Below are positions 1 through 64,000 of a DNA stretch of 64,000 nucleotides, one piece after another. The stretch spans positions 124,001 through 188,000 of the forward strand of contig JADLFI010000003.1 in NCBI GenBank assembly GCA_020845635.1, written 5' to 3'. Within the stretch, counting starts at the first letter, position 1. Every line of letters begins with the position of its first letter. The DNA is from Bacteroidia bacterium. GTDB lineage: Bacteria; Bacteroidota; Bacteroidia; UBA4408. The notes below the pieces were generated by a model, which had not been told where the DNA came from, did not search any database, and saw only the letters and a program-made list of their open reading frames with translations. Made by a program: the position numbers and the translations under genes.

Positions 1-258
1 AATAATATGAACTGAACCAACTCCCGTTCCAACATATAGATAATTATTAATTTCGTCATAATGTATTTTATAAATGGCACTGGGCATTTTGGCTGAGAAG
101 TTATCGGCTTGTTTATTTTTTATATCCCAGCGAGCCAAAATTTTATCACTGCTGCCACTATAAAACATAAACGGAGAGTGGCTATTGCTTAAAGCATATA
201 CAGAAGCCTGATGCCCTGTAAAGTGAAATTCTTTATGTATGTTCAATAGTGGAGTCAT
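1..258 (-). CDS. WD40-repeat protein, partial (C-terminus outside window)
   Basis: The first 86 codons of a gene that runs off the left edge. The ATG is at 258. The protein starts MTPLLNIHKEFHFTGHQASV and contains GHQASVYAL followed by SGSSDKILARWDIK, the typical end-of-blade pattern (GH ... SGSSD ... WD) of a WD40 beta-propeller blade. A second blade begins with YVGTGVGSVHII. There is no signal peptide, so a cytoplasmic scaffold-type protein is likely. It starts 12 nt after the xerD stop on the same strand and looks like the last visible gene of the operon that begins near 4.8 kb. The specific role is unknown. The family is clear from the repeat pattern, but only about a quarter of a normal propeller is visible. 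Confidence 0.75.
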   Translation of the reverse strand, partial: MTPLLNIHKEFHFTGHQASVYALSNSHSPFMFYSGSSDKILARWDIKNKQADNFSAKMPSAIYKIHYDEINNYLYVGTGVGSVHII

Positions 259-270
259 TTTCACAATTCA

Positions 271-1173
271 TTATTTAGCTGACCTAGGATGAAACTGTAT
301 GATGGTATCACGCAAATATTCTCTATCTAAATGTGTATAAATTTCAGTTGTAGTAATACTTTCATGGCCTAACATTTCCTGTACTGCCCTTAGGTCGGCA
401 CCACCCTCAACAAGATGAGTGGCAAAGCTATGACGCAAGGTATGTGGACTTATATTTTTGCTTAATCCTATTTTTTGGGCCAACTCCTTAATAATAATAA
501 ACACCATAGTACGTGTAAGGGCAGCCCCTCTACGGTTTAGAAAGAGTATATCCTCGTAATCTTTTTTAATTTTTACCTTTTGACGTACATTTTCCTGATA
601 TATTTTTATTGCTTTAATGGCCGAACTGCCAAGTGGGATTAATCTTTCTTTACTCCCTTTGCCGGTAACTTTTACAAAACCAATATCAAAAAAAATATTT
701 GAAATTTTTAAACTAACCGCCTCACTTACTCTTAATCCGGAGCTGTACATGGTTTCAATAATGGCTTTGTTTCTTACTCCTTCAGGAAAAGATAAATCAA
801 TAGCTGCCAAAAGTCGGTCAATATCTTCAACTGACAAAGTATCGGGCAGTTTACGACCTAACTTAGGAGCTTCTAAAAGTTCTGTAGGGTCTTTATGAAT
901 TAAATTTTCGAGTAACAGATATTTATAAAATCCTTTCAACCCACTGATAATACGGGTTTGTGTAGAAGCTGCCAAGCCCAAATCATTAATCCATCGGATA
1001 AACTGTTTTAAGTCGTTATAAGTTATTCCCAGAGGAAAATTGCCAAGTTGGTGTAATTCGGCATATTGAGCCAACTTATTTACATCATCAATATAAGCTT
1101 CTATGGAGTTGGGAGATAATGATTTCTCTAACTTCAAAAAAGACTTAAATCCATTAATGTATAAGTTGCTCAA
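271..1173 (-). CDS. xerD: Tyrosine recombinase XerD
   Basis: Site-specific recombinase that, with its partner Xer protein, resolves chromosome dimers at dif. At 300 residues it has the standard length. The N-terminal SAM-like core-binding domain covers about residues 1-90 and the catalytic domain about 110-295. All expected catalytic residues are present: R148 in SSGLRVSE, K172 in GKGSKER, H244 and R247 in HTLRHSF, H270 in LGHESI, and the nucleophile Y279 in IYTH. The length and the C-terminus (DTIIQFHPRS) fit XerD better than an integron or phage integrase. It sits 9 nt downstream of an outer-membrane-type gene and 12 nt upstream of a WD40 gene, so it is probably co-transcribed with them. 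No phage genes or attachment-site repeats flank it. XerC is the main alternative name. Confidence 0.93.
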   Translation of the reverse strand: MSNLYINGFKSFLKLEKSLSPNSIEAYIDDVNKLAQYAELHQLGNFPLGITYNDLKQFIRWINDLGLAASTQTRIISGLKGFYKYLLLENLIHKDPTELLEAPKLGRKLPDTLSVEDIDRLLAAIDLSFPEGVRNKAIIETMYSSGLRVSEAVSLKISNIFFDIGFVKVTGKGSKERLIPLGSSAIKAIKIYQENVRQKVKIKKDYEDILFLNRRGAALTRTMVFIIIKELAQKIGLSKNISPHTLRHSFATHLVEGGADLRAVQEMLGHESITTTEIYTHLDREYLRDTIIQFHPRSAK

Positions 1174-1182
1174 AACAAAAAA

Positions 1183-1893
1183 TTAGAAAATTGCATAACT
1201 GATGCCTGCCGAAATACGCGGAAGTTCAATAAAATACCTGTTTGTTTTAAACATATTACTTAAACGATATGTTCCGTAAATACCCCATTTATTGAACCCT
1301 AAACGAACCATAGCTCCGTAATTAAACGGTAAAAACCAATCGTGTTTTCTCAAAATATATTCAGCCTTTACACCTTCGGGAGTTCCTTTCGGGTTTTCAA
1401 ATTTATAGTAGTGGGTTCGTGCAAAACTCCACTCGCCATAAGCGCCAATATCAATAAATTTTCCTAAGGTATTACCTCTTTTGCCATAGTTAATTCTTAA
1501 CCAGGGTTTGAGTTGTAAGTTGCGTGTATAAATTCTTTCCTGCTTTAGCTTTGCCCCCGGAGGAAAGGCATAATTGGCGGTATCTTTTATATTATAATTT
1601 CGATACAAGAAGGCCAAATCATTTCCTAAAGAAAAAACATTATTTATTCTTCTTTTAAAGACTCTACCAAAGCCTATTTCATGGCTTCGTTGTGGATGAA
1701 TTACTTTTGAGTCGGGAATAATACCACCAAAATTTAAATAGGAATAAGAAAACTTACGTGCGTTAGGTCCTTTGTTTGTTTTAAGCGTATCTTGTTTTAA
1801 ATTGTGGTGTATAATTTGCTTTTGGGAAAATGCCTGAGTATGGCAGAAAACAATCACCATAAAAAACAATAAATAAAATCTCTTTTTGTTCAT
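1183..1893 (-). CDS. Putative outer-membrane beta-barrel protein
   Basis: A 236-residue protein with a clear Sec signal peptide (MNKKRFYLLFFMVIVFCHTQ, cleavage probably after AFSQ). The mature part alternates polar and hydrophobic/aromatic residues in strand-like runs (for example TRNLQLKPWLRINY, WGIYGTYRLS) and ends ISAGISYAIF. A C-terminal aromatic residue after an amphipathic strand is typical of outer-membrane barrels. I do not recognise a named family; it resembles the small PorT-like or 'outer membrane beta-barrel' proteins common in Bacteroidota. It lies 11 nt after the subtilase gene and 9 nt before xerD, suggesting co-transcription. Secretion is well supported; the barrel fold is inferred. 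Confidence 0.6.
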   Translation of the reverse strand: MNKKRFYLLFFMVIVFCHTQAFSQKQIIHHNLKQDTLKTNKGPNARKFSYSYLNFGGIIPDSKVIHPQRSHEIGFGRVFKRRINNVFSLGNDLAFLYRNYNIKDTANYAFPPGAKLKQERIYTRNLQLKPWLRINYGKRGNTLGKFIDIGAYGEWSFARTHYYKFENPKGTPEGVKAEYILRKHDWFLPFNYGAMVRLGFNKWGIYGTYRLSNMFKTNRYFIELPRISAGISYAIF

Positions 1894-1904
1894 GAGTTTG
1901 TATT

Positions 1905-3512
1905 TTAAAAAGTATAACTTGCAGTGTAACCGTTGTAATTAATCATCAGTTTTTCTCCTTTTTTGTACATAAAGTAATCAAACTTCAACACATCTTTTAC
2001 ATCGGCAGAAATTAGATAATAATCTCTAATAATGCCTTTGGCATCTTCAATATGATAATAAATAGGAACTTTAGCACCTGTAACGGGGTCAATTGCTCCG
2101 GGTTCTTTAAGAATAATACGTAGTTGATTTTCTCCTATATCAAAATCGAAAGTAGTTGGTTTTTCGGGTTCGGTTTTTAAAACTTTCCCTGCCTGTGGAA
2201 CTCCGAAACCATGCATATAATCAAAATAAGGAAATAAACTTGACGATCTTTGTATTAGATCAAACAACTCCATAGGTTTACCTTTCATTTCAGGATGTGC
2301 CTGTAGGGCACAAGCAGCAAAGCCCGAAACCAAGGGACATGAGAAAGATGTACCATCAACCTGTTTATATCCTCTCTTATTAGCTGTAAGGACATGGCCA
2401 AAGGCACAAACATTTGGTTTCATCTCGTTTTTACTATTAGGCCCTATACTGCTGAATGATATATGATAACCTGTTGTAGGACTTATTCCACCCACTGTTA
2501 ATACACTATCCACATCTGCCGGGGTAATAATAAACAACCAAGAATTAGTGTATTCGTTTCCGGCACTATTCACTACCAATATACCCTTACGAACGGCCAT
2601 GCGTGCAGCTTTAGACACCAAACTGGTGTGTCCGTTCATATCTTTATAAAAATACCTTTCAAAAGTATATCCTAACGAACTACTTATAATATCAGCTCCA
2701 TTCTTGTCTGCCCATTCGGCTGCTGCCAACCAATACTCTTCTTCAGCGTAAGGTTCGCGAACATTATACTCGGTTGTGGCAAGTAGCAGTTCACATCCGG
2801 TGGCCAATCCTGTTTGTACCTTATCAGTAGTACCAACTACACAACCTGTGGTCATAATACCGTGCGTACCTCCTTTATATACATTGGAATTATTATTTAA
2901 AAAGTTCCAAGTGGCTACAATTCTATTTTCTTGCCTTTGTGATGCAAATAGTTCATGTTTATCTAAACCTGGAAAACCTGCATCAAAAACAGCAACACGA
3001 ATTCCTTTCCCATTAATATCAGCTTGTTTGAATTTACTGCCTCCCATGTTTTCAAGTTGCTGCTGAGCCAGTTTTAGGTCTGCCTCTTTTATATCGGGGT
3101 TATTATTATCATCGCTGATAGAGGCTATTTTGCCAATATTCAAATATGCCGGCACTACTTCTTTAACAAAAGCGAACTTATTAATTTGTGTTAGTTGTTG
3201 TTCGTTGCAGCCCCATATTTTGATAGCATTCATCCATCGGCTTTCTATGGTAACAGAGTCGGCCAGCATACTAACAGATTTAACGTAGTGCTGATTTAAA
3301 GGATAGTCGGTAATATCATCTAAAGGAATACCGGCATTCTTTCTTCTGTCAATAGTATTCTTATGAAAATACTCATAAGGATTAAAACTAACTCCTTTTT
3401 TATCGGTAAAAAATACCCAATAAGCATTTGTTTTTTCAGAGCCTGCATAAAGTTTGGCCGGAATCATTAAAACCAGCATTAGAATTACTTTTACACTATA
3501 TTTCATTTTCAT
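1905..3512 (-). CDS. Subtilisin-like serine protease (S8 family), secreted
   Basis: Secreted peptidase S8 with a complete triad. Numbered from the chosen start (MKMKYSV at 3512, about 535 residues), D177 is in AVFDAGFPG, H217 in GGTHG, the oxyanion Asn N319 in NSAGNE, and S389 in DGTSFSCP. Residues 1-23 form a signal peptide ending at YAG. A prodomain-like segment (about 25-140) precedes the catalytic domain (about 165-410), and a beta-rich domain follows. A longer reading frame to 3614 exists but would put 34 residues ahead of an obvious signal peptide, so I start at 3512; M37 at 3506 is equally possible. Either start overlaps the 3' end of the DCC1 gene. The C-terminus lacks a T9SS sorting domain, unlike many Bacteroidota subtilases, so export may stop at the periplasm or use another route. 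Confidence 0.9.
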   Translation of the reverse strand: MKMKYSVKVILMLVLMIPAKLYAGSEKTNAYWVFFTDKKGVSFNPYEYFHKNTIDRRKNAGIPLDDITDYPLNQHYVKSVSMLADSVTIESRWMNAIKIWGCNEQQLTQINKFAFVKEVVPAYLNIGKIASISDDNNNPDIKEADLKLAQQQLENMGGSKFKQADINGKGIRVAVFDAGFPGLDKHELFASQRQENRIVATWNFLNNNSNVYKGGTHGIMTTGCVVGTTDKVQTGLATGCELLLATTEYNVREPYAEEEYWLAAAEWADKNGADIISSSLGYTFERYFYKDMNGHTSLVSKAARMAVRKGILVVNSAGNEYTNSWLFIITPADVDSVLTVGGISPTTGYHISFSSIGPNSKNEMKPNVCAFGHVLTANKRGYKQVDGTSFSCPLVSGFAACALQAHPEMKGKPMELFDLIQRSSSLFPYFDYMHGFGVPQAGKVLKTEPEKPTTFDFDIGENQLRIILKEPGAIDPVTGAKVPIYYHIEDAKGIIRDYYLISADVKDVLKFDYFMYKKGEKLMINYNGYTASYTF

Positions 3513-3918
3513 TAGTGATAAATAATGACTGAACTTGAGTGGAGGGAACCATACATGTTTCAAGTTTTCCAAACCACTTATATCTGTTATTAGCAATAAT
3601 ATTATATATAGCATTACGCAACATTGGAGGAACTATAATAAAAACATACATTAAAGGCCATAAGGGTTTTAAATATAAGCAAAGCCTTAATGCCCCTGAA
3701 CTATTTAAAAACACTTTTTCTTGATCAATAAAAATAAGAGAACTTAAATAATTAGGGCTTATGTTATACTTCATTAATAATTTTTTTCCTGCCGGACTTT
3801 GAATTGCGGCATAACGTATTTGTTTTTTTCTATCTCTATTAATTACAAAATTTACGGTGCTATTACATAAATTACAAACACCATCAAATAACAAAATTTT
3901 ATGGTCTTTATCCCACAT
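3496..3918 (-). CDS. DCC1-like thiol-disulfide oxidoreductase family protein (DUF393)
   Basis: A 140-residue protein with the family-defining motif near the N-terminus: FDGVCNLCNS, giving DGxCxLC with C15 and C18. Next come a basic stretch with AAIQSPAGKKLL, a hydrophobic segment around PLWPLMYVFIIVPPMLRNAIY, and the typical Y-x-W-F motif (RYKWFG), all in the order expected for DUF393. Members are predicted thiol-disulfide oxidoreductases with a thioredoxin-like fold; substrates are generally unknown. The start overlaps the end of the cyanophycinase-like gene by 11 nt, and the 3' end overlaps the subtilase start, so the three genes are probably translationally coupled. Confidence 0.85.
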   Translation of the reverse strand: MWDKDHKILLFDGVCNLCNSTVNFVINRDRKKQIRYAAIQSPAGKKLLMKYNISPNYLSSLIFIDQEKVFLNSSGALRLCLYLKPLWPLMYVFIIVPPMLRNAIYNIIANNRYKWFGKLETCMVPSTQVQSLFITNENEI

Positions 3919-4783
3919 TTATCAGATTAGAATCAGAGAAAAATTTGCGCTGACGTATATCATAGTGATTGCCTTTAGCCATTACATGAACAATCATATT
4001 CTCGATAGATAAAGGGGTACCTTCTTCAACATCAGCAATATTAGTGTGTTTAATATTATGCCCGTCAAAAATTAAAATTAATCCGGTGCCAATAGCTTCT
4101 AAATTATTACCTTCGGTAACCAATACTCCCGTATCTTCGCCCAGCCCAATGCCAATACAACCCGGATTTCCTGCAACAGCTTGCGCCAAACGTCCAAAAC
4201 GACCACGTTTTACAAAGTGTGAATCTATGATTACATTTTTCAAAAATCCTAACCCTGTAGTAATTTTCACTTGTCCTTTCAGTAAAGCTTCTGTACTACT
4301 TCCCTGATAAATCATTGTATTGCTCATAGCCATAGCTCCGGCACTTGTGCCTGCAATCACAAAGTTTTCGTTCATATATCTGCTATGTAATATACTTAAT
4401 ATTTCGGTTCCTCCGAAAATCGTACTCAAGCGTAATTGATTGCCACCGGTAAACATTACTCCGTCACAATTCTTAATACGTTCAATATATTCAGGAATTA
4501 AGCAATCTTCGCGTTTTTTAATGTGCATTATTCCAATCTGTGTTGCTCCTAACTTTGTAAAAGCACTCAAATAATTTTCGCCTACCTCTTCAGGTATCAT
4601 ACTTGCCGAAGTAATCACTTCAATTCTTGATTCTGCCCCATTTTTTGTTTCCTTCAGAATTCTTTTTAAAATACCAAATTCAAAGAAATTGAGATTTTCC
4701 TTTTGCTCAAAATTTTTTTCAATCTCTGTTCCTTTGTCTTCGTTCCCCCCCACCGAAATTAGTTTTCCTTTAGGAATTTCCAT
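3908..4783 (-). CDS. Cyanophycinase-like peptidase (S51 family)
   Basis: Serine peptidase of family S51 (dipeptidase E/cyanophycinase fold), 291 residues, close to the usual length for cyanophycinase. The nucleophile S147 lies in the elbow IAGTSAGAMAMS, and FTGGNQLRL (about 111-119) matches the oxyanion/substrate-binding loop. The N-terminus KGKLISVGGNEDKG is characteristic of Bacteroidota members. In cyanobacteria these enzymes cleave cyanophycin to beta-Asp-Arg. No cyanophycin synthetase or isoaspartyl dipeptidase gene is in the window, so the substrate is uncertain. There is no signal peptide, so it is probably cytoplasmic. It is the first gene of the minus-strand operon and has a good promoter just upstream. 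Confidence 0.88.
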   Translation of the reverse strand: MEIPKGKLISVGGNEDKGTEIEKNFEQKENLNFFEFGILKRILKETKNGAESRIEVITSASMIPEEVGENYLSAFTKLGATQIGIMHIKKREDCLIPEYIERIKNCDGVMFTGGNQLRLSTIFGGTEILSILHSRYMNENFVIAGTSAGAMAMSNTMIYQGSSTEALLKGQVKITTGLGFLKNVIIDSHFVKRGRFGRLAQAVAGNPGCIGIGLGEDTGVLVTEGNNLEAIGTGLILIFDGHNIKHTNIADVEEGTPLSIENMIVHVMAKGNHYDIRQRKFFSDSNLINVG

Positions 4784-4808
4784 ATAGTTTTAAATTATAA
4801 ATTTATAT

Positions 4809-4841
4809 CAAAGGTATATAAACTATTACAGTATCTGCAAA
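4809..4841 (-). promoter_or_regulatory. Bacteroidota-type promoter for the cyanophycinase-xerD operon
   Basis: On the minus strand a perfect TAnnTTTG -7 box (TACCTTTG, 4816-4809) is preceded by TTTG at 4841-4838 with a 21-nt spacer. The box ends 25 nt upstream of the ATG at 4783. Confidence 0.65.
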
Positions 4842-4881
4842 TAGAAATATTAAAATGTAGATGTTAGTAATTAATTAATTT

Positions 4882-5652
4882 TCAGGTTAAGCACAATTTT
4901 ATGCCGGCAATCAACAATACAAAGGCTAACATTTTTTTTAACTTATCGGTGTTTTCAAGGTTAACCCCCCACTTTCCGCCTAAATAACCGAATAAAGCTA
5001 CGGTAAAAATCTCAGCTATAAAAATAGGTTGTAAAAAAGAATCGAATTGTTTTATGGCCAATAGCCCGGAGGCTGAGTTAACTACAATAAACAAGGCCGA
5101 GAGCGAAGCTGTTTGCTTTAAATTTTGCCATCCTAAAATTAGTAATACAGGGCTTAAAAAAATACCTCCTCCTACGCCAACTATTCCGGAGAAGAAACCA
5201 ATAACAGCACCTATCATTAATGATTTCCAAATTTTAAATTCAGTTTGAAACAAGTTATGAAACTTATTAAAAAAGCCTAATAGATAAGATACTGAAAAAA
5301 ACAAAAATGCAGCCAAAATATAATGATACAATGCGGCATCTATTTTTAACTTAGCCCCAAAATAAGCCATAGGTGCAGCCCCTAGAGCAAAAGGCAAAAA
5401 ATATTTTATATTAAAATATCCTTTTCTTGAATAATGTATAAATGTAATGCTAGCCACAATTAAATTCATGACTAAAACAAATGATTTGGTTTGGGGTGAT
5501 AATAAACCGAATAAGGCAAAAATTGCAATATATCCGCTAGCACCTCCGTGCCCAACGGCTGCATAGCAAAAGGCTATAGCACTTAAGGATAATAATAAAA
5601 TAATGGTAGTTAAATCCACGAATTGCAATAAACTATGCCACAAAGTAAACAA
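4882..5652 (-). CDS. Sulfite exporter TauE/SafE family membrane transporter
   Basis: A 256-residue integral membrane protein with about eight hydrophobic helices in two homologous halves. The small-residue signatures GHGGASGYIAIF (about 34-45) and GVVGVGGGIFLSPVLL-like GIVGVGGGIFLSPVLL (about 156-171) are diagnostic of TauE/SafE. The family moves small anions or organosulfur compounds across the inner membrane; the substrate here is unknown. No ATG is usable at the 5' end: the frame is open from a stop at 5677-5679, and the best start is TTG at 5652. It is divergent from moaA with only 39 nt between start codons. Since molybdenum-cofactor enzymes include sulfite oxidases, a link to sulfur-oxyanion metabolism is conceivable but unproven. 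Confidence 0.85.
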   Translation of the reverse strand: MFTLWHSLLQFVDLTTIILLLSLSAIAFCYAAVGHGGASGYIAIFALFGLLSPQTKSFVLVMNLIVASITFIHYSRKGYFNIKYFLPFALGAAPMAYFGAKLKIDAALYHYILAAFLFFSVSYLLGFFNKFHNLFQTEFKIWKSLMIGAVIGFFSGIVGVGGGIFLSPVLLILGWQNLKQTASLSALFIVVNSASGLLAIKQFDSFLQPIFIAEIFTVALFGYLGGKWGVNLENTDKLKKMLAFVLLIAGIKLCLT

Positions 5653-5668
5653 ATTAATGCAGAATAAG

Positions 5669-5676
5669 TATCTTTG
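5669..5676 (+). promoter_or_regulatory. -7 box upstream of moaA
   Basis: TATCTTTG matches TAnnTTTG and ends 15 nt before the moaA ATG. I see no TTG at the expected -33 distance, so it is only half of a consensus promoter. Confidence 0.5.
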
Positions 5677-5691
5677 TTATAGATTTTTTAT

Positions 5692-6651
5692 ATGCTTTCC
5701 GATAACTTTGGTCGTTTTCATACTTATCTTAGAATTTCTTTGACTGATGCATGCAATATGCGTTGCAATTATTGTATGCCTTTAAACAGCTATAAAGGCA
5801 ATCAAGGGATAGATTTAATGAGTAGTGATGAGATATATTCGCTGGCAAATACTTTTGTATTATTAGGTGTTACAAAAATACGCCTAACCGGTGGAGAGCC
5901 ATTGCTACGCAATGATTTTGCAGATATTTTAAGAAAACTGAAATCGCTTCCCGTAACACTTGCCATTAGCACTAATGGACTACTACTTGATAAATACTTT
6001 GATGTAATTCGTGAGTGCAAAGTTAAACAGGTAAATGTAAGTTTAGATACACTTGACCCTGACACTTTTAAAGAAATAACCCGATCAGGGCGGTTAGCAA
6101 AAATTATTTCAAATATTAATACCTTACTTAGTTTTGATTTGCAGGTAAAGATTAATTTGGTGCTGCTTAAGAACGTTAATGAGCATGATGTTATTGACTT
6201 GATAGCCTGGACAAAGGACAAAGCTTTGGATATTCGTTTTATTGAATTTATGCCATTTAAGAGAAATGGTTGGGATAAAAGTAAAGTACTTGATTACAAA
6301 ACTGTATTGACTAATATTCATCAACATTTTGATATTGTTAAGTTGAAAGATGAGCCACACAGCACCTCCCGAAATTATCAGGTAAAAGGCTATAAAGGTA
6401 GTTTTGGATTTATAACTACGGTGAGTGAGCCATTTTGTGACACTTGTAACCGTTTACGATTGACTGCTGATGGCAAAATGCGAAATTGTTTGTTTGCCAA
6501 AAGTGAAACCGATTTATTAAACCCTTTACGTCAAGGACAAGATATTGTTCCTTTAATTTTGCAGAATATTAAAGCTAAAGCCAAAGCTTTGGGAGGCATG
6601 ACCGAATTGAATAATCAAGGAGACCGCAGTATGATACAAATTGGCGGATAG
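5692..6651 (+). CDS. moaA: GTP 3',8-cyclase MoaA
   Basis: Radical SAM enzyme of the first step of molybdenum-cofactor synthesis, converting GTP to 3',8-cyclo-7,8-dihydro-GTP. The N-terminal cluster motif CNMRCNYC gives C21, C25 and C28; the C-terminal auxiliary cluster is C249, C252 and C266 (CDTCNRLRL ... RNC). LTGGEPLLR (about 63-71) is the SAM-binding GGEP segment. The protein ends IQIGG, keeping the functional C-terminal Gly-Gly. At 319 residues it is full length. No other moa/moe genes are adjacent, so the rest of the pathway must lie elsewhere. It is convergent with dnaB, 263 nt away; that gap holds no gene or terminator I can support. Confidence 0.96.
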   Translation: MLSDNFGRFHTYLRISLTDACNMRCNYCMPLNSYKGNQGIDLMSSDEIYSLANTFVLLGVTKIRLTGGEPLLRNDFADILRKLKSLPVTLAISTNGLLLDKYFDVIRECKVKQVNVSLDTLDPDTFKEITRSGRLAKIISNINTLLSFDLQVKINLVLLKNVNEHDVIDLIAWTKDKALDIRFIEFMPFKRNGWDKSKVLDYKTVLTNIHQHFDIVKLKDEPHSTSRNYQVKGYKGSFGFITTVSEPFCDTCNRLRLTADGKMRNCLFAKSETDLLNPLRQGQDIVPLILQNIKAKAKALGGMTELNNQGDRSMIQIGG

Positions 6652-6914
6652 TTTGTTTTTAATTTTTTAAGGGTATCGGATATTTTAATGTAATACTGCT
6701 CCATAAAAATCATTTCTTGCTGCTTATTGAAGCTTTATACCTCTCAAATAATTAAAATAATAGTCATCCAATTCAAAACATGCAACGGCTTTATTCAATA
6801 TAACTTAATATAATAAATACATGGAAGCAATTTTACTCTTTTTTCGTCTTATTCAAGGTGCATAAAAAGAAAGAGTAATGCTAAGCTAAGCTAATCAAAT
6901 GAAAATAAAATAAC

Positions 6915-8465
6915 CTACCAAGGTTCTAACTCATCATCGCCCATTTCGTTAATTTTAGAGTTAAAGGTAATTCTTGGCGCACCTTGTGTATCAAAATCAA
7001 CATTCGGGTCAATACCACTTGATAAGAAATCAAGATTCGGTTCATAATCAGTGAACTTTGCATTTTCGCTAACAAAGCGCAAGTCAACATCTTCTAATGA
7101 GCCATTACGATGTTTAGCAATAATTATTTGTGCTAAACCTCTCAAATCTCTTCCTTCTGCATCCTGATTAATTTGATAATAATCGGGACGATAAATAAAC
7201 ATTACCATATCTGCGTCTTGTTCAATGGCACCTGATTCGCGCAGGTCTCCGAGTTGTGGTCTTTTACTATTATTTGCCCCTCCTCTAACTTCAACCTGAC
7301 GATTTAATTGAGATAAAACAATTACCGGTATATTTAATTCTTTAGCAATAGCTTTTAAAGATCTGGAGATGGTGCTTACTTCTTGCTCACGATTGCCTCT
7401 ACCCTCGTTTCCTGCTGTCATCAACTGTAAATAATCAATAATAGCTAATTCAATATTATGTTCAGACTTTAATCTTCTTAATTTAGCTCTCAGGTCAAAA
7501 ACATTCAATGCCGGTGTATCGTCAATAAACAAAGGAGCATCGGCCAGTTTTGTAATTTGTGTATGTAATTGTTGCCACTGATGATCTTCAAGTTGTCCGC
7601 GTTTTAACAGGTCGGCTTTTAATCCGGTTTCGCCCGATATCAAACGGGTAACTAATTGAACAGAACTCATCTCGAGCGAAAAGAAAGCTACAGGTTTTTT
7701 AAAATCAATAGCTGCATTTCGGGCTAATGCCAATACAAATGCCGTTTTACCCATTCCGGGGCGGGCAGCCAAAATAATTAAATCCGAGCGTTGCCAACCT
7801 GCTGTAACTTTATCTAATGCCGTAAAACCCGAAGGAATACCGCTAATCCCATCTTCTTGGTCGCGGGCTTTTTCAATTTGCCTTATTGCCTCTTGCAATA
7901 ATTCGCTCATGGATGAATAATTCCGTTTTATATTATTCTCAGCAATGGCAAACAATTCTCTTTCTGCCTTATCCAATAACTCTAGAACATCGGTAGAGTC
8001 TTCGTATGCCTCACGAATGGTTTGAGTGCTTGTTTGAATTAACATTCGCTGAATGTATTTTTGCAACACAATGCGAGAATAGTATTCCACATTGGCACTA
8101 CTGGCCACTCTGTTGGTTAGTTTAGAGATATAATATGCTCCACCAATAATTTCAAGTTCTCCGGATTTTTTTAACTGATTGGTAACGGTTAAAATATCTA
8201 TAGGCTGTCGTTCTTTCCATAATTCAAGTATAGCCTTATAAATTTTACTGTGTGCCTCAACATAAAAAGCTTCGGGCACTAACATATCAACTACTTGTAT
8301 TAATGCATTTTTTTCAATTAATAATGCACCCAATACAGCTTCCTCCAAATCAGGTGCTTGTGGTGGTAATTTTCCTACTTCAAAAGGATTGAAATTACTA
8401 TTTACTGTCTTGCGTGCCTTCTTTACATAAGGGATATTCTTTTTTTGTTCTGTCTCGTTTTCCAT
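6915..8465 (-). CDS. dnaB: Replicative DNA helicase DnaB
   Basis: Hexameric 5'-3' helicase of the replication fork. The N-terminal DnaB domain (about residues 33-135, beginning PPQAPDLEEAVLGALL) binds primase. The RecA-like domain has Walker A ARPGMGKT at 234-241, Walker B ELAIIDYLQL near 340, and RESGAIEQDADMVMFIYRP in the C-terminal part. At 516 residues it has the normal length, with no intein interrupting the Walker A or other conserved loops. The basic/acidic tail around the last 40 residues is typical for the phylum. It is transcribed alone, with a -7 box only 4 nt before the ATG. Confidence 0.97.
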   Translation of the reverse strand: MENETEQKKNIPYVKKARKTVNSNFNPFEVGKLPPQAPDLEEAVLGALLIEKNALIQVVDMLVPEAFYVEAHSKIYKAILELWKERQPIDILTVTNQLKKSGELEIIGGAYYISKLTNRVASSANVEYYSRIVLQKYIQRMLIQTSTQTIREAYEDSTDVLELLDKAERELFAIAENNIKRNYSSMSELLQEAIRQIEKARDQEDGISGIPSGFTALDKVTAGWQRSDLIILAARPGMGKTAFVLALARNAAIDFKKPVAFFSLEMSSVQLVTRLISGETGLKADLLKRGQLEDHQWQQLHTQITKLADAPLFIDDTPALNVFDLRAKLRRLKSEHNIELAIIDYLQLMTAGNEGRGNREQEVSTISRSLKAIAKELNIPVIVLSQLNRQVEVRGGANNSKRPQLGDLRESGAIEQDADMVMFIYRPDYYQINQDAEGRDLRGLAQIIIAKHRNGSLEDVDLRFVSENAKFTDYEPNLDFLSSGIDPNVDFDTQGAPRITFNSKINEMGDDELEPW

Positions 8466-8469
8466 TGCT

Positions 8470-8477
8470 CAAAGATA
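8470..8477 (-). promoter_or_regulatory. -7 box abutting the dnaB start codon
   Basis: The minus-strand TATCTTTG (8477-8470) is a perfect TAnnTTTG. Only 4 nt separate it from the ATG at 8465, which would place transcription initiation at or next to the A of the ATG. No TTTG is found 18-21 nt upstream. Confidence 0.5.
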
Positions 8478-8785
8478 TGCAGTAAAACAAATTATAGGTT
8501 AGAAAACTTAAAGGTAAAAAAATTAATTGTTATTAACTAATAATTAAAAAATTTAAACTCCTAAAAATTAAACCATTAAATTACCTTCATTAATCTTGAT
8601 TATAAAGGATAAGAATTAATGTTTTGGGTTGGGTTGAAGTTATATGATTGAGCAAAAAGAGTTTAAATATTTTTCATCATTTTTGCTTATAATTTACTTT
8701 GTTCATTACTAAATATTTTTGCTTTGAATCAAATACAAAAATTATCAGAGCATATTATCTTTTTATGTAAATCAGTATAATTATT

Positions 8786-8793
8786 TATTTTTG
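8786..8793 (+). promoter_or_regulatory. -7 box upstream of valS
   Basis: TATTTTTG followed by CA, a perfect TAnnTTTG ending 25 nt before the valS ATG. No -33 TTG at the expected place. Confidence 0.45.
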
Positions 8794-8818
8794 CACCTTT
8801 AAAAGTAAAAAATTAAGC

Positions 8819-11470
8819 ATGACAGAAATAGCTAAAACATACAATCCGAGTCAAGTTGAAGAGAAATGGTATCGTTTCTGGATGGATAAAAAGTTTTTCA
8901 AATCGGTTCCTGACCATCGTGAGCCTTATACCATAGTTATTCCTCCGCCAAATGTTACAGGTGTTTTACACATGGGGCACATGCTAAATAATACCATTCA
9001 AGATGTATTGATTAGAAAGGCTCGAATGCAAGGTAAAAATGCCTGCTGGGTTCCCGGAACTGACCATGCATCAATAGCCACCGAAGCTAAAGTGGTAAAT
9101 CTACTGAAAGAAAAAGGGATAAAAAAATCAGATCTTAGTCGCGAAGAGTTTTTAAAATATGCCTTTGAATGGAAAGAAAAATACGGAGGTATAATTCTTG
9201 AACAGCTAAAAAAGTTAGGAGCCTCTTGCGATTGGGACAGAACACGTTTTACCATGGAGGAAGACCTGAGTGAAGCTGTAATTGATGTTTTTATTGATTT
9301 ATATCAAAAAGGTCAGATATATAGAGGAGTGCGTATGGTAAACTGGGACCCATCCGGAATGACTGCAGTATCTGACGAAGAGGTTATATACAAAGAAAGC
9401 AATGCAAAACTATATTATGTAAAGTATAAACTTGTTAACGAAGACGGTACTCCCCTTGGCGAAGAGCAAACCATAACCATAGCAACCACAAGACCGGAAA
9501 CTATTTTGGGTGATACCGCAGTATGTGTACATCCTGAAGATGAGCGCTACAAACATTTGAAAGGAAAATATGCCATTATTCCTTTTGTAGAAAGAAAAGT
9601 GCCAATCATTTTTGATGATTATATTGATATGGAGTTTGGAACAGGTGCATTAAAGGTAACTCCTGCACACGATATAAATGACTACAACCTTGGTGTAAAG
9701 CACAAACTGGAAGTTATAGATACTATAGAGGCCAATGGAACCATGAGTAAAGCTGCCGGATTTTACATTGGTGAAGACCGTTTTACCGTACGTAAAAAAA
9801 TAGCTAAAGATTTAGAAGAAGCCGGATTTTTACTAAAGGTTGAAGATATAAAAAATAAAGTTGGTTATAGTGAAAGAACAGATGCCGTGATTGAACCTAA
9901 GTTAAGTATGCAATGGTTTTTGAAAATGGATAAGATATCGAAACCTGCTTTAAATGCAGTATTGGAAGGTGAGGTAAAACTTATCCCCGATAAATTTATA
10001 AACACCTATAAACACTGGATGGAGAATGTTCATGATTGGTGTATTAGTCGTCAATTATGGTGGGGGCAAAGAATACCGGCCTGGTACGACAGCAAAGGGA
10101 ATTTTGTAGTAGCCAAAAACCATGAAAAAGCTTTGGAAATTTATCAAGATAAATATAAAGACAGTAAAGAAAGCAGTTTAAAACAAGATGAAGATGTAGT
10201 TGACACTTGGTTTAGCTCATGGTTATGGCCTATTAGTGTTTTTGATGGTTTTAAAGACCCTGAAAATAAAGATATAAAATATTACTATCCTACTCAGGAT
10301 TTGGTAACAGCACCCGAAATATTATTTTTCTGGGTTGCTCGAATGATTATTGCAGGTTATGAGTACCAAGGCGAAAAGCCTTTTACTAATGTTTATCTAA
10401 CCGGAATAGTTCGCGATAAATTAGGTCGTAAGATGAGCAAGTCGTTAGGTAATAGTCCGGACCCACTCGATTTAATTGCCAAGAGCGGAGCTGATGCTGT
10501 GCGCATGGGAATGCTACTAACCTCTCCTGCGGGCAACGATTTACCTTTTGATGAAAGTTTGATAGAGCAAGGCAGAAACTTTAACAATAAGATTTGGAAT
10601 GCCTTTCGTTTAATTCAGGGATTTGAAAGCTCAGTACAAATAGCGCAACCAGAACATTGTAAACTTGCCTGCCATTGGTTCGAACAACGTTTTAATCAGC
10701 AGCTACAAATCATTAATCAGCTTTATTCAAAGTACAGAATAAGTGAGGCCTTAATGGCCACCTATAAATTAGTGTGGGACGATTTTTGTGCCTGGTATTT
10801 AGAAATGATTAAACCTGAATTTATTGATGGTAAAGCGCAGGCTATTGATGACATTACATATCAACAAAGCATAAAATATTTTGGCGATTTATTAAAATTG
10901 CTTCACCCCTTCTTACCATTTATTACTGAAGAGCTTTGGCATTTATTGAAAGAACGAAAAGAGAACGAATGTATTATTGTTGCCGAATGGCCTCAGGAAA
11001 CCGCCCCAAATGAGTTATTGCTAAATGAGTTTCAAGTGGCCTCAGAGATTATTCAACATATTCGTAATATTAGAAATCAGAAAGGTATTTCGCCTAAAGT
11101 AGCACTTGAACTTATGGTTAAAGAAAATATCAAAGAACTGAATATTTACCAAAGCATCATAAAAAAGTTAGCTAACATAAAACAGATTACAGAAGTTAAA
11201 GAAATGCCACAAGGTGCCGTAAACTTTATGGTTAATACCTATGAATTTTTTGTTCCATTACTCACTAAACTTGATTCGGAAGCTGAGAAACAAAAGCTAC
11301 ACGAAGAACTTAATTATTTAATAGGCTTTAAAGAAAGTATCAGCAAAAAATTAAACAACGAGAAGTTTATGGCCAATGCCCGTCAAGAGGTAATAGCTAA
11401 TGAACACAAAAAAATGGACGATACACTTACCAAAATAAAATTAATTGAAGACCAATTAGCAAATTTATAA
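8819..11470 (+). CDS. valS: Valine--tRNA ligase
   Basis: Class I aminoacyl-tRNA synthetase that charges tRNA-Val with valine. The HIGH-equivalent is HMGH at 51-54 inside PPPNVTGVLHMGH, and the KMSKS loop is K538-S542 (RKMSKSLGN). The CP1 editing domain lies between them, with TTRPETILGDTAV. The anticodon-binding helical domain follows, and the C-terminal coiled-coil arm specific to ValRS spans about residues 815-883 (EAEKQKLHEELNYLIG onwards). At 883 residues it has the expected length. It is monocistronic by position, convergent with the MacA-like adaptor 63 nt downstream. Confidence 0.97.
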   Translation: MTEIAKTYNPSQVEEKWYRFWMDKKFFKSVPDHREPYTIVIPPPNVTGVLHMGHMLNNTIQDVLIRKARMQGKNACWVPGTDHASIATEAKVVNLLKEKGIKKSDLSREEFLKYAFEWKEKYGGIILEQLKKLGASCDWDRTRFTMEEDLSEAVIDVFIDLYQKGQIYRGVRMVNWDPSGMTAVSDEEVIYKESNAKLYYVKYKLVNEDGTPLGEEQTITIATTRPETILGDTAVCVHPEDERYKHLKGKYAIIPFVERKVPIIFDDYIDMEFGTGALKVTPAHDINDYNLGVKHKLEVIDTIEANGTMSKAAGFYIGEDRFTVRKKIAKDLEEAGFLLKVEDIKNKVGYSERTDAVIEPKLSMQWFLKMDKISKPALNAVLEGEVKLIPDKFINTYKHWMENVHDWCISRQLWWGQRIPAWYDSKGNFVVAKNHEKALEIYQDKYKDSKESSLKQDEDVVDTWFSSWLWPISVFDGFKDPENKDIKYYYPTQDLVTAPEILFFWVARMIIAGYEYQGEKPFTNVYLTGIVRDKLGRKMSKSLGNSPDPLDLIAKSGADAVRMGMLLTSPAGNDLPFDESLIEQGRNFNNKIWNAFRLIQGFESSVQIAQPEHCKLACHWFEQRFNQQLQIINQLYSKYRISEALMATYKLVWDDFCAWYLEMIKPEFIDGKAQAIDDITYQQSIKYFGDLLKLLHPFLPFITEELWHLLKERKENECIIVAEWPQETAPNELLLNEFQVASEIIQHIRNIRNQKGISPKVALELMVKENIKELNIYQSIIKKLANIKQITEVKEMPQGAVNFMVNTYEFFVPLLTKLDSEAEKQKLHEELNYLIGFKESISKKLNNEKFMANARQEVIANEHKKMDDTLTKIKLIEDQLANL

Positions 11471-11533
11471 CGTTTGTGCCAATGGCTTTTGATGACCTTA
11501 TTTAATTAGTCGGTAAAAAAAGTTGAGTTCTTG

Positions 11534-12616
11534 TTAAGGTATTTTTATTTTATCGCTTTTGCTTATGCCTTGCAACACCTCAATATTTACCCCGTCAGAT
11601 AATCCTGTTTTAATTTCTCGTTTTTCAAATTTTTCGGGGCTAACTTCAACTTCAACATAAGTTTTGCCTTTATCAAACTGTAAAACCATTTCAGAAATAG
11701 CTAAAGTTTTTTCGCGTTGATCAAGAATAATATCGGCATTGGCACTGTATCCTGCTCTTAAAAAAGCCCCATTCTCATTCTGCTTTATGGCCGCACGAAT
11801 TAAAAACTGTATAGCCCCATTTTCGGTAACACCTTTTGGCGAAATATACTCCAAATTGGCATGAAATTTTTCATCGTTAATAGCACCAATAGTTAGTACT
11901 ATAGGCATACCTACTTTTATTTTCCCTACTTCACTTTCATCTACCTTACCTTCAAAAATCATTTCGCCCATATTAGCTACCGAGGCAATAGTAGTTCCAT
12001 CGTTAAAAGTATTGCTCTCAATAACACTGCTTCCCTCCTTTACCGGAACATCAAGAACCATTCCTGATATGGTGCTGCGAATTAATGTATTTGTAGCGTT
12101 TCCGGCACTTTTAGTAACCCCTTCTTTTATTAATTGCAAATTATTTTCGGCAGCCGTTACTTCCTCTTTTGTTGATTTTAACTTTAACTCATAAGGTAAA
12201 ATATCGGCCTGAGCTATTACCTGTTGTTTCAATAAAGTAGCATAACGTTCGTGTTCTGTTTTGGCATTTTCATAATTTATATTAGCCTGATTTAATCTGT
12301 TCTCGGCATTTGCCAAGTTAATCATATTAGGTATTATTTTTACTTTGGCAATAATATCACCTTGTTTAATATTGTTTCCTGCTTCAACAAACATTTTTTC
12401 AATAATTCCCGAAACTTGCGATTTCATGTTTACCTCTTTACGAGGTATAACGCTACCTGTAGCCACTGTTTTCTTTATTATGGAAGTATCCATAGGACTA
12501 ATGGTTTGGAAGGTAATTGGTTTTTCTTCTGATTTTTTATACAAATAATAGAAGGTCCAAATAAATACTCCGAACAAGGCTGCTATTAGGGTAATTCTAA
12601 ATATTCTTTTTATCAT
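11534..12616 (-). CDS. MacA-like periplasmic adaptor (HlyD/RND-MFP family)
   Basis: Membrane-fusion protein of a tripartite ABC-type exporter, 360 residues. A single N-terminal transmembrane anchor (about 7-27) is followed by a biotinyl-lipoyl half-motif (SGIIEKMFVEAGNNIKQGDIIAKV, cited only by its core VEAGNNIKQGD), a coiled-coil hairpin (about 95-170, rich in A, N, E, K), the second lipoyl half (SGMVLDVPVKEGSSV) and beta-barrel/membrane-proximal domains. It is the last gene of the minus-strand set ATPase-permease-permease-adaptor, 34 nt after the second permease. Substrates of such systems include macrolides, peptides and lipids; none can be assigned here. No TolC-like outer-membrane gene is in the window. 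Confidence 0.88.
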   Translation of the reverse strand: MIKRIFRITLIAALFGVFIWTFYYLYKKSEEKPITFQTISPMDTSIIKKTVATGSVIPRKEVNMKSQVSGIIEKMFVEAGNNIKQGDIIAKVKIIPNMINLANAENRLNQANINYENAKTEHERYATLLKQQVIAQADILPYELKLKSTKEEVTAAENNLQLIKEGVTKSAGNATNTLIRSTISGMVLDVPVKEGSSVIESNTFNDGTTIASVANMGEMIFEGKVDESEVGKIKVGMPIVLTIGAINDEKFHANLEYISPKGVTENGAIQFLIRAAIKQNENGAFLRAGYSANADIILDQREKTLAISEMVLQFDKGKTYVEVEVSPEKFEKREIKTGLSDGVNIEVLQGISKSDKIKIP

Positions 12617-12650
12617 ATTGCAATATATTTTATATTCAAGATTAAAAAAT

Positions 12651-13901
12651 TCAATTAGCTCTTAATGCTTCAACAGGTGATACTGCAACAGCTTTAGAAG
12701 CAGGAATGAGTCCGGCTAAGGCTCCGCATATTATAAGTATGATGAGCGAGGTTAAGGCTACGTTCAAATCAACTGTTGGATTCTGAAACATAGGAACATT
12801 AGGACCCATTGCTTTATTAAGACCTTCCAACAAAAAAATACCCGAAAGTAAACCAAAGTACCCCGATAAAGTAGTTAAAAAAACTGATTCAAAAATTATT
12901 TGAGAAACAACTGAAAAAGGAGTAGCGCCAAGTGCTCGTTTAATTCCTATTTCTTTGGTGCGTTCTTTTACCACAATTAACATAATATTACTGATACCTA
13001 TTACACCGGCTATCAGTGTTCCAATACCAACCACCCAAATTAACATATTGATACCTTCAAACAACCCATTGATTTTATTGAACTGAGTTTCCATGTTCCA
13101 GTGCCCAATAGCCATTTCGTCATCCGGAGCAATTTTATGTCGTTCTTTCATAATAGACAAAACTTTAGATTCGGCATGGGTAGCGCTTACATTAGGTGCA
13201 GCCACTACTGCTATCCAGCCTACAGCATCGCCAAAATTAAATGTACTCTGAAAAGTTGAAAAAGGAAGCATAATACGCTGTTCTTCTTCTCGTGCTCCAA
13301 AACCACCTCCACTAGCTTTTGTTGTACCAATTATTTTAAAGTAAACACCGTTTATTCGAAGGTATTCATTCAAAGGGTTTTCGTCAATTTTAAAAAGTTC
13401 CTCACGCACCCGCGAGCCTATTACACAAACTTTCCTTTTCTCTTTAATATCATTTTCGTTTAAGAAACGACCGGAAGAAATTTTTATCTCAGATACCTCT
13501 TTAATATTAGGATACACCCCACTGACTTGGTAATTACCGGTTTTAGTGCCCCGCACTACATTATTACCACCGCGCCATCCACCCAACTGATTTTGAGGAG
13601 AAACAACTGCCAACTCTTTTAACTGATTTAAGGCTATAACATCGGCATTATTAAAATCAAAATATCGGCCCGGTTTCATGCCCTTATAAGCTTTGGTAGT
13701 AGCTCGTGTCCACATAAAAAATGAATTTGTGGCCGAACCCATAAAATCTTTCATTACTCCGTGCTTTAAGCCATTTCCCGTACCTAACATAATAACCAAC
13801 ATAAAAATACCCCATCCAACCCCAAGTGAGGTAAGAGCCGTTCGCAACTTATTTTTTTTTATGGTTGCGCTTATTTCTTGCCAATTATCTTTATCAAACA
13901 T
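12651..13901 (-). CDS. MacB-like ABC transporter permease (second of tandem pair)
   Basis: A 416-residue permease of the MacB/FtsX type without a fused ATPase. It has an N-terminal helix after the typical amphipathic start (MFDKDNWQEISATIKKNKLR), a large periplasmic MacB_PCD domain (about 45-265), and three C-terminal helices of the FtsX core (about 285-410) containing VKERTKEIGIKRALGATP, the cytoplasmic coupling segment. It ends SPVEALRAN. It is clearly paralogous to the gene immediately upstream (12 nt gap): same start, same coupling motif, same C-terminal PVEALR. The two may form a heterodimeric permease with the single ATPase at 15152-15817. Confidence 0.92.
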   Translation of the reverse strand: MFDKDNWQEISATIKKNKLRTALTSLGVGWGIFMLVIMLGTGNGLKHGVMKDFMGSATNSFFMWTRATTKAYKGMKPGRYFDFNNADVIALNQLKELAVVSPQNQLGGWRGGNNVVRGTKTGNYQVSGVYPNIKEVSEIKISSGRFLNENDIKEKRKVCVIGSRVREELFKIDENPLNEYLRINGVYFKIIGTTKASGGGFGAREEEQRIMLPFSTFQSTFNFGDAVGWIAVVAAPNVSATHAESKVLSIMKERHKIAPDDEMAIGHWNMETQFNKINGLFEGINMLIWVVGIGTLIAGVIGISNIMLIVVKERTKEIGIKRALGATPFSVVSQIIFESVFLTTLSGYFGLLSGIFLLEGLNKAMGPNVPMFQNPTVDLNVALTSLIILIICGALAGLIPASKAVAVSPVEALRAN

Positions 13902-13913
13902 GCTTATTAAATA

Positions 13914-15137
13914 TTATTCAGATCTTAAAGCTTCTACCGGATTAACCTGTGACGCCCTTACAGCCGGAATTAGCCCTGCCAATGCACCCGCCACAATAAT
14001 AATAATAGTAGCCAATACCGCCAAATTAAAACTCACTGTGGGATTTTTAAAGAAGTCGCTCTCTAAATTATTACCCATAAACTGTACTGTAGCAATACCG
14101 GATACTAAACCAATATAACCTGCCACACCGGTTATAAATACAGCTTCTTGCACTATCAGCATAACAATAGAGAGGGGTGTTGCTCCCAAAGCTTTACGAA
14201 TACCTATTTCAGAAGTACGTTCTTTTACAACAATCATCATAATATTACTTACACCAACAATACCGGCAATTAAGGTAAATACGCCAATAATCCATATAAA
14301 TATTTTAACGCCATCAAGCATTTTCATAATCCTAATAAATTCATCATTCCAACAGTTTACCTCAACAGCGCTCATGTCTTCAGGGCTAAAGGAATACTTT
14401 TTTGCCAGCATATTACGTATTTCCTTCATTAAAGGCTCGGTATTTTCAAGCATATTGTTTTCGTAGCTGGCCCAAATATAATCAAGCGCCTGTGAACCAC
14501 TACTAATACGTTGAAATGTGCTAAGCGGAACATAAATTCTATTCTCATCATTGCGGCCTAAGTCTTTAAATACACCAACCACTTTATATGATATGCCACC
14601 TGCATCAATAAATTTATTAATAGGGTCTTCATCTTTAAACAACTCATCACGCACAGGTGCCCCAATAATACATACTTTGCGGTACTCCTGAATATCTTTG
14701 TCATTAATAAATCTTCCGCTTAGCATAGATGCATTTTCGAGATAGATATTGTCAGGCATACAAGCACGAATTGAAAACAAAGCGCTTTTATTATTGTAAA
14801 TCATATTCACCTCAGAGCCTCCCTTAATAGCACTTATATATTCTAACTTTTTAATTTTTTGACGTATCAAATAAAAGTCTTCTGTTTTAAGAATTATCTG
14901 TCGCCCGTTTTGTAATCCTTTATACGGAATAGTAGTTGTTCCGCCACCAATAAACACACTATTTATAGCATCGCCCATAAATTGTGACTCGGCCCCTGTA
15001 CGTAAACCATTACCCGCACCCAACAACACTATTAAAATAAAAATACCCCAAGCCACACTAAAACCGGTTAAGAAAGTGCGCAACTTGTTTTGTTTAATAG
15101 TAGTAAATATTTCCTGCCATTTATCGATATCAAACAT
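13914..15137 (-). CDS. MacB-like ABC transporter permease (first of tandem pair)
   Basis: A 407-residue MacB/FtsX-type permease. Start MFDIDKWQEIFTTIKQNKLR, an N-terminal helix around 22-42, a periplasmic domain to about 270, then three helices and the coupling segment VKERTSEIGIRKALGATP. It ends NPVEALRSE. It lies 14 nt downstream of the ATPase and 12 nt upstream of its paralogue, in the order expected for one transcript. The periplasmic domains of the two paralogues differ more than the membrane parts, which fits a heteromeric pair recognising substrate asymmetrically; that is inference. Confidence 0.92.
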   Translation of the reverse strand: MFDIDKWQEIFTTIKQNKLRTFLTGFSVAWGIFILIVLLGAGNGLRTGAESQFMGDAINSVFIGGGTTTIPYKGLQNGRQIILKTEDFYLIRQKIKKLEYISAIKGGSEVNMIYNNKSALFSIRACMPDNIYLENASMLSGRFINDKDIQEYRKVCIIGAPVRDELFKDEDPINKFIDAGGISYKVVGVFKDLGRNDENRIYVPLSTFQRISSGSQALDYIWASYENNMLENTEPLMKEIRNMLAKKYSFSPEDMSAVEVNCWNDEFIRIMKMLDGVKIFIWIIGVFTLIAGIVGVSNIMMIVVKERTSEIGIRKALGATPLSIVMLIVQEAVFITGVAGYIGLVSGIATVQFMGNNLESDFFKNPTVSFNLAVLATIIIIVAGALAGLIPAVRASQVNPVEALRSE

Positions 15138-15151
15138 GGTTGCTTTTTATA

Positions 15152-15817
15152 TTATTGACTTATTATCATACCGTCTTTTAAACGAATTACGCGGTCGGTC
15201 ATTTTACTGATATCGTCTTCATGGGTAACTATAACTACGGTTATTCCCTCCTTATTTACTTCTTTAAACAACTGCATTACTTCCAAAGAAGTAACACTAT
15301 CAAGAGCTCCGGTTGGTTCATCGGCAAATATCACCTTAGGCTTTGCTATTAATGCACGTGCAATAGCCACTCTTTGTTTCTGACCACCACTCATCTCACT
15401 GGGTAAATGATGCGCCCATTCTTTTAGTCCAACACGCTCAAGATATTCTAAAGCTATGCTATTACGGGTTTTCCGACTTACCTTTTGATAATACAAAGGT
15501 AAGGCTACATTTTCCATTGCACTTTTAAACGATAATAAATTGAAAGATTGGAAAACAAATCCTAAAAACTTATTTCGTAACTCTGCAGCCTTTGTTTGCG
15601 ATAAATTTTTAATTAATATATTATTCAAATGATAAGTTCCTTCATCATAATTATCGAGTATGCCAAGAATATTGAGAAGTGTAGATTTTCCGGAACCTGA
15701 GGACCCCATAATAGAAACCATCTCGCCTGCTTTAATAGTCAAATCAATACCTTTTAAAACATGCAGCTTGTTATTACCCATGCTATATGATTTATGTATG
15801 TTTTGAAGCTGTATCAA
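15152..15817 (-). CDS. ABC transporter ATP-binding protein (MacB/LolD type)
   Basis: A 221-residue nucleotide-binding subunit. Walker [10 protein letters not shown] at 38-46, Q-loop at Q90 (FVFQSF), signature MSGGQKQRV at 142-150 and Walker [14 protein letters not shown] with D166-E167; the switch histidine is in VTHED. Sequence and length match the LolD/MacB/FtsE branch that works with FtsX-like permeases and does mechanotransmission rather than classical transport. It is the first gene of the minus-strand exporter operon, preceded by a 302-nt divergent region shared with the plus-strand exporter. Confidence 0.95.
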
Positions 15818-16119
15818 GCGTTATTTTTTTGAATAAAAGTTAATCTCAATTAGGGTTGCTAAGATAATTATTAATACTTATTGTTTACCTTAACCTATAA
15901 CATGGACAGACCCCAAAGAACTCATTTTTTGCCAAAAAATTAAAAAACAACCATTTTAACAATCATCTTACCTTGCAAAACAACTCACTGAAAGACCTCA
16001 TAAAGCCTAAATTATAAGGTATTATTTAGATACAATCTAAGCCAATAATACGTTACTTTTATATTAATTTTATCATCTGTTAAATTGTATTGGTGTAATA
16101 TTGTATAAGAATTTATTTT
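15818..16119. other. Divergent intergenic region between two MacAB-like exporters
   Basis: 302 nt, AT-rich, no ORF of note. No exact TAnnTTTG box on either strand; the closest on the plus strand is TAATATTG at 16096-16103, one mismatch, 16 nt before the adaptor ATG. A regulator binding site could lie here but I cannot point to an operator. Confidence 0.5.
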
Positions 16120-17199
16120 ATGAAAAAGTTATTGCTGCCTATTATTATACTTTTTATTATTTCATGTAAATCAAAAACCGAAAAAGTTAGCCCTGAAATA
16201 AAATCAATTACCGAATCTGTTTATGCTTCGGGATTAGTAAAAAGTAAAAATCAATATCAAGTATATGCAACTATAAGCGGCATTATAAAAGACATTCCGC
16301 TATCTGAGGGAGACACCGTACAGCAAGGTGATTTGCTGTTTGCAATTGAAGATGAGAATCAGAAACTCCTAAAAGAAAACGCAGCGCTAAATGCCGCGTA
16401 TGCCTCCTTGCAATCAAACAGCGAAAAAATAAAAGAAGCCAAAGCACTGTTGGAGGTGGCACAAAGTAAGATGGCCAACGATTCGGCTTTTTATTTCAGG
16501 CAAAAAAATTTATGGGCACAACAAGTAGGCTCAAAAGCCGATTTAGAGTTAAAAGCATTAAATTACGAATTATCAAAAGCTAACTATTTATCGGCTAAAG
16601 TTAAATATGATGATTTACAAAAAACATTAAAGTTAAATGCCGAAGTAGCAGGCCGGAATTTGGCTATTAACAGTAAGTTGGAAAGTGATTTTTCAATTCG
16701 CAGTCAAATAAATGGCATTATTTACAGCATAAACAAAAAGAAAGGGGAAACTGTGTATCCTCAAACTCCGCTTGCCATAGTGGGCGATGCGGGTCATTTC
16801 CTACTTGAAATGCAAGTTGATGAATATGATATTTTAAGAGTAAAAAAAGGACAGCAGGTAATGATAACTTTAGATAGTTATAAAGGTAAAGTTTTTGAGG
16901 GCGTGATAACTAAAATAAATCCTTTGATGAACGAGCGAAGTAAGACTTTTTTGGTAGAGGCTGAATTTATTAATGCTCCACCAAAGTTGTTTCCTAATGT
17001 TTCAATAGAGGCAAACATAATATTACAGAGCAAAAAAAATGCGCTCCTTATTCCGCGCAAGTGTTTGCTAAACGACTCATTGGTAATAAAGGAAAATAAA
17101 GATACCGTAAGGGTTGGCATAGGTCTAAAAGATTATCAATATGTTGAGATACTATCGGGGATTGAAAAAAATGATGTTATATTAGTTCCGAAAGAATAA
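16120..17199 (+). CDS. Lipoprotein periplasmic adaptor (HlyD/MacA family)
   Basis: A membrane-fusion subunit like the one at 11534-12616 but anchored differently: residues 1-15 are a lipoprotein signal (KKLLLPIIILFIIS) with lipidated C16 followed by KSKTEK. The first lipoyl half has SEGDTVQQGDLLFAIED, a long alpha-hairpin covers about 80-180, and the second half has KKGETVYPQTPLAIVGD. The beta-barrel follows (VDEYDILRVKKGQQVMITLD). At 359 residues it is full length. Its stop codon shares one base with the start of the permease (TAATG), so the two are translationally coupled. Substrate unknown. Confidence 0.88.
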   Translation: MKKLLLPIIILFIISCKSKTEKVSPEIKSITESVYASGLVKSKNQYQVYATISGIIKDIPLSEGDTVQQGDLLFAIEDENQKLLKENAALNAAYASLQSNSEKIKEAKALLEVAQSKMANDSAFYFRQKNLWAQQVGSKADLELKALNYELSKANYLSAKVKYDDLQKTLKLNAEVAGRNLAINSKLESDFSIRSQINGIIYSINKKKGETVYPQTPLAIVGDAGHFLLEMQVDEYDILRVKKGQQVMITLDSYKGKVFEGVITKINPLMNERSKTFLVEAEFINAPPKLFPNVSIEANIILQSKKNALLIPRKCLLNDSLVIKENKDTVRVGIGLKDYQYVEILSGIEKNDVILVPKE

Positions 17200-18458
17200 T
17201 GAAAACAAGGCTTTTAGTTCAAATATCATACTCACTGCTAATGGCCAGATGGAAGCAAACATTAGTGGCGGCCATTGGTGTTACTTTCAGCATTACCATG
17301 TTTATTACCTTACTCAGTTTTATGTCGGGGCTAAACGATTTGCTTGATGGATTAGTCATTAACAGAACACCTCATATTCGATTATATAACGAAATACAAC
17401 CCACCAAGAAACAAGCTGTTGAACTTTCATCGGAGTATAAAAACAATCATAACTTTATACACTCCATTAAACCTAAAAACGAATTACAACAAATACGCAA
17501 TAGTGGTGCAATTATACAATCGCTTAAAAAAGATAACAGGGTGTTGGGTGTAGCTCCAAAAATTAATTTACAAGTATTTTATAATGTTGGAACCACCGAT
17601 ATTAACGGAATTATAAACGGAATAGAGGTAGAGGAAGAAAACCGTTTGTTTTTTTTCAAAGATTACGTAACACAAGGCAACTATATAGACTTAAAAAATA
17701 TCTCAAACAGCATAATTTTAGGAAAAGGTATAGCAGACCGAATGTTGGTGAACATAGGCGATGTGGTACAAATTACCACCTCAAAAGGCGAGCGAGTACC
17801 CATGAAAGTAGTTGGCTTTTTTCAGTCGGGGTTGCAAGAAATTGATAAAATACAAAGCTACACCAATATTACCACGGCCCAAAAGCTTTTAGGCGAATCA
17901 AACGCTTACGTTACCGATTTACAAATAAAATTAAAAGATCTAAAACAAGCACCTTTTCTGGCTAAGGAATTTGCCTCCATGTATGATGTTGAGGCTATAG
18001 ATATACAAACCGCCAATGCGCAGTTTGAAACAGGAAGTTCTGTAAGAAGTTTAATCTCCTATGCCGTAGGTATTACTCTTCTTATAGTTTCGGGCTTTGG
18101 GATATACAATATATTAAACATGATGATTTATGAAAAAATGGACTCAATTGCCATATTAAAAGCTACCGGATTTTCGGGGCGTGATGTAAAAAAGATATTC
18201 ATTGGGATAGCCTTATCAATAGGCGTTTTTGGTGGCTTGCTCGGATTATTTTTTGGATTTGGGTTATCGTTTATTATTGACAATATTCCGTTTAATACAG
18301 CCGCTTTACCAACCATAAAAACCTACCCGATTAATTACAACCCCAAATTTTATATTATTGGAACCATTTTTTCAATTCTAACAACCTATTTTGCAGGTTA
18401 CTTTCCTTCCAAAAAGGCAAGTAAAGTTGATCCTGTAGTTATCATTCGAGGAAAGTAA
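17199..18458 (+). CDS. FtsX/MacB-like ABC transporter permease
   Basis: A 419-residue inner-membrane permease. A first helix (about 17-45) is followed by a periplasmic domain (about 50-280) and three C-terminal helices. The coupling segment IYEKMDSIAILKATGFSGRD corresponds to the V-KERT-EIGIRKALGA segment of MacB but is more LolC/LolE-like in sequence. It ends SKVDPVVIIRGK, again as in LolC/E proteins. It overlaps both neighbours by one base (TAATG at each junction), so adaptor, permease and ATPase form one coupled unit. A LolCDE-like role in moving lipoproteins is an alternative to drug export, but Lol systems do not usually carry an HlyD-type adaptor. Confidence 0.9.
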   Translation: MKTRLLVQISYSLLMARWKQTLVAAIGVTFSITMFITLLSFMSGLNDLLDGLVINRTPHIRLYNEIQPTKKQAVELSSEYKNNHNFIHSIKPKNELQQIRNSGAIIQSLKKDNRVLGVAPKINLQVFYNVGTTDINGIINGIEVEEENRLFFFKDYVTQGNYIDLKNISNSIILGKGIADRMLVNIGDVVQITTSKGERVPMKVVGFFQSGLQEIDKIQSYTNITTAQKLLGESNAYVTDLQIKLKDLKQAPFLAKEFASMYDVEAIDIQTANAQFETGSSVRSLISYAVGITLLIVSGFGIYNILNMMIYEKMDSIAILKATGFSGRDVKKIFIGIALSIGVFGGLLGLFFGFGLSFIIDNIPFNTAALPTIKTYPINYNPKFYIIGTIFSILTTYFAGYFPSKKASKVDPVVIIRGK

Positions 18459-19141
18459 TGGCAATGAAAATTCTTGAAGCACAAAATATCATTAAGTATT
18501 TTCATGATCCCGTAAGCGTACAGGTTTTGAAGAATATTAATTTTAGTGTTACTCAAGGCGAGTTTATTTCTATTATCGGAAAATCAGGCTGTGGTAAGTC
18601 AACCTTGTTGTATATACTCTCCACAATGGATACCGATTATGAGGGAATGTTGTATATTGAAGGTAAATCGATGAAAAAACTGAAAGAAGCAGAACTGGCA
18701 TGTGTAAGGAACGAGAAGATTGGCTTTGTGTTTCAGTTTCACTATTTATTGAATGAGTTTAATGTATTACAAAATGTTATGCTGCCCGGGCTTAAACTGG
18801 CAAAGTACAATAAACAGGAAGTGGAACATCGTGCTTTTGAAAAGTTAAAGATATTAGGCATAGAGAAAGAAGTTTATAAACACCCTAATCAACTCTCGGG
18901 CGGGCAAAAGCAGAGAGTAGCCATAGCCCGTGCATTAATAAACGACCCTATAATCATTATGGGTGATGAGCCTACCGGGAATTTAGATAAAAAGAACAGC
19001 GAAATTGTTTTTGATATTTTCAAACAATTGTCGGAAGAGTTTAATCAAACCTTGCTGATAGTAACTCATGACAATGAGTTTGCAGCCCGCACACATCGTA
19101 TTATTGAAATGGAAGATGGTATAATCTTGAAAAAGGATTAA
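18458..19141 (+). CDS. ABC transporter ATP-binding protein (LolD/MacB type)
   Basis: A 227-residue ATPase with Walker A GKSGCGKST at 41-49, Q-loop FVFQFH, signature LSGGQKQRV at 146-154, Walker B IIIMGDEPTGNLD with D170-E171, and VTHD switch. It starts in the TAATG overlap with the permease stop; an alternative in-frame ATG lies two codons later. It is the last gene of the plus-strand exporter and is followed by the bidirectional palindromic terminator at 19271. It is a paralogue of the ATPase at 15152-15817 but not close in sequence. Confidence 0.94.
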   Translation: MAMKILEAQNIIKYFHDPVSVQVLKNINFSVTQGEFISIIGKSGCGKSTLLYILSTMDTDYEGMLYIEGKSMKKLKEAELACVRNEKIGFVFQFHYLLNEFNVLQNVMLPGLKLAKYNKQEVEHRAFEKLKILGIEKEVYKHPNQLSGGQKQRVAIARALINDPIIIMGDEPTGNLDKKNSEIVFDIFKQLSEEFNQTLLIVTHDNEFAARTHRIIEMEDGIILKKD

Positions 19142-19270
19142 TCACCAATACATATCTCCTGAATTATTGAAATTAGGCCGGCCACATTATTAACTTAAGG
19201 ATTGTTTACTATATAGATTAAGGGATTGATAATTCCAAGTAATTGAAAAAAGCTAACCCTTCACAATATA

Positions 19271-19314
19271 AAAAACACGAGTGCCCCGAAAATTTTCGGG
19301 GCACTCGTGTTTTT
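19271..19314. terminator. Bidirectional intrinsic terminator (perfect 44-bp palindrome)
   Basis: The left arm 19271-19292 is the exact reverse complement of the right arm 19293-19314. The GC-rich core ACACGAGTGCCCCGAAAA is flanked by A5 on the left and T5 on the right, so it works as a hairpin plus U-tract on both strands. It lies between the convergent ABC ATPase (stop 19141) and the giant gene (stop 19335). Confidence 0.92.
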
Positions 19315-19334
19315 GGTAGTATATCAATTGGTAC

Positions 19335-19575
19335 TTATTGTTGTACCACTAGCTTAACCACTTCTGTTTTCTGATTATTGGTAATATGTAGATGATATAC
19401 TCCTGAACTTAATTTCTCTTTAAATTCTACAAATTGAATATCGCCATTTAGGTTTACCTCAATATCATTTTCCTGAACTACTTTTCCTAACATATCAATT
19501 AGCTTTAAACTAACTTTAATGTCTTTTAGCTGCCCTGTACTGATATACACGCCATTGTTCAACACAGGGTTAGGA
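19335..19575 (-). other. T9SS type A C-terminal sorting domain of the giant protein
   Basis: Encodes about the last 80 residues: VYPNPVLNNG, then KVSLKLIDMLGKVV, LSSGVYHLHI and VVKLVVQQ. This is the canonical order of a Por secretion C-terminal domain, predicting passage through the T9SS and removal or anchoring at the cell surface. Confidence 0.9.
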
Positions 19576-22500
19576 TATACGCTAATAGTGGCACTTCCCT
19601 GACTCTTATTAAAGTTAACAGCCTTAACCATACTATACGAATATTTACCGTCAAAGTCAGTTTGTTTTAAACGATAATATGAAATTCCATCATAAGGTTG
19701 GGTATCCCATTCTTTATAATTCAATATGGTGGTGCTGTTTCCTGCCCCCGGCACTTGCATTAGGTTTTCAAATGTTGTTCCGTCTTTTGAGCGCTCAATG
19801 GTAAAGAAATCATTATTAATTTCAGAAGCGGTAGTCCAAACTATTTCAACATTCTCTAATACCGGATAGGCATCAAACTCCAATAAACTGATAGGTAAAG
19901 GTGTACCATTACCTAAGGCAGTGAAGTCACTAAAATCTGTAATACCATTCCATGTTATTTGGTTAATAGCATTATTGTAGGTAGCATTACCCACCTCAAA
20001 GGATGCACCGCTGCCCAATGCGGCAATCCATCCATTTAAATTATGCTTAGTTGCTTTTAAGTCTGCTTCTACACCTGTTATATCAGCATCAGCATAATTG
20101 TAAACTACATTATAACTTAAACCACCCTGCATAACATTTACCGGATTTACTGTCCAAAAACGTCCAATATAACTTGTTGCAGTTCCTTTATTAGGGTGCG
20201 CAATATTATTTACTTTCATTTGTATTTGCGAGTTAGAGCTTACACTCGAAGTATTAAATAATAAGCTAAATGGCGTAAAGTTATTTATATCGCCCACCGG
20301 GAAAGTATAAGTTTTACTTTGCTGCGTGGTGTATCGAGTCAATAATGAGCCGGCAGCATCAGTAACTACATAACTGCTATTGTTTCCACCATTAATATTT
20401 CCATCAACTGCGGTATATCCAATCACCATTTCACTACCATTTAAATCGAGTTTTCCGCTATTTAGCAATAACTCATCTTTAACTATTATATTTTGTTGTA
20501 AGGTTAAAGATGCGCCTAAACTATAACTGTTGCTTAAATCTAACTTACCAAACTCACTTAGGGTAGTACCACTTATTTGCTGAGCCACAGCAGCTACAAA
20601 CCTAACTGTTCCAAGACCTAATGCGGCAGTTCCATTATTTTCCAAGTTGCCGTGAACACTTAAATCACTTCCGCTTGATACGGTTACACTTGCCCCGCTT
20701 TGAATTGTTATACTTCTTGCAGCACTTGTGGCATTACTACTTACTATAGGGAAATTATTACCTAAAACAGGTGTAGTTGGTATTACAACATCAGTTGTGC
20801 TGTTTGGAACAATGTTACAACCCCAGTTGGCAGGAGTATCCCAATCGGTACCGGCACCTAACCATTGTCCTTGGTACTCAACATTAAGTGTGGTTTCATC
20901 AGAAGTAACCGGTACATTACAAACACTATTTAGTTGCACACGGAATCTGTATCCATTCATTGATGAAATAACATTAATACTTAAAGTACTAGTATTATCA
21001 TTGGAATAGTTTCCACCGGTGGCATTACTCCATGTAACACCATTATCAGTACTTACCTCCCACTGATAAACTGTTCCAATACCTGTAGCTGAAACACTAA
21101 TTGTAGCTGTATTTCCTGCACACTCCGACTTTGTAGCCGGAGGCTGAGCAGTAATATGAGCAGTAGCCACATTCAATGTTCCATCACTTGAAGTTATTTG
21201 GTTACTACAACCATCAGTAATAATTACATGATATAACTGGCCAAAGAAATAAGGAGGTGGCAAATTGCTGATATATAGGTTAGCACTGGTTGCCCCTGAA
21301 TATGGAGAAGTATTTGTAACGTCAGTCCAAGTAACACCATTATCGGCACTCTCTTGCCACTGATAGGTTAATGAAGTTCCTACTGCGGTAACTCCAAATG
21401 ATGTATTTCCATTACATATTGAATTTACAAAAGAAATAGGGCTATAGGTACTGATAGTTGGCGGTTGAACAATTGTAAGATTTGCCACATTACTCGTATC
21501 TACTCCACAACTATTGGTCAAAATTAATTGATATTTATAGTTATTCATACCAAGAGTTACCCCTGTTAAGGTTAAAGTATTGGTGTTGGCACCCGAATAA
21601 ATACCTCCATTACTAATATTTGCCCACGTTGAACCACCATCGGTTGACTCTTGCCATTGATAGGTTATTGGAAGTAATCCGATAACAGTTGTTGCAAAAC
21701 TCACGGTACTTCCACTACATATATCAAGTTGATGTGAAGGTTGAGTGGTAAACACCGGAACCTGACAGTAACTAAACTCATCAGCACCAATGTCAGGTGT
21801 AGTGGCATGTCTTGGGTCTCCATCTATATCATCAGTAACAGTAGCTAAAGGCGTTCCTAAATCATTCACAAAATCTGCCGCAGCCGGAACCAAAATAGAG
21901 ATTCTTAAATTTCCGAACAAATAAGCCGGATTAAACAAATCGGTAGGTTTTAATTGTGTACCGGCAATGGTTGTAGCGCCTGCAGGTACATACCCCGAAT
22001 TGGCATCACCTCCACTCTGCGTTAACCATCCTGCCCAGTTATAATCATTAGTTCCCCAACGGCCGGTAACCGCTGTGTTCAAATTACAAACAAAATTATA
22101 GTTAGATGCTGCATTGTTCCAACCTATGGCAGGATTGCTCGCTATGTTACCTATGGAACGATGATTACCTATACCATTACGCTCATTAATCAAAATATTA
22201 TTACGCAATTGTGTAGGTGCTCCGTTGGTTAATGTAGGAATTGACCAATCAACTGCAAAACGTAAAAACGCATAACTTGCATTAGCCGCTCCTGAACCTC
22301 CGTTAGTACCATAAATATATACCGAATTGTACAAGTATTGCGCACCTTGTCCGGCAATGTTCAACAATCCATCACGAATACCCACCAAAGTAGTATTCGT
22401 ATTAGTAATATTTGTTCCCGTAGTCCCGTTTCTTAGCGATATCATATTGTTAGATATCTGCCAGTTACCATAATTCAATGATAGTCCATTAATCTCAGGA

Positions 22501-25500
22501 GCCTCACTTCCGGTTTGCCCAAAATTAGCATTCGCTAATGATGAAATAACATTCTTGCGGAAAATCCCTCCATGATTACCTACTTGACCAAAAACCCCTA
22601 ACATCACACCATGAATACGTACATTATTAGCAGATAAGGCATTGCAACCATTATTTTCTATCACATTACCTTCAATCAGATTATCCATTGCATTGGTATA
22701 AACAAACATTCCTATCATTCCTTCATTTGAAACAGAAGAATTCTGCAAGTTACTGGAAGAACGATTATTGGCAATTTTATTATTAGTCATCGTAACTTTT
22801 CCGGCTTTTAAATTATATAAATTACCATTAAAGTACAGGTTACTTCCATGTGCAATTCCATCTAAGAAACAATAAGTACCTAATCCGGTGGATAATCCGC
22901 TTACCGTATTATTTGAAATTATAGTTTCTGCATTTGACTGAACCCAAATACCCATTACCGCAGCGTCTTCCGTAGCGTAAAGGCCACCACTTCCATTACT
23001 GATAATATTATTGGGTGAATTATCTTCAGAACCGATAATATTACCAATTTCATCACCTATACGAACTCTTCCTTCTTCAACCCTAATTCCTACAAAATTT
23101 GTCCAACCTGTACCCGACAAATTAATGTTCTGAATTTTATTTCCTTGTATAGATGTAGCTTGGGCAGCATTACTTCCACCCACCAACACATAAATTGCCT
23201 GTATTTCTCCATCCGATTTATTATTTAGCCAAGTTCCTGAAATATTAGGGCTAGGTTCAGTGTTTCCACCAATTTGATTATTGGAAATAACGTGGCTGTG
23301 AGAATTGGTACCACCCTCTAACCATATAGGGTATTGATAGGTTGCTATATTGAAGGTCTGATAAATTTTATTCCCTGTAATTACAATATTGTTACCAATT
23401 CCCTGTCCTGAATTATTCTGACGAACTTGAATAGCACTTTCAGAGAAATTAAACATCACATTATTAGTTATCTGAATATTACTTCTTGGAATGTTTACAG
23501 AGTTAGGAGCACCAATCTGAATTAAGGTCCAAGGTGTATTGGTTGCATTTTGTGCAAGGTCTGAGCGATTGCGTATAACATTATTATCAATGATAATGTT
23601 ATTCATTCCCATACCTGTACTTAGCAAGTTACCAAAATTCAGTACACCCGGGCCAATACATGCAGTTAACCTATTATTACCTTCAATAATACAGTTTTTG
23701 ATAGTAATCTCAGAAGCCGCTGAACCGGCCGTTCCACTAAAGTAGAAAGTAGGGTTACTTGTTCCTGTACAAGTTGTTGTTGAGGCTTGCCTAAAAGTTA
23801 AGTACCTTCCTGAACCGCTAAAGTTTCCATCAATAATTACACGTTTGGTTCCTATAAAATTAATTAAAGGATTGGCTCCCGAAGCGTTTGATTGAATTAA
23901 ATAAGAAGTAGCACTATTAGGTTTAATGGTAATGGTATAACCTGAACCGCAATATTCCGGAACAACTCCTAGAGGGTAATAATCGGCATTTTCGTTAACA
24001 TTACTAATAACCAATACTTCCAAATTGCCCGATAAGCCTCTGCTCATAATGTCTTTAAATAAACCAGTAGTACTATTATTAAAGTTCGGATAATCCCCAC
24101 CGGATCCTACGGTAACCGTTCCACTCAACGGGGTAGCTGCAATGGTAAACTTACCGTTAGCCGGGAAAGCATAGTTTGCAGGGTTTACAATAGTAGCTAC
24201 ATCGCTATGTTCAGGCACTATACCGTTAGTTTGTGATGTTCCCACATTGAAAACAGGAGAAGCTAAGTCCTGAGCTACAAAATAATATTCAAACTCATCG
24301 CCTCCGGCAGGAGTAATTCCATAAAGAGCATAGTCTAAGGTAAAGGACCATACACTTGAGTTAGAAGTTCCCGAAATGTAGGTTCCTGCAACGCTGTTTG
24401 TATATGACCATGCTGTTGTTGGCGAACCAACACTTCTTCTGAAATACATTCTAGGATGATTAGAAACTAAGGATATTCCGGATTGAGGGTCATCAATGGT
24501 TACATTTACTGTAGTAGTAACCGGGGTACAGGCTGCACTTTGTGCAGGTATCATAGTGTAAGTAAATGTAGGCGGATTAATATCAACCGGAGTCATATCA
24601 TTTTCGTCAGCTCCTATATCAGGGGCAGTACCACCGCCATAAACAGAAACCTGCGGATACCCTGTACGCACATTTACAGCATCATAATCATCAGTCAAGC
24701 CTGAAATAATTACTGCACCCGATTCGGCAGGGTTAGCACTACCTAAAGTTAAATGTAAATCAGGAGTGCCTGTGGTTGGGGATACAAATAGAGGATTAAC
24801 CGCAGCTGATGCAGCACCAAATCCTGTACTATTCCAAGCCACCATAGTGGTGTAGTCGGTTGTATTAATTCTTCCTAATACACCACCTGTTCCATTTGCA
24901 TAAAGAATATTATTGCTCATTACCAAGGTACTGGAATTATTCAGAAATACGCTATAATGATTTCCTCCGCTAGTAGCATTGGAACGGGCATTCATAAAAA
25001 TATTGTTGCGAACATTGTCATTGGCATTGGTTTGCATTCTTCTGAAAGCGTAGGTTGGGTTTGCTGTAGAAGATACACCACTACCACCTATATACACACT
25101 GTTGTGGTACACAAAATTGTTGGTAGAGGTATTGTCTTTCACTATCCCTTGGAAAATGGAGGCAGTAGTAATGCTTGTTCCTGCATCGTCAATACCCAAG
25201 CGAATCATGTTGTTAGAAACGCTTACTGCACCGGCACCCATATAGATACCGCTTACAAGTGCTCCCTCAGCACTAGAAGATAGTGAATGAATTAGGTTGC
25301 GTGATACATGGTTGTTAGTACCGGTACCACCGCCATAATAAATACCTATAACACTGTTTGCTGTTATTCCTGAGCTTTTCTCCAAACCATATATTGTATT
25401 TTGGCTTATGCTATGATCATTAGCAGAGGTAGCATTCAACACAATTCCTGCCACTGCTGCTGAAACCCCGGTACCTGTGTTATTGGAAGTACTACTTAAA

Positions 25501-28500
25501 TGATAAATGGTATTGCCTGTAATGGTATTTTTCGCAAAAGGACTGTAAATACCTGCCGTTTGTCCCGGATTTGTGCTCGGGCGATTATTATGCATATTGG
25601 CTATGGTATTGTTGGATATTGTAACGGCATTGGCACCGGCCGTCATATAAATACCCATTACATCTTGAGCTGATGAAATAGTTGACCCCGTGTTGACATT
25701 AATACTATTGGCCGTAGTTAAACTACCAATCAAATTACCTGAAATGGTGCGATTGTTTCCACTGCCTCCTTGTCCATAGCGAATACCGTTGAAGGTAAGA
25801 GGATAACCCGAAGACGAATTTAATGTAAAGGAACCAATGGTATTGTTGGTTATTGTTACATCACCACTACTTGAACTATGCCCAATACCTGAAATAACAG
25901 GTGATAGGTTGGTAGTACTAGCATTGTTGATGGTAATAGAACCTGTTCCTGTGGATGCGCCAATGGTGTTATTGTTAATGGTTACTGCCCCGTTTGATGC
26001 TGATAATATTCCGTTAAAAGGATTAGTTGGAAATGCAGAAACTCTTGTTGTGTTAATGTTAAAGTTAGCAATGGTATTTCCCTGAACAAGGCTTGTAGCC
26101 GAAGTCATAATATTTATGGAAATTCCCATAAACCCAACCTGATTAGCACCTGTAATAGTCCATGCAGTACCTCCGGCACCGGCAGTGCTACCACCGATAT
26201 AATTATTCTGTATGGTAAAGTTATTTCCATTGGTACTGTTGTCAATTTGGATTCCATAGTGAATAACAGTACCTCCACTTGCCCTTGAGGCAGTCTGGTA
26301 AAAACTGTTACCGCTTATTGTCCAGTCAGTATTTCCTGAGCTTATCAATACACCATTAGATGAATTAGTACCTGCCCCCCAGAAGTTATATATCTCGTTG
26401 TTGGTTATAGATACATTACTATTCAACTGCCCTGCAGTTCCGGCAGCATAAATGGCATTTACCGGTAATGATCCGGAAACATCACGTATGTGGCAATAAT
26501 CAATGTTAATACCATCATTACCACCTGCGCTTGCCGTGCTAAACCGCACCACACCGTTGGTTGTATTGGTTGATGCGCCTTCAATAATCGCATATCTCAG
26601 GGTATCATTTGTGGCATCATTAATAAAATTGAATGTGGAGTTGAATGCAGAGTTTGTAGTGCTTGTATTACGGAAAATCAAATGCCTACCACCGGCACCC
26701 ATATTAGAAGGGTCGCGGCCATCTACAATGAAACGATCGGCACCATTCATTCTATACAATCCTGCTACCGCAGCATTGGCGCCAACATAATTTCCTTCAA
26801 TTAAGCGGTTGGTATTATCGCTCGGACTAAGGGTAATCGTGTAGTTACCTACACCTGATTCTGTCCACTCATTCAAAGGGTGTGTTCCACTTTCGGAAGT
26901 AAGGTCACTGATAACGGTAGCATTAACATTACCTGTAATAGTAGCCATATTTACAGCTTCAAAGAAACCGCCATTGTTGGTTAATGACGGATAGTCGCCT
27001 CCGGTACCTATGGTAACATTACCTGAAATGGTTAACGGTAAAGTAGAAAGGCAAGCATCAGGTGCACCTCCATATATACTAATATTATCTAATACCACAC
27101 TAAATACATTAGCATTATTATAACCATTAATAGGCTCAAGATAAAACATGATATTGGATTTATTGGTAATAGCCGATAAATCAAAAGTTACCTCAATATT
27201 CTGACAAGTTCTGGCCATATTAAATGGTAAGTAACGCCCGTTTATATCAACCGTACTCACCTCTACTCCATTAATTTTTACCGAAACAGCATGATGATAA
27301 GCAGCATCTGCCCACATATAAAAACGCATTCTATCATTTGGTTGTGTTGGGAAATAAGAGTTGGAAACATCAAAAAACACTTTAGCCTGATTTTGACCTG
27401 TACAATTGGTTTCAGGAGTGCGAACAAAGCAACTAAAAAAGTTTGTCCAATTTCCTGTTTTGCCAATGTGACCATCACTACAACCTCCGGTGGCAGAATA
27501 TAGTAATCCGCCAGTAGTACATGATGATGGCGACCAAAACTTGTTCGTAGGCCCTGTAGGACTTGCAGTGCTAAAATTGGCATTGGTTGTAAAATCTTCA
27601 AGTCCTAAAACATTAGATCCAATGCCTTCACGAATATCTCCGTCATTATTTTTTGCTCTTGCATAAAAGCAATAATTGGTGTTTGGAGCTAATCCTGTAA
27701 TAGTAATAGTGCCCCACGAGGCCTTAGTTTGAAATACTTCGGTGGCACCTAAAGTTCCACCCGCTTGAACAAACTGTCCTGTAGTAGGACAATAAATAGA
27801 ATAAGTAGTAGAAGCCGGATTTGCCACAGGTGTTTCTGTTTGCAAGGTAACATCTAATGTATAAGTAGTTGCATTACTCAACACCGGAACTGCAGGAGCA
27901 TCGGCAGCCGTATGTATAGGGTATTGCGAAGCTGATGTCCAATTACAAGTGGTCATCCCGAAAACTGAGCGCACACGATAATAATATGGAGCGTTAGGTG
28001 AATCTCCGGTATTATGTTGATAATTGGTATTTGTTCCGCTATATAGTGAGAACCAAGAAAGACCATCGGTAGAATATTCTAACTCATATCCGGTAACACC
28101 ACTTACCGTAGCCCAATTGATATCAATATAGTGGTTAAGTCCATTGGCAGGTGTTCCAATAGCAGCAGTTAAAGTGGCCGGAGACGAATTAATTGTAACA
28201 TTAACATTGCCTGACGAAGGAGAAATACAGAAATTTACATCGCCATTACAAGTAGTTGTTACGGTATAGGTTCCTCCGGTAAGTATGGACGGAACAGTAA
28301 TAATATTCCAAGTAATATCGTAAATAGGGGTAACAGAAGTAAAGGCTGTTCCATCCCAATATTTTGAGCCATCAAACCAAGCAAATTGCCATGCCCCGCA
28401 TGAAGAGCCTCCTGTAGCAACAGCTTCAAAAACAACCGAATTACCCTGACAAGTTGTAAGAGAAGGTTGACCATCGGCAGTAACGGTTAATGAAGGACCT

Positions 28501-31500
28501 AACAATCCGGTATAACTTCCGTCATCTGCACCAATATCTACCGTACCTACTGCAGGGGCAGGTCTGGTAGTACCGTCATAGTCTAAAGTAACCGCAGGAC
28601 TTAAAGCACTAGGATTTCCGCGACCCTCGGCTGCTGTTCCGCTTATACCATTAAGGTGAAGGTCAACAGCAGAGGCGTTCCCGGTCGGGTTTATAAATGC
28701 TGGGTCACAAGCTAAACTATTCATATCGCGATTGGTTGTGGCTGTTCTCCAATTCGTTAAAGTTAACTGATCGGCAGTATTAAACAATCCGGTGTATGTG
28801 CCGGTTCCCTGTGCATATAAAATGTTGTAATCAGAAGTAAAAGTTGTAACGTTAGGAGTATAAATAGAATAGTGCTTTCCGCCACTGCTCTGTGTACGTA
28901 CATTCATAAAAATATTGTTCTGAATGTTGATTACACCACTGGTTGCAGTTCTTCTGAAAGCAAATGAATTGAGCGCAGTTACACCGCTCACCGCGCCACC
29001 TATATAAACAGAGTTATGAAAGATATTGGTGGCACTGGTACTTAATACATCTATTCCGTACAGTGTGTGTGCTTGTGTAATATCGTTTCCTGCAGCATCA
29101 ATCCCTAAGCGCACCATGTTATTGCGCAACGAGCCTGCGCCAGCACCAAATTGAATACCTATTACACCGGCAGAAGCACCACTCGCAGGCGAGAGGCTAT
29201 GCACAAAGTTCTGCTCAATTACGTTACCTGCGTTTGTACCTCCTCCGAAATATATACCAAATACATAAGAATTTGCACTACTTGTATTCGATAGCGAGTG
29301 TACCGTATTTCCCATAACAGATAAAACCCCTGTATTGGTTGAATTAATACCAATACCCATTACAGAAACCGTGTTATGAGCTGAAGCAGTAGCCGTAGAG
29401 GTAGTGCTAAGATGACGAACCGTATTGTTTTCTACAAGGTAGCGCGGAGCTGTGGTAACAAATGTTCCATAAATACCAAATACTCGAGTAACTGTGCCTG
29501 TATTGTTATTCGTCAGGTTGTAAACCGTATTGTTATATAAGGTATCTACTACGTTGCCGGTTACATTTCCGAAGATACCGCCCAATGCAGAAGCATTGGT
29601 TGTGGCCGTACCGCTTATTTGCATACTGTTGGCCGTAGTGCTGCTTCCAATAAAATTATTTTTCACCGAAATAGTACCACCTCCTGTAAAATGAATACCA
29701 TACAAATTCTGTCCGTTGTTTGTACCTGTTCCGGTAACAGTAACTCCTCCTATGGTATTATTCTCAATTAAAACAGTAGCCGATCCATCATAGCGAATAC
29801 CATTTGTAACACCATTTGAATTGGTGTTCACGGTTACCGAAATTACACCATTGCCCGTAGCAGCACCAATCGTGTTTCCTTTAATTCTTGATGCACCTTG
29901 CGCCTGATAAATGGCAGTAAAAGGCCCTATGCCTGATGTTGCAGCGGAAACAGTTGTAAATGCAATATTGGTAATCGTATTATTTTCTACAATCGTAGGC
30001 GTAGCGGCTACTGTACTCGTGTTCAAATAAATTGGCGCAAACTGATTAGCTACTGTTGCAGTATAAGTCATTGTGCCTGTTCCATTCGAGGCATTTCCAC
30101 CAATGGTGTTTCCGCGAATTATGGTACTTACATTCGAAGTATTGTTCACATTAATCACATAATGGAAAGTACTTGCGGTAGTGGTAGTACGCGTTGCCTC
30201 CTGATAAAACTTATTGTTTTCAATCGTCCAAGAACTGGTATTAGCTACCAACCATACGCCACAACTATTACCTGTGGCATTAAAAAAGTTATAAATATTA
30301 TTATTACTAATAGTATTGTTTGCATTCAGTTTAGCCGCAGTACCAGCCGAATAAACGCCAATGCGTGGCAAAGCACCACTGTTATCATGGATATCACAAT
30401 ATTCAATTAAGTTATTGCTATTACCCAAGGAACCTGATGCGGTAGATGTGCCAAAAAGTATTACACCTTTAGCGGTTGCTGTTGTAGAACCTTTAATATC
30501 GCTATAACGAATCGTATTATTTGTAGCTTCGTTGAGGAAGGAGAAGGTTGCCGCTCCTGATAATGCGGAGGTATTCGCAAACACCAAATATTGTCCGCTA
30601 CCTCCAAAACGTCCATCAATAGTCACCCTATCGGCACCATCCAGTCGGAACAACTCAAGGTTTTGATTACCACTAATTGTTCTTGTGGTAGCAGCACTTG
30701 GGCGTATCGTCAAGGTATAACCCGAACCACCAATTTCGTTCCATTGGTATAAAGGATGTGTACCTAACTCAGAAGTAAGATCCGAAGTAATTTCAGCCAC
30801 CAAGTTACCACTCAATGAGGAGTTATTGATTGCTTCAAACAATCCACCGGCATTGGTCAGCGATAAATAATCGCCACCGGAACCCACAGTAACTGTGCCA
30901 TGCAAAACATTAATTTTGTATTCATTAATTGTTCCTGTTAAAGGAAAAGCAGAAGAAGTAAGGGCAACACTTGAAGGATTGCTATTAAACACACCACTGT
31001 TAAGGTTAACATTAGGCGTAGGAGCCAAATCTTGTGCAACTACAAAATATTGAATCGTTTCGCCACCCGAAGGAATACCTCCATATAATAAGGAATAATC
31101 AATGGTAAAGTTAAACGGTGAACTTGAGGAACTTGATTCTACATACTTCCAACCGTCCGTAGCATTGGTGTTGGAGTTAAATGTGTTGGCATTGCTTGTA
31201 TATTTATAGTAGATTCTTGGTCGTGTTCCACTATTACCATCAACGCCACTGGCATCGGTAACAGTAGCAGATAACGAAGGGGCAGTTAATACAGTTTGGT
31301 CAGCAATGGGCGTATAGGTAATTGATGGAGGAGTAATATCTAAAGGTAAAAACTCTCCTTCGTCAGCACCAATATCAGGAGCTGTTCCCGTTCCGGTGTA
31401 TCCTGTTTCACCGTATCGTTTATCACCATCATAATCGCCATACACAGCAATGTATTCACCGTTGCTTTCATTTTGCGATGGAATGGAAGGGTTAATATGT

Positions 31501-34500
31501 AAATTTACAGAAGCGGCATTTCCATTGGCATTAATGAAAGGAACTCCACCATATAAAGAGTTTAAATCGTTTGAGAATACTCCTTGCCAATCCGTTAAAA
31601 GGTTATATGATGTGGTATTTATTATTCCAATTTTCCCGTTTGAACCATTGGTTTCATAAATATTATAATTAGAGGTTACGGCTGTGCTGGCATTTAAACC
31701 TATGGCAAAGTTGATTCCCGTACCCGATGAATTTTCTCTATTATTATAGAATATGTTATTGCGCAGGTTTATGGCCGCAGTTCCGGCAGTTCGTTGAAAT
31801 GCGTAACTATTATTATTCCCAGTTACTCCGGTACCGCCAATATATATGGTATTAAAATGATAAAGACTATTGGCAGTGGTTGAATTATGTAAAATTCCTG
31901 CTATGTTATAACTATTGGTAATAGCATTTCCGGAAGCATCAATACCCAAACGCAGCATATTGTTAGAAACTGTAGCAATACCTGAGTTAACAAAAATACC
32001 GGTAATAGTTGCCGCACCACTTGTGGACATATTAAAGCTATGCACAAAATTGCGTGAAATAGCACTATTGGCATTGGTTGCTCCGTTATAAAAAATCCCC
32101 ACTACATTGGTAACAGCCGATGCATGGCTATTAGATAAGCTATGAATTATATTGCCGGTAATTGTATGAACTGCCGCAGAGGTAGTACTTAACTGGGTAA
32201 TCCCTGTAGTAACGGACAAGTCATTGGCACCTACGTATCCTGTAGCGGTGCTTAATTCGTAGATGGTATTGTTCGTGATGGTTCTCACTCCTGCGCCTGT
32301 GGTTCCCATACAGTATATTCCTCTTACAAATCCACCGGCAGTAGTACCGTTGTATTCCGCACTGATTTTAGCAATGGTATTTCCATCAATGATAATGGCA
32401 GGATTACCCGAGGCAGCGGCAGTGTGAATACCCGTAAAACCAACAATACCGGTTGTGCCCGCCAATCGAACACCCGCAATGGTGTTGCTCGTGATGGTAT
32501 CTGTACCTGCCAATACATAAATACCGTAAGTAGCACTTGCAGTTGCGAGAGCAGAGGTAATGGTGATAGAGGTGGAAGAAAGCGATCCAATGGTATTGCC
32601 GTGGATTCTGTTATTCCCATTTACATCATTGACACCTGCAAAAAGTAGCGTGTTGGCAGTAGTACCATGTGCCAAATTAAAATTCCGAATAACGTTGTTC
32701 TCAACCCGGTTGTTTCCTGTTGCCAGCGTACTGATGGAAATCGCTTGGAAGCTATGGTTAAAACTGCCGGTAGTTGTCCAAGCCGTACCACCCGCATTCG
32801 CTTCACTACCTCCAATGTAATTGTCCTTAATGGTAAAGTTAGTACCACCTCCCGTAACAGCGATAATTTGAATACCATATTTAATCACCGATGCAGATGC
32901 TTGTGCACGGGAAGCAGTTTGGTATAAATGGTTATTGGTAATGGTAAACCCGCTGTTGTATGACGAAACCAATATTCCACTGCTGGTGAGTGATGATGAA
33001 AAAAAGTTGTAGATGTGGTTGTTGATGATGGAGATATTATCATTCATAATACTCGCAGAACTACCAAGAGCATATATACCATTTACAGGTATTCCGGCAA
33101 CATCGCTACGATCTCGTATATGACAATAGCTAATGGTATTATCATCATTTCCTGAAGTAGTACCGGTACTAAATAGAATAGTTCCGCTAGTAGCCGTAAT
33201 ATTTTGACCTTCTACTTGCAAATAAGTAAGGGTGTTGTTTGTAGCGTCACTAATAAAACGGAAGGTAGGTCCTACCGTTGCTGCAGTGCGCGTGTTGCGG
33301 AAAGTCCATACACTGCTGCCTGCGCCACCGGCTCTACCATCTATAGTCAAGCGGTCAATACCACTCAAGTCGATAAGTGACAATGCAGTTCCCGGATCAC
33401 CGGCCGTTAAGAAATTGGCGCTTCCTGTAGCCGGACGAATCGTTACCGTATATGGACCACTACCATCCTCAGAAAACTCTGTAAACACTACCGGATAGGC
33501 AGGCTCACCGGAATACGATGTAGGCAATTCAAAAATTACGTTACCCGTTACCAGCATGGTCTGCAAGGCTTGCGAAATAGAAGTAAGGGTAGTATATGCG
33601 GTTTCGGTACCACTCAGAGTGCCACTTGCACCTACGCTGTAATAGGCATTGGGGTCAGTGGTATTGATGGTTTGTGGTAGCGCTGCGGTAATACTTGTGG
33701 ATATATTCACCCCACCCACATTGTCGTAAGCGCCCATTAAAGTTTTAGAGTAACCAATGCGTGAGCTAACCCCTAAGCCCGCAATGGTAAGCGTTGGCGT
33801 ATAAGTAACCGAATTGGTACCCGCTGTGCGTTCTACCAACCAATGATAATTATTAAGTGATGCAAGCCCTGCACCTGCACTACCTCCGGAGGCACTGTTT
33901 ACAAACTGTGCACGGAGAAAAACACCACTGGCTGCGGCACTAGTAAGCATCGAGTAACCGCCAAAGGTACTTCCATCGCCTACAGGAAAGTGGTAAGTAC
34001 CGGCTGCATTAATGGCTCTGATAAGCGGTCCGTTTACATAAGACAAGTCGGAACCGCCAACCACAGCACCTACCGTTGCATTAGACACTGTAAGTACATT
34101 GGTTGCTGTAGTGTTAAGTATTCCGCTCGTTAAGGTTAAGGTATTTGTTGCTCCGGTATTTGTGCTTCTTGCTGCGTGAAGGGTAACGCCATTAGGATTG
34201 TTAATGACCAATGAACGAGGGCCGTTGCTTGCCGGAAATTCATTGTTGGTTGTGGTTTGTGCTGCCACACCTTCGTAGGTCAAGATGGAATTGGTGGCGT
34301 TGGTATAGGTGATGGCATTGGCTAAACTACCGCTGCGAAGCCTAACGTTTACTCCGTTGCCGCTAAATGCGGTATTGGTAAAGGTAATTTGATCCGTGTT
34401 GTTTTGAAGATCAATCTGAATATACCCTGTATTGCCTACAGGAAGCCCATTGCCGGTAACTTGGCCATTCGTTCCCGAGTAAATGAAGTTCGCCCCTACG

Positions 34501-36038
34501 GTATAAGTTCTTGTATTGGTTTGAACATTCCCAGTACTTCCACTGGTTGTAATACCAAGTTGGTCACCGATACTTATTGTTCCTCCGGCAGCAACCGAAA
34601 ACGTGGTGGAAGTAACACCGGAGATTGTGTAAGTTCCGAAATTCAAGCGTCCATTGGCTAAAACAGTAAACGTACGGCTGTTGGCCAACACCAAGTTGTT
34701 TTGTAGCGTTAAAATTCCATTGGCTGCAACGGTGTAATTGAGATACGTATTGGTTGGTGCAACCGCAGTAGTATAAGTACCTCCCGTGGTATTGTTAAAG
34801 TTAATCGTAGATACAGTAGTACTCGTTTGGGTAAATGTACCACCTGTTAAACTATAGTTACCACCTACATTCATGGTACAGGCAATTGTTGCGGTACTCA
34901 AATTGAAAGTACCTCCGGTTTGAGAATATCCTCCATTTAGATTGAGTGTAAGTGCGGTAGTAGCAGCAGTACATGCATTTACCAATCCACCGGTTACGCT
35001 AAACAGTCCATTTACCGTGGCATTTACCGTACCGGATGAAGCAAGAGATTTTAAAGTGAGCGACCCTGTTCCCGAACCCGTGCTTTGAATTGTGAAATCG
35101 CCTTTCACCGTGTAAGTTGCCGCAACAGACCCCATGGTGGTAACCGTGTTGCCCTGACCGGTACAGTTATAGGTAATGTTACCGAAACTTTGCCCCGTAA
35201 CATTGGTAATTGTTGCTGCTCCGGTAATCCCCGTAATATTCAAATTGGAATTAGTATCCCACGTAGCCAATGGCAATGCCAAACTTCCTGTTGCCAAGTA
35301 ATTGTAATTAGCCCCCGAAGCAAATGATAAACCCACAGCCGATCCGGTAATGGTGCCTGCCGTGTGGTTTACCGTGCCGGTAATGGATGAAACATAAGCT
35401 GCCACACCATTCATGTTTAACGTTCCACCCAATACGTTCAATACACCGGACATAGAAGATTTAAAAAGGGAGGCTGTACCGCCATTCATATTCCACGTAC
35501 CGGTTATGTTAGATTCTGTACCGGCAGAGGCGGTGGCGGTGTATGTACCGGCATTAAAATTTACCGTACCACTTACATTCAGGGTGTTTCCGGTATTTGT
35601 AAATGTACCCGCCACCCAGGCTAATGTTCCGGATATATCAACTACCTGAGTAGAGTTAGTAGCTGTTATAGAAACAATATTAGTTGCAGTATTACTTAAT
35701 GCTGAACCGGAAGCTATTTCCAATCCGGTATTTCCTGTACCGGGAGTAATAGTAACTGTTTGATTGGCAGCATTTGCCTGTAAGGTAAGGGTAGTATTTC
35801 CCAACACCTTTAGTTGCCCTATGGTTTGGGTAATAACATTGGTTACAGTATAGGTTCCCCCATCGTTAAACTGCAAGATGTCGTTTGTAGCCGGAGTCGT
35901 TCGGGTGGGTGTCCAGTTAGTCGCCACGTTCCATGCTCCTGCACCACCATTCCAGGTGTAAGTGGTTTGGGCTTGTACTCCTACCGTACATAAAAATGTT
36001 AAAAAAAAGATTGCTTTCTTTAGGGTAAATTTCATCAT
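19335..36038 (-). CDS. Giant secreted multi-module beta-helix/Ig/T9SS surface protein (5567 aa)
   Basis: A very large cell-surface or secreted protein. Order of parts: a signal peptide (about 1-24, ending VQAQ); an N-terminal beta-solenoid region (about 25-800) opening with TYTWNGGAGAWNVATNW and rich in GTLNMNGG-like turns; four big modules of right-handed beta-helix type, each full of NNTI/NNxIYN repeats (about 803-1560, 1713-2505, 3005-3810, 3970-4755); an FN3-like domain between modules 2 and 3 (about 2615-2700); three Ig-like domains (about 4760-5045) each with YQWQESxDxGxTW or YQWEVS; a second solenoid; and a T9SS type A sorting domain (about 5490-5567: YPNPVLNNG, LIDMLGKVV, SGVYHLHI). 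The frame is uninterrupted over 16.7 kb. M1 or M2 (36038 or 36035) may start it. Adhesion or matrix roles are typical for such proteins; none is proven, and no enzymatic domain was recognised. Confidence 0.93.
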   Translation of the reverse strand: MMKFTLKKAIFFLTFLCTVGVQAQTTYTWNGGAGAWNVATNWTPTRTTPATNDILQFNDGGTYTVTNVITQTIGQLKVLGNTTLTLQANAANQTVTITPGTGNTGLEIASGSALSNTATNIVSITATNSTQVVDISGTLAWVAGTFTNTGNTLNVSGTVNFNAGTYTATASAGTESNITGTWNMNGGTASLFKSSMSGVLNVLGGTLNMNGVAAYVSSITGTVNHTAGTITGSAVGLSFASGANYNYLATGSLALPLATWDTNSNLNITGITGAATITNVTGQSFGNITYNCTGQGNTVTTMGSVAATYTVKGDFTIQSTGSGTGSLTLKSLASSGTVNATVNGLFSVTGGLVNACTAATTALTLNLNGGYSQTGGTFNLSTATIACTMNVGGNYSLTGGTFTQTSTTVSTINFNNTTGGTYTTAVAPTNTYLNYTVAANGILTLQNNLVLANSRTFTVLANGRLNFGTYTISGVTSTTFSVAAGGTISIGDQLGITTSGSTGNVQTNTRTYTVGANFIYSGTNGQVTGNGLPVGNTGYIQIDLQNNTDQITFTNTAFSGNGVNVRLRSGSLANAITYTNATNSILTYEGVAAQTTTNNEFPASNGPRSLVINNPNGVTLHAARSTNTGATNTLTLTSGILNTTATNVLTVSNATVGAVVGGSDLSYVNGPLIRAINAAGTYHFPVGDGSTFGGYSMLTSAAASGVFLRAQFVNSASGGSAGAGLASLNNYHWLVERTAGTNSVTYTPTLTIAGLGVSSRIGYSKTLMGAYDNVGGVNISTSITAALPQTINTTDPNAYYSVGASGTLSGTETAYTTLTSISQALQTMLVTGNVIFELPTSYSGEPAYPVVFTEFSEDGSGPYTVTIRPATGSANFLTAGDPGTALSLIDLSGIDRLTIDGRAGGAGSSVWTFRNTRTAATVGPTFRFISDATNNTLTYLQVEGQNITATSGTILFSTGTTSGNDDNTISYCHIRDRSDVAGIPVNGIYALGSSASIMNDNISIINNHIYNFFSSSLTSSGILVSSYNSGFTITNNHLYQTASRAQASASVIKYGIQIIAVTGGGTNFTIKDNYIGGSEANAGGTAWTTTGSFNHSFQAISISTLATGNNRVENNVIRNFNLAHGTTANTLLFAGVNDVNGNNRIHGNTIGSLSSTSITITSALATASATYGIYVLAGTDTITSNTIAGVRLAGTTGIVGFTGIHTAAASGNPAIIIDGNTIAKISAEYNGTTAGGFVRGIYCMGTTGAGVRTITNNTIYELSTATGYVGANDLSVTTGITQLSTTSAAVHTITGNIIHSLSNSHASAVTNVVGIFYNGATNANSAISRNFVHSFNMSTSGAATITGIFVNSGIATVSNNMLRLGIDASGNAITNSYNIAGILHNSTTANSLYHFNTIYIGGTGVTGNNNSYAFQRTAGTAAINLRNNIFYNNRENSSGTGINFAIGLNASTAVTSNYNIYETNGSNGKIGIINTTSYNLLTDWQGVFSNDLNSLYGGVPFINANGNAASVNLHINPSIPSQNESNGEYIAVYGDYDGDKRYGETGYTGTGTAPDIGADEGEFLPLDITPPSITYTPIADQTVLTAPSLSATVTDASGVDGNSGTRPRIYYKYTSNANTFNSNTNATDGWKYVESSSSSSPFNFTIDYSLLYGGIPSGGETIQYFVVAQDLAPTPNVNLNSGVFNSNPSSVALTSSAFPLTGTINEYKINVLHGTVTVGSGGDYLSLTNAGGLFEAINNSSLSGNLVAEITSDLTSELGTHPLYQWNEIGGSGYTLTIRPSAATTRTISGNQNLELFRLDGADRVTIDGRFGGSGQYLVFANTSALSGAATFSFLNEATNNTIRYSDIKGSTTATAKGVILFGTSTASGSLGNSNNLIEYCDIHDNSGALPRIGVYSAGTAAKLNANNTISNNNIYNFFNATGNSCGVWLVANTSSWTIENNKFYQEATRTTTTASTFHYVINVNNTSNVSTIIRGNTIGGNASNGTGTMTYTATVANQFAPIYLNTSTVAATPTIVENNTITNIAFTTVSAATSGIGPFTAIYQAQGASRIKGNTIGAATGNGVISVTVNTNSNGVTNGIRYDGSATVLIENNTIGGVTVTGTGTNNGQNLYGIHFTGGGTISVKNNFIGSSTTANSMQISGTATTNASALGGIFGNVTGNVVDTLYNNTVYNLTNNNTGTVTRVFGIYGTFVTTAPRYLVENNTVRHLSTTSTATASAHNTVSVMGIGINSTNTGVLSVMGNTVHSLSNTSSANSYVFGIYFGGGTNAGNVIEQNFVHSLSPASGASAGVIGIQFGAGAGSLRNNMVRLGIDAAGNDITQAHTLYGIDVLSTSATNIFHNSVYIGGAVSGVTALNSFAFRRTATSGVINIQNNIFMNVRTQSSGGKHYSIYTPNVTTFTSDYNILYAQGTGTYTGLFNTADQLTLTNWRTATTNRDMNSLACDPAFINPTGNASAVDLHLNGISGTAAEGRGNPSALSPAVTLDYDGTTRPAPAVGTVDIGADDGSYTGLLGPSLTVTADGQPSLTTCQGNSVVFEAVATGGSSCGAWQFAWFDGSKYWDGTAFTSVTPIYDITWNIITVPSILTGGTYTVTTTCNGDVNFCISPSSGNVNVTINSSPATLTAAIGTPANGLNHYIDINWATVSGVTGYELEYSTDGLSWFSLYSGTNTNYQHNTGDSPNAPYYYRVRSVFGMTTCNWTSASQYPIHTAADAPAVPVLSNATTYTLDVTLQTETPVANPASTTYSIYCPTTGQFVQAGGTLGATEVFQTKASWGTITITGLAPNTNYCFYARAKNNDGDIREGIGSNVLGLEDFTTNANFSTASPTGPTNKFWSPSSCTTGGLLYSATGGCSDGHIGKTGNWTNFFSCFVRTPETNCTGQNQAKVFFDVSNSYFPTQPNDRMRFYMWADAAYHHAVSVKINGVEVSTVDINGRYLPFNMARTCQNIEVTFDLSAITNKSNIMFYLEPINGYNNANVFSVVLDNISIYGGAPDACLSTLPLTISGNVTIGTGGDYPSLTNNGGFFEAVNMATITGNVNATVISDLTSESGTHPLNEWTESGVGNYTITLSPSDNTNRLIEGNYVGANAAVAGLYRMNGADRFIVDGRDPSNMGAGGRHLIFRNTSTTNSAFNSTFNFINDATNDTLRYAIIEGASTNTTNGVVRFSTASAGGNDGINIDYCHIRDVSGSLPVNAIYAAGTAGQLNSNVSITNNEIYNFWGAGTNSSNGVLISSGNTDWTISGNSFYQTASRASGGTVIHYGIQIDNSTNGNNFTIQNNYIGGSTAGAGGTAWTITGANQVGFMGISINIMTSATSLVQGNTIANFNINTTRVSAFPTNPFNGILSASNGAVTINNNTIGASTGTGSITINNASTTNLSPVISGIGHSSSSGDVTITNNTIGSFTLNSSSGYPLTFNGIRYGQGGSGNNRTISGNLIGSLTTANSINVNTGSTISSAQDVMGIYMTAGANAVTISNNTIANMHNNRPSTNPGQTAGIYSPFAKNTITGNTIYHLSSTSNNTGTGVSAAVAGIVLNATSANDHSISQNTIYGLEKSSGITANSVIGIYYGGGTGTNNHVSRNLIHSLSSSAEGALVSGIYMGAGAVSVSNNMIRLGIDDAGTSITTASIFQGIVKDNTSTNNFVYHNSVYIGGSGVSSTANPTYAFRRMQTNANDNVRNNIFMNARSNATSGGNHYSVFLNNSSTLVMSNNILYANGTGGVLGRINTTDYTTMVAWNSTGFGAASAAVNPLFVSPTTGTPDLHLTLGSANPAESGAVIISGLTDDYDAVNVRTGYPQVSVYGGGTAPDIGADENDMTPVDINPPTFTYTMIPAQSAACTPVTTTVNVTIDDPQSGISLVSNHPRMYFRRSVGSPTTAWSYTNSVAGTYISGTSNSSVWSFTLDYALYGITPAGGDEFEYYFVAQDLASPVFNVGTSQTNGIVPEHSDVATIVNPANYAFPANGKFTIAATPLSGTVTVGSGGDYPNFNNSTTGLFKDIMSRGLSGNLEVLVISNVNENADYYPLGVVPEYCGSGYTITIKPNSATSYLIQSNASGANPLINFIGTKRVIIDGNFSGSGRYLTFRQASTTTCTGTSNPTFYFSGTAGSAASEITIKNCIIEGNNRLTACIGPGVLNFGNLLSTGMGMNNIIIDNNVIRNRSDLAQNATNTPWTLIQIGAPNSVNIPRSNIQITNNVMFNFSESAIQVRQNNSGQGIGNNIVITGNKIYQTFNIATYQYPIWLEGGTNSHSHVISNNQIGGNTEPSPNISGTWLNNKSDGEIQAIYVLVGGSNAAQATSIQGNKIQNINLSGTGWTNFVGIRVEEGRVRIGDEIGNIIGSEDNSPNNIISNGSGGLYATEDAAVMGIWVQSNAETIISNNTVSGLSTGLGTYCFLDGIAHGSNLYFNGNLYNLKAGKVTMTNNKIANNRSSSNLQNSSVSNEGMIGMFVYTNAMDNLIEGNVIENNGCNALSANNVRIHGVMLGVFGQVGNHGGIFRKNVISSLANANFGQTGSEAPEINGLSLNYGNWQISNNMISLRNGTTGTNITNTNTTLVGIRDGLLNIAGQGAQYLYNSVYIYGTNGGSGAANASYAFLRFAVDWSIPTLTNGAPTQLRNNILINERNGIGNHRSIGNIASNPAIGWNNAASNYNFVCNLNTAVTGRWGTNDYNWAGWLTQSGGDANSGYVPAGATTIAGTQLKPTDLFNPAYLFGNLRISILVPAAADFVNDLGTPLATVTDDIDGDPRHATTPDIGADEFSYCQVPVFTTQPSHQLDICSGSTVSFATTVIGLLPITYQWQESTDGGSTWANISNGGIYSGANTNTLTLTGVTLGMNNYKYQLILTNSCGVDTSNVANLTIVQPPTISTYSPISFVNSICNGNTSFGVTAVGTSLTYQWQESADNGVTWTDVTNTSPYSGATSANLYISNLPPPYFFGQLYHVIITDGCSNQITSSDGTLNVATAHITAQPPATKSECAGNTATISVSATGIGTVYQWEVSTDNGVTWSNATGGNYSNDNTSTLSINVISSMNGYRFRVQLNSVCNVPVTSDETTLNVEYQGQWLGAGTDWDTPANWGCNIVPNSTTDVVIPTTPVLGNNFPIVSSNATSAARSITIQSGASVTVSSGSDLSVHGNLENNGTAALGLGTVRFVAAVAQQISGTTLSEFGKLDLSNSYSLGASLTLQQNIIVKDELLLNSGKLDLNGSEMVIGYTAVDGNINGGNNSSYVVTDAAGSLLTRYTTQQSKTYTFPVGDINNFTPFSLLFNTSSVSSNSQIQMKVNNIAHPNKGTATSYIGRFWTVNPVNVMQGGLSYNVVYNYADADITGVEADLKATKHNLNGWIAALGSGASFEVGNATYNNAINQITWNGITDFSDFTALGNGTPLPISLLEFDAYPVLENVEIVWTTASEINNDFFTIERSKDGTTFENLMQVPGAGNSTTILNYKEWDTQPYDGISYYRLKQTDFDGKYSYSMVKAVNFNKSQGSATISVYPNPVLNNGVYISTGQLKDIKVSLKLIDMLGKVVQENDIEVNLNGDIQFVEFKEKLSSGVYHLHITNNQKTEVVKLVVQQ
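21772..24120 (-). repeat. Giant-protein module 4
   Basis: Protein-level repeat unit. Opens with GTVTVGSGGDYPNFNN and closes with ATTPDIGADEFSY. In order it has VIIDGNFSGSGRYLTF, IIIDNNVIRNRSD and NSVYIYGTNGG landmarks. The DNA is well diverged from the other modules, so the duplication is old. Boundaries are approximate. Confidence 0.75.
24600..27025 (-). repeat. Giant-protein module 3
   Basis: Opens with VTIGTGGDYPSLTNNGGFFE and closes with GTAPDIGADENDM. Contains FIVDGRDPS, INIDYCHIRDVSG, NNEIYNFW, MIRLGIDDAGTSIT and HNSVYIGGSGV. Same landmark order as modules 1 and 2. Boundaries are approximate. Confidence 0.78.
28516..30905 (-). repeat. Giant-protein module 2
   Basis: Opens with VTVGSGGDYLSLTNAGGLFE and closes with GTVDIGADDGSY. 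Contains VTIDGRFGGSGQYLVF, NNLIEYCDIHDNSG, NNNIYNFFN, MVRLGIDAAGNDIT and HNSVYIGGAVSG. Boundaries are approximate. Confidence 0.78.
31350..33630 (-). repeat. Giant-protein module 1
   Basis: Has the same interior as modules 2 and 3 (LTIDGRAGGAG, NTISYCHIRDRSD, NNHIYNFFS, MLRLGIDASGNAIT, FNTIYIGGTGV, APDIGADEGEF) but a divergent opening (GTLSGTETAYTTLTSISQAL) lacking the TVGSGGDY signature. Boundaries are approximate. Confidence 0.72.
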
Positions 36039-36520
36039 ATTTATTTAGCTAATTAAATTATATTAATCGAAAATTTCGTAACTCACGAAATTACAAAAAG
36101 ACCTCAACATATCCTATCCAAAAAAGAAAACCTTCTCTTATTTTAAACAATTTAAAGAATTTAATAGAAAAACTATGCTTACTTTGATAAAAATTTATAA
36201 ATAAAACTATTTAAGAGGCTAGCTCTTCTTCAAAAAAGCAAAAAAAGTTGAAAGCCCAATATGACACAAAACGTGAAATGGGAATAGAAAAAATTTTGAG
36301 TTTCGTGTATAAATATCTAGCTCATTTAGGTTTCATAACCACTATATATTGCTATGCCAAAACAATACCAAAAGGGAATATCCAATAATTTTCAAAGAAA
36401 CACTTCAAATTATGGCTTTGCATATTACACAATACATTAATAATAAGATTATTGAATCAAAAAAATATAAAATAAGCAAGAAACTTGTCTATGATTTACA
36501 ATAGGTTTTAGGCCATAATG
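36039..36520 (-). other. Intergenic region upstream of the giant gene
   Basis: 482 nt, AT-rich. No small gene supported and no exact TAnnTTTG on the minus strand, so the promoter of the giant gene is not recognised. Contains the short hairpin listed at 36072-36092. Confidence 0.55.
36072..36092 (-). other. 8-bp inverted repeat in the probable leader of the giant gene
   Basis: AATTTCGT, 5-nt loop, ACGAAATT: a perfect 8-bp stem 34 nt upstream of the ATG at 36038. It lacks a U-tract, so it is not an intrinsic terminator; an mRNA leader hairpin or an operator half-site pair are both possible. Confidence 0.35.
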
Positions 36521-36916
36521 CTATTTGCTTAAAGCTTTATAAAAACTTGCCGGAAGGTATATGTTTTCAATATCATGTTCAATCACTGTTTTGAATAATG
36601 GGGCAATTTGCTCGGCTCTAAACCCCGCTATGCCACATCCTATTTCGGTAACAAGAAATTTTAGCTCATGGTGGTTACGAGCAAATGAGATAAACTCATC
36701 AACGTAAGGTTTAATGGTTTCAACACCGCCTTGCATAGTTGGTATGGCATAAGTTTGACCATGTAAGCCTATCCCCTGCCCCATTACAGCACCCCATTTG
36801 AGCGCTAAAGCAGCAGCGCCACCACCATGCATTCCGGCTAAATTACTTCCAAAAACAAAAACCTCATGAGGTTCTAACTTTTCTATCCAAACTGAAGTTA
36901 CGCGCTTATTATTCAA
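36521..36916 (-). CDS. Macro-domain-like small protein (phage-associated A1S_2505-like family)
   Basis: A 131-residue cytoplasmic protein. The segment EVFVFGSNLAGMHGGGAAALA followed by GQTYAIPTM and FLVTEIGCGIAGF (cited in parts) has the layout of macro-domain folds: a glycine-rich loop after a beta strand, then a second GIAGF loop that would contact a phosphate or ribose. Very similar small proteins occur in phages and scattered bacterial chromosomes under names such as A1S_2505-family non-structural protein; I am recalling that name and am not certain of it. It starts 10 nt after the stop of the LTA-synthase-like gene and is probably co-transcribed. The ligand (ADP-ribose or other nucleotide) is inferred. 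Confidence 0.6.
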   Translation of the reverse strand: MNNKRVTSVWIEKLEPHEVFVFGSNLAGMHGGGAAALALKWGAVMGQGIGLHGQTYAIPTMQGGVETIKPYVDEFISFARNHHELKFLVTEIGCGIAGFRAEQIAPLFKTVIEHDIENIYLPASFYKALSK

Positions 36917-36926
36917 TGTATTACAA

Positions 36927-38816
36927 TTATTTAGGAGGAATAATCATTTTGTTCTCAATCAGGCTATTATTATAGCTCTGAATAATGGCTTTCAATAGTG
37001 TTTCTTCATGCCTATAATCAACTCCGCTTTGATTTACTAGGTTATTACTCAGCAATCTATCATTTTTCATATCAAACACAGCGATTGTACTTTCGCCATC
37101 AAACTGCACACAAAATTTTTCGGTTATTAACTGGTAAAAATGTCCATTATACGAAACTGAAAAATGCTCTTCAGCATGATTGTTACATGGCTTAGTGCCA
37201 AATGAGAAATATGGTAAATCGTAATTCAGGTGATGCAATATTAAAGGTAAAATATCTATTTGTTGGGTAATTGTATTGATAGTTTTGCCATTGGGTTTTG
37301 AGGGGTCAAAAACAATTAGCGGAATACTGTAAATACCGGCAGCGGTTTGGTACTTTGGATTTATGGACATAGAAGTATGGTCGGCTGTAATAACAAACAA
37401 AGTGTTTTTAAACCAACTTGATTGTTGTGCTGTTTCAAAAAATTTCAACAAAGCATAATCAGCATATTGAATAGTGGCACTTATTTCTAATTCATTCCTT
37501 GTAAATTTATGTTTATACTTATCGGGCAAGGTGTATGGGTGATGTGACGATAATGAAAAAATACAGCTTATAAAAGGTGTATTTTCCTTATCTAAATTAT
37601 TTTTAAAATATTGAAAGAAGGGTTCGTCAAAAATACCCCAATTTCCGTCAAAGTCATTTTTATTAGGGTATTCGTTACGCCCGTAATATTTTTCAAAACC
37701 TGCAGCTTTGGCAAATACATCAAAACCCATAGTTCCGTTAATGCCCCCGTGGTAAAAAGATGAGGAGTAATTTTTTGCTTTCAGCAGAGTAGCTATGCTC
37801 TCAATACGATTGGTATTATATGGCGAATTAATAAAAGAGCCGTCAAACAAAGTAGGAATACCAGCCACCACCGCAGGAATACCTTTTATAGAAGTTTTAC
37901 CGTTAGCATAGGCTTGGTTATACACTGTGCTGTAGTTACTTAAGCTATCCAGAAAAGGAGTTAATGATTTTCCGTCTTGTGCCAACGCGGTATATTCGCT
38001 TCCTATACTCTCCATAATAATAATGACAACATTTTTTTGAATAAAAGTATATGGCTGCTCGGGACACTGTTGGTAGGGGTTATAGATGGTTACAAGCTTA
38101 TCGGAATCAAAATACTTTACCGGACTAAGCACGGGTTTGTTGAAAGTACGTAATATACTAAAAGGTGTATTTAGTATTAATGAAACATTTTTTCCATGAT
38201 TGTATGTAGCGGCACTAATCATAGTTATGGGTCGGTACTGTATTCCGCCTCGTGAACTTATAAGCGCCAGCGGGGTAAAAACAAATACAATAACTAATAG
38301 ATGTAATACTTTTTCTTTAACTGATATGGGCAGGTAGGGAGAAGTTTTTTGTTTTACGGTATAGATTAATATAAAAACAATAGTTAACCAAATAATTAAT
38401 ATATACCAATAATGGCTAATATAAGAGGGTAAAACCTGCATACCATCATTAGCTCCTGTAAGGGTTTGAAACAAATCAAACGTAGAGCGTTTTTGGGTAA
38501 ATTCAAAGTAAGCTATATCAATACAATTAAAAAGTAGGGCAATGGCATTAACCAATACAAACAGAAGGTTGTAAATTCTTAGAAACAAAGGCTTAACAGT
38601 GTATTTAAAAGGCAACAAGTAAACCAAAAACAATACACTATTTAGGGTACTAATTACAACCGCATCAAATCTAAGGCCATAAAAAAAAGATAAAAACAAA
38701 TAACCATTCCCTTTGAAATAGCTGTAATTAAAGAATAAAAACAACAATCGGGTAAAGGCATACAATACAAAAAGTAGCCCAATTTGTTTTACAACTCGCA
38801 GATATTTATTCGACAT
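36927..38816 (-). CDS. LTA-synthase-like membrane sulfatase-fold phosphotransferase
   Basis: A 629-residue inner-membrane protein with five N-terminal helices (about 9-33, 45-70, 78-100, 132-152, 168-187) and a periplasmic alkaline-phosphatase/sulfatase-fold domain (about 258-560). Metal and catalytic residues of the LtaS type are visible: E269 in NVVIIIMESIG, the nucleophile T308 in NGKTSIKG, and D479-H480 in TADHTS. The FYHGGINGTMGF and NWGIFDEPFF motifs are also LtaS-like. Such enzymes transfer phosphoglycerol or phosphoethanolamine from phospholipids to glycans. Bacteroidota lack lipoteichoic acid, so modification of an envelope glycan or lipid is more likely. Co-oriented with the macro-like gene. 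Confidence 0.88.
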   Translation of the reverse strand: MSNKYLRVVKQIGLLFVLYAFTRLLFLFFNYSYFKGNGYLFLSFFYGLRFDAVVISTLNSVLFLVYLLPFKYTVKPLFLRIYNLLFVLVNAIALLFNCIDIAYFEFTQKRSTFDLFQTLTGANDGMQVLPSYISHYWYILIIWLTIVFILIYTVKQKTSPYLPISVKEKVLHLLVIVFVFTPLALISSRGGIQYRPITMISAATYNHGKNVSLILNTPFSILRTFNKPVLSPVKYFDSDKLVTIYNPYQQCPEQPYTFIQKNVVIIIMESIGSEYTALAQDGKSLTPFLDSLSNYSTVYNQAYANGKTSIKGIPAVVAGIPTLFDGSFINSPYNTNRIESIATLLKAKNYSSSFYHGGINGTMGFDVFAKAAGFEKYYGRNEYPNKNDFDGNWGIFDEPFFQYFKNNLDKENTPFISCIFSLSSHHPYTLPDKYKHKFTRNELEISATIQYADYALLKFFETAQQSSWFKNTLFVITADHTSMSINPKYQTAAGIYSIPLIVFDPSKPNGKTINTITQQIDILPLILHHLNYDLPYFSFGTKPCNNHAEEHFSVSYNGHFYQLITEKFCVQFDGESTIAVFDMKNDRLLSNNLVNQSGVDYRHEETLLKAIIQSYNNSLIENKMIIPPK

Positions 38817-38845
38817 CAGAGTTCAAATTACAGCAAAAAACAAAT

Positions 38846-38882
38846 AAAAAAAAAGCCACTCTTTAAGGAGTGGCTTTTTTTT
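38846..38882 (-). terminator. Intrinsic terminator after the DUF5011 lipoprotein gene
   Basis: GCCACTC, 6-nt loop, GAGTGGC stem flanked by A9 and T8, giving a strong hairpin and a nine-U tail on the minus strand. It sits 16 nt past the lipoprotein stop and just before the sulfatase gene. Confidence 0.9.
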
Positions 38883-38898
38883 ATTTAAAAACTATTAC

Positions 38899-39552
38899 TT
38901 ATTGTTTTACCCAAGTAGCAGTACAGCTATCTGATCCGGCATTATAGGTTATAACTATAGTCTTACCATCAGGTTTAATAGTACCGGTTCCTGACATTGA
39001 TAAACCGGCATAAACTCCTGATTCTAAAGTAACTTTTTCATTCAAGTCGCCTGATAAAGTTGCAGGCACATTAATGGTAGTATTAAAATTACCAAAATTG
39101 CTAAAAGTGATCGTTAAATTACTTGAAGTACCGGCAGTAATACTGCAATTGTATTCGGCAACGTTACCAAAGTTACAAGACTCAGTAGTTTTGTAAGTAC
39201 CGGCAACAGTAGAATTTTTATGTTTTACCCAAACAGTTCTTTTTACTTGAGTAGCAGTATTTCCGGCTTCATCAGTAACATCATAAGTAACTTCATACTT
39301 AGCGGCTTCAGTAGTTTTAACAGTTCCTGAAATTTTTATGTTTGCAGAAATATCGCTTTCTTTGTCTTTACCATCTAAGTCGGTAGCAGTGGCTCCAGGC
39401 TCGGTATAGGTATCACCTAGATAAATAACCATTTCGGCATCACCTTTTAATTTAATGGTAGGAGCATTAGTGTCTTCTTTTTTACAACCTGTTAATACTA
39501 CAGCAGAACCTACTAATAAAGTAGCTGCAAGAGTTAAAATCTGTTTTTTCAT
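38899..39552 (-). CDS. Lipoprotein with an Ig-like DUF5011 domain
   Basis: A 217-residue lipoprotein: signal MKKQILTLAATLLVGSAVVL with lipobox LTGC and lipid attachment at C23, followed by KKEDTN. About residues 30-110 match the bacterial Ig-like/DUF5011 pattern (APTIKLKGDAEMVIYLGDTY, PGATATDLDG, YEVTYDVTDEAGNTA). The C-terminal half is a beta-rich domain of unknown function with two cysteine pairs possible (C127, C136, plus C near the end in SCTATW). It is monocistronic, with a consensus promoter and a strong terminator. Likely outer-membrane or surface exposed; function unknown. Confidence 0.87.
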   Translation of the reverse strand: MKKQILTLAATLLVGSAVVLTGCKKEDTNAPTIKLKGDAEMVIYLGDTYTEPGATATDLDGKDKESDISANIKISGTVKTTEAAKYEVTYDVTDEAGNTATQVKRTVWVKHKNSTVAGTYKTTESCNFGNVAEYNCSITAGTSSNLTITFSNFGNFNTTINVPATLSGDLNEKVTLESGVYAGLSMSGTGTIKPDGKTIVITYNAGSDSCTATWVKQ

Positions 39553-39583
39553 GTTTATTATTTAGTTTATAAATTAATTGGGG

Positions 39584-39614
39584 CAAAATTAATCTTTCTA
39601 ATTGGAAATACAAA
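39584..39614 (-). promoter_or_regulatory. Consensus promoter for the DUF5011 lipoprotein
   Basis: Minus strand: TTTG at 39614-39611, 19-nt spacer, TAATTTTG at 39591-39584. Both elements match the Bacteroidota sigma-ABfr consensus exactly. The predicted leader is about 27 nt. Confidence 0.78.
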
Positions 39615-39707
39615 AATCTTTACAATTTTTAGTTTTCTAAAAATCAGTTCATTACATGTATATAATTAATTTAGAATAATGTTTGTAGGTTTCAAAATAA
39701 AATATTA

Positions 39708-40907
39708 TCAGTTATAATGAAATATTCCCTGTTTGCTGTTTATAGTGAGTCGCGATTCATTATTTTGCTGCTTTACCACTCTTCCAATAATTTGAGCATC
39801 AACATTAAAAGTTTTGGAAATATTTATTATTTCTTGGGCATCGCTCTCATTTACATACAGTTCCATACGATGACCCATATTAAATACCTTATACATTTCA
39901 GCCCAATCGGTTTTCGATTCTTTTTGTATCATTTCAAACAAAGGAGGAATTTGAAATAAGTTATCTTTTATTACTCTTAAATGGTGATTTAAAAAGTGTA
40001 ATATTTTGGTTTGCCCACCTCCCGAGCAGTGTATCATTCCTTTAATGGCGGTACGGTGCTTTTCAAATATTTTTTTAATGATAGGTGCATAAGTGCGTGT
40101 GGGTGATAGTACTAGCTTACCGGCTGTTATTTTTTCTCTATTTTCAATGGTTATTTCATCACTTAATTTATAAGAGCCACTATATATTACAGATGAATCA
40201 ATGGCTTTATCATAGCTTTCGGGATATTTATCTGCATATATTCTATCAAAAACATCATGTCGGGCTGAAGTTAATCCATTGCTTCCCATGCCTCCATTAT
40301 ACTCATTTTCGTAATGGGCTTTTCCATACGAGCAAAGTCCAACAATAACCTGTCCTTCATCAATGTTGGCATTATCTATAACATCTTCTCTTTTCATACG
40401 GCAAACTACGGTTGAGTCAACAATAATAGTTCTTACCAAATCGCCCACATCGGCTGTTTCGCCACCGGTGCTATGAATGCCAACTCCGTAATTTCTTAAA
40501 TTTTGCAACACATTTTCAGTACCGTTAATAATAGCGCTAAGCACCTGACCCGGAATTAATTGTTTGTTCCGTCCAATAGTTGATGATATTAAAATATTTT
40601 CGCAGGCACCAACGCAAAGCAAATCATCTGTATTCATTACCACTGCATCTTGGGCAATGCCTTGCCATACACTTAAATCACCCGTTTCGCGCCAGTACAT
40701 ATAGGCTAATGATGATTTTGTTCCGGCTCCATCGGCATGCATCACTACACAGTATGCATCGTCATTTCCTAAAATATCTGGAACAATTTTACAAAAGGCC
40801 TTTGGAAAAATGCCTTTATTTATATTTTTGATGGCGGCATGTACATCTTCCTTATCGGACGAAACGCCACGTAAGTTGTATCTTGAGTTAGTATTATTTT
40901 CTTTCAT
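39708..40907 (-). CDS. purM: Phosphoribosylformylglycinamidine cyclo-ligase (AIR synthetase)
   Basis: Fifth step of de novo purine synthesis: FGAM plus ATP gives AIR. At 399 residues it has the longer form seen in Bacteroidota. Family landmarks are HADGAGTKSSLAY (about 53-65), WQGIAQDAVVMNTDDLLCVGA (cited by core DAVVMNTDDLLCVGA), GGETADVGDLV near 148, and LTSARHDVF with GLCSYGKAHYENEYNGGMGSNG-type nucleotide loop before it. NMGHRMELYV near the C-terminus corresponds to the conserved FNMGxGM segment. No other pur genes are nearby. Its -7 box lies in the U-tract of the upstream gene's terminator, 4 nt from the ATG. Confidence 0.93.
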   Translation of the reverse strand: MKENNTNSRYNLRGVSSDKEDVHAAIKNINKGIFPKAFCKIVPDILGNDDAYCVVMHADGAGTKSSLAYMYWRETGDLSVWQGIAQDAVVMNTDDLLCVGACENILISSTIGRNKQLIPGQVLSAIINGTENVLQNLRNYGVGIHSTGGETADVGDLVRTIIVDSTVVCRMKREDVIDNANIDEGQVIVGLCSYGKAHYENEYNGGMGSNGLTSARHDVFDRIYADKYPESYDKAIDSSVIYSGSYKLSDEITIENREKITAGKLVLSPTRTYAPIIKKIFEKHRTAIKGMIHCSGGGQTKILHFLNHHLRVIKDNLFQIPPLFEMIQKESKTDWAEMYKVFNMGHRMELYVNESDAQEIINISKTFNVDAQIIGRVVKQQNNESRLTINSKQGIFHYN

Positions 40908-40911
40908 GGAA

Positions 40912-40919
40912 CAAAAATA
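40912..40919 (-). promoter_or_regulatory. -7 box abutting the purM start codon
   Basis: Minus-strand TATTTTTG, a perfect TAnnTTTG, 4 nt before the ATG at 40907. It coincides with the U-tract of the terminator at 40922-40950. A TTTG lies 13 nt upstream, closer than normal. Confidence 0.45.
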
Positions 40920-40921
40920 AG

Positions 40922-40950
40922 AAGTCCCGTAACAAAAAGCTACGGGACTT
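40922..40950 (-). terminator. Intrinsic terminator after the PorE-like gene
   Basis: Perfect 10-bp stem AAGTCCCGTA / TACGGGACTT with a 9-nt loop, followed on the minus strand by CTTATTTTTG, an interrupted U-tract. It begins 26 nt after the stop at 40976. Confidence 0.78.
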
Positions 40951-40975
40951 TTAATTTAATTAAAGAATTGTTATA

Positions 40976-42985
40976 TTATTCTTCTTCCTCTTCTTCAACA
41001 TTTTGAATTTTAGGAGCCTTTTTAGCATTTGGATCTTCCTTAGGAATATAATCCTCTCTTAATATTTTAAACTCAGTTCTTCTATTTTTCTGATGAGCTT
41101 CTTCTTTTTCGGCCTCTGTTTTGAGTCCGGCTATTTCTTTATCTGAAATTAACGGACGATTTTCACCATATCCTTTGGCTACCAATCTGTCGCCAGCAAT
41201 TCCTTTTGAGATTAAATAATCAACAACGCTTTGTGCACGCTTTTGTGCTAAAATTTCATTCGATTTGTTGTCGCCTCTGGTGTCGGTATGTGAACCTAAT
41301 TCAATTACCAAGTTAGGGTTTTGATCTAAGGTTTTCACTAAACCGGCTAACGAATCCTGATATTGTGGTTTTAAATCCCAAGCAGCCAAATCGTACAAAA
41401 TGTCCGGTAAGCGGATTGGCTCTTTCTTAATTTCTTTCAATAATAAATCTTTGGTAAAATCTGTCTGAACTTCAATTCCTACAGTGGTAAAATCTTTGCT
41501 GTCTGATAAATGCTTCTCCATAGTGGCAGATACAGTGTAAGACACATTGGCATTTACATAACGCTTACCATCAGGGGTAAAATCAAAACGGTAGTTCCCT
41601 GTAGCATCAGATTTTGTTTCAACACTTGAACCATCACTGCCTATTAATTTTACTGTAGCTCCAATAATCGCTTGACCCGATTCTATTTCAGAAACAACAC
41701 CAGCAACCGAGAACAACACCGGAGGTAGTCTAAACTCGTAAATATCGTCTTGGCCTTTGCCACCCGGACGGCTGGATGTAAAGAAACCATTTTCGTTTTT
41801 CAATTCAATAATAATACCAAAGTCATCAGCAGCCGAGTTTAAAGGATATTTTAAGTTCTCAGGGGTACTGAAACCATCTCCCGAAATTTCGGCCTTAAAA
41901 TTATCTAAACCTCCCATCCCTATTAATCCGTTTGAAGCGAAATACAAGGCCGATTCGGTAATATATGGGAACATTTCATCGCCAGGGGTGTTAATCATAG
42001 GGCCTAAGTTTACAGGGTTGCCCACAGGCTTACGTTGTTTGTCTAATTTAACTTTCCATAAGTCCTTACCTCCAAATCCACCCGGCATATCCGAAGCAAA
42101 ATACAAAGTAGTTTCATCAGGGCTGATTGAAGGATGTCCTACGGTAAAAGAATCGGCACATAAAACTATTTCTTCGGCAGGTCCCCAACCTTTTCCTTTT
42201 TGAGTAGCCACCATAATTTTACACCCAAGTGTTTTCTTTGTTTCCTTTGGACAACGGGTAAAATAAACTGTATTTCTTTTTTTATTGAAAGACATGGCTC
42301 CCTCACCGGCAGGAGTGTTAATGTTAGGGTCAACTAACGAAGGAGTATTCCAGCTTCCTTTCTTATCGCGTTTTACCTCATAAATATCTGAAAAGGATTG
42401 ACCGGTAGTTCCATCGGTAGAGCTTCCGGTAGCACCATCTCTGGTTGATGAAAACCATAATGAATTGTATTTTTTATCTACATAAGCCGCAGCAAAATCC
42501 ATAACCTTACTATTAAACGGAGCTACAGTTACCTCATGTCTGGTGGGATTATCTTTCCAAGTTTGTGCTAAAGTACATGACTTTACTCCGTTTTCGCCTC
42601 TTGGATCGTTTGGAACCAATTTTGAATAGGCAGTATATGATGTAATAGCATCAGTATATTTTTCTTGTGCTTTTTGACAATCGGCTAAATATAATTGTGC
42701 TCGAGGATCGGGATATTTAGCCTTAATGGCTTTGGCATAATTGTTTTCGGCATTCTTCAAATCATTAATGTGTCTGTAACATTCTGCTAATCTGAACAAA
42801 GCTTCTGCTTTTTGTGTTCTGTTTTCTATTTTGGTTAATGCTTTTTTATAAAGCTCAATGGCATTTCCATACTGCCAATTATCATAGGCTTCATCAGCCT
42901 TTTTTGTTTTAGAAGATTGAGCAAAAACTTGTAGAGTAAGAACTAAAGCTGCTGCTAAAACACTCAAATGTTTGTTTAATTTCAT
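40976..42985 (-). CDS. TPR / PD40 propeller / OmpA-like envelope protein (PorE-type architecture)
   Basis: A 669-residue exported protein: signal peptide 1-23 (ends VFAQ), TPR-like helices about 28-130, a PD40 beta-propeller about 150-420 (SLWFSSTRDGATG, PSISPDETTLYFASD, DDIYEFRLP), a carboxypeptidase-regulatory-like fold about 425-515 (ATVKLIGSDGSS), and an OmpA C-terminal peptidoglycan-binding domain about 540-645 (IELGSHTDTRGDNKSNE, AQKRAQSVVDYLISKGI, KGYGENRPL, NRRTEFKIL). The tail is acidic (EEEEEE). This domain order and length match PorE of Porphyromonas gingivalis, which anchors the T9SS to peptidoglycan. Bacteroidota carry several such paralogues, so I do not assign the symbol. It is monocistronic with its own terminator. 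Confidence 0.85.
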   Translation of the reverse strand: MKLNKHLSVLAAALVLTLQVFAQSSKTKKADEAYDNWQYGNAIELYKKALTKIENRTQKAEALFRLAECYRHINDLKNAENNYAKAIKAKYPDPRAQLYLADCQKAQEKYTDAITSYTAYSKLVPNDPRGENGVKSCTLAQTWKDNPTRHEVTVAPFNSKVMDFAAAYVDKKYNSLWFSSTRDGATGSSTDGTTGQSFSDIYEVKRDKKGSWNTPSLVDPNINTPAGEGAMSFNKKRNTVYFTRCPKETKKTLGCKIMVATQKGKGWGPAEEIVLCADSFTVGHPSISPDETTLYFASDMPGGFGGKDLWKVKLDKQRKPVGNPVNLGPMINTPGDEMFPYITESALYFASNGLIGMGGLDNFKAEISGDGFSTPENLKYPLNSAADDFGIIIELKNENGFFTSSRPGGKGQDDIYEFRLPPVLFSVAGVVSEIESGQAIIGATVKLIGSDGSSVETKSDATGNYRFDFTPDGKRYVNANVSYTVSATMEKHLSDSKDFTTVGIEVQTDFTKDLLLKEIKKEPIRLPDILYDLAAWDLKPQYQDSLAGLVKTLDQNPNLVIELGSHTDTRGDNKSNEILAQKRAQSVVDYLISKGIAGDRLVAKGYGENRPLISDKEIAGLKTEAEKEEAHQKNRRTEFKILREDYIPKEDPNAKKAPKIQNVEEEEEE

Positions 42986-43848
42986 AATAATTACTTATTT
43001 TTTTAAAAAGCGAGGCTAATGTAGTTATTTTATTATATATACACGCCAAAAACATTTATTTTTTTACACAATAGTCTAATTAGGGTGTATAAGATTAATA
43101 ATAAACAGCTATTAATCATACACTTACACAGAAATTTAAAATTTCAAAATTTTTGAACTACTTTAAATAAAATAACTAGTGTGATTTGTTTATAGCAAGC
43201 AGAAACTAAAATATAAGGGCAAAATAATATTTACATATTTCATTTTATCAAGCATCTATTTTATCAAAAACTTTCGGCATAGGATAAAACAGAAAAACTA
43301 AATGTATTTTCAGAGTTGGATTTCACAAAAAGCCGGATAAAACAAATATTGGAAATGCAATATTATTGTAAGGGAGTTTTTTTCTTGCGTTTTAACCAAA
43401 TATATATATTCGCGGGTAATGATGTATCAATGACATGGATTGAGGTATTGTAAATTATGAAGAAAATAAATTGAATGATGTAAACAACATAAGTATTATT
43501 CCGGAATTTACATATTTAGAGGTAGTGTAAAAAATGTATTGGGTGTACAGTCCTGAAAATTTATGAAAAATACATTCCGGTCATTAAACACATAAGTAAA
43601 TTAATGTATTTATAAAATTATCACTTATAAAACTAATAATTAAAACGCCTTTCAAACAATAAACTACAGTATTTTAATAATGCAATTGTAGAGTATCTTA
43701 AACAATGGTATAAAGTTATAAACGCTATAGGCTACAATAAATTATTAGTTAGAGAAAATAATACGAATATAAATTAAAAAAAAATTTGTTATTTAAAAAA
43801 AATAAATACATTTGTACTCAAATCAAACCAACTTAAAACAATTTTATT
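42986..43848. other. Long AT-rich intergenic region
   Basis: 863 nt with no ORF showing coding character on either strand and no homology I can recognise. It contains a consensus promoter near its right end (43785-43814) for the small lipoprotein. CCGGAAT at 43501-43507 and ATTCCGG at 43573-43579 form a loose 7-bp inverted repeat about 65 nt apart, which may be chance. A small RNA or a decayed gene cannot be excluded. Confidence 0.5.
43785..43814 (+). promoter_or_regulatory. Consensus promoter for the small cysteine-bearing lipoprotein
   Basis: TTTG at 43785-43788, 18-nt spacer, TACATTTG at 43807-43814. Both elements are exact. The -7 box ends 34 nt before the ATG. Confidence 0.78.
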
Positions 43849-44067
43849 ATGAAAAAATTCTTATTATCTATTGCCGCTGTAGCTTTAGTTGCTACAACAA
43901 TGACATCTTGCAAGAAAAGCTGGACATGTGAATGTACTGCCACTGCCGGTGGTTTTACTACTACTGCTTCTTCTACAATAAAAGAAACTAAGAAAAAAGC
44001 AAAAGAAGCTTGCGAAGCCGGAAATGCATCATCAGGTCTTGCATCAGTATCTTGCAAAATAAAATAA
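43849..44067 (+). CDS. Small lipoprotein with four extra cysteines (72 aa)
   Basis: A 72-residue protein with a lipoprotein-type signal (MKKFLLSIAAVALVATTMTS, lipid attachment probably C21). The mature part is only about 51 residues, rich in T, A, S and K, with C27 and C29 (SWTCECTATAGG), C55 and C69, enough for two disulfides. No family recognised. Real-gene evidence: a consensus -33/-7 promoter, a signal sequence, and a terminator 22 nt after the stop, so it is a free-standing transcript. It immediately precedes a DoxX/MauE-thioredoxin fusion gene, an attractive but unproven partner for a disulfide-bearing lipoprotein. Similar short lipoproteins are common in Bacteroidota and mostly uncharacterised. 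Confidence 0.82.
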   Translation: MKKFLLSIAAVALVATTMTSCKKSWTCECTATAGGFTTTASSTIKETKKKAKEACEAGNASSGLASVSCKIK

Positions 44068-44089
44068 TTCTAATTTTTTTTTATTATTA

Positions 44090-44116
44090 GGCTGCCTGCA
44101 CAAGGCAGCCTTTTTT
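44090..44116 (+). terminator. Intrinsic terminator after the small lipoprotein
   Basis: GGCTGCCT, 5-nt loop GCACA, AGGCAGCC, then T6. A compact, perfect 8-bp GC-rich stem. Confidence 0.9.
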
Positions 44117-44123
44117 ATTTTAC

Positions 44124-44131
44124 TACCTTTG
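44124..44131 (+). promoter_or_regulatory. -7 box abutting the DoxX-thioredoxin fusion start
   Basis: TACCTTTG matches TAnnTTTG and ends 4 nt before the ATG at 44136. The -33 position falls inside the terminator hairpin of the preceding gene. Confidence 0.5.
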
Positions 44132-44135
44132 GTGT

Positions 44136-45065
44136 ATGATTAAAAATATACTTACCGGAACGGTTTCTGTATTGCTTGGTTTGATTTTTATTTTTTCAGC
44201 TTATACTAAACTTTTTCCTATTGAGCTTTTTGAGTTTTCGTTTATAGAAATAAAAGTTGCTAACTGGACTACAGCACCATATATAGCCCGCTTCCTTTTA
44301 GCTTTTGAATTTTTTATAGGTGTATTACTGATTTTTAATTTTAAAGGTGGCAACAGGTTAGTGCCCAAGATAACCATTGGCTTGTTGCTTGTATTTACCA
44401 TTTATTTATTGGCTATTATTTTTTGGCAAGGAAACAGTGGTAATTGCGGCTGCTTTGGCACCATGATAAAAATGACACCTCTTGAGTCAATTATTAAAAA
44501 TATATTGCTTATAAGTTTATGTTTAGTATTGTTTATTCCGCCTCCGCAAAAAAATTTTTCAGGACATAAAACAGTCATTTGGACAAGTGCTTTAGCGTGT
44601 TTTGCTTTACCCTTTATAGTAAATCCTGTGTCGCTAACTCCACCACCAAATGATCAGGCTATAAATTATGATTTAAAACTAGCTCCACTATACGACCAAA
44701 GTAGGAATGATATTCCAACGGTGGATTTAAAGCAGGGTAAAAGAATTATTGCCTTTTTGAGTCTTACTTGCCCACACTGCAAAATTGGGGCACACAAATT
44801 AAATTTAATTCATCAACAGCAACCTAATATTCCTATGTATTTTATTTTAAATGGCGAAGATTATGATTTAAAACCATTCATTGAAGAATCAAAAACTACT
44901 GATATTGAATATTGTTTTATGAGTTTAAAAGAGGGTTTTATTGATAATGCAGGGTTAAACTTACCTGCAATATTATGGGTAAAAAATGGGAAAGTTGTGA
45001 ATCGCACCCGATATACTGAACTAAATGCTGATGACCTGGTTAAGTGGTATGAACAAGAAGATTAA
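44136..45065 (+). CDS. DoxX/MauE-like membrane protein fused to a thioredoxin-like domain
   Basis: A 309-residue inner-membrane protein. The N-terminal four-helix DoxX/MauE-like domain spans about 1-135, with SAYTKLFPIELFEF and the NCGCFG motif (about 106-111) typical of MauE-type redox-associated membrane proteins. A fifth helix (about 148-165) leads to a thioredoxin-like domain with CPHC (LSLTCPHCKIG, about 212-215), presumably on the periplasmic side. Such fusions are predicted to pass electrons or disulfides across the membrane. It is separated from the small cysteine-bearing lipoprotein only by a terminator, and is convergent with a metalloprotease gene 6 nt away. The substrate is unknown. 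Confidence 0.85.
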   Translation: MIKNILTGTVSVLLGLIFIFSAYTKLFPIELFEFSFIEIKVANWTTAPYIARFLLAFEFFIGVLLIFNFKGGNRLVPKITIGLLLVFTIYLLAIIFWQGNSGNCGCFGTMIKMTPLESIIKNILLISLCLVLFIPPPQKNFSGHKTVIWTSALACFALPFIVNPVSLTPPPNDQAINYDLKLAPLYDQSRNDIPTVDLKQGKRIIAFLSLTCPHCKIGAHKLNLIHQQQPNIPMYFILNGEDYDLKPFIEESKTTDIEYCFMSLKEGFIDNAGLNLPAILWVKNGKVVNRTRYTELNADDLVKWYEQED

Positions 45066-45071
45066 TTGCTA

Positions 45072-46817
45072 TTACATTTTTATCAGTTTTTTTACTGATT
45101 TCTCGTTACCTGTTTGTAGTTTTAAAATGTAAATTCCTGCTTGTAGATTCAACTCTTTAGTATCAATATATATCATATTACTTCCTTTAAATACACGATA
45201 CGCAGAAACGCTCACAATCAGTTTTCCGGTAATATCAAACAACTCAACCTCTAACACTGATTCTTGAGAAAGGAAAATATCAATATTGATATCATCAGTA
45301 AATGGGTTGGGGTAAATAATGTTATTGAAAAACCCAAAGTACTCATCATCACACAAATCAACATCGAAAAGAGCCATGCGCGATTGACTACACAAAGTAT
45401 TTTTCATACTTTGGTCAAGTATCCATTGAGCGCCTTCCTTGTTATAGGAATTAATTGCCCGTTTTGTAACTCCATTAGGAATTGAATAATGCATTAAATC
45501 TTGTGTATCTATGGTGTGCCCCAACTGATGTGCATGGCCCAGTTCGTGCAAGACTACCGATTGAAAATCCAATTTATTGTAAGCGATAGGTTCCTCTCCA
45601 AAATGCCATTTATTACTTTTTCTAAATAATAAATCTTGTTCTTCAACATACCAGCTTGTTTCGCTGCATCCGGAATAATAGCTGTAACACAAGCCCAAAA
45701 CACCTACGGGTAAAGTATTGTCTTCATCATAACTGATAACATTTACTGAATCGCGTTGTGTTTTATTAATTTGGGTTTTATTGCCAATAGTCCAGTTGAT
45801 AAAGGTTGTGCAGCGCCATTTCTTAAACGAAACAAGAAAATCATTATAGGCTATTGAATCTGTAAAAAAGTTATCGTTCAAATGCCATATATAACCTTTG
45901 TTACTATCGCGGCCTACCATGTTTGCCGGATTGGTTTGGTAGGTATTTCCAATGTTAACAATGGCATAATTTACTTGCAGCAATTTATTGCTTACTGCTC
46001 GTTGGCCATTTATAACTACTGCAATTTTCCCTGTTCCGGCCATGGCAGGCACAACAACCTCAATTTTAGTATCAGACCAAAAAGTATATTGTGTAGCAAA
46101 AGCTTCAATTTCAGTATTTCCACCATCATTGGAGTTACTAAACAACACTTTGCTCGAATTTTGATTGTTTCCAAACCCATAACCATTAATGGTTAACTTT
46201 GCCCCTACCCCGGCCTCTACACTTAAAGGAGAAAAGCCGGCAATAGTTGCCTGCCGAGAGTTTTCATTATGGTTTGAAAAATGAATATTTTTATAGGATT
46301 TTATTTTACTTAATCCATAATTGCTTTGTAAGGTATCAAAAAAACTATTGGCAGTGAATTTATTGAAAACATCAGAAACTTCCCCACTTGCTGTGTTATA
46401 GGCATAAAAACCTTGGGTAGATGCATACACATCAAATAATGGAAAAGTTACCGGAATAGTTTGTGAAGTATAATCGTTCAAAAAAAACATACCCGTTTGA
46501 CCCTTGTGTAAGGATAATAATGAGGAGGCAGTTTCTTTACGGTTTTGCCACACTCCACCGGCTGTAACAATATGTATAATAGAGGGCATGTTTCCTTTAT
46601 ATACACTATAAACCTCCACCGTATTGATAGTATAAATTCTATTAATAGTTGAGGCTATTGTTGATTGTTGCTCCACTACCTTACCTTCTACAATATATTT
46701 ACTGTTGACCACTTTATTGTTAAATTGCACCGGATATAATGCACACTGTGCGCTAAGTTTGGTATTTAAACCTAAGGCTAGTAATAAAAATAATATAACT
46801 ACAAAACGTTTACTCAT
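45072..46817 (-). CDS. Secreted zinc metalloprotease with TIG and T9SS sorting domains
   Basis: A 581-residue exported protein: signal peptide 1-23, an N-terminal region, an IPT/TIG Ig-like domain about 190-290 (IAGFSPLSVEAGVGAKLTI, GYGFG), a zincin catalytic domain about 300-465, and a T9SS type A sorting domain about 505-581 (YPNPFTDDINIDI, LFDITGKLIVS, QAGIYILKL). The zinc motif is HELGHAHQLGH with H424, E425, H428 and H434. This fits HExxHxxxxxH, but the glycine normally at the eighth place (HExxHxxGxxH) is Q431, which is unusual for matrixin-type enzymes. The DLMHYSIP segment downstream supplies the expected Met-turn methionine. A TAnnTTTG box lies 51 nt upstream. Confidence 0.85.
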   Translation of the reverse strand: MSKRFVVILFLLLALGLNTKLSAQCALYPVQFNNKVVNSKYIVEGKVVEQQSTIASTINRIYTINTVEVYSVYKGNMPSIIHIVTAGGVWQNRKETASSLLSLHKGQTGMFFLNDYTSQTIPVTFPLFDVYASTQGFYAYNTASGEVSDVFNKFTANSFFDTLQSNYGLSKIKSYKNIHFSNHNENSRQATIAGFSPLSVEAGVGAKLTINGYGFGNNQNSSKVLFSNSNDGGNTEIEAFATQYTFWSDTKIEVVVPAMAGTGKIAVVINGQRAVSNKLLQVNYAIVNIGNTYQTNPANMVGRDSNKGYIWHLNDNFFTDSIAYNDFLVSFKKWRCTTFINWTIGNKTQINKTQRDSVNVISYDEDNTLPVGVLGLCYSYYSGCSETSWYVEEQDLLFRKSNKWHFGEEPIAYNKLDFQSVVLHELGHAHQLGHTIDTQDLMHYSIPNGVTKRAINSYNKEGAQWILDQSMKNTLCSQSRMALFDVDLCDDEYFGFFNNIIYPNPFTDDINIDIFLSQESVLEVELFDITGKLIVSVSAYRVFKGSNMIYIDTKELNLQAGIYILKLQTGNEKSVKKLIKM

Positions 46818-46868
46818 TAATATTAAATGGTATCAAGTATAGTTGCCGGACAATAAATAATAATGCAA

Positions 46869-46876
46869 CAAAGATA
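46869..46876 (-). promoter_or_regulatory. -7 box upstream of the metalloprotease
   Basis: Minus-strand TATCTTTG, exact TAnnTTTG, 51 nt before the ATG at 46817. No -33 element at the normal distance. Confidence 0.4.
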
Positions 46877-47054
46877 TTAAACTTAAAATTTAATTTTGTT
46901 TAAACTACATATTTTGCCTTTAAACCATTTCTGATTTATATACCCAACAATTTTATGTAACCAACAATAAGACTCTTTGTTTGAAACAATAATTATGCTA
47001 AGGTTTTATAAATAATATTGTATTTTTAGGAAAAAGCCCTACATTAGCAGTTTA

Positions 47055-47062
47055 TAATTTTG
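47055..47062 (+). promoter_or_regulatory. Possible -7 box of the acyltransferase gene
   Basis: TAATTTTG matches TAnnTTTG. If used, transcription starts near 47066, well ahead of the first ATG at 47226, leaving room for the coding extension. No TTG 18-21 nt upstream. Confidence 0.35.
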
Positions 47063-47225
47063 TTTAGCCATAGCCTCATCACTAAAAAATACTTCAATAA
47101 AATTCCGCCTTTTTAAGCGTGATTCCTTTGGGCATATTATTCCCTTAAAGCGGTTACTTATTTCATTAATAGGTGCAGCTACCTATCCCAGGTTAAATTG
47201 GATTAACAAGACCAGAATAACCGGT

Positions 47226-47873
47226 ATGTCGCATTTAAAAGGTTTACCCGAAAGGAAGGTTCTTTTTGTGAGTAACCATCAAACATATTTTGCAGATGTT
47301 ATTACTTTAGTACATATTTTTTGTAGTAATAAGTGGAAATTTAATGACAAAATTTCTAACCCTATTTACCTATTAAACCCTAAAGTAAATACCTATTTTG
47401 TAGCTGCTGAAGAAACGATGAAAAATGGTTTATTGCCAAAAATATTTGCTTATGCAGGCTCTGTGTCTATTAAAAGAACATGGCGTGCTAATGGGCAGGA
47501 AGTAAACAGAAAAGTTGACTTTAATGATATTGGTAATATTGGCGAGGCTCTTGACAATGGTTGGGTTATTACCTTTCCGCAAGGAACCACCAAAGCTTTT
47601 GCACCGGGTCGTAGAGGAACAGCCCACATTATAAAAAAATTTAAACCCTTAGTTGTTCCGGTAACAATTAATGGCTTTAGACGTGCTTTTGATAAAAAGG
47701 GATTAAAACTTAAGAAAAGAGGTGTTACCTTAGATATAAGATTTAAAGCACCCCTGGAGTTGAGTTATGAGGAAGAACCTGATGAATTGTTGCAAATTAT
47801 TATGCGCTCAATTGAACAATCTGATGAGTATAAGTATCCGTTTTACAATAATGACGATACTTTAGAAAAGTAA
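47226..47873 (+). CDS. PlsC-like 1-acyl-glycerol-3-phosphate acyltransferase (5' end disturbed)
   Basis: Acyltransferase of phospholipid synthesis, adding a second acyl chain to lysophosphatidate. The called 215 residues contain the catalytic motif NHQTYFAD (17-24) and the substrate motif FPQGTT, the Bacteroidota version of FPEGTR. The ATG used leaves only 16 residues before the catalytic His; normally about 50-60 precede it. Upstream the same frame is open from 47058 and gives convincing protein, but with no standard start. A second frame covers 47060-47113 and ends KYFNKIPPF; removing one T from the T5 run at 47110-47114 would fuse the two frames. So the gene is either frameshifted here, uses an unusual start, or has a sequencing error. 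Confidence 0.82.
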   Translation: MSHLKGLPERKVLFVSNHQTYFADVITLVHIFCSNKWKFNDKISNPIYLLNPKVNTYFVAAEETMKNGLLPKIFAYAGSVSIKRTWRANGQEVNRKVDFNDIGNIGEALDNGWVITFPQGTTKAFAPGRRGTAHIIKKFKPLVVPVTINGFRRAFDKKGLKLKKRGVTLDIRFKAPLELSYEEEPDELLQIIMRSIEQSDEYKYPFYNNDDTLEK

Positions 47874-48135
47874 TCATTTATTGATATTAACCTTTTCAAT
47901 GTTTTGAAGCTACGGATTATAAGTTACGGAAGACTTCAAAATATAGGTTTAGTTTTTTATGAAACTACCAATATGAAAGGTTTATAAGGCAATTAGGCAG
48001 AGAGGAGGAAAATGTGCAGTTGCATGAATTGTGGCAAATACAACATTACGCACTTTTATATTTGTTGATTATTTTTCTGCTCTTTTTAGTTTCCTTGCTT
48101 GTTAGTTATACTGTATGCTACTATTTAGAGATGTG

Positions 48136-50202
48136 CTATTTTACTACGGCTCCATCACTAAAATCCTTAACAACATTCACAAACGAAAGCTCCCCTCTTT
48201 CATTTTCGGCCATCAATATCATTCCTTTGCTTTCTATTCCCTTAATTTTACGTGGTGCCAAATTAACCAACATACATACTTTTTGACCAATAATTTTTTC
48301 CGGTTCATAATACTCGGCAATCCCTGAAACTACAGTTCTTTCATCTATTCCGGTTTTTACTTTCAGTTTAAGTAATTTATCTGTTTTTGGTACTCTTTCG
48401 GCTTCTATAATTGTTCCGGTTCTGATGTCCATTTTGCTAAACTCTTCAAAACTTGTTTCAGCTTTCTGAGGTAATACAGGTTTTCCGGCAGCTTCTGCCA
48501 TATCATTCTGCTTTTTCGAATCCTGCAACTTTATAATTTGTGCTTCTATCACAGAATCTTCAATCTTGCTGTAAAGCAAAGAAGTATCTCCTAATTGATG
48601 TCCGGTAGTTAACATACAATGATTAAGCTTATCCCAATGGCAGCTTTCCATATTCAGCATCTGTCTTATTTTTTTTGCACTGAAAGGTAGAAAAGGTTCA
48701 CACAGTATAGCTAAGTTGGCAGTAAGTTGTAAGGAAATATGTAAGATTGTTTTAACCCGGTCATTATCTTTACCATATAGTTTCCAAGGTTCGGTGTCGG
48801 CAAGGTATTTATTTCCGGCACGAGCTAAATTCATCATTTCGGCCAAAGCTTCACGAAACTTAAACTTTTCAATACTTTCGCTAATGCGTGCAGGAGCTTT
48901 TTCTATTTCGTTCAAACATGCTTGATCAATGTCGTGCAGTGAGGATTGCTCAGGGACTTTGCCTTCAAAGTATTTATGTGTTAATACTAAGGTACGGTTA
49001 ATAAAATTACCTAATATAGCCACCAACTCGTTATTGTTTTTAGCTTGAAAATCTTTCCAAGTAAAATCATTATCTTTATTTTCGGGCAAATTACTGCATA
49101 AAGTATAACGCAATATATCTTGCATATCTTTAAACTCCGTTAAATACTCATGCAACCAAACTGCCCAATTGCGTGAAGTTGAAATTTTATCGCCTTCTAA
49201 ATTTAAGAACTCATTGGCCGGAACTTGGTCAGGCAAAATATAATTACCATGTTCCATTAGCATAGCAGGAAAAATAAGGCAATGAAAAACTATATTATCC
49301 TTTCCTATAAAATGTATTAATCGGCTATCATTGCTTTGCCACCAATCTTTCCAACTTTCAGGTTTTTGAATACTTTGAGCATACTCTTTTGTGGCAGATA
49401 TATAGCCTATAGGAGCATCAAACCACACGTATAATACTTTTCCTTGTGCATTGGGCAGTGGCACGGGAACACCCCAATCCAAATCGCGTGTCATGGCTCG
49501 TGGCTGCAATCCGTCACCACTCACCAGCCAACTCTTGCATTGTCCGTAAACATTAGCTTTCCAGTCTTTATGGCTTTCAATGTATTCCATAATTTTTGAC
49601 GATAATTTATCGAGCGGTAAAAACCAATTTTTAGTTTCTCTGAGTATCGGTATTGAGCCGGAAAGGGTAGAATGAGGGTTCTTTAAGTCTGTGGCATTTA
49701 GAGAGCTACCGCATTTTTCACATTGGTCGCCATAGGCTTTGTCATTATCACAAACCGGGCATGTTCCTACAATATATCTGTCGGCCAAAAATTGTTGGGC
49801 AGTTTCATCATAATACTGCTTGGTGGTTTCTTCCATAAAAACGCCCTTATCGTACAAAGTTTTAAAAAATTCTGAGGCCGTTTCGTAATGTATCTTATTG
49901 CTTGTACGCGAGTATATATCAAAGCTAATCCCAAACTCATGAAAGGCTTTTTTCATCATTTCATGGTACTTGTCAACTACTTGCTGAGGCGTAATTCCTT
50001 CTTTTTTTGCCTTTATGGTTATTGGAACTCCATGCTCATCGCTACCGCAAACAAACAAAACCTCGCCTTTATTGGCTCTCAAATAGCGAGCATAAATATC
50101 AGCCGGCAAATAGCATCCTGCTAAATGCCCAATATGTACAGGACCGTTGGCATAAGGTAATGCAGCGGTCATTATAGTTCTTTTAAACTTGTGATTTGTC
50201 AT
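48136..50202 (-). CDS. metG: Methionine--tRNA ligase
   Basis: Class I synthetase charging tRNA-Met. HIGH is intact at 23-26 (GPVHIGH), the zinc-knuckle cysteines are in [17 protein letters not shown] (about 145-161), and the KMSKS loop is the variant KISTS ([13 protein letters not shown]), which is common in this family. The anticodon-binding helices follow, and the C-terminal EMAP/tRNA-binding domain (about 585-688) begins [15 protein letters not shown] and contains [17 protein letters not shown]. At 688 residues it is the dimeric long form. A TAnnTTTG box lies 10 nt before the ATG. The 262 nt between its stop and the acyltransferase hold no gene I can support. Confidence 0.96.
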
Positions 50203-50212
50203 ATAAGGTACT

Positions 50213-50220
50213 CAAAAATA
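50213..50220 (-). promoter_or_regulatory. -7 box upstream of metG
   Basis: Minus-strand TATTTTTG, an exact TAnnTTTG, 10 nt before the ATG; predicts a leader of only a few bases. No -33 element seen. Confidence 0.45.
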
Positions 50221-50367
50221 TATTTCCAAAATTACTACTTTATATACATGAAACCTCTTGTTCAATGCATTTTAACCTAACCAAAAGCATTCATAAAATT
50301 TAGAATTTTAGTGAATCAGTATTAATTGGGTTAATTTATATAAATTAGCACGCAAATATAACACATA

Positions 50368-51285
50368 ATGCTTATTCCACCTTTCTTAATTAAAGGAGAT
50401 ATTATTGCGATAGCGGCAACCGCCCGAAAAATTACTGCCTATGAGCTTGAATATACCAAAAAAACTATTCAAGAGAAAGGGTATAGAGTAATGTTGGCAC
50501 CGCATATTTACGGTGATTATAACCAGTTTGCAGGAACCGATGAGATGAGAAAAAGTGATTTGCAGACGCTCATTAATGATCCGGAAGTTAAGGCCATTAT
50601 GATAGCCCGTGGCGGTTATGGCACTATGCGAATTATTGATGATATTGATTTTAGTCCTTTATTTCAACACCCCAAATGGTTCATTGGTTATAGTGATATA
50701 ACCGTTTTACATAGTGCTTTGCATCAATTAAAAATAGGAAGCTTACACGCTACCATGCCTATAAACTTTGAGAAAAATAAAGAAGCTACCGATTCACTTT
50801 TCAATTATATTGAAGGTGCCGGTTTAAATTATTCTTATTCTTATGAAAACTCAGCAAATGCCCCATTTTACAGAAGCGGAAGTGTTACTGCGCCTGTGGT
50901 TGGGGGAAACTTATCACTCCTGTACGCTTTGCAGGGTAGTGTAACAGATATTGACACCCAAGGAAAAATTCTTTTTATTGAAGATTTAGACGAATATCTG
51001 TATCATATTGACCGTATGATTTTAAGTTTAAAAAGAAGCGGTAAGCTTAAAGGGCTGGCCGGGCTTATTGTGGGTGGAATGAGTGATATGAAAGACAATA
51101 CTATTCCTTATGGAAAAAATGCCGAGCAAATTATAGCCGAACATATTGCCGAGTATGATTTTCCGGTATGTTTTGATTTTCCGTGCGGACATATTGACAA
51201 GAATTTAGCTTTGCCTTTAGGTATCTGTTTGAGTTTAAACATCAATAACAAACAAGTTTCATTAAGCTCTGTAAATAATGGCTGA
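50368..51285 (+). CDS. LD-carboxypeptidase (S66, muramoyltetrapeptide carboxypeptidase)
   Basis: Serine peptidase that removes the terminal D-alanine from tetrapeptides during murein recycling, 305 residues. The nucleophile S109 is in FIGYSDITVLHSAL; the Glu and His of the S66 triad are in FIEDLDEYLYHIDRM and FPCGHIDKNLALPLG. MIARGGYGTMRI (about 78-89) is another family signature. There is no signal peptide, as expected for a cytoplasmic recycling enzyme. The stop overlaps the start of the YraN-family gene by 8 nt, so the two are coupled. Confidence 0.93.
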   Translation: MLIPPFLIKGDIIAIAATARKITAYELEYTKKTIQEKGYRVMLAPHIYGDYNQFAGTDEMRKSDLQTLINDPEVKAIMIARGGYGTMRIIDDIDFSPLFQHPKWFIGYSDITVLHSALHQLKIGSLHATMPINFEKNKEATDSLFNYIEGAGLNYSYSYENSANAPFYRSGSVTAPVVGGNLSLLYALQGSVTDIDTQGKILFIEDLDEYLYHIDRMILSLKRSGKLKGLAGLIVGGMSDMKDNTIPYGKNAEQIIAEHIAEYDFPVCFDFPCGHIDKNLALPLGICLSLNINNKQVSLSSVNNG

Positions 51286-51628
51286 GCATAATTTATTAGG
51301 TATTTCGGGAGAGCAGGAAGCTATAAATTACTTGCAAAGTAAGGGTTACCAAATATTAGAAACCAACTGGCGATGGCATAAAGCAGAAGTTGATATTATT
51401 GCCTTTGAAAAAAATATATTGGTTTTTGTTGAAGTAAAAACCAGAAGCTATAATACCATCATAAATCCTGAAGAAGCCGTGAGCGAAAAAAAGCAAAGCC
51501 TATTGATTGAAGCTGCCGAGGCTTATTGCGAAAGCAATCAGTTGCAAAATGAAATAAGATTTGACATTCTTGCCCTAGTTATTAGAGATAACAGAACACA
51601 TATAAAACATATTGAAGCTGCTTTTTAG
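51278..51628 (+). CDS. YraN family protein (UPF0102, predicted endonuclease fold)
   Basis: A 116-residue protein with the restriction-endonuclease-like core of UPF0102: GxxGEQxAxxYLxxKGYxIL at the N-terminus (ISGEQEAINYLQSKGYQIL), then NWRWHKAEVDIIA with E37 and D39 and FVEVKTR with E52 and K54, giving a PD-(D/E)xK-like active site. The cellular role of the family is poorly understood. It overlaps the LD-carboxypeptidase gene by 8 nt and is convergent with the symporter gene 18 nt away. Confidence 0.92.
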   Translation: MAEHNLLGISGEQEAINYLQSKGYQILETNWRWHKAEVDIIAFEKNILVFVEVKTRSYNTIINPEEAVSEKKQSLLIEAAEAYCESNQLQNEIRFDILALVIRDNRTHIKHIEAAF

Positions 51629-51646
51629 TATTATTGAGACTTAGTT

Positions 51647-53344
51647 TTATACGGTATGCTTACGATTAAATACTAACCACTGTAACAATAAAGCCACAAC
51701 TATTAATACAATACAACCTAAAACATTTAACCATAAGAAAGCAGTTAAGTCTAATTTCCATGCTGCAATGATAAAGACCTCGGCTATACAAGCTGCCACA
51801 AACACTGCATTAGATTGTACCTTTTTAAAGTAAAAAGCCACTAAAAAAATTCCTAAAATAGTTCCATAAAATAAGCTGCCCAAAATATTTACAGCTTCTA
51901 TTAAATTGCCTAATTTACTTGCATATAAAGCCACCACTACGCAAAAAATACCCCAAAAGGCAGTAGCCCAACGTGAGGCGCTCAAATAATTAACATCATT
52001 ATTCTCTTTCTTTATTAATCGCTTGTATATGTCAACCACAAATGTTCCGGCCAATGAGTTTAAACCGCTTGCTGTGGAACCCATTGATGCTAAAAATATT
52101 ATCGCCATAATTAGCCCTACCATACCTACAGGCAAGTAACTGATTACAAAAGTTAGAAACACATAGTTAGAATCATTAGTATCTGCTTTAGCATCATTTT
52201 TTTTCATGATGTCGGTGGCTTCTTTACGGCAATTGAGAAGTTTTGATTCGGCTTGTTGCAAGGCTAGTTTGCTATCGGCAATTTTAGAATCATCTCCACT
52301 GTGCAGGGCATTGACATAATTTTCAAGATATTTCTGCTTTTGATTATGCAAAAGGTTATAGTCTTTGTTTAATTGTTCGTATTGACTACTCCACTCACTG
52401 TTTTCAATCTTTTTTGTTTCGTTTGAATTAAAAAATAAAGGAGGTTGGTGAAACTGATAAAAAGCAAACACCATGATGCCTATCATTAAAATAAAAAATT
52501 GCATGGGAATTTTCACCAAACCATTCATAACCAATCCCAATCGGCTTTGTGTAATGGAACTACCTGTAAGGTAACGTCCTACCTGTGACTGATCGGTACC
52601 AAAATAAGAAAGTTGAAGAAAAAAACCTCCTATTATACCCGACCATAAATTATAGCGATTATTCCAATCGAATTTTGTATCAATAATATTCATTTTTCCC
52701 ATACTGCCCGCAATATGTAAAGAATCAATAAAACCAACTCCCTGCGGCAATTTATAAACTACCAAAGCAGCCGCTATAATCAAACCCGAAAAAATAATAA
52801 TCATTTGAAAAAGCTGTGTATGCGAGACGGCCTTTGTACCCCCTGAAATAGTGTAAACTATAACTATGCCTCCCATTAAAATAGTGGTATAAGTAATATC
52901 AATATTCAGAATGGTGCTTAATACAATAGATGGGGCATATATGGTTATTCCGGTAGATAAACCTCTTTGCAACAAAAACAGGAAAGCAGTTAAAGTACGG
53001 GTTTTTAAATCAAATCTTTTTTCGAGGTATTCGTAGGCAGTGTAAACATTAAGTTTATGGAAGGCCGGAATAAAAGTAATACACAAAACCACCATAGCCA
53101 AAGGTAAACCAAAATAAAACTGAACGAAACGCATACCATCGCTAAAAGCCTGTCCGGGAGCCGAAATAAAGGTAATTGCACTGGCCTGTGTAGCCATTAC
53201 CGAAAAGCCTACATGATACCAAGGCAGTTGCTTGTTAGCCAAAAGATAACCTTCCAGGTTCTTGGTGCCCCGGCTCTTGTATATGCCATATACGGCTATA
53301 AACAAAAGTGTAAGCAATAATACTATCCAGTCGGTTATACTCAT
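51647..53344 (-). CDS. Sodium:solute symporter (SSS family)
   Basis: A 565-residue inner-membrane transporter with about 13 helices. The family pattern is clear: GYLLANKQLPWYHVGFSVMA near the N-terminus, AITFISAPGQAF in the sodium-site region, TISGGTKAVSHTQLFQM (about 165-181) and SMGSTASGLNSLAGTFVVDIYK (about 420-440). Residues about 303-390 form a long hydrophilic, Lys/Glu/Gln-rich coiled-coil-like insertion between helices, unusual in length for the family. The ATG overlaps the stop of a 33-residue membrane microprotein (ATGA at 53344-53341), and PIG-L lies just upstream, so substrate is perhaps an amino-sugar or related solute; that is inference. Confidence 0.9.
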   Translation of the reverse strand: MSITDWIVLLLTLLFIAVYGIYKSRGTKNLEGYLLANKQLPWYHVGFSVMATQASAITFISAPGQAFSDGMRFVQFYFGLPLAMVVLCITFIPAFHKLNVYTAYEYLEKRFDLKTRTLTAFLFLLQRGLSTGITIYAPSIVLSTILNIDITYTTILMGGIVIVYTISGGTKAVSHTQLFQMIIIFSGLIIAAALVVYKLPQGVGFIDSLHIAGSMGKMNIIDTKFDWNNRYNLWSGIIGGFFLQLSYFGTDQSQVGRYLTGSSITQSRLGLVMNGLVKIPMQFFILMIGIMVFAFYQFHQPPLFFNSNETKKIENSEWSSQYEQLNKDYNLLHNQKQKYLENYVNALHSGDDSKIADSKLALQQAESKLLNCRKEATDIMKKNDAKADTNDSNYVFLTFVISYLPVGMVGLIMAIIFLASMGSTASGLNSLAGTFVVDIYKRLIKKENNDVNYLSASRWATAFWGIFCVVVALYASKLGNLIEAVNILGSLFYGTILGIFLVAFYFKKVQSNAVFVAACIAEVFIIAAWKLDLTAFLWLNVLGCIVLIVVALLLQWLVFNRKHTV

Positions 53345-53442
53345 TTAAAATATTGGGTTAGAAAAGAAAAAAACAATATCAAAATGAGTAAAAATAAAAT
53401 AACCAAGGTATAAACGATATTCCAGTTTTTAAGAAACTTCAC
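53341..53442 (-). CDS. Predicted 33-residue single-pass membrane microprotein
   Basis: A short ORF not normally called: GTG at 53442, stop TGA at 53341, encoding 33 residues. The protein begins VKFLKNWNIV (Met in practice) and carries one hydrophobic helix (about 9-28: VYTLVILFLLILILFF) ended by SFLTQYFK. Basic N-terminus plus helix suggests an N-in single-pass inner-membrane peptide. It starts 3 nt after the PIG-L stop, and its stop overlaps the symporter ATG in an ATGA junction, exactly filling the gap between two genes. That packing argues for translation; translation is otherwise unproven. By analogy, several sodium symporters have small membrane partners, but this one matches none I know. 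Confidence 0.6.
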   Translation of the reverse strand: MKFLKNWNIVYTLVILFLLILILFFSFLTQYFK

Positions 53443-53445
53443 GGT

Positions 53446-55926
53446 CTATTTATTTTTGGGTATGTTCAGCAAATTACTGAATAAACGGTAAGCTCCGGGA
53501 ATTCCGGCAGGTAATTCTCTAAAAAATACCAATCCGGTATAAACAAAATTACCTTTCCCGTAAGGGCTCACAATTAAACTACCTTGGTGTGGACTTTCGT
53601 TAGTATCGGCTATGCTTAATAATGGTTGGTAATAACTATCCATTTCGGTGGCAAAGTAAATACCCCTTTCCTGAATCCAATCATCAAAGTCTTTGTTGCT
53701 TATTTTATTAGGCGTATTAAAAACAGGGTGGTTAGGTTGTAAAATATTTACTACAGCATTCTCATCGGTAACCCTATCGCGACTAATAGTAAAAGGATAT
53801 GGTCCTATAACCGCCTTTACAGGCCCTATACGGTTATTAGTGTTGTATTGTACCACCAAATTTCCGCCTTGCTTGATATACTCCATTAGTTTAGGATGAT
53901 AAACCTGAAGACGTTCATTAATGTTATATGCCCTTATTCCGGTAAGAATTGCATTATATTGAGATAAGTCGTCATGCTCAATCATATTATCGCTAAGCTC
54001 AGTAACCTTGTAACCTACTTGTCTTAAACATGCCGAAACTTCGTCTCCTGCCCCATTAATATAACCGATATTATTTCCTTTAATATTAATATTAAGTCCA
54101 ATGAGTTTAACCTCGGCATTGCTTAACACAAACTGTGACGGTATATGATCGTAATCAACTCTATTTATACTCTTGTCAAAAGTTCTATCATCAGCCTTAA
54201 TCAATGCTCTCAGCATAGTACTGCTTTCGGTTGATTGTGGAGTAACCTTTATTTTAACGACCTGTTCATCACCCTTTTTTTCTATTTTTATTTGCTTATC
54301 ATATTTTAAATCAAACCCCGGAGCATCAAGTATTAGCTCTCCCTCAAAGTTTTGTTTGTTGGCTTTCACCACCACATCAATAAAACCTGATTGTTTGTTT
54401 GGATAGACATAAACTTTTTCGGTAAAGTTAATGGTTACCGGAGGTAAGATTTCAAATGGGCGATATATTTCACCTTTTACAGGATCGGTAAATTTATACA
54501 CCAAAGGTCGTGTAATTTCAAGCTCCTCACTACCTATTTGAATATAATAAACAACATTTATAGCTGGGTTATTCTCTGCCTGTCCAATCATCAATTTATC
54601 GGCTACCTCAAAGCGCCCATTTCCATGTTCCCGATCAAGCCAGTAAGGATTAGAATACAAGCATCCTGAATCTAATGTTAATTTATGCGTTAGTGAAAAA
54701 CTTTTATTCCAATCCAATCTCTTTACAACAATCGTATCAACCCTGTTTGTATATGATATCTTGTTGACTTGTATATTTACAGGTGAACGACTCACAGCTT
54801 CAGTTTTAATGATTATATCGCCCCCGGGAACAGCCATATAATCATTAGCCGTATTTTCTATCCACAAGCCCGAACAATCAATAATTATAGACTCAATTTC
54901 TTTTATTTTAATCTTTTTCCAATGAACTGCCATATCATCATCAAAGGGCAAATCATTTATTTTATTTCTAATATTTAAAAGTGCCGGAAGGCTTTCGTAT
55001 GGTTTTTCTAGATTAAAGCTGTTGATGCACTGGTTGATTAAAGTATAAATTTCACTTCCGCCTTTAACTCTATGCCACGAAACATTAATATTCTCAAGTA
55101 AATGCTGCTTACACGAGTCGCCTTGAATTCTTTTAAAATACTCCATTATTTCGCCTCTTTGTTTTGCCGAGCCAAAACCCTGACTCTTGTGCATACTCCT
55201 GCTTTCAGCTGCCAACTCGCCATAACTTTTTCCCAACAAATTGTTATAAACACCTACATCAAAATGCAGTTGACTTTCGGCAGTAGTATTGGTTGTGCCA
55301 AAATTAAAGGTATTCCAGAAAATACTTTTGGCTTGCCAAGCAGGAACATACTTAGTCTGCCAGCTAAACATCATAGGGTTTGCAGCTGCGCTGAAGGCTT
55401 CGAAAGCTAAAATAGCACTAGCTGTATGATGCCCATGTCCGCCTTCGCCAGTAGTAGGAAAACGGCATACAATAATATCGGGTTTAAAATTTCTAATGAC
55501 CCAAACCACATCACTTAATATACTATCATGATTCCAGAAAGAGAAGGTTTCTTCCGGAGTTTTTGAATAACCAAAATCATAGGCTCTTGAAAAATACTGT
55601 TCGGCACCATCAACCCTGCGTGCTGCCAATAACTCCTGAGTGCGTATAAGCCCAAGCATTTCGCCCTGCTCCTTCCCAATTAAATTTTGACCACCATCTC
55701 CGCGAGTTAAACTTAAATATCCGGTACGCACTTTAGCCTCTTTACTAAGGTATGATAAAAGACGGGTGTTTTCATCATCGGGGTGTGCGGCAATGTATAA
55801 TACAGAACCAACAGTATTAAGCTTTTGTAGCGACAACATAATTTCAGCACTACTTCTACTAATTGGTTGTGCAAAATTTATTGAAGAATAAATCAGCAAA
55901 AGAATAAATCCTGTCAACTTTTTCAT
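53446..55926 (-). CDS. PIG-L family deacetylase, large multidomain, exported
   Basis: An 826-residue exported protein. The reading frame extends to a TTG at 55932, but MKKLTGF at 55926 begins a clean signal peptide (cleaved near FAQ, residue 20), so I start there. The PIG-L/LmbE zinc hydrolase domain (about 28-290) has AHPDDE (H48, D50, D51) and the downstream metal motif GHGHH (H164-H167). The remaining 500 residues contain beta-sandwich segments and a C-terminal domain with GNLVVQYNTN and SPYGKGNFVYTGLVFFREL, like glutamine-amidotransferase-type folds in related large PIG-L proteins. PIG-L enzymes remove N-acetyl groups from sugars such as GlcNAc. It heads an operon with the microprotein and the symporter. 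Confidence 0.87.
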   Translation of the reverse strand: MKKLTGFILLLIYSSINFAQPISRSSAEIMLSLQKLNTVGSVLYIAAHPDDENTRLLSYLSKEAKVRTGYLSLTRGDGGQNLIGKEQGEMLGLIRTQELLAARRVDGAEQYFSRAYDFGYSKTPEETFSFWNHDSILSDVVWVIRNFKPDIIVCRFPTTGEGGHGHHTASAILAFEAFSAAANPMMFSWQTKYVPAWQAKSIFWNTFNFGTTNTTAESQLHFDVGVYNNLLGKSYGELAAESRSMHKSQGFGSAKQRGEIMEYFKRIQGDSCKQHLLENINVSWHRVKGGSEIYTLINQCINSFNLEKPYESLPALLNIRNKINDLPFDDDMAVHWKKIKIKEIESIIIDCSGLWIENTANDYMAVPGGDIIIKTEAVSRSPVNIQVNKISYTNRVDTIVVKRLDWNKSFSLTHKLTLDSGCLYSNPYWLDREHGNGRFEVADKLMIGQAENNPAINVVYYIQIGSEELEITRPLVYKFTDPVKGEIYRPFEILPPVTINFTEKVYVYPNKQSGFIDVVVKANKQNFEGELILDAPGFDLKYDKQIKIEKKGDEQVVKIKVTPQSTESSTMLRALIKADDRTFDKSINRVDYDHIPSQFVLSNAEVKLIGLNINIKGNNIGYINGAGDEVSACLRQVGYKVTELSDNMIEHDDLSQYNAILTGIRAYNINERLQVYHPKLMEYIKQGGNLVVQYNTNNRIGPVKAVIGPYPFTISRDRVTDENAVVNILQPNHPVFNTPNKISNKDFDDWIQERGIYFATEMDSYYQPLLSIADTNESPHQGSLIVSPYGKGNFVYTGLVFFRELPAGIPGAYRLFSNLLNIPKNK

Positions 55927-56047
55927 AAACAATCTAAAAATTAATTATTTCAATAAAAATAGTAAAGATAAAGGTTTTCAGAGAATAGTCGGATTTAGAT
56001 AAAAAGCATATTTCAATAATTCAGAGCAATAAAAACTACTGAATCAA

Positions 56048-56419
56048 CTAACTCTCCATTTCATTAATAATCGTTTCAATTTGAGAAAACATATTTTGTT
56101 CTTCAATAGAAATAACATTATCGGCCTTAATAATTTGGTTTAGGTTTTGCAATAATTTTAATCCTTTTTGCTTTTCTTTTAAATGAAAAGGGGCAGCTTC
56201 TTTAATAGCCAACAATCTTTGTTCATAGCTTAACGATTTATATTTTTTATAAACCACACTTACCATCAGCTCATTCTTACCCGAATCTTCAAAACCTTTT
56301 AAATCCATCTTATCAAAAAGAACATCTATTTCAGATGGGGCTAATTGATTATCAGCATTAGCCACACATAAATAGACAAACAAAATATATTCGCTATAAT
56401 TAAAATCTTGTAAAAGCAT
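56048..56419 (-). CDS. TerB-like/DjlA-N-like small helical protein
   Basis: A 123-residue, all-helical acidic protein without a signal peptide. The patterns YLCVANADNQLAPSEIDVL and IKADNVISIEEQNMF each have a D-x-x-L/I-S/P-x-E turn, the double metal-binding-like repeat of the TerB family (tellurite-resistance-associated, related to the DjlA N-terminal domain). Function in most bacteria is unknown. No other ter genes are nearby. It stands alone between PIG-L and the Nudix gene. Confidence 0.7.
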   Translation of the reverse strand: MLLQDFNYSEYILFVYLCVANADNQLAPSEIDVLFDKMDLKGFEDSGKNELMVSVVYKKYKSLSYEQRLLAIKEAAPFHLKEKQKGLKLLQNLNQIIKADNVISIEEQNMFSQIETIINEMES

Positions 56420-56558
56420 AAGCTAAGGTTATCATGAATGAATTGTCACAAATAAAAATAATATCTGCCAGGCAGATAACCTTTCAAATATAATTTCAAT
56501 TTTATCATAATCAAAACGCATAAAGATAAATTATGGTAATTTCAATCCTAAAAATATG

Positions 56559-57197
56559 CTAGGGAAATTTCGTAAGATGTGAAATTTCGTTCATAATCAT
56601 TGCTGTTGCTCCCCAAATTATTTTATCGTCCAATTCGAATGCAGGAATTCTTATTTTAAACCCGTTAGCTACCTCTATTTGTTTGCTGACAATGGCATTG
56701 GGCTTTAAGAAATTATTAATAGGGAATCGTAATACTGATGCTACTTCATGAGTATCTATTTTTAAATTAGGAATATTGGGCAAATAGCCCAAAAAAGGCT
56801 GCACATAAAAGTTACTTACCGGAATATACAAAGGAGATAAGGCTGTAATTAATTCAATATCATTGCTTTTAATTCCGGTATCTTCAAGGGTTTCACGATA
56901 GGCGGTATTTAACAAACTTTGGTCTTGGTTTTCTTTTTTCCCACCCGGAAAACTTATTTGTCCACCATGGCTTCCTTTATAATTGTGCCTTTGGGTAAGT
57001 AATAAGTAAACATTATTATTTTCATAAAACATTAAAGCAAAAACAGCGCTGTGTTTATAATTACTCAGATGTTTTAAATAATCTTTATCATAAAGTCGGT
57101 TTTCGGGTACCAAATACTTATGTGCATCAATTCCCGGCAAGTGCTGAGCGGCTTTTAATTTTATTTGTTGTGCTAATAAAACTAAATCATTGGTCAT
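56559..57197 (-). CDS. Nudix hydrolase, CoA pyrophosphatase (UPF0035) type
   Basis: A 212-residue cytoplasmic hydrolase. The family-specific run LTQRHNYKGSHGGQISFPGG leads into the Nudix box GKKENQDQSLLNTAYRETLED, followed by TGI. REtxED keeps the metal-binding acidic residues though the last E of the canonical EE pair is D. HGGQISFPGG before the box is the CoA-pyrophosphatase signature, so cleavage of CoA or acyl-CoA to phosphopantetheine and 3',5'-ADP is the likely reaction. It lies 47 nt from the glycosyltransferase gene on the same strand, possibly its operon partner. Confidence 0.9.
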   Translation of the reverse strand: MTNDLVLLAQQIKLKAAQHLPGIDAHKYLVPENRLYDKDYLKHLSNYKHSAVFALMFYENNNVYLLLTQRHNYKGSHGGQISFPGGKKENQDQSLLNTAYRETLEDTGIKSNDIELITALSPLYIPVSNFYVQPFLGYLPNIPNLKIDTHEVASVLRFPINNFLKPNAIVSKQIEVANGFKIRIPAFELDDKIIWGATAMIMNEISHLTKFP

Positions 57198-57244
57198 TTT
57201 ACAAAATAATTAAAATTTTGACGGTCATGAAATACATTTTGGCT

Positions 57245-58498
57245 TTATTCTTTCCTGTTAAAGGCCTTGTCTATAAACTTTTTATAGTTTACATCAGCAT
57301 TATACTCTGTTTTCCATTTGTTGTAGGCATTAAGTCTATACCGGCTTTTTTCATGTTGAGCCATATAATAATAGTCTCTTAAATATTGTGCAATAGCTTT
57401 AGGGTTAACATTACTATCCAATAAAAAGCCGTTCTTTTGATGTTCAACAATTTCAGCTACTCCACCCACATTGGTAGATACAACAGGGATACCAAAACTC
57501 ATACATTCCATCATACTTACAGGAATACCCTCAGATGAGCTTGTACTAACAAATAAATCAAATGAATGATTGTTGTAATATTCATAAACTTCAGGAACCG
57601 ACAAATCGCCAACCCAATGTATGCACAGGTTTTGATGCTGCTTTAAAACAACTTGTGCTTCTTGTTTTAATTTATCTGTATGTTCCGGATAATATGCACC
57701 AATATGATGCCACTCTACTTTAAACTCATCAATTTCGGCAATGGCAGCCAATATCAATTCTACTCTTTTTAAGGGATAAATATAACAAACACTAATAATT
57801 CTTAAAGTGTCAGTACTAATATATTCTCTATATTCTCTTGTGTTTCTAATACCAAGGCGGGATACAAATAATTTTGATGCTTCAATGCCAAAATTATAAT
57901 TTGACTTAAAATAATTCATTCCAACCTGTGATATAAAATGAATTTGATTAATATTTACTACGGTACTTTTAAGAAAAGGGATATAGTTTTTAATATGTCG
58001 TTCCTTATAAATATCCAAACTATGCGCTTTGGAAACTTGAATAAAATTAAAGGACTTTTTAAGAAAAGCAGCAGCATAGGCACCTTCAAGCATCCAGTGA
58101 GAATATACAAAATGTAAATCTTTATCTTTCGCAAAGACCGATTGTAACAAACGCTTAAATGCCGCAACTTTTTTAAATTGAATACTAATATGTTTAAATA
58201 AAGTAAAATTTAATTTACCTTGTTTAAAAGCCTCCCAAATCTCACAAACATAATCAGTGCTCAACCAAACAAACTTCTTAAATTTTAATCCATTTGTTTC
58301 AGACTTAATGTTAAGGAGTATAGCGTTTGCAGGCAAAGGACGAACAAGGTCACCTACAATATTGGATGGAACAATATAAACCGTTTTGAATTTGTTACAC
58401 AACATTTCTATTTCTATATCCACATAATAATCAAAAGAGGTATAGGGATAAAAAAGGGTAAACACCAGCGCACTTTCCTGCTTAGGGTCTATTATCAT
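57245..58498 (-). CDS. Glycosyltransferase family 4
   Basis: A 417-residue GT-B fold enzyme. The C-terminal nucleotide-sugar domain shows the usual marks: CYIYPLKRVELILAAIAEI (about 232-250), HHIGAYYPEHTDKL, and the sugar-nucleotide motif EGIPVSMMECMSFGIPVVST, with two acidic residues (E and E) in an EX7E arrangement, followed by NVGGVAEIV. The N-terminal acceptor domain has HFVYSHWMLEGAYAAAF. Donor and acceptor are unknown. It stands at the left edge of the glycan cluster and is divergent from the methyltransferase gene. Confidence 0.92.
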   Translation of the reverse strand: MIIDPKQESALVFTLFYPYTSFDYYVDIEIEMLCNKFKTVYIVPSNIVGDLVRPLPANAILLNIKSETNGLKFKKFVWLSTDYVCEIWEAFKQGKLNFTLFKHISIQFKKVAAFKRLLQSVFAKDKDLHFVYSHWMLEGAYAAAFLKKSFNFIQVSKAHSLDIYKERHIKNYIPFLKSTVVNINQIHFISQVGMNYFKSNYNFGIEASKLFVSRLGIRNTREYREYISTDTLRIISVCYIYPLKRVELILAAIAEIDEFKVEWHHIGAYYPEHTDKLKQEAQVVLKQHQNLCIHWVGDLSVPEVYEYYNNHSFDLFVSTSSSEGIPVSMMECMSFGIPVVSTNVGGVAEIVEHQKNGFLLDSNVNPKAIAQYLRDYYYMAQHEKSRYRLNAYNKWKTEYNADVNYKKFIDKAFNRKE

Positions 58499-58591
58499 TT
58501 ATAATTTTTTGAAATGCAATATTATCAATAAGTTTATTTCTTTTAAAAAAAATTATAGACTATCAGCAATAAACCTACATATTTCAGGTCA

Positions 58592-58622
58592 TTTGACTGT
58601 CTTAATATTTCATATATATTTG
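58592..58622 (+). promoter_or_regulatory. Consensus promoter for the first methyltransferase gene
   Basis: TTTG at 58592-58595, 19-nt spacer, TATATTTG at 58615-58622. Both elements are exact; the -7 box ends 23 nt before the ATG. Confidence 0.78.
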
Positions 58623-58645
58623 TAGTCAATAAACAATTTTAATTA

Positions 58646-59467
58646 ATGATTAAAAAGATATACCGAAGGCTCGTTGTTATTGCGTTGAACAATTTATTGG
58701 TAAACCAAGTATTAATTTTCTTCAAGAAAGATGATCTTCTAAAGAAGTTGTTCCAAAAATGGAAATCTGAAAACTATAACACTATTCATTCTTTAGCTTA
58801 TGATGAAAGCAAATCGTTAGCCGAGAATGTTGGGTACAGTAATATTCCCGAAATTATGGAGTCTATTGAAGCGCAAAAGAAAAGGCTGCATGACTTTGCA
58901 TTAGTTAATTTAAAACCAGGAGATGAAGTGCTTGACGTAGGATGCGGACTTGGACTCTTTATGGATGTTTTTAATCAAGAAATAAAGATAAACGGTATAG
59001 AACTCAATGCCGAGTTTATTAAACATACTCAAAAACGCTTTCCACATGCGCAATTCTTTTTGGGCGATTTTTTGACTTATAATTTTGATAAGAAATTTAA
59101 ACTTATTTATTTTTTTGGAGTAATTATGTATTTCGAACCAAGTAAAATTGAAACTCTATTTAAAAAGGTATTCGATTTGCTAGAAGAAAATGGAATTATT
59201 TACTTCCAATATCAACATGCGGTAAGACCTTTAGACTTATATTTTGCCAACCTGTCGTATATAAAATATTCTCCTCGCTTTATCGAAAAAAGAATAAAAA
59301 AATATTTTGATATAGAAGTGCATGAACATGCATTTGACAAAAGAACTTTTACAGGTTATGACCCTAAACCGTACTATTTTCCGGATGGTACAAATACCCG
59401 AACAGATACCAATTTGAACAATTATATTATGATTGCCCGTAAAAAGAAATCAGGGCTTGAAATTTAA
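58646..59467 (+). CDS. Class I SAM-dependent methyltransferase
   Basis: A 273-residue enzyme. The SAM-binding motif I EVLDVGCGLGLF starts at about residue 94, motif II is in ELNAEFIKHTQKRF, and the post-core region includes IIYFQYQHAVRPLD, typical of methyltransferase domain proteins in sugar or lipid biosynthesis. An N-terminal helical region of about 90 residues precedes the core. Acceptor unknown; in this cluster a sugar or an intermediate is likely. Its 3' end overlaps the convergent DegT-type gene by 18 nt. A consensus promoter precedes it. Confidence 0.9.
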   Translation: MIKKIYRRLVVIALNNLLVNQVLIFFKKDDLLKKLFQKWKSENYNTIHSLAYDESKSLAENVGYSNIPEIMESIEAQKKRLHDFALVNLKPGDEVLDVGCGLGLFMDVFNQEIKINGIELNAEFIKHTQKRFPHAQFFLGDFLTYNFDKKFKLIYFFGVIMYFEPSKIETLFKKVFDLLEENGIIYFQYQHAVRPLDLYFANLSYIKYSPRFIEKRIKKYFDIEVHEHAFDKRTFTGYDPKPYYFPDGTNTRTDTNLNNYIMIARKKKSGLEI

Positions 59468-60499
59468 TAGTTTATCGGCTATACGTTTTATTTCATCAAG
59501 AGGTATTGACTGTTCGCACGAAATCTCAAAGAAACTTTTGGCGTATTGCTTAAAATACGGAATATTTTCAGCTGTAACATCAAAAATATCGTTTCCTATG
59601 CAATAAAAAGGAATTTGTTCTTTCATTAAATATTGCTGAAAACTTTGCTCATGCCCGAACGCAGAGATAACATACTTAAAGCTTAAAGAAGGAACTTGTG
59701 GTAATGGATTATTTATATACTCATTCTGTCTGCAAGCCATATCTATTATTTCCCAACGCTTTTCTCGTTCGGCAGTAATAGCCTCAAAATTGTTAATCAT
59801 ATATCCTGCCAGTTTTTTCTGAAAAGTGCTCATTTGTGTAATTGGATTCCTATGTCCAATGAACTTATCCATAACTTTCTCTATAAATAATTCTATAGAA
59901 TTTCTTTGATAACCATACAACCGTGAATTCACAAAGAAATGCGCTCTGATATCTTGAACAATATTAGCTGATGGGAGTTTTACATTTATTAGTTGATTAC
60001 CTCTCCACCTGATAATGGCTCCTCCTGCTGCCGTAGTTGATTTGCCAGGACCAAAAGAATAAACCTTTGGAAAATTATCATGAAACTGATTCTCATCTAG
60101 GCCATAACTTTGAGCCAAATCGTGAATAAGCAATATGTTATTTAGTAAACAATATTCTTCCACCATCTTAGTATCAGGATGCAAATATCCGTACAAATGA
60201 ACTAAAACAACCACTGCAACATTTGCTTCTTTCAACTTTTCAGGAACATAAGCACTATGAAAAGTTCCATCACTCTTCAAGTCTAAATAATAAGGAACAC
60301 ATCCGGCATTTGTAACAGCTCTTTTAACCGAATGACAAACAAAAGCCGGTATAGCCACCTTTACTCCGGGTCTCAAGTTAGTGCTTTGTAAAATAATTTG
60401 AATTGCATGTTCACCACAGCTCACAGTAAACTCATCAATAGCAGTGCTGTTTATATAATCATTTTTGCTTTTTATGGCTCCCGGAAAATAATACCTCAT
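59450..60499 (-). CDS. DegT/DnrJ/EryC1/StrS-type PLP aminotransferase
   Basis: A 349-residue PLP fold-type I protein. The Schiff-base lysine is K153 in SFGPGKSTTAAGGA, and the pyridine-nitrogen aspartate is D127 in LIHDLAQSYG. The early PAFVCHSVKRAV and DLKSDGTF segments match the family. Members transaminate keto-sugars or, in some lineages, bind PLP for other modifications. The C-terminal part is somewhat divergent, so the substrate is not predictable. The start overlaps the stop of the methyltransferase gene upstream by 4 nt (ATGA), so both are co-translated. Confidence 0.86.
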   Translation of the reverse strand: MRYYFPGAIKSKNDYINSTAIDEFTVSCGEHAIQIILQSTNLRPGVKVAIPAFVCHSVKRAVTNAGCVPYYLDLKSDGTFHSAYVPEKLKEANVAVVVLVHLYGYLHPDTKMVEEYCLLNNILLIHDLAQSYGLDENQFHDNFPKVYSFGPGKSTTAAGGAIIRWRGNQLINVKLPSANIVQDIRAHFFVNSRLYGYQRNSIELFIEKVMDKFIGHRNPITQMSTFQKKLAGYMINNFEAITAEREKRWEIIDMACRQNEYINNPLPQVPSLSFKYVISAFGHEQSFQQYLMKEQIPFYCIGNDIFDVTAENIPYFKQYAKSFFEISCEQSIPLDEIKRIADKLLNFKP

Positions 60500-61287
60500 T
60501 TTACTATATGAATCAATTGTGAATCTTGTCCCATTTTTTCAAAATGAATATTTTTAAGCCCTTTCTTATGGAAAAATTGATATAAGGGTTGTACATAACC
60601 AATATCGTAACGCTTAACCTCTATGGGCTTTTCAATTAATCGGGCTTGTTCAAAATCAATACCGCGTAGTGAACTAACCATAATGATTTGCTTTGTGCTA
60701 ATGGATAACACTTTTTCTAAAAACGACTCTATTTTATCGGGATAAATATAATCTATAGCTCCAAAAACAGTAACAATATCAAAGTGCTCTTTAATCTCAT
60801 CAACTTGATGTACCTGAAAGAAAAGATTATTGTTGGTAAATCTTTTTTTTGCCTCTTCTATAATTTTCTCTGAAATATCAATACCCAAAACCTTACTGAC
60901 ATGAGGCAAGGCACTGGTTCGTGCACAAAATTCGCCCCATCCACAACCTACATCCAATACAGTTTCAAGATGTGAATCTTCAATATTTTTAATGGCGTAC
61001 TTAAAATATAAATTCTCGTTATGAATACTATTATTAAACCAAACATAACCCAAATCGCTCTGCCAAAAAGCCCTTTGATAGTTATCAGAACCTGCAACTT
61101 CCATAAACTCACTATGGGTAAAGTGATGTTTGCTCATATATATGTTAAGCCTACTTAAAGCCATGCGCCCATAGCGACTATTGCGCAACTCATGATTTAC
61201 GGCAGCTTTAAAAAGACTTTTTCGGTATGTTTTATTACTTAATAAAATTCCAAAAAACAAATCAACCGACTTACTTAATAACAACAT
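60496..61287 (-). CDS. Class I SAM-dependent methyltransferase
   Basis: A 263-residue methyltransferase with motif I VLDVGCGWGEF at about 110-120, motif II in VLGIDISEKIIEEAKKRF, and motif III-like DIVTVFGAIDYIYPDKIESF. It resembles the one at 58646-59467 in the motif III region (FFGVIMYFEPSKIETL), suggesting a related role. The acceptor is unknown. First gene of a two-gene minus-strand unit with the DegT-type aminotransferase. About 230 nt of AT-rich sequence to its right separates it from the FemAB-like gene and carries no exact promoter. Confidence 0.9.
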   Translation of the reverse strand: MLLLSKSVDLFFGILLSNKTYRKSLFKAAVNHELRNSRYGRMALSRLNIYMSKHHFTHSEFMEVAGSDNYQRAFWQSDLGYVWFNNSIHNENLYFKYAIKNIEDSHLETVLDVGCGWGEFCARTSALPHVSKVLGIDISEKIIEEAKKRFTNNNLFFQVHQVDEIKEHFDIVTVFGAIDYIYPDKIESFLEKVLSISTKQIIMVSSLRGIDFEQARLIEKPIEVKRYDIGYVQPLYQFFHKKGLKNIHFEKMGQDSQLIHIVK

Positions 61288-61524
61288 AAATTAATTCAAT
61301 TACTTATATTTACTTATCAATACCTCCAATAAAAACATCAATCAAAACAGTTCAAATAATCATAAAAAAATAAGCTTAACGACCATTTCACATCATGACT
61401 AAACTATGCAAAGTAACAAAATATATCTCATTCAGATTATTTTATTTTTTATCGCTCAAATTTCCTCAGAATATCTCTATTTTTTTTTCTTATTTTGCAA
61501 ATTCTTTTACCTGATAAGTTACTT

Positions 61525-62556
61525 GTGATAGTAGAAATTATAGACCCAAATACTTTTTCCGGATTTAATCATTTATATCCTAATGATTATCCTATCTTTT
61601 TTACTCCAAACTACCACCGCTTTGAGCAGAATAGTGGTTTCAAAACCGGGTTCATTCATCATGACAATAAGATATTTATGCCTTTCAGGATTTATCATAA
61701 GTGGGTGTTTAATTTTATGCAAATTATGTATCCGCCAATGTGTAAGGGCGAAAGATTAGGACATGAAGAAGAGAGAGTTTTTTTGAACAAAGCCGTAGAA
61801 GTATTAAAATCAGAAAAAAAATACCATCGCATTATTCAACCTTATGTGTGGGATGTTTTTTATGCTTACCCCGACAATGCAGTATCGTGCCCTTTCGGAC
61901 AGTTGTATTCCGAGCTGGATAATAAAACGATGGAGGATATTTTTAATGAATTTTCACCAAAATACAGAAATGCTATACGTAAAGTAAGCAGCTTTCAAAA
62001 TGCTGTGAGTGTTAGACACAATACTCAAGAGCTACAAGCTTTTTATGAAGTCTATAAAGATGTTCATGCCCGACAGAATGTTTATTACGACACTATTCAA
62101 CATTTTGAGCGAATGCAGCAATATTTAGGTAAAGATAATTTTTTATTGACCAACCTATATTTTAATGATATTTTGGAAGGGGGTGCTATTGTAAGCTATA
62201 CTTCAAAAGAGGCTAATTATCTATATGGAGGCGCCAAAAACCCTACCCAGCAAAATGGCAGTATTAAATTACTTCAATACGAAATTATCAAGTTTTTAAA
62301 GAACAAGCAGGTGAAAAAATATATCTGGGGCGGATGCCGCCTGAGTGATGTTACAGGCACCAAACAGCAAGGTATGCAAGAGTTTAAACTACGGTTTGGA
62401 GCTAAAGTCAAAAAAGGTTATTTATGGAAACTTGATATAAACAGCACCTATTGCCTGATATACGATTGGATGATTGCCACCCAGCAAAGACTCAAAGGGC
62501 AAAAACCTGTTGTTGATGTTATTGATTACGAAAAAAACAGAGAAGTAATTTTATGA
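61525..62556 (+). CDS. FemAB/GNAT-like transferase
   Basis: About 343 residues, a GNAT-fold transferase of the FemAB/Acetyltransf_6 type. Recognisable parts are the FSPKYRNAIRKVSSF segment, VHARQNVYYD, the GAIVSYTSKEANYLYGGA strand pair, and NGSIKLLQYEIIKFLKN, with RLSDVTGTKQQGMQEFKLRFG, the canonical GTKxxFGG-like C-terminal segment. Family members move aminoacyl or acyl groups to peptidoglycan precursors or polysaccharide sugars. No ATG is near the 5' end: the frame has TTG at 61495 and GTG at 61525. I prefer GTG because TTATTTTG at 61490-61497, a near -7 box, would put the transcript start after the TTG. The stop overlaps the next gene by 4 nt. Confidence 0.8.
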   Translation: MIVEIIDPNTFSGFNHLYPNDYPIFFTPNYHRFEQNSGFKTGFIHHDNKIFMPFRIYHKWVFNFMQIMYPPMCKGERLGHEEERVFLNKAVEVLKSEKKYHRIIQPYVWDVFYAYPDNAVSCPFGQLYSELDNKTMEDIFNEFSPKYRNAIRKVSSFQNAVSVRHNTQELQAFYEVYKDVHARQNVYYDTIQHFERMQQYLGKDNFLLTNLYFNDILEGGAIVSYTSKEANYLYGGAKNPTQQNGSIKLLQYEIIKFLKNKQVKKYIWGGCRLSDVTGTKQQGMQEFKLRFGAKVKKGYLWKLDINSTYCLIYDWMIATQQRLKGQKPVVDVIDYEKNREVIL

Positions 62557-63587
62557 GCCAAACAAAAAACATATTACTCACTTTTGATTACGAATTATTT
62601 TTAGGCTCACGAAGCGGAAATGCCCGGAATTGTATAATACAACCAACAAATGAGTTGCTAAAGGTTTTATCAGAAATAAATGCAAAAGCTATTTTTTTTG
62701 TGGACATACTCTACTTAACGCGCCTGCGTGAAATAAGTGTTCAACACCTACAAGCACAGAACGACTATACAACGATTGAAGAACAAATCATTAATATTGC
62801 AAATAGCGGGCATTATGTTTATCTACATCTTCATCCTCATTGGTTAGATGCAGTTTATAAACCTGAAATAAATCAGTGGGATTTAAGTAATACTACACGC
62901 TATTCGGTTTGCGATTTGAGTCAACCTGAAACCGATGATTTGCTATTAAAAGCCTATAACCATTTGAATGAAATTTTACTTAAAAGTAAAGTTAAACCTG
63001 CTATTGAGGGATTCAGAGCCGGAGGTTTATTTATTCAACCTTTCGAAAAGTTCTACCATTTTTTTAAGCAAAAAAATATATGTTATGAGTTTAGTGTGTA
63101 TCCAGGCTTTTCAAGTAAAAGTAACAACTGTGTATTAGATTTTAGTCATGCTCCCTCACAAAGAATTTATCATTTTGAAGATGATTGTTGTATTGTAAAC
63201 CCAAAAGGCTATTTTAAAGAATATAGTATTTCTCAAATTCATCTTTCGGGTTTAAATAGAATAATAAATTCTTTTGTATTTAGGTTCAATAATTTTATTT
63301 TAGAAGATAAACCATGGGGCTCAGGAAAAGGTGCGGCACATGTAATCAGTAATAACAACAAGAAGGTTTCTTTACATGGAGTGGTAGAAGAGTCGGCCTC
63401 GGTTGAGTTAATGAATTTTTGGAAAAATCATACCTATTATAATTATTTGAAATCAGAAAGTTTACTTCACCTTCTCTCCCATCCCAAATTATTAAGTCCG
63501 CATAATTTAAAAGCGCTGAGACACTTTATGTATAAAGTAAACAAAAAATATGAGGTAATTACCGATTTTAAAAAGTTTAATTTATAA
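62553..63587 (+). CDS. Polysaccharide deacetylase-like protein (NodB fold)
   Basis: A 344-residue protein. ILLTFDYELFLG (D12) matches the catalytic start of NodB-type domains, and LHLHPHWLD (H92, H94, H96) provides the metal-binding His motif. IEGFRAGGLF is the conserved arginine segment (RxGG). The second half is more divergent, so activity may be altered. It would be predicted to deacetylate an N-acetylated glycan or its lipid-linked precursor. It begins in a 4-nt ATGA overlap with the FemAB-like gene, so the two probably act on the same product. It is convergent with wecB 22 nt away. Confidence 0.82.
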   Translation: MSQTKNILLTFDYELFLGSRSGNARNCIIQPTNELLKVLSEINAKAIFFVDILYLTRLREISVQHLQAQNDYTTIEEQIINIANSGHYVYLHLHPHWLDAVYKPEINQWDLSNTTRYSVCDLSQPETDDLLLKAYNHLNEILLKSKVKPAIEGFRAGGLFIQPFEKFYHFFKQKNICYEFSVYPGFSSKSNNCVLDFSHAPSQRIYHFEDDCCIVNPKGYFKEYSISQIHLSGLNRIINSFVFRFNNFILEDKPWGSGKGAAHVISNNNKKVSLHGVVEESASVELMNFWKNHTYYNYLKSESLLHLLSHPKLLSPHNLKALRHFMYKVNKKYEVITDFKKFNL

Positions 63588-63609
63588 GGTTAAAAGCGAT
63601 AAATAAAAG

Positions 63610-64000
63610 TTACAACAAGTTGTTCAGCACCTCCATTACGCGCTCAGTAGTTTTGCCATCCCATAAGGGTGGAATGTTACCTTTCTTGTAGCTCCCATTT
63701 AATATCTCATTTACTTTTTGCATAATGATATCCACATCAAAAGCAACCAATTGGTTAGAGCCTACAGTAATAGTTACAGGTCTTTCGGTGTTAGGGCGTA
63801 AGGTTAAACAAGGTATTTTCAGAAAGGTTGATTCTTCCTGTATGCCTCCACTATCGGTAAGAATTAATTTGGCATCTTTAACGAGTTTCTGAAAAGCAAA
63901 ATAATCGAGTGGTTCGGTTAATATAAGATAGTTGTTTTCTTTAAAATTTTTGTTGAGATTAAAATTTTCAATATTATGATAGGTGCGTGGATGAATAGGA
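63610..64000 (-). CDS. wecB: UDP-N-acetylglucosamine 2-epimerase, partial (C-terminal part)
   Basis: C-terminal 130 codons; the gene continues past the right edge. The translation contains DYFAFQKLVKDAKLILTDSG then GIQEE, TLRPNTERPVT and VGSNQLV, the signature of the non-hydrolysing UDP-GlcNAc 2-epimerase that makes UDP-ManNAc. It ends WDGKTTERVMEVLNNLL. UDP-ManNAc feeds capsule, O-antigen and enterobacterial-common-antigen-like glycans, so it supports the reading of 57-64 kb as a surface-glycan locus. Confidence 0.93.
   Translation of the reverse strand, partial: PIHPRTYHNIENFNLNKNFKENNYLILTEPLDYFAFQKLVKDAKLILTDSGGIQEESTFLKIPCLTLRPNTERPVTITVGSNQLVAFDVDIIMQKVNEILNGSYKKGNIPPLWDGKTTERVMEVLNNLL

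Follow-up and report, generated by a model that had tools for sequence, protein, structure and literature searches.

Near-cognate start codons and the acyltransferase locus

Initiation at near-cognate codons has been described in Staphylococcus aureus, where passages of one report (PMC13009471) give AUA as the start codon of infC, ccpN and citZ and AUU as that of cvfC1. According to the same passages, output from AUA/AUU was about 10% of that from AUG in poor medium for the three starts tested, and in rich medium ccpN reached as much as 30%; these sites carry extended Shine-Dalgarno motifs (PMC13009471). For Flavobacterium johnsoniae, parts of a second report (PMC6847099) describe initiation as favoured by A at -3 and -6 and Shine-Dalgarno sequences as lacking. 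Here we describe a PlsC-like membrane-lipid acyltransferase gene, located in the 64,000-nucleotide stretch of Bacteroidia DNA that was analysed (the window), that is a probable additional case of a known rarity. In our judgement the gene probably consists of one unbroken frame with a near-cognate start, which would most likely be the AUA at 47097.

The called ATG at 47226 and the open frame upstream

An ORF of 215 residues is opened by the ATG at 47226 on the plus strand and ends at 47873. Frame 0 of this ATG stays open in the 5′ direction as far as a TAA at 47055, with ATG, GTG and TTG all absent, and the open stretch of the acyltransferase reaches about 40 codons 5′ of the first ordinary start codon. 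The initial annotation had described family-like protein without ATG or GTG in this frame, which our analysis bears out and extends to TTG, and it had assigned RDSFGHIIPLKRLL and PRLNWINKTRI to the frame of the called ATG, where the frame read-out also places them. It was right, too, that a protein begun at this ATG is too short ahead of the catalytic His, although its count of 16 residues has to be corrected to 17, the His being residue 18 (MSHLKGLPERKVLFVSN-H).

Homologues were taken from the best 80 of 581 relatives and from a genome search that matched 13 genomes (one of them the window's own) out of 60. After exclusion of the weakest genome match (L018 in G059, 31% identity), start codons were counted at 92 loci, including the window; L010 and L019 look like one gene present twice. 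The interval examined, 34 to 55 codons 5′ of the 47226 equivalent, is wide, so that chance may account for part of its GTG and TTG codons. Within it, these loci from the best 80 of 581 relatives and the genome matches have ATG in 81 cases, GTG without ATG in four, TTG only in six and no canonical start in one, which is the window. When homologue N-termini were read back in frame, many fell at the equivalent of 47103, and others lay within a few codons of it in either direction. The position 47103..47105 (plus strand) holds the start ATG of many relatives, for example in the same-family genomes G004 and G007. Family N-termini such as MRLFSKDIFGH and MGLFKRNPFGH are fitted by the window reading MKFRLFKRDSFGH. 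The family alignment comprised 28 proteins hand-picked for diversity. Loci whose start interval offers GTG or TTG but no ATG include L021, L022, L032, L054, L071, L072, L017 and L025 (Algoriella, Empedobacter, Weeksella, Vaginella, Blattabacterium and others). As such intervals occur in several lineages, the start codon of this gene seems to change often.

We consider it very improbable that the short protein from the ATG at 47226 is the real product. This is the first canonical start in frame, and G003, a genome of the same genus, also has ATG there, but G001, another genome of the genus, has ACA at the equivalent codon, and the codons upstream are constrained. Homologues starting at the 47226 equivalent were looked for, and all 91 of the other loci (from the best 80 of 581 relatives and the genome matches) have a canonical start 34-55 codons further upstream. 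Modelled with AlphaFold2 on a 28-row alignment (mean pLDDT 88.9), the reading from 47097 shows a helix (residues 15-36) and a strand (residues 38-42) ahead of the called Met, which is residue 44, so that a protein begun at 47226 would be predicted to miss both. A call from this ATG would drop about 43 residues in all. On the family alignment, the ATG at 47226 is a methionine internal to a conserved protein.

Coding constraint in genomes of the same genus

We compared four genomes of the genus and eight of the order, the window's own included. The acyltransferase gene is present in two of the three other genus genomes (G001 and G003), and the remaining one (G002) gave no match to it. From about 47100 on, the window, G001 and G003 align without an indel (MAFFT). 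The conserved N-terminal stretch that the called ATG omits (47103..47225, plus strand; 41 codons) contains the family N-terminus and the predicted helix and strand. Over this stretch, identity at the first, second and third codon positions was 0.71/0.80/0.44 against G001 and 0.73/0.83/0.39 against G003, and over the gene body it was 0.82/0.91/0.48 and 0.78/0.91/0.52, respectively. Judged by codon position, the pattern over 47103-47225 is that of translated sequence and indicates coding constraint, and we are highly confident that the N-terminal extension is genuine and lies in frame. Decay, one of the explanations offered in the initial annotation, was not seen in the codon differences, and the gene body has no loss of constraint.

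Coding conservation was not seen 5′ of 47103 between the window and G003, where the 15 codons of 47058-47102 gave identities of 0.40/0.47/0.40, with 12 of the 15 differing and none of them silently. A DNA search with 46880-47240 gave only one clear match outside the window, in G001 (E 8.6e-5) and from 47113 on; the leader is thus confirmed by no relative. The viral contigs searched contained no relative. Three of the eight order genomes (G002, G005 and G006) have no match to the gene even though they are 93-97% complete, and the acyltransferase gene may for this reason be dispensable.

The reading frame across the T5 run

The initial annotation had proposed either a 5′ frameshift or a non-standard start. 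The latter agrees with our results; the former does not, as G001 and G003 read this region in frame 0 without an indel. Specifically, it had suggested that deletion of one T in the T5 run (47110..47114, plus strand) would join the acyltransferase frame to a second frame, and this second frame does end in KYFNKIPPF as it had stated, its stop being the TAA that starts at 47114. Joining of the two frames, whether because a single base was inserted into the T5 run or by slippage or +1 frameshifting there, is in our view improbable. The UUU-UAA at the site would permit P-site tRNA-Phe to re-pair one base on, and residues resembling the shifted ones precede KKD in Flexithrix (L097, TIPLLKKD) and Raineya (L020, KLPFIKKD). 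Furthermore, the ATT that G003 has in frame 0 at the family start position has a counterpart in the window one base off, at 47102, where it falls in the second frame. However, G001 and G003 hold frame 0 through the site, and ATG and GTG are absent from the second frame, whose sole canonical start is a TTG at 47060, so that the start problem would persist after removal of a T. A run of five T is also short for transcript slippage.

The "LF" before KRD that is common in relatives is read in frame 0. The frame 0 residues fit the relatives better than the shifted ones (RLFKR, 9.95 bits, versus PPFKR, 7.93 bits), although this is a weak test, based on the 61 of 88 loci that have a clear D/N-x-F/L-G motif (28 distinct; window excluded). 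For this test and for the motif count given below, L010, L013 and L014 were excluded because they match on the other strand, leaving 89 loci. A sequencing indel is unlikely, since in the sampled parts of the assembly none of 66 orthologous proteins of at least 150 residues was frameshifted, in a screen that requires a second fragment with E 1e-6 and 45% identity and so would overlook shifts within the final few dozen residues of a gene. A frameshift at the T5 run was not supported, as G001 and G003 lack an indel, the second frame lacks both ATG and GTG, and none of the 66 orthologues tested is frameshifted.

In programmed +1 frameshifting of the prfB type, a stop follows a codon at which the tRNA in the P site could move one base on and pair again, and in this respect the locus is similar. 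It differs in that the upstream frame has no start except a TTG and in that two same-genus relatives have no shift; a shift site with an overlapping frame, which relatives would keep if the shift were programmed, was not found in G001 or G003. The case illustrates that an absent ATG need not imply a frameshift.

A putative AUA start at 47097

A near-cognate start is inferred because the coding stretch has no ATG, GTG or TTG. At or 5′ of the family start position, the open frame has two near-cognate codons, ATA 47070 and ATA 47097 (47097..47099, plus strand). The second stands two codons 5′ of that position, and we lean towards AUA 47097 as the start. The initiator tRNA would read this codon to give M-K-F-R-L-F-K-R-D..., the product would begin about 40 codons 5′ of the called ATG, as it does in relatives, and the AUA would hold protein output low. 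The proposed full coding sequence would then span 47097..47873 (plus strand, frame 0; 258 residues plus stop), as suggested by the open frame, the family alignment and the AlphaFold2 model, with the called ATG (47226..47228) at residue 44. The upstream ATA 47070 is also a possible start; it lies within 47058-47102, the stretch in which most codons differ from those of G003.

ATA 47097 is unconserved, being AGT in G001 and AAG in G003, and the same rare codon in relatives, as would mark a conserved AUA/AUU start, was accordingly not found in these two genomes. Within 46950-47226, GGAG, GAGG and AAGGA are all absent and there is one AGGA, at 47028, which does not amount to a strong Shine-Dalgarno sequence. 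ATA 47097 has A at -6 and T at -3; the favoured A at both -3 and -6 precedes TTC 47103 instead.

The window and G001 carry TTC at the family start position, where G003 carries ATT, and two codons past it G001 and G003 have TTG and the window has CTT. Neither G001 nor G003 has ATG or GTG in the open frame 5′ of the 47226 equivalent. As the G001 contig starts 24 bases before the KRD Lys codon, a start further up is possible there. The TTG two codons after the family start would be usable in both, and they have therefore no need of a rare codon. A tentative possibility is that in this genus the gene has moved away from ATG to weak starts (AUA in the window and TTG, perhaps AUU, in the relatives), so that an enzyme of lipid synthesis is made from a near-cognate codon without a Shine-Dalgarno sequence.

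The main rival to a start at AUA 47097 is that the start codon was recently lost or that a base is wrong, the full-length protein being made poorly in the case of a mutation and normally in the case of an error. We regard this as rather unlikely. It would agree with the position of the window as the only one of the 92 loci (from the best 80 of 581 relatives and the genome matches) that lacks a canonical start and with the absence of the proposed AUA from G001 and G003. A loss could moreover be tolerated, given that the window's genome has four other PF01553 matches and that three of the eight order genomes have no match to the gene. Set against this, G003, an independent genome, is also without ATG or GTG and has TTG only, as does G001 within the limits of its contig; the gene body has no relaxed constraint; and no frameshifts were found in the sampled assembly, in a screen that is blind to substitutions.

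The rarity of such a gene was assessed in a survey of 464 kb of the window's genome against 740 kb of G003. Of 79 reciprocal pairs, nine were dropped (ORF more than half overlapped by a longer ORF), leaving 70. On the side of the window's genome, the first ATG, GTG or TTG lies at least 12 residues inside the aligned part in one of the 70 pairs, which is the acyltransferase gene (36 residues; the next largest value was 10). One pair bears the same mark on the G003 side, and it is not the acyltransferase gene; it is a C17 minus-strand gene whose partner is a minus-strand ORF on C3 of G000 (78947-80504, reverse-strand coordinates), and its first ATG, GTG or TTG lies 16 residues inside. Genes with no ATG until at least 12 residues into the alignment numbered 7 of 70 in the window's genome and 10 of 70 in G003. 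Non-ATG starts are thus ordinary in this survey, so that the TTG of the relatives is unremarkable and the exception is the window, with no canonical start at all.

Leader and neighbourhood

No Rfam family matched 46700-47400 at its gathering score, and an RNA element in the leader was therefore rejected. No sigma-70-type promoter was found in 46800-47300. The sequence TAATTTTG at 47055..47062 (plus strand) fits the Bacteroidota -7 promoter consensus; this motif occurs 77 times in the window versus 105 expected, and, being no commoner than chance, it proves nothing about a promoter. Two terminator-like hairpins were found on the minus strand, at 47225-47211 and 47119-47106 within the N-terminal coding stretch, where 0.1 were expected from shuffles. 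The product of the divergent neighbour (45072-46817, minus strand) is predicted to be secreted and combines a matrixin-like peptidase domain and a TIG domain with a type IX secretion sorting tail.

Protein family and predicted fold

The protein matches the PF01553 acyltransferase (PlsC-like) family with 39.3 bits, above the Pfam cut-off of 23, and scores 20.6 bits against TIGR00530 (1-acylglycerol-3-phosphate O-acyltransferase), below the NCBIfam cut-off of 102.95. The usual PlsC motifs are HX4D and FPEGTRS. HX4D, with four residues from the catalytic His to the Asp, was not found; the protein has NHQTYFAD (47274-47297), with five residues between them, as do 88 of the 89 proteins counted, the window included, the remaining one having E for D. 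FPQGTT (47574-47591) replaces FPEGTRS in 28 of the 28 aligned proteins. Acyltransferases with NHQTYFAD and FPQGTT may form a subfamily with its own substrate. A sequence-profile search of the PDB gave no match at E 0.001. The best solved structural match of the model was Thermotoga maritima PlsC (5kym_A; Foldseek E 5e-7, 234 columns, TM 0.50/0.53), in keeping with a PlsC fold. The two proteins are alike in overall fold but differ in sequence (17% identity) and in the NHQTYFAD and FPQGTT motifs of the acyltransferase.

Comparison with known near-cognate starts

A possible precedent was sought in infC, the gene for IF3. Among six infC loci of the family, those of G000, G003, G004 and G001 (L169-L172) were read and that of G006 (L174) was read for TTG; L173 was left out. 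In G001, G003 and G004, infC has no ATG, GTG or TTG before its conserved part, and ATA GCA ACA is common to all three near its beginning, where infC seems to start at AUA. G000 has ATT ACA ACT at the matching place and a TTG two codons earlier, and L174 has a TTG as well. Because of these TTG codons, and because the starts were read from sequence, infC is not a clean precedent. Upstream of infC, GGAGG is present in G000 and G004, AGGA alone in G001 and no motif of this kind in G003. The acyltransferase gene differs from infC in that its ATA is unshared even within the genus, whereas the infC codon is common to two genera. It resembles infC in that its conserved part is preceded by no canonical start and that a near-cognate codon stands close to its N-terminus; in G003 and G001, infC likewise lacks an upstream GGAGG.

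As to infC, ccpN, cvfC1 and citZ of S. aureus, the passages of the report describe extended Shine-Dalgarno motifs as well as conservation of the rare codon in ccpN and cvfC1 (PMC13009471), neither of which was seen in the acyltransferase gene. The likeness lies in output, which a near-cognate start lowers in S. aureus according to those passages and which we propose, on sequence grounds, that it would also lower here. If the acyltransferase gene is translated from AUA, it would provide a natural test of how a weak start codon is located in Bacteroidota, a phylum without Shine-Dalgarno sequences.

Follow-up and report, generated by a model that had tools for sequence, protein, structure and literature searches.

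A conserved one-helix membrane microprotein encoded directly upstream of a sodium:solute symporter in Bacteroidia, a probable accessory subunit of the transporter

Between the genes of a PIG-L deacetylase and a sodium:solute symporter (SSS), a Bacteroidia genome holds a gap that is filled by a very short open reading frame (ORF), and the question is whether this ORF is a gene and, if so, which of its two neighbors the product serves. The locus was studied within a 64,000-nucleotide stretch of DNA (the window), for which a first-pass annotation had described a GTG-started ORF that fills the gap, begins 3 nt past the PIG-L stop, and overlaps the symporter start as ATGA. Direct reading bore out each of these points. 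On the minus strand, PIG-L ends with TAG at 53448-53446, followed by ACC and then by the GTG of the microprotein ORF, which runs from 53442 to 53341 (GTG to TGA) and encodes MKFLKNWNIVYTLVILFLLILILFFSFLTQYFK (33 aa); its TGA and the ATG of the 565-aa SSS gene (53344-51647) overlap as ATGA. The coordinates given at the time, 53341-53442, were right, and the strand, which had been omitted, is minus; translated on the plus strand, the same segment contains many stops. The features considered here are the following.

53341..53442, minus strand: microprotein gene, 33 aa, single helix, GTG start, TGA stop within the ATGA shared with the SSS ATG (homologs and dN/dS)
51647..53344, minus strand: sodium:solute symporter, 565 aa, TIGR00813, SiaT/SGLT fold, the gene accompanying the microprotein (domain and fold matches)
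52166..52444, minus strand: symporter insert of ~93 residues, aa 301-393, at TM7/TM8 (alignment to 5nv9 and model helices)
53446..55932, minus strand: PIG-L (LmbE) deacetylase, 828 aa, with a signal-like N-terminus and an uncertain start codon (upstream gene, same operon in the window)

A search with the PIG-L protein in 60 related genomes yielded 29 carriers, and wherever an SSS gene comes next in these, the gap is almost always occupied by a similar ORF. The check proposed by the first-pass annotation, a search of PIG-L/SSS gaps in other Bacteroidota, recovered a one-helix ORF in nearly all cases. In the alignment of 21 homologs, a Tyr is invariant and a Trp and a Leu are near-invariant, and the window GTG corresponds to ATG in relatives of the same genus. 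In some homologs the microprotein start also overlaps the PIG-L stop as ATGA, so that the three genes are translationally chained there. A profile built from the 21 members was searched over 295 genomes of the class, and ~140 match regions were retrieved and their neighbors mapped. Most Bacteroidia with the same symporter have one microprotein copy per genome, and in 123 genomes of the class the SSS ortholog lies at most 200 nt downstream of it. The two genes overlap by 4 nt (-4) in 87 of these 123 loci; where the overlap is absent, the spacing reaches 190 nt and the peptide is still kept. Weak profile matches without an SSS gene turned out to be pieces of longer or unrelated reading frames.

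As an independent test, 80 loci from named genomes were chosen through the SSS alignment alone and not through the microprotein; 78 of them have the microprotein directly upstream of SSS. Carriers include Pedobacter, Sphingobacterium, Mucilaginibacter, Dyadobacter, Chitinophaga, Pontibacter, and Emticicia, as well as metagenome-assembled genomes labelled Ignavibacteria and Thermoanaerobaculia. Among the 16 matches read in other classes of the phylum, 15 adjoin SSS and the remaining one (L349) adjoins PIG-L with no clear SSS.

Over 32 pairs, with a few sequences used twice, the microprotein has a dN/dS of 0.205 in its own frame, versus 0.98 and 1.69 in the other two frames of the same aligned DNA. 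In the same comparison the symporter has a value of 0.063; thus, the amino acids of the microprotein matter, but they are less strictly constrained than those of the symporter. Homologous ORFs at the same place in more than 100 genomes, together with purifying selection in the proper frame only, are beyond chance and confirm the ORF at 53341-53442 of the minus strand as a real gene. Two observations had been named in advance as speaking against the first-pass proposal, namely, a gap sequence without selection on the amino acids and homologous gene pairs without a conserved ORF. Selection is present; the second observation was made at some loci, e.g., those of genus f9/g13, discussed below.

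The homologs, with a median length of 38 aa, share a polar N-terminus, often with the motif EKPPxFKxW, followed by a single helix. The conserved profile positions 12, 16, 19, 23, 27, 30, 34, and 37 (W, Y, V/L, L, I, F, T, F), which are W7, Y11, V14, L18, I22, F25, T29, and F32 in the window, lie on one helix face. The periodicity of conservation has its maximum at 100 degrees per residue (p ~5e-5, column permutation), and it persists in the helix interior alone (p = 0.002). One-face conservation of this kind is the pattern of a helix packed on a protein. Charges are mainly N-terminal. The positive-inside rule and the basic N-terminus of the window's own copy suggest an N-in, C-out topology with a short C-terminus outside; across the family, acidic and basic residues are equally frequent in the N-terminus.

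As to the neighbors, the microprotein had been described as locked between PIG-L and SSS, which holds for the window but not generally, as it also accompanies SSS in genomes that lack PIG-L or have it at another place. The partner gene belongs to the SSS family by both domain and fold, with an SSF domain (PF00474) at 118 bits against a cut-off of 22.8, a TIGR00813 score of 225.7 bits against a cut-off of 184, and the fold described below. Its orthologs are sharply separated from paralogs (43-80% versus ~25% identity) and occur in 151 of the 295 class genomes, and the long PIG-L occurs in 159. The microprotein is present in ~133 of 152 genomes with the SSS ortholog (profile matches plus five divergent copies found by eye or by a weak score) and has no credible copy in the 143 others, a contrast that is uncorrected for phylogeny, so that its p-value is not a true probability. 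None of 16 SSS paralogs (~25% identity) has the microprotein upstream.

A different reading would assign the microprotein to the exported PIG-L, as its partner or its anchor in the membrane, with the position before SSS a mere matter of operon order. In 91 of the 123 microprotein-SSS loci, PIG-L does indeed lie a short way upstream (within 60 nt in 77), almost all genomes with the SSS ortholog also have PIG-L, and three genomes (G112, G201, and G207) keep the microprotein beside PIG-L although the SSS gene has moved to a different contig. However, in the other 32 loci PIG-L is distant or lacking within 3 kb and the microprotein is still beside SSS. The assignment to PIG-L is further weakened by seven genomes of family f84, which have the microprotein and SSS with no long PIG-L ortholog and at most short PIG-L paralogs, and by eight genomes with PIG-L and no SSS ortholog, in which the profile search gave no microprotein match. 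The microprotein follows the symporter, not PIG-L, and we consider the anchor reading unlikely. It is also conceivable, if highly improbable, that the ORF acts as a leader whose translation opens the SSS start while the peptide itself is idle. Leader ORFs of similar size exist, and the frequent ATGA overlap would suit such a role, but the selection on the amino acids and the conserved W/Y/T stripe would not be expected of an idle peptide, which moreover is kept at loci without the overlap and in two of the genomes with SSS on another contig (G112 and G201).

A further reading is a regulator that would direct the symporter to proteolysis or adjust its activity, in the manner of MgtR, MgtS, and AcrZ. 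These three are controlled separately from their targets, whereas constitutive co-translation with the target is what would be expected of a subunit, and a regulatory role therefore seems rather doubtful to us. Known small membrane proteins do act in this way (PMC10710835). We favor as probable the reading in which the microprotein is a stabilizing accessory subunit, co-translated with the SSS symporter directly downstream, which in turn would import a product of PIG-L. The first-pass annotation had suggested an accessory peptide, a proposal that is now well supported by position, by selection, by the restriction to this SSS ortholog, and by the lack of a Pfam or NCBIfam family; physical binding is what we infer.

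Not every genome with the symporter requires the microprotein. Nine directly read genomes of genus f9/g13 (L231, L233, L235, L237, L238, L243, L245, L248, and L249) have kept PIG-L and the SSS ortholog and have no microprotein upstream of SSS, which is a natural loss, and about seven further genomes also have the SSS ortholog without it. At two loci, L232 (G017) and L030, a 460-nt PIG-L/SSS gap contains, in place of the microprotein, broken pieces of another ORF that presumably resembles a four-helix-bundle (S23-type) protein. Three genomes of family f2 (L257, L258, and L259) carry a second SSS copy, 43-45% identical, with no microprotein upstream.

The microprotein matches none of the families searched. 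None of the 21 members matched an NCBIfam family, and none reached E <= 1 against NF033493, a model that is in the library and has no match in the window's own genome. The Pfam scan of the same members gave only chance-level matches, with none at E <= 1 to PF13937 (which also has no match in the window's own genome) and one member at E 0.056 to an MgtS-like model. Likewise, only chance matches were found in PHROGs and, using the profile, among PDB sequences, where no MAP17 chain was matched. A literature search of incomplete coverage returned no description of the microprotein or of the PIG-L/SSS pair. An AlphaFold2 model of a read-through fusion assigned the microprotein a pLDDT of only 52-66, too low to read an interface, and the MI-APC coevolution signal over 188 microprotein-SSS pairs was dominated by variable loops.

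By both sequence and fold, the symporter groups with SiaT and SGLT/NIS/SMCT; its model superposes on SiaT 5nva with a TM score of 0.87 and also matches the SGLT2-MAP17 chains. The alignment to 5nv9 shows that, between TM7 and TM8, the symporter clade has roughly 90 inserted residues that SiaT lacks. The insert is predicted to be helical (model helices 366-388 and 398-426, in the numbering of a fused relative) and, from the topology, is probably periplasmic. We read the model as having 13 TMs (TM0-TM12) and no TM13. With regard to the substrate, the window symporter has Ser at the position of SiaT Arg135 (phmmer alignment), which we take to be a sialic-acid contact, and sialic acid is thus not implied. 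The earlier idea that a deacetylated sugar is imported is plausible. An amino sugar is weakly indicated by the signal-like N-terminus of PIG-L and by one locus that also holds NagB and another exported PIG-L. At that locus (L353:629-2303, minus strand), a short PIG-L with a signal-like N-terminus and a NagB above the TIGR00502 cut-off lie beside the microprotein-SSS unit. As NagB is near the unit in only 1 of 246 loci, this is not enough to fix the substrate.

The microprotein shows conservation beside one type of transporter and purifying selection, as one-helix transporter subunits do, and it would resemble these in function, but it is a member of none of the families tested. The closest comparison is MAP17 (PDZK1IP1), a one-span protein that is likewise paired with an SLC5/SSS-fold sodium symporter, human SGLT2, for which a role in stability and as a scaffold was proposed (PMC10803289). 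MAP17, however, is longer and eukaryotic, it was not matched by the microprotein profile among PDB sequences, and it packs on TM13 of SGLT2 (PMC10803289), the helix that appears to be missing from our symporter model. AcrZ, MgtS, and other single-helix small membrane proteins also bind transporters (PMC10710835), as the microprotein may do, but those transporters are of other families and the only sequence match is the chance-level MgtS-like one. The MetS-like small subunit (NF033493) is a one-helix peptide of ~30 aa encoded with a LeuT-fold sodium transporter; its partner, however, is of the NSS (SLC6-like) family, not an SSS protein (TIGR00813, PF00474). Some SSS symporters are encoded with DUF4212 (PF13937), likewise a small membrane protein, but its model has 79 positions, about twice the microprotein length.

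Under the subunit reading, the ORF would be translated into a one-helix inner-membrane protein with its basic or polar N-terminus inside, and the ATGA overlap would couple its translation to that of the symporter, so that both are made together. The conserved face could then pack against the outer helices of the symporter and aid its folding or stability or hold the scaffold while the moving domain rotates, similar to what was proposed for MAP17 and SGLT2. The symporter would probably import a product of the exported deacetylase.

Between PIG-L and the microprotein, five loci (L310, L317, L284, L078, and L066) and ~26 more carry an additional small ORF, 46-67 aa long, which is found mainly in Sphingobacteriaceae and Chitinophagaceae and is absent from the window. 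Its product is predicted to be a glycine-rich hairpin of two helices (e.g., GLLLGITIKRVQVGLVIGIALGLL), and a scan of four members gave no Pfam or NCBIfam family at cut-off. More broadly, the microprotein might be an unnamed one-helix subunit found throughout the phylum, a bacterial counterpart of MAP17, which in these two families joins the second microprotein in a heteromeric complex coupled to a periplasmic deacetylase, a view that we put forward tentatively and as somewhat short of probable.

SSS symporters are usually regarded as one-protein machines. If the subunit reading is true, many heterologous assays of these transporters would miss a subunit, a protein family now skipped by annotation would be named, and bacteria would offer a model for the support of SGLT2 by MAP17.
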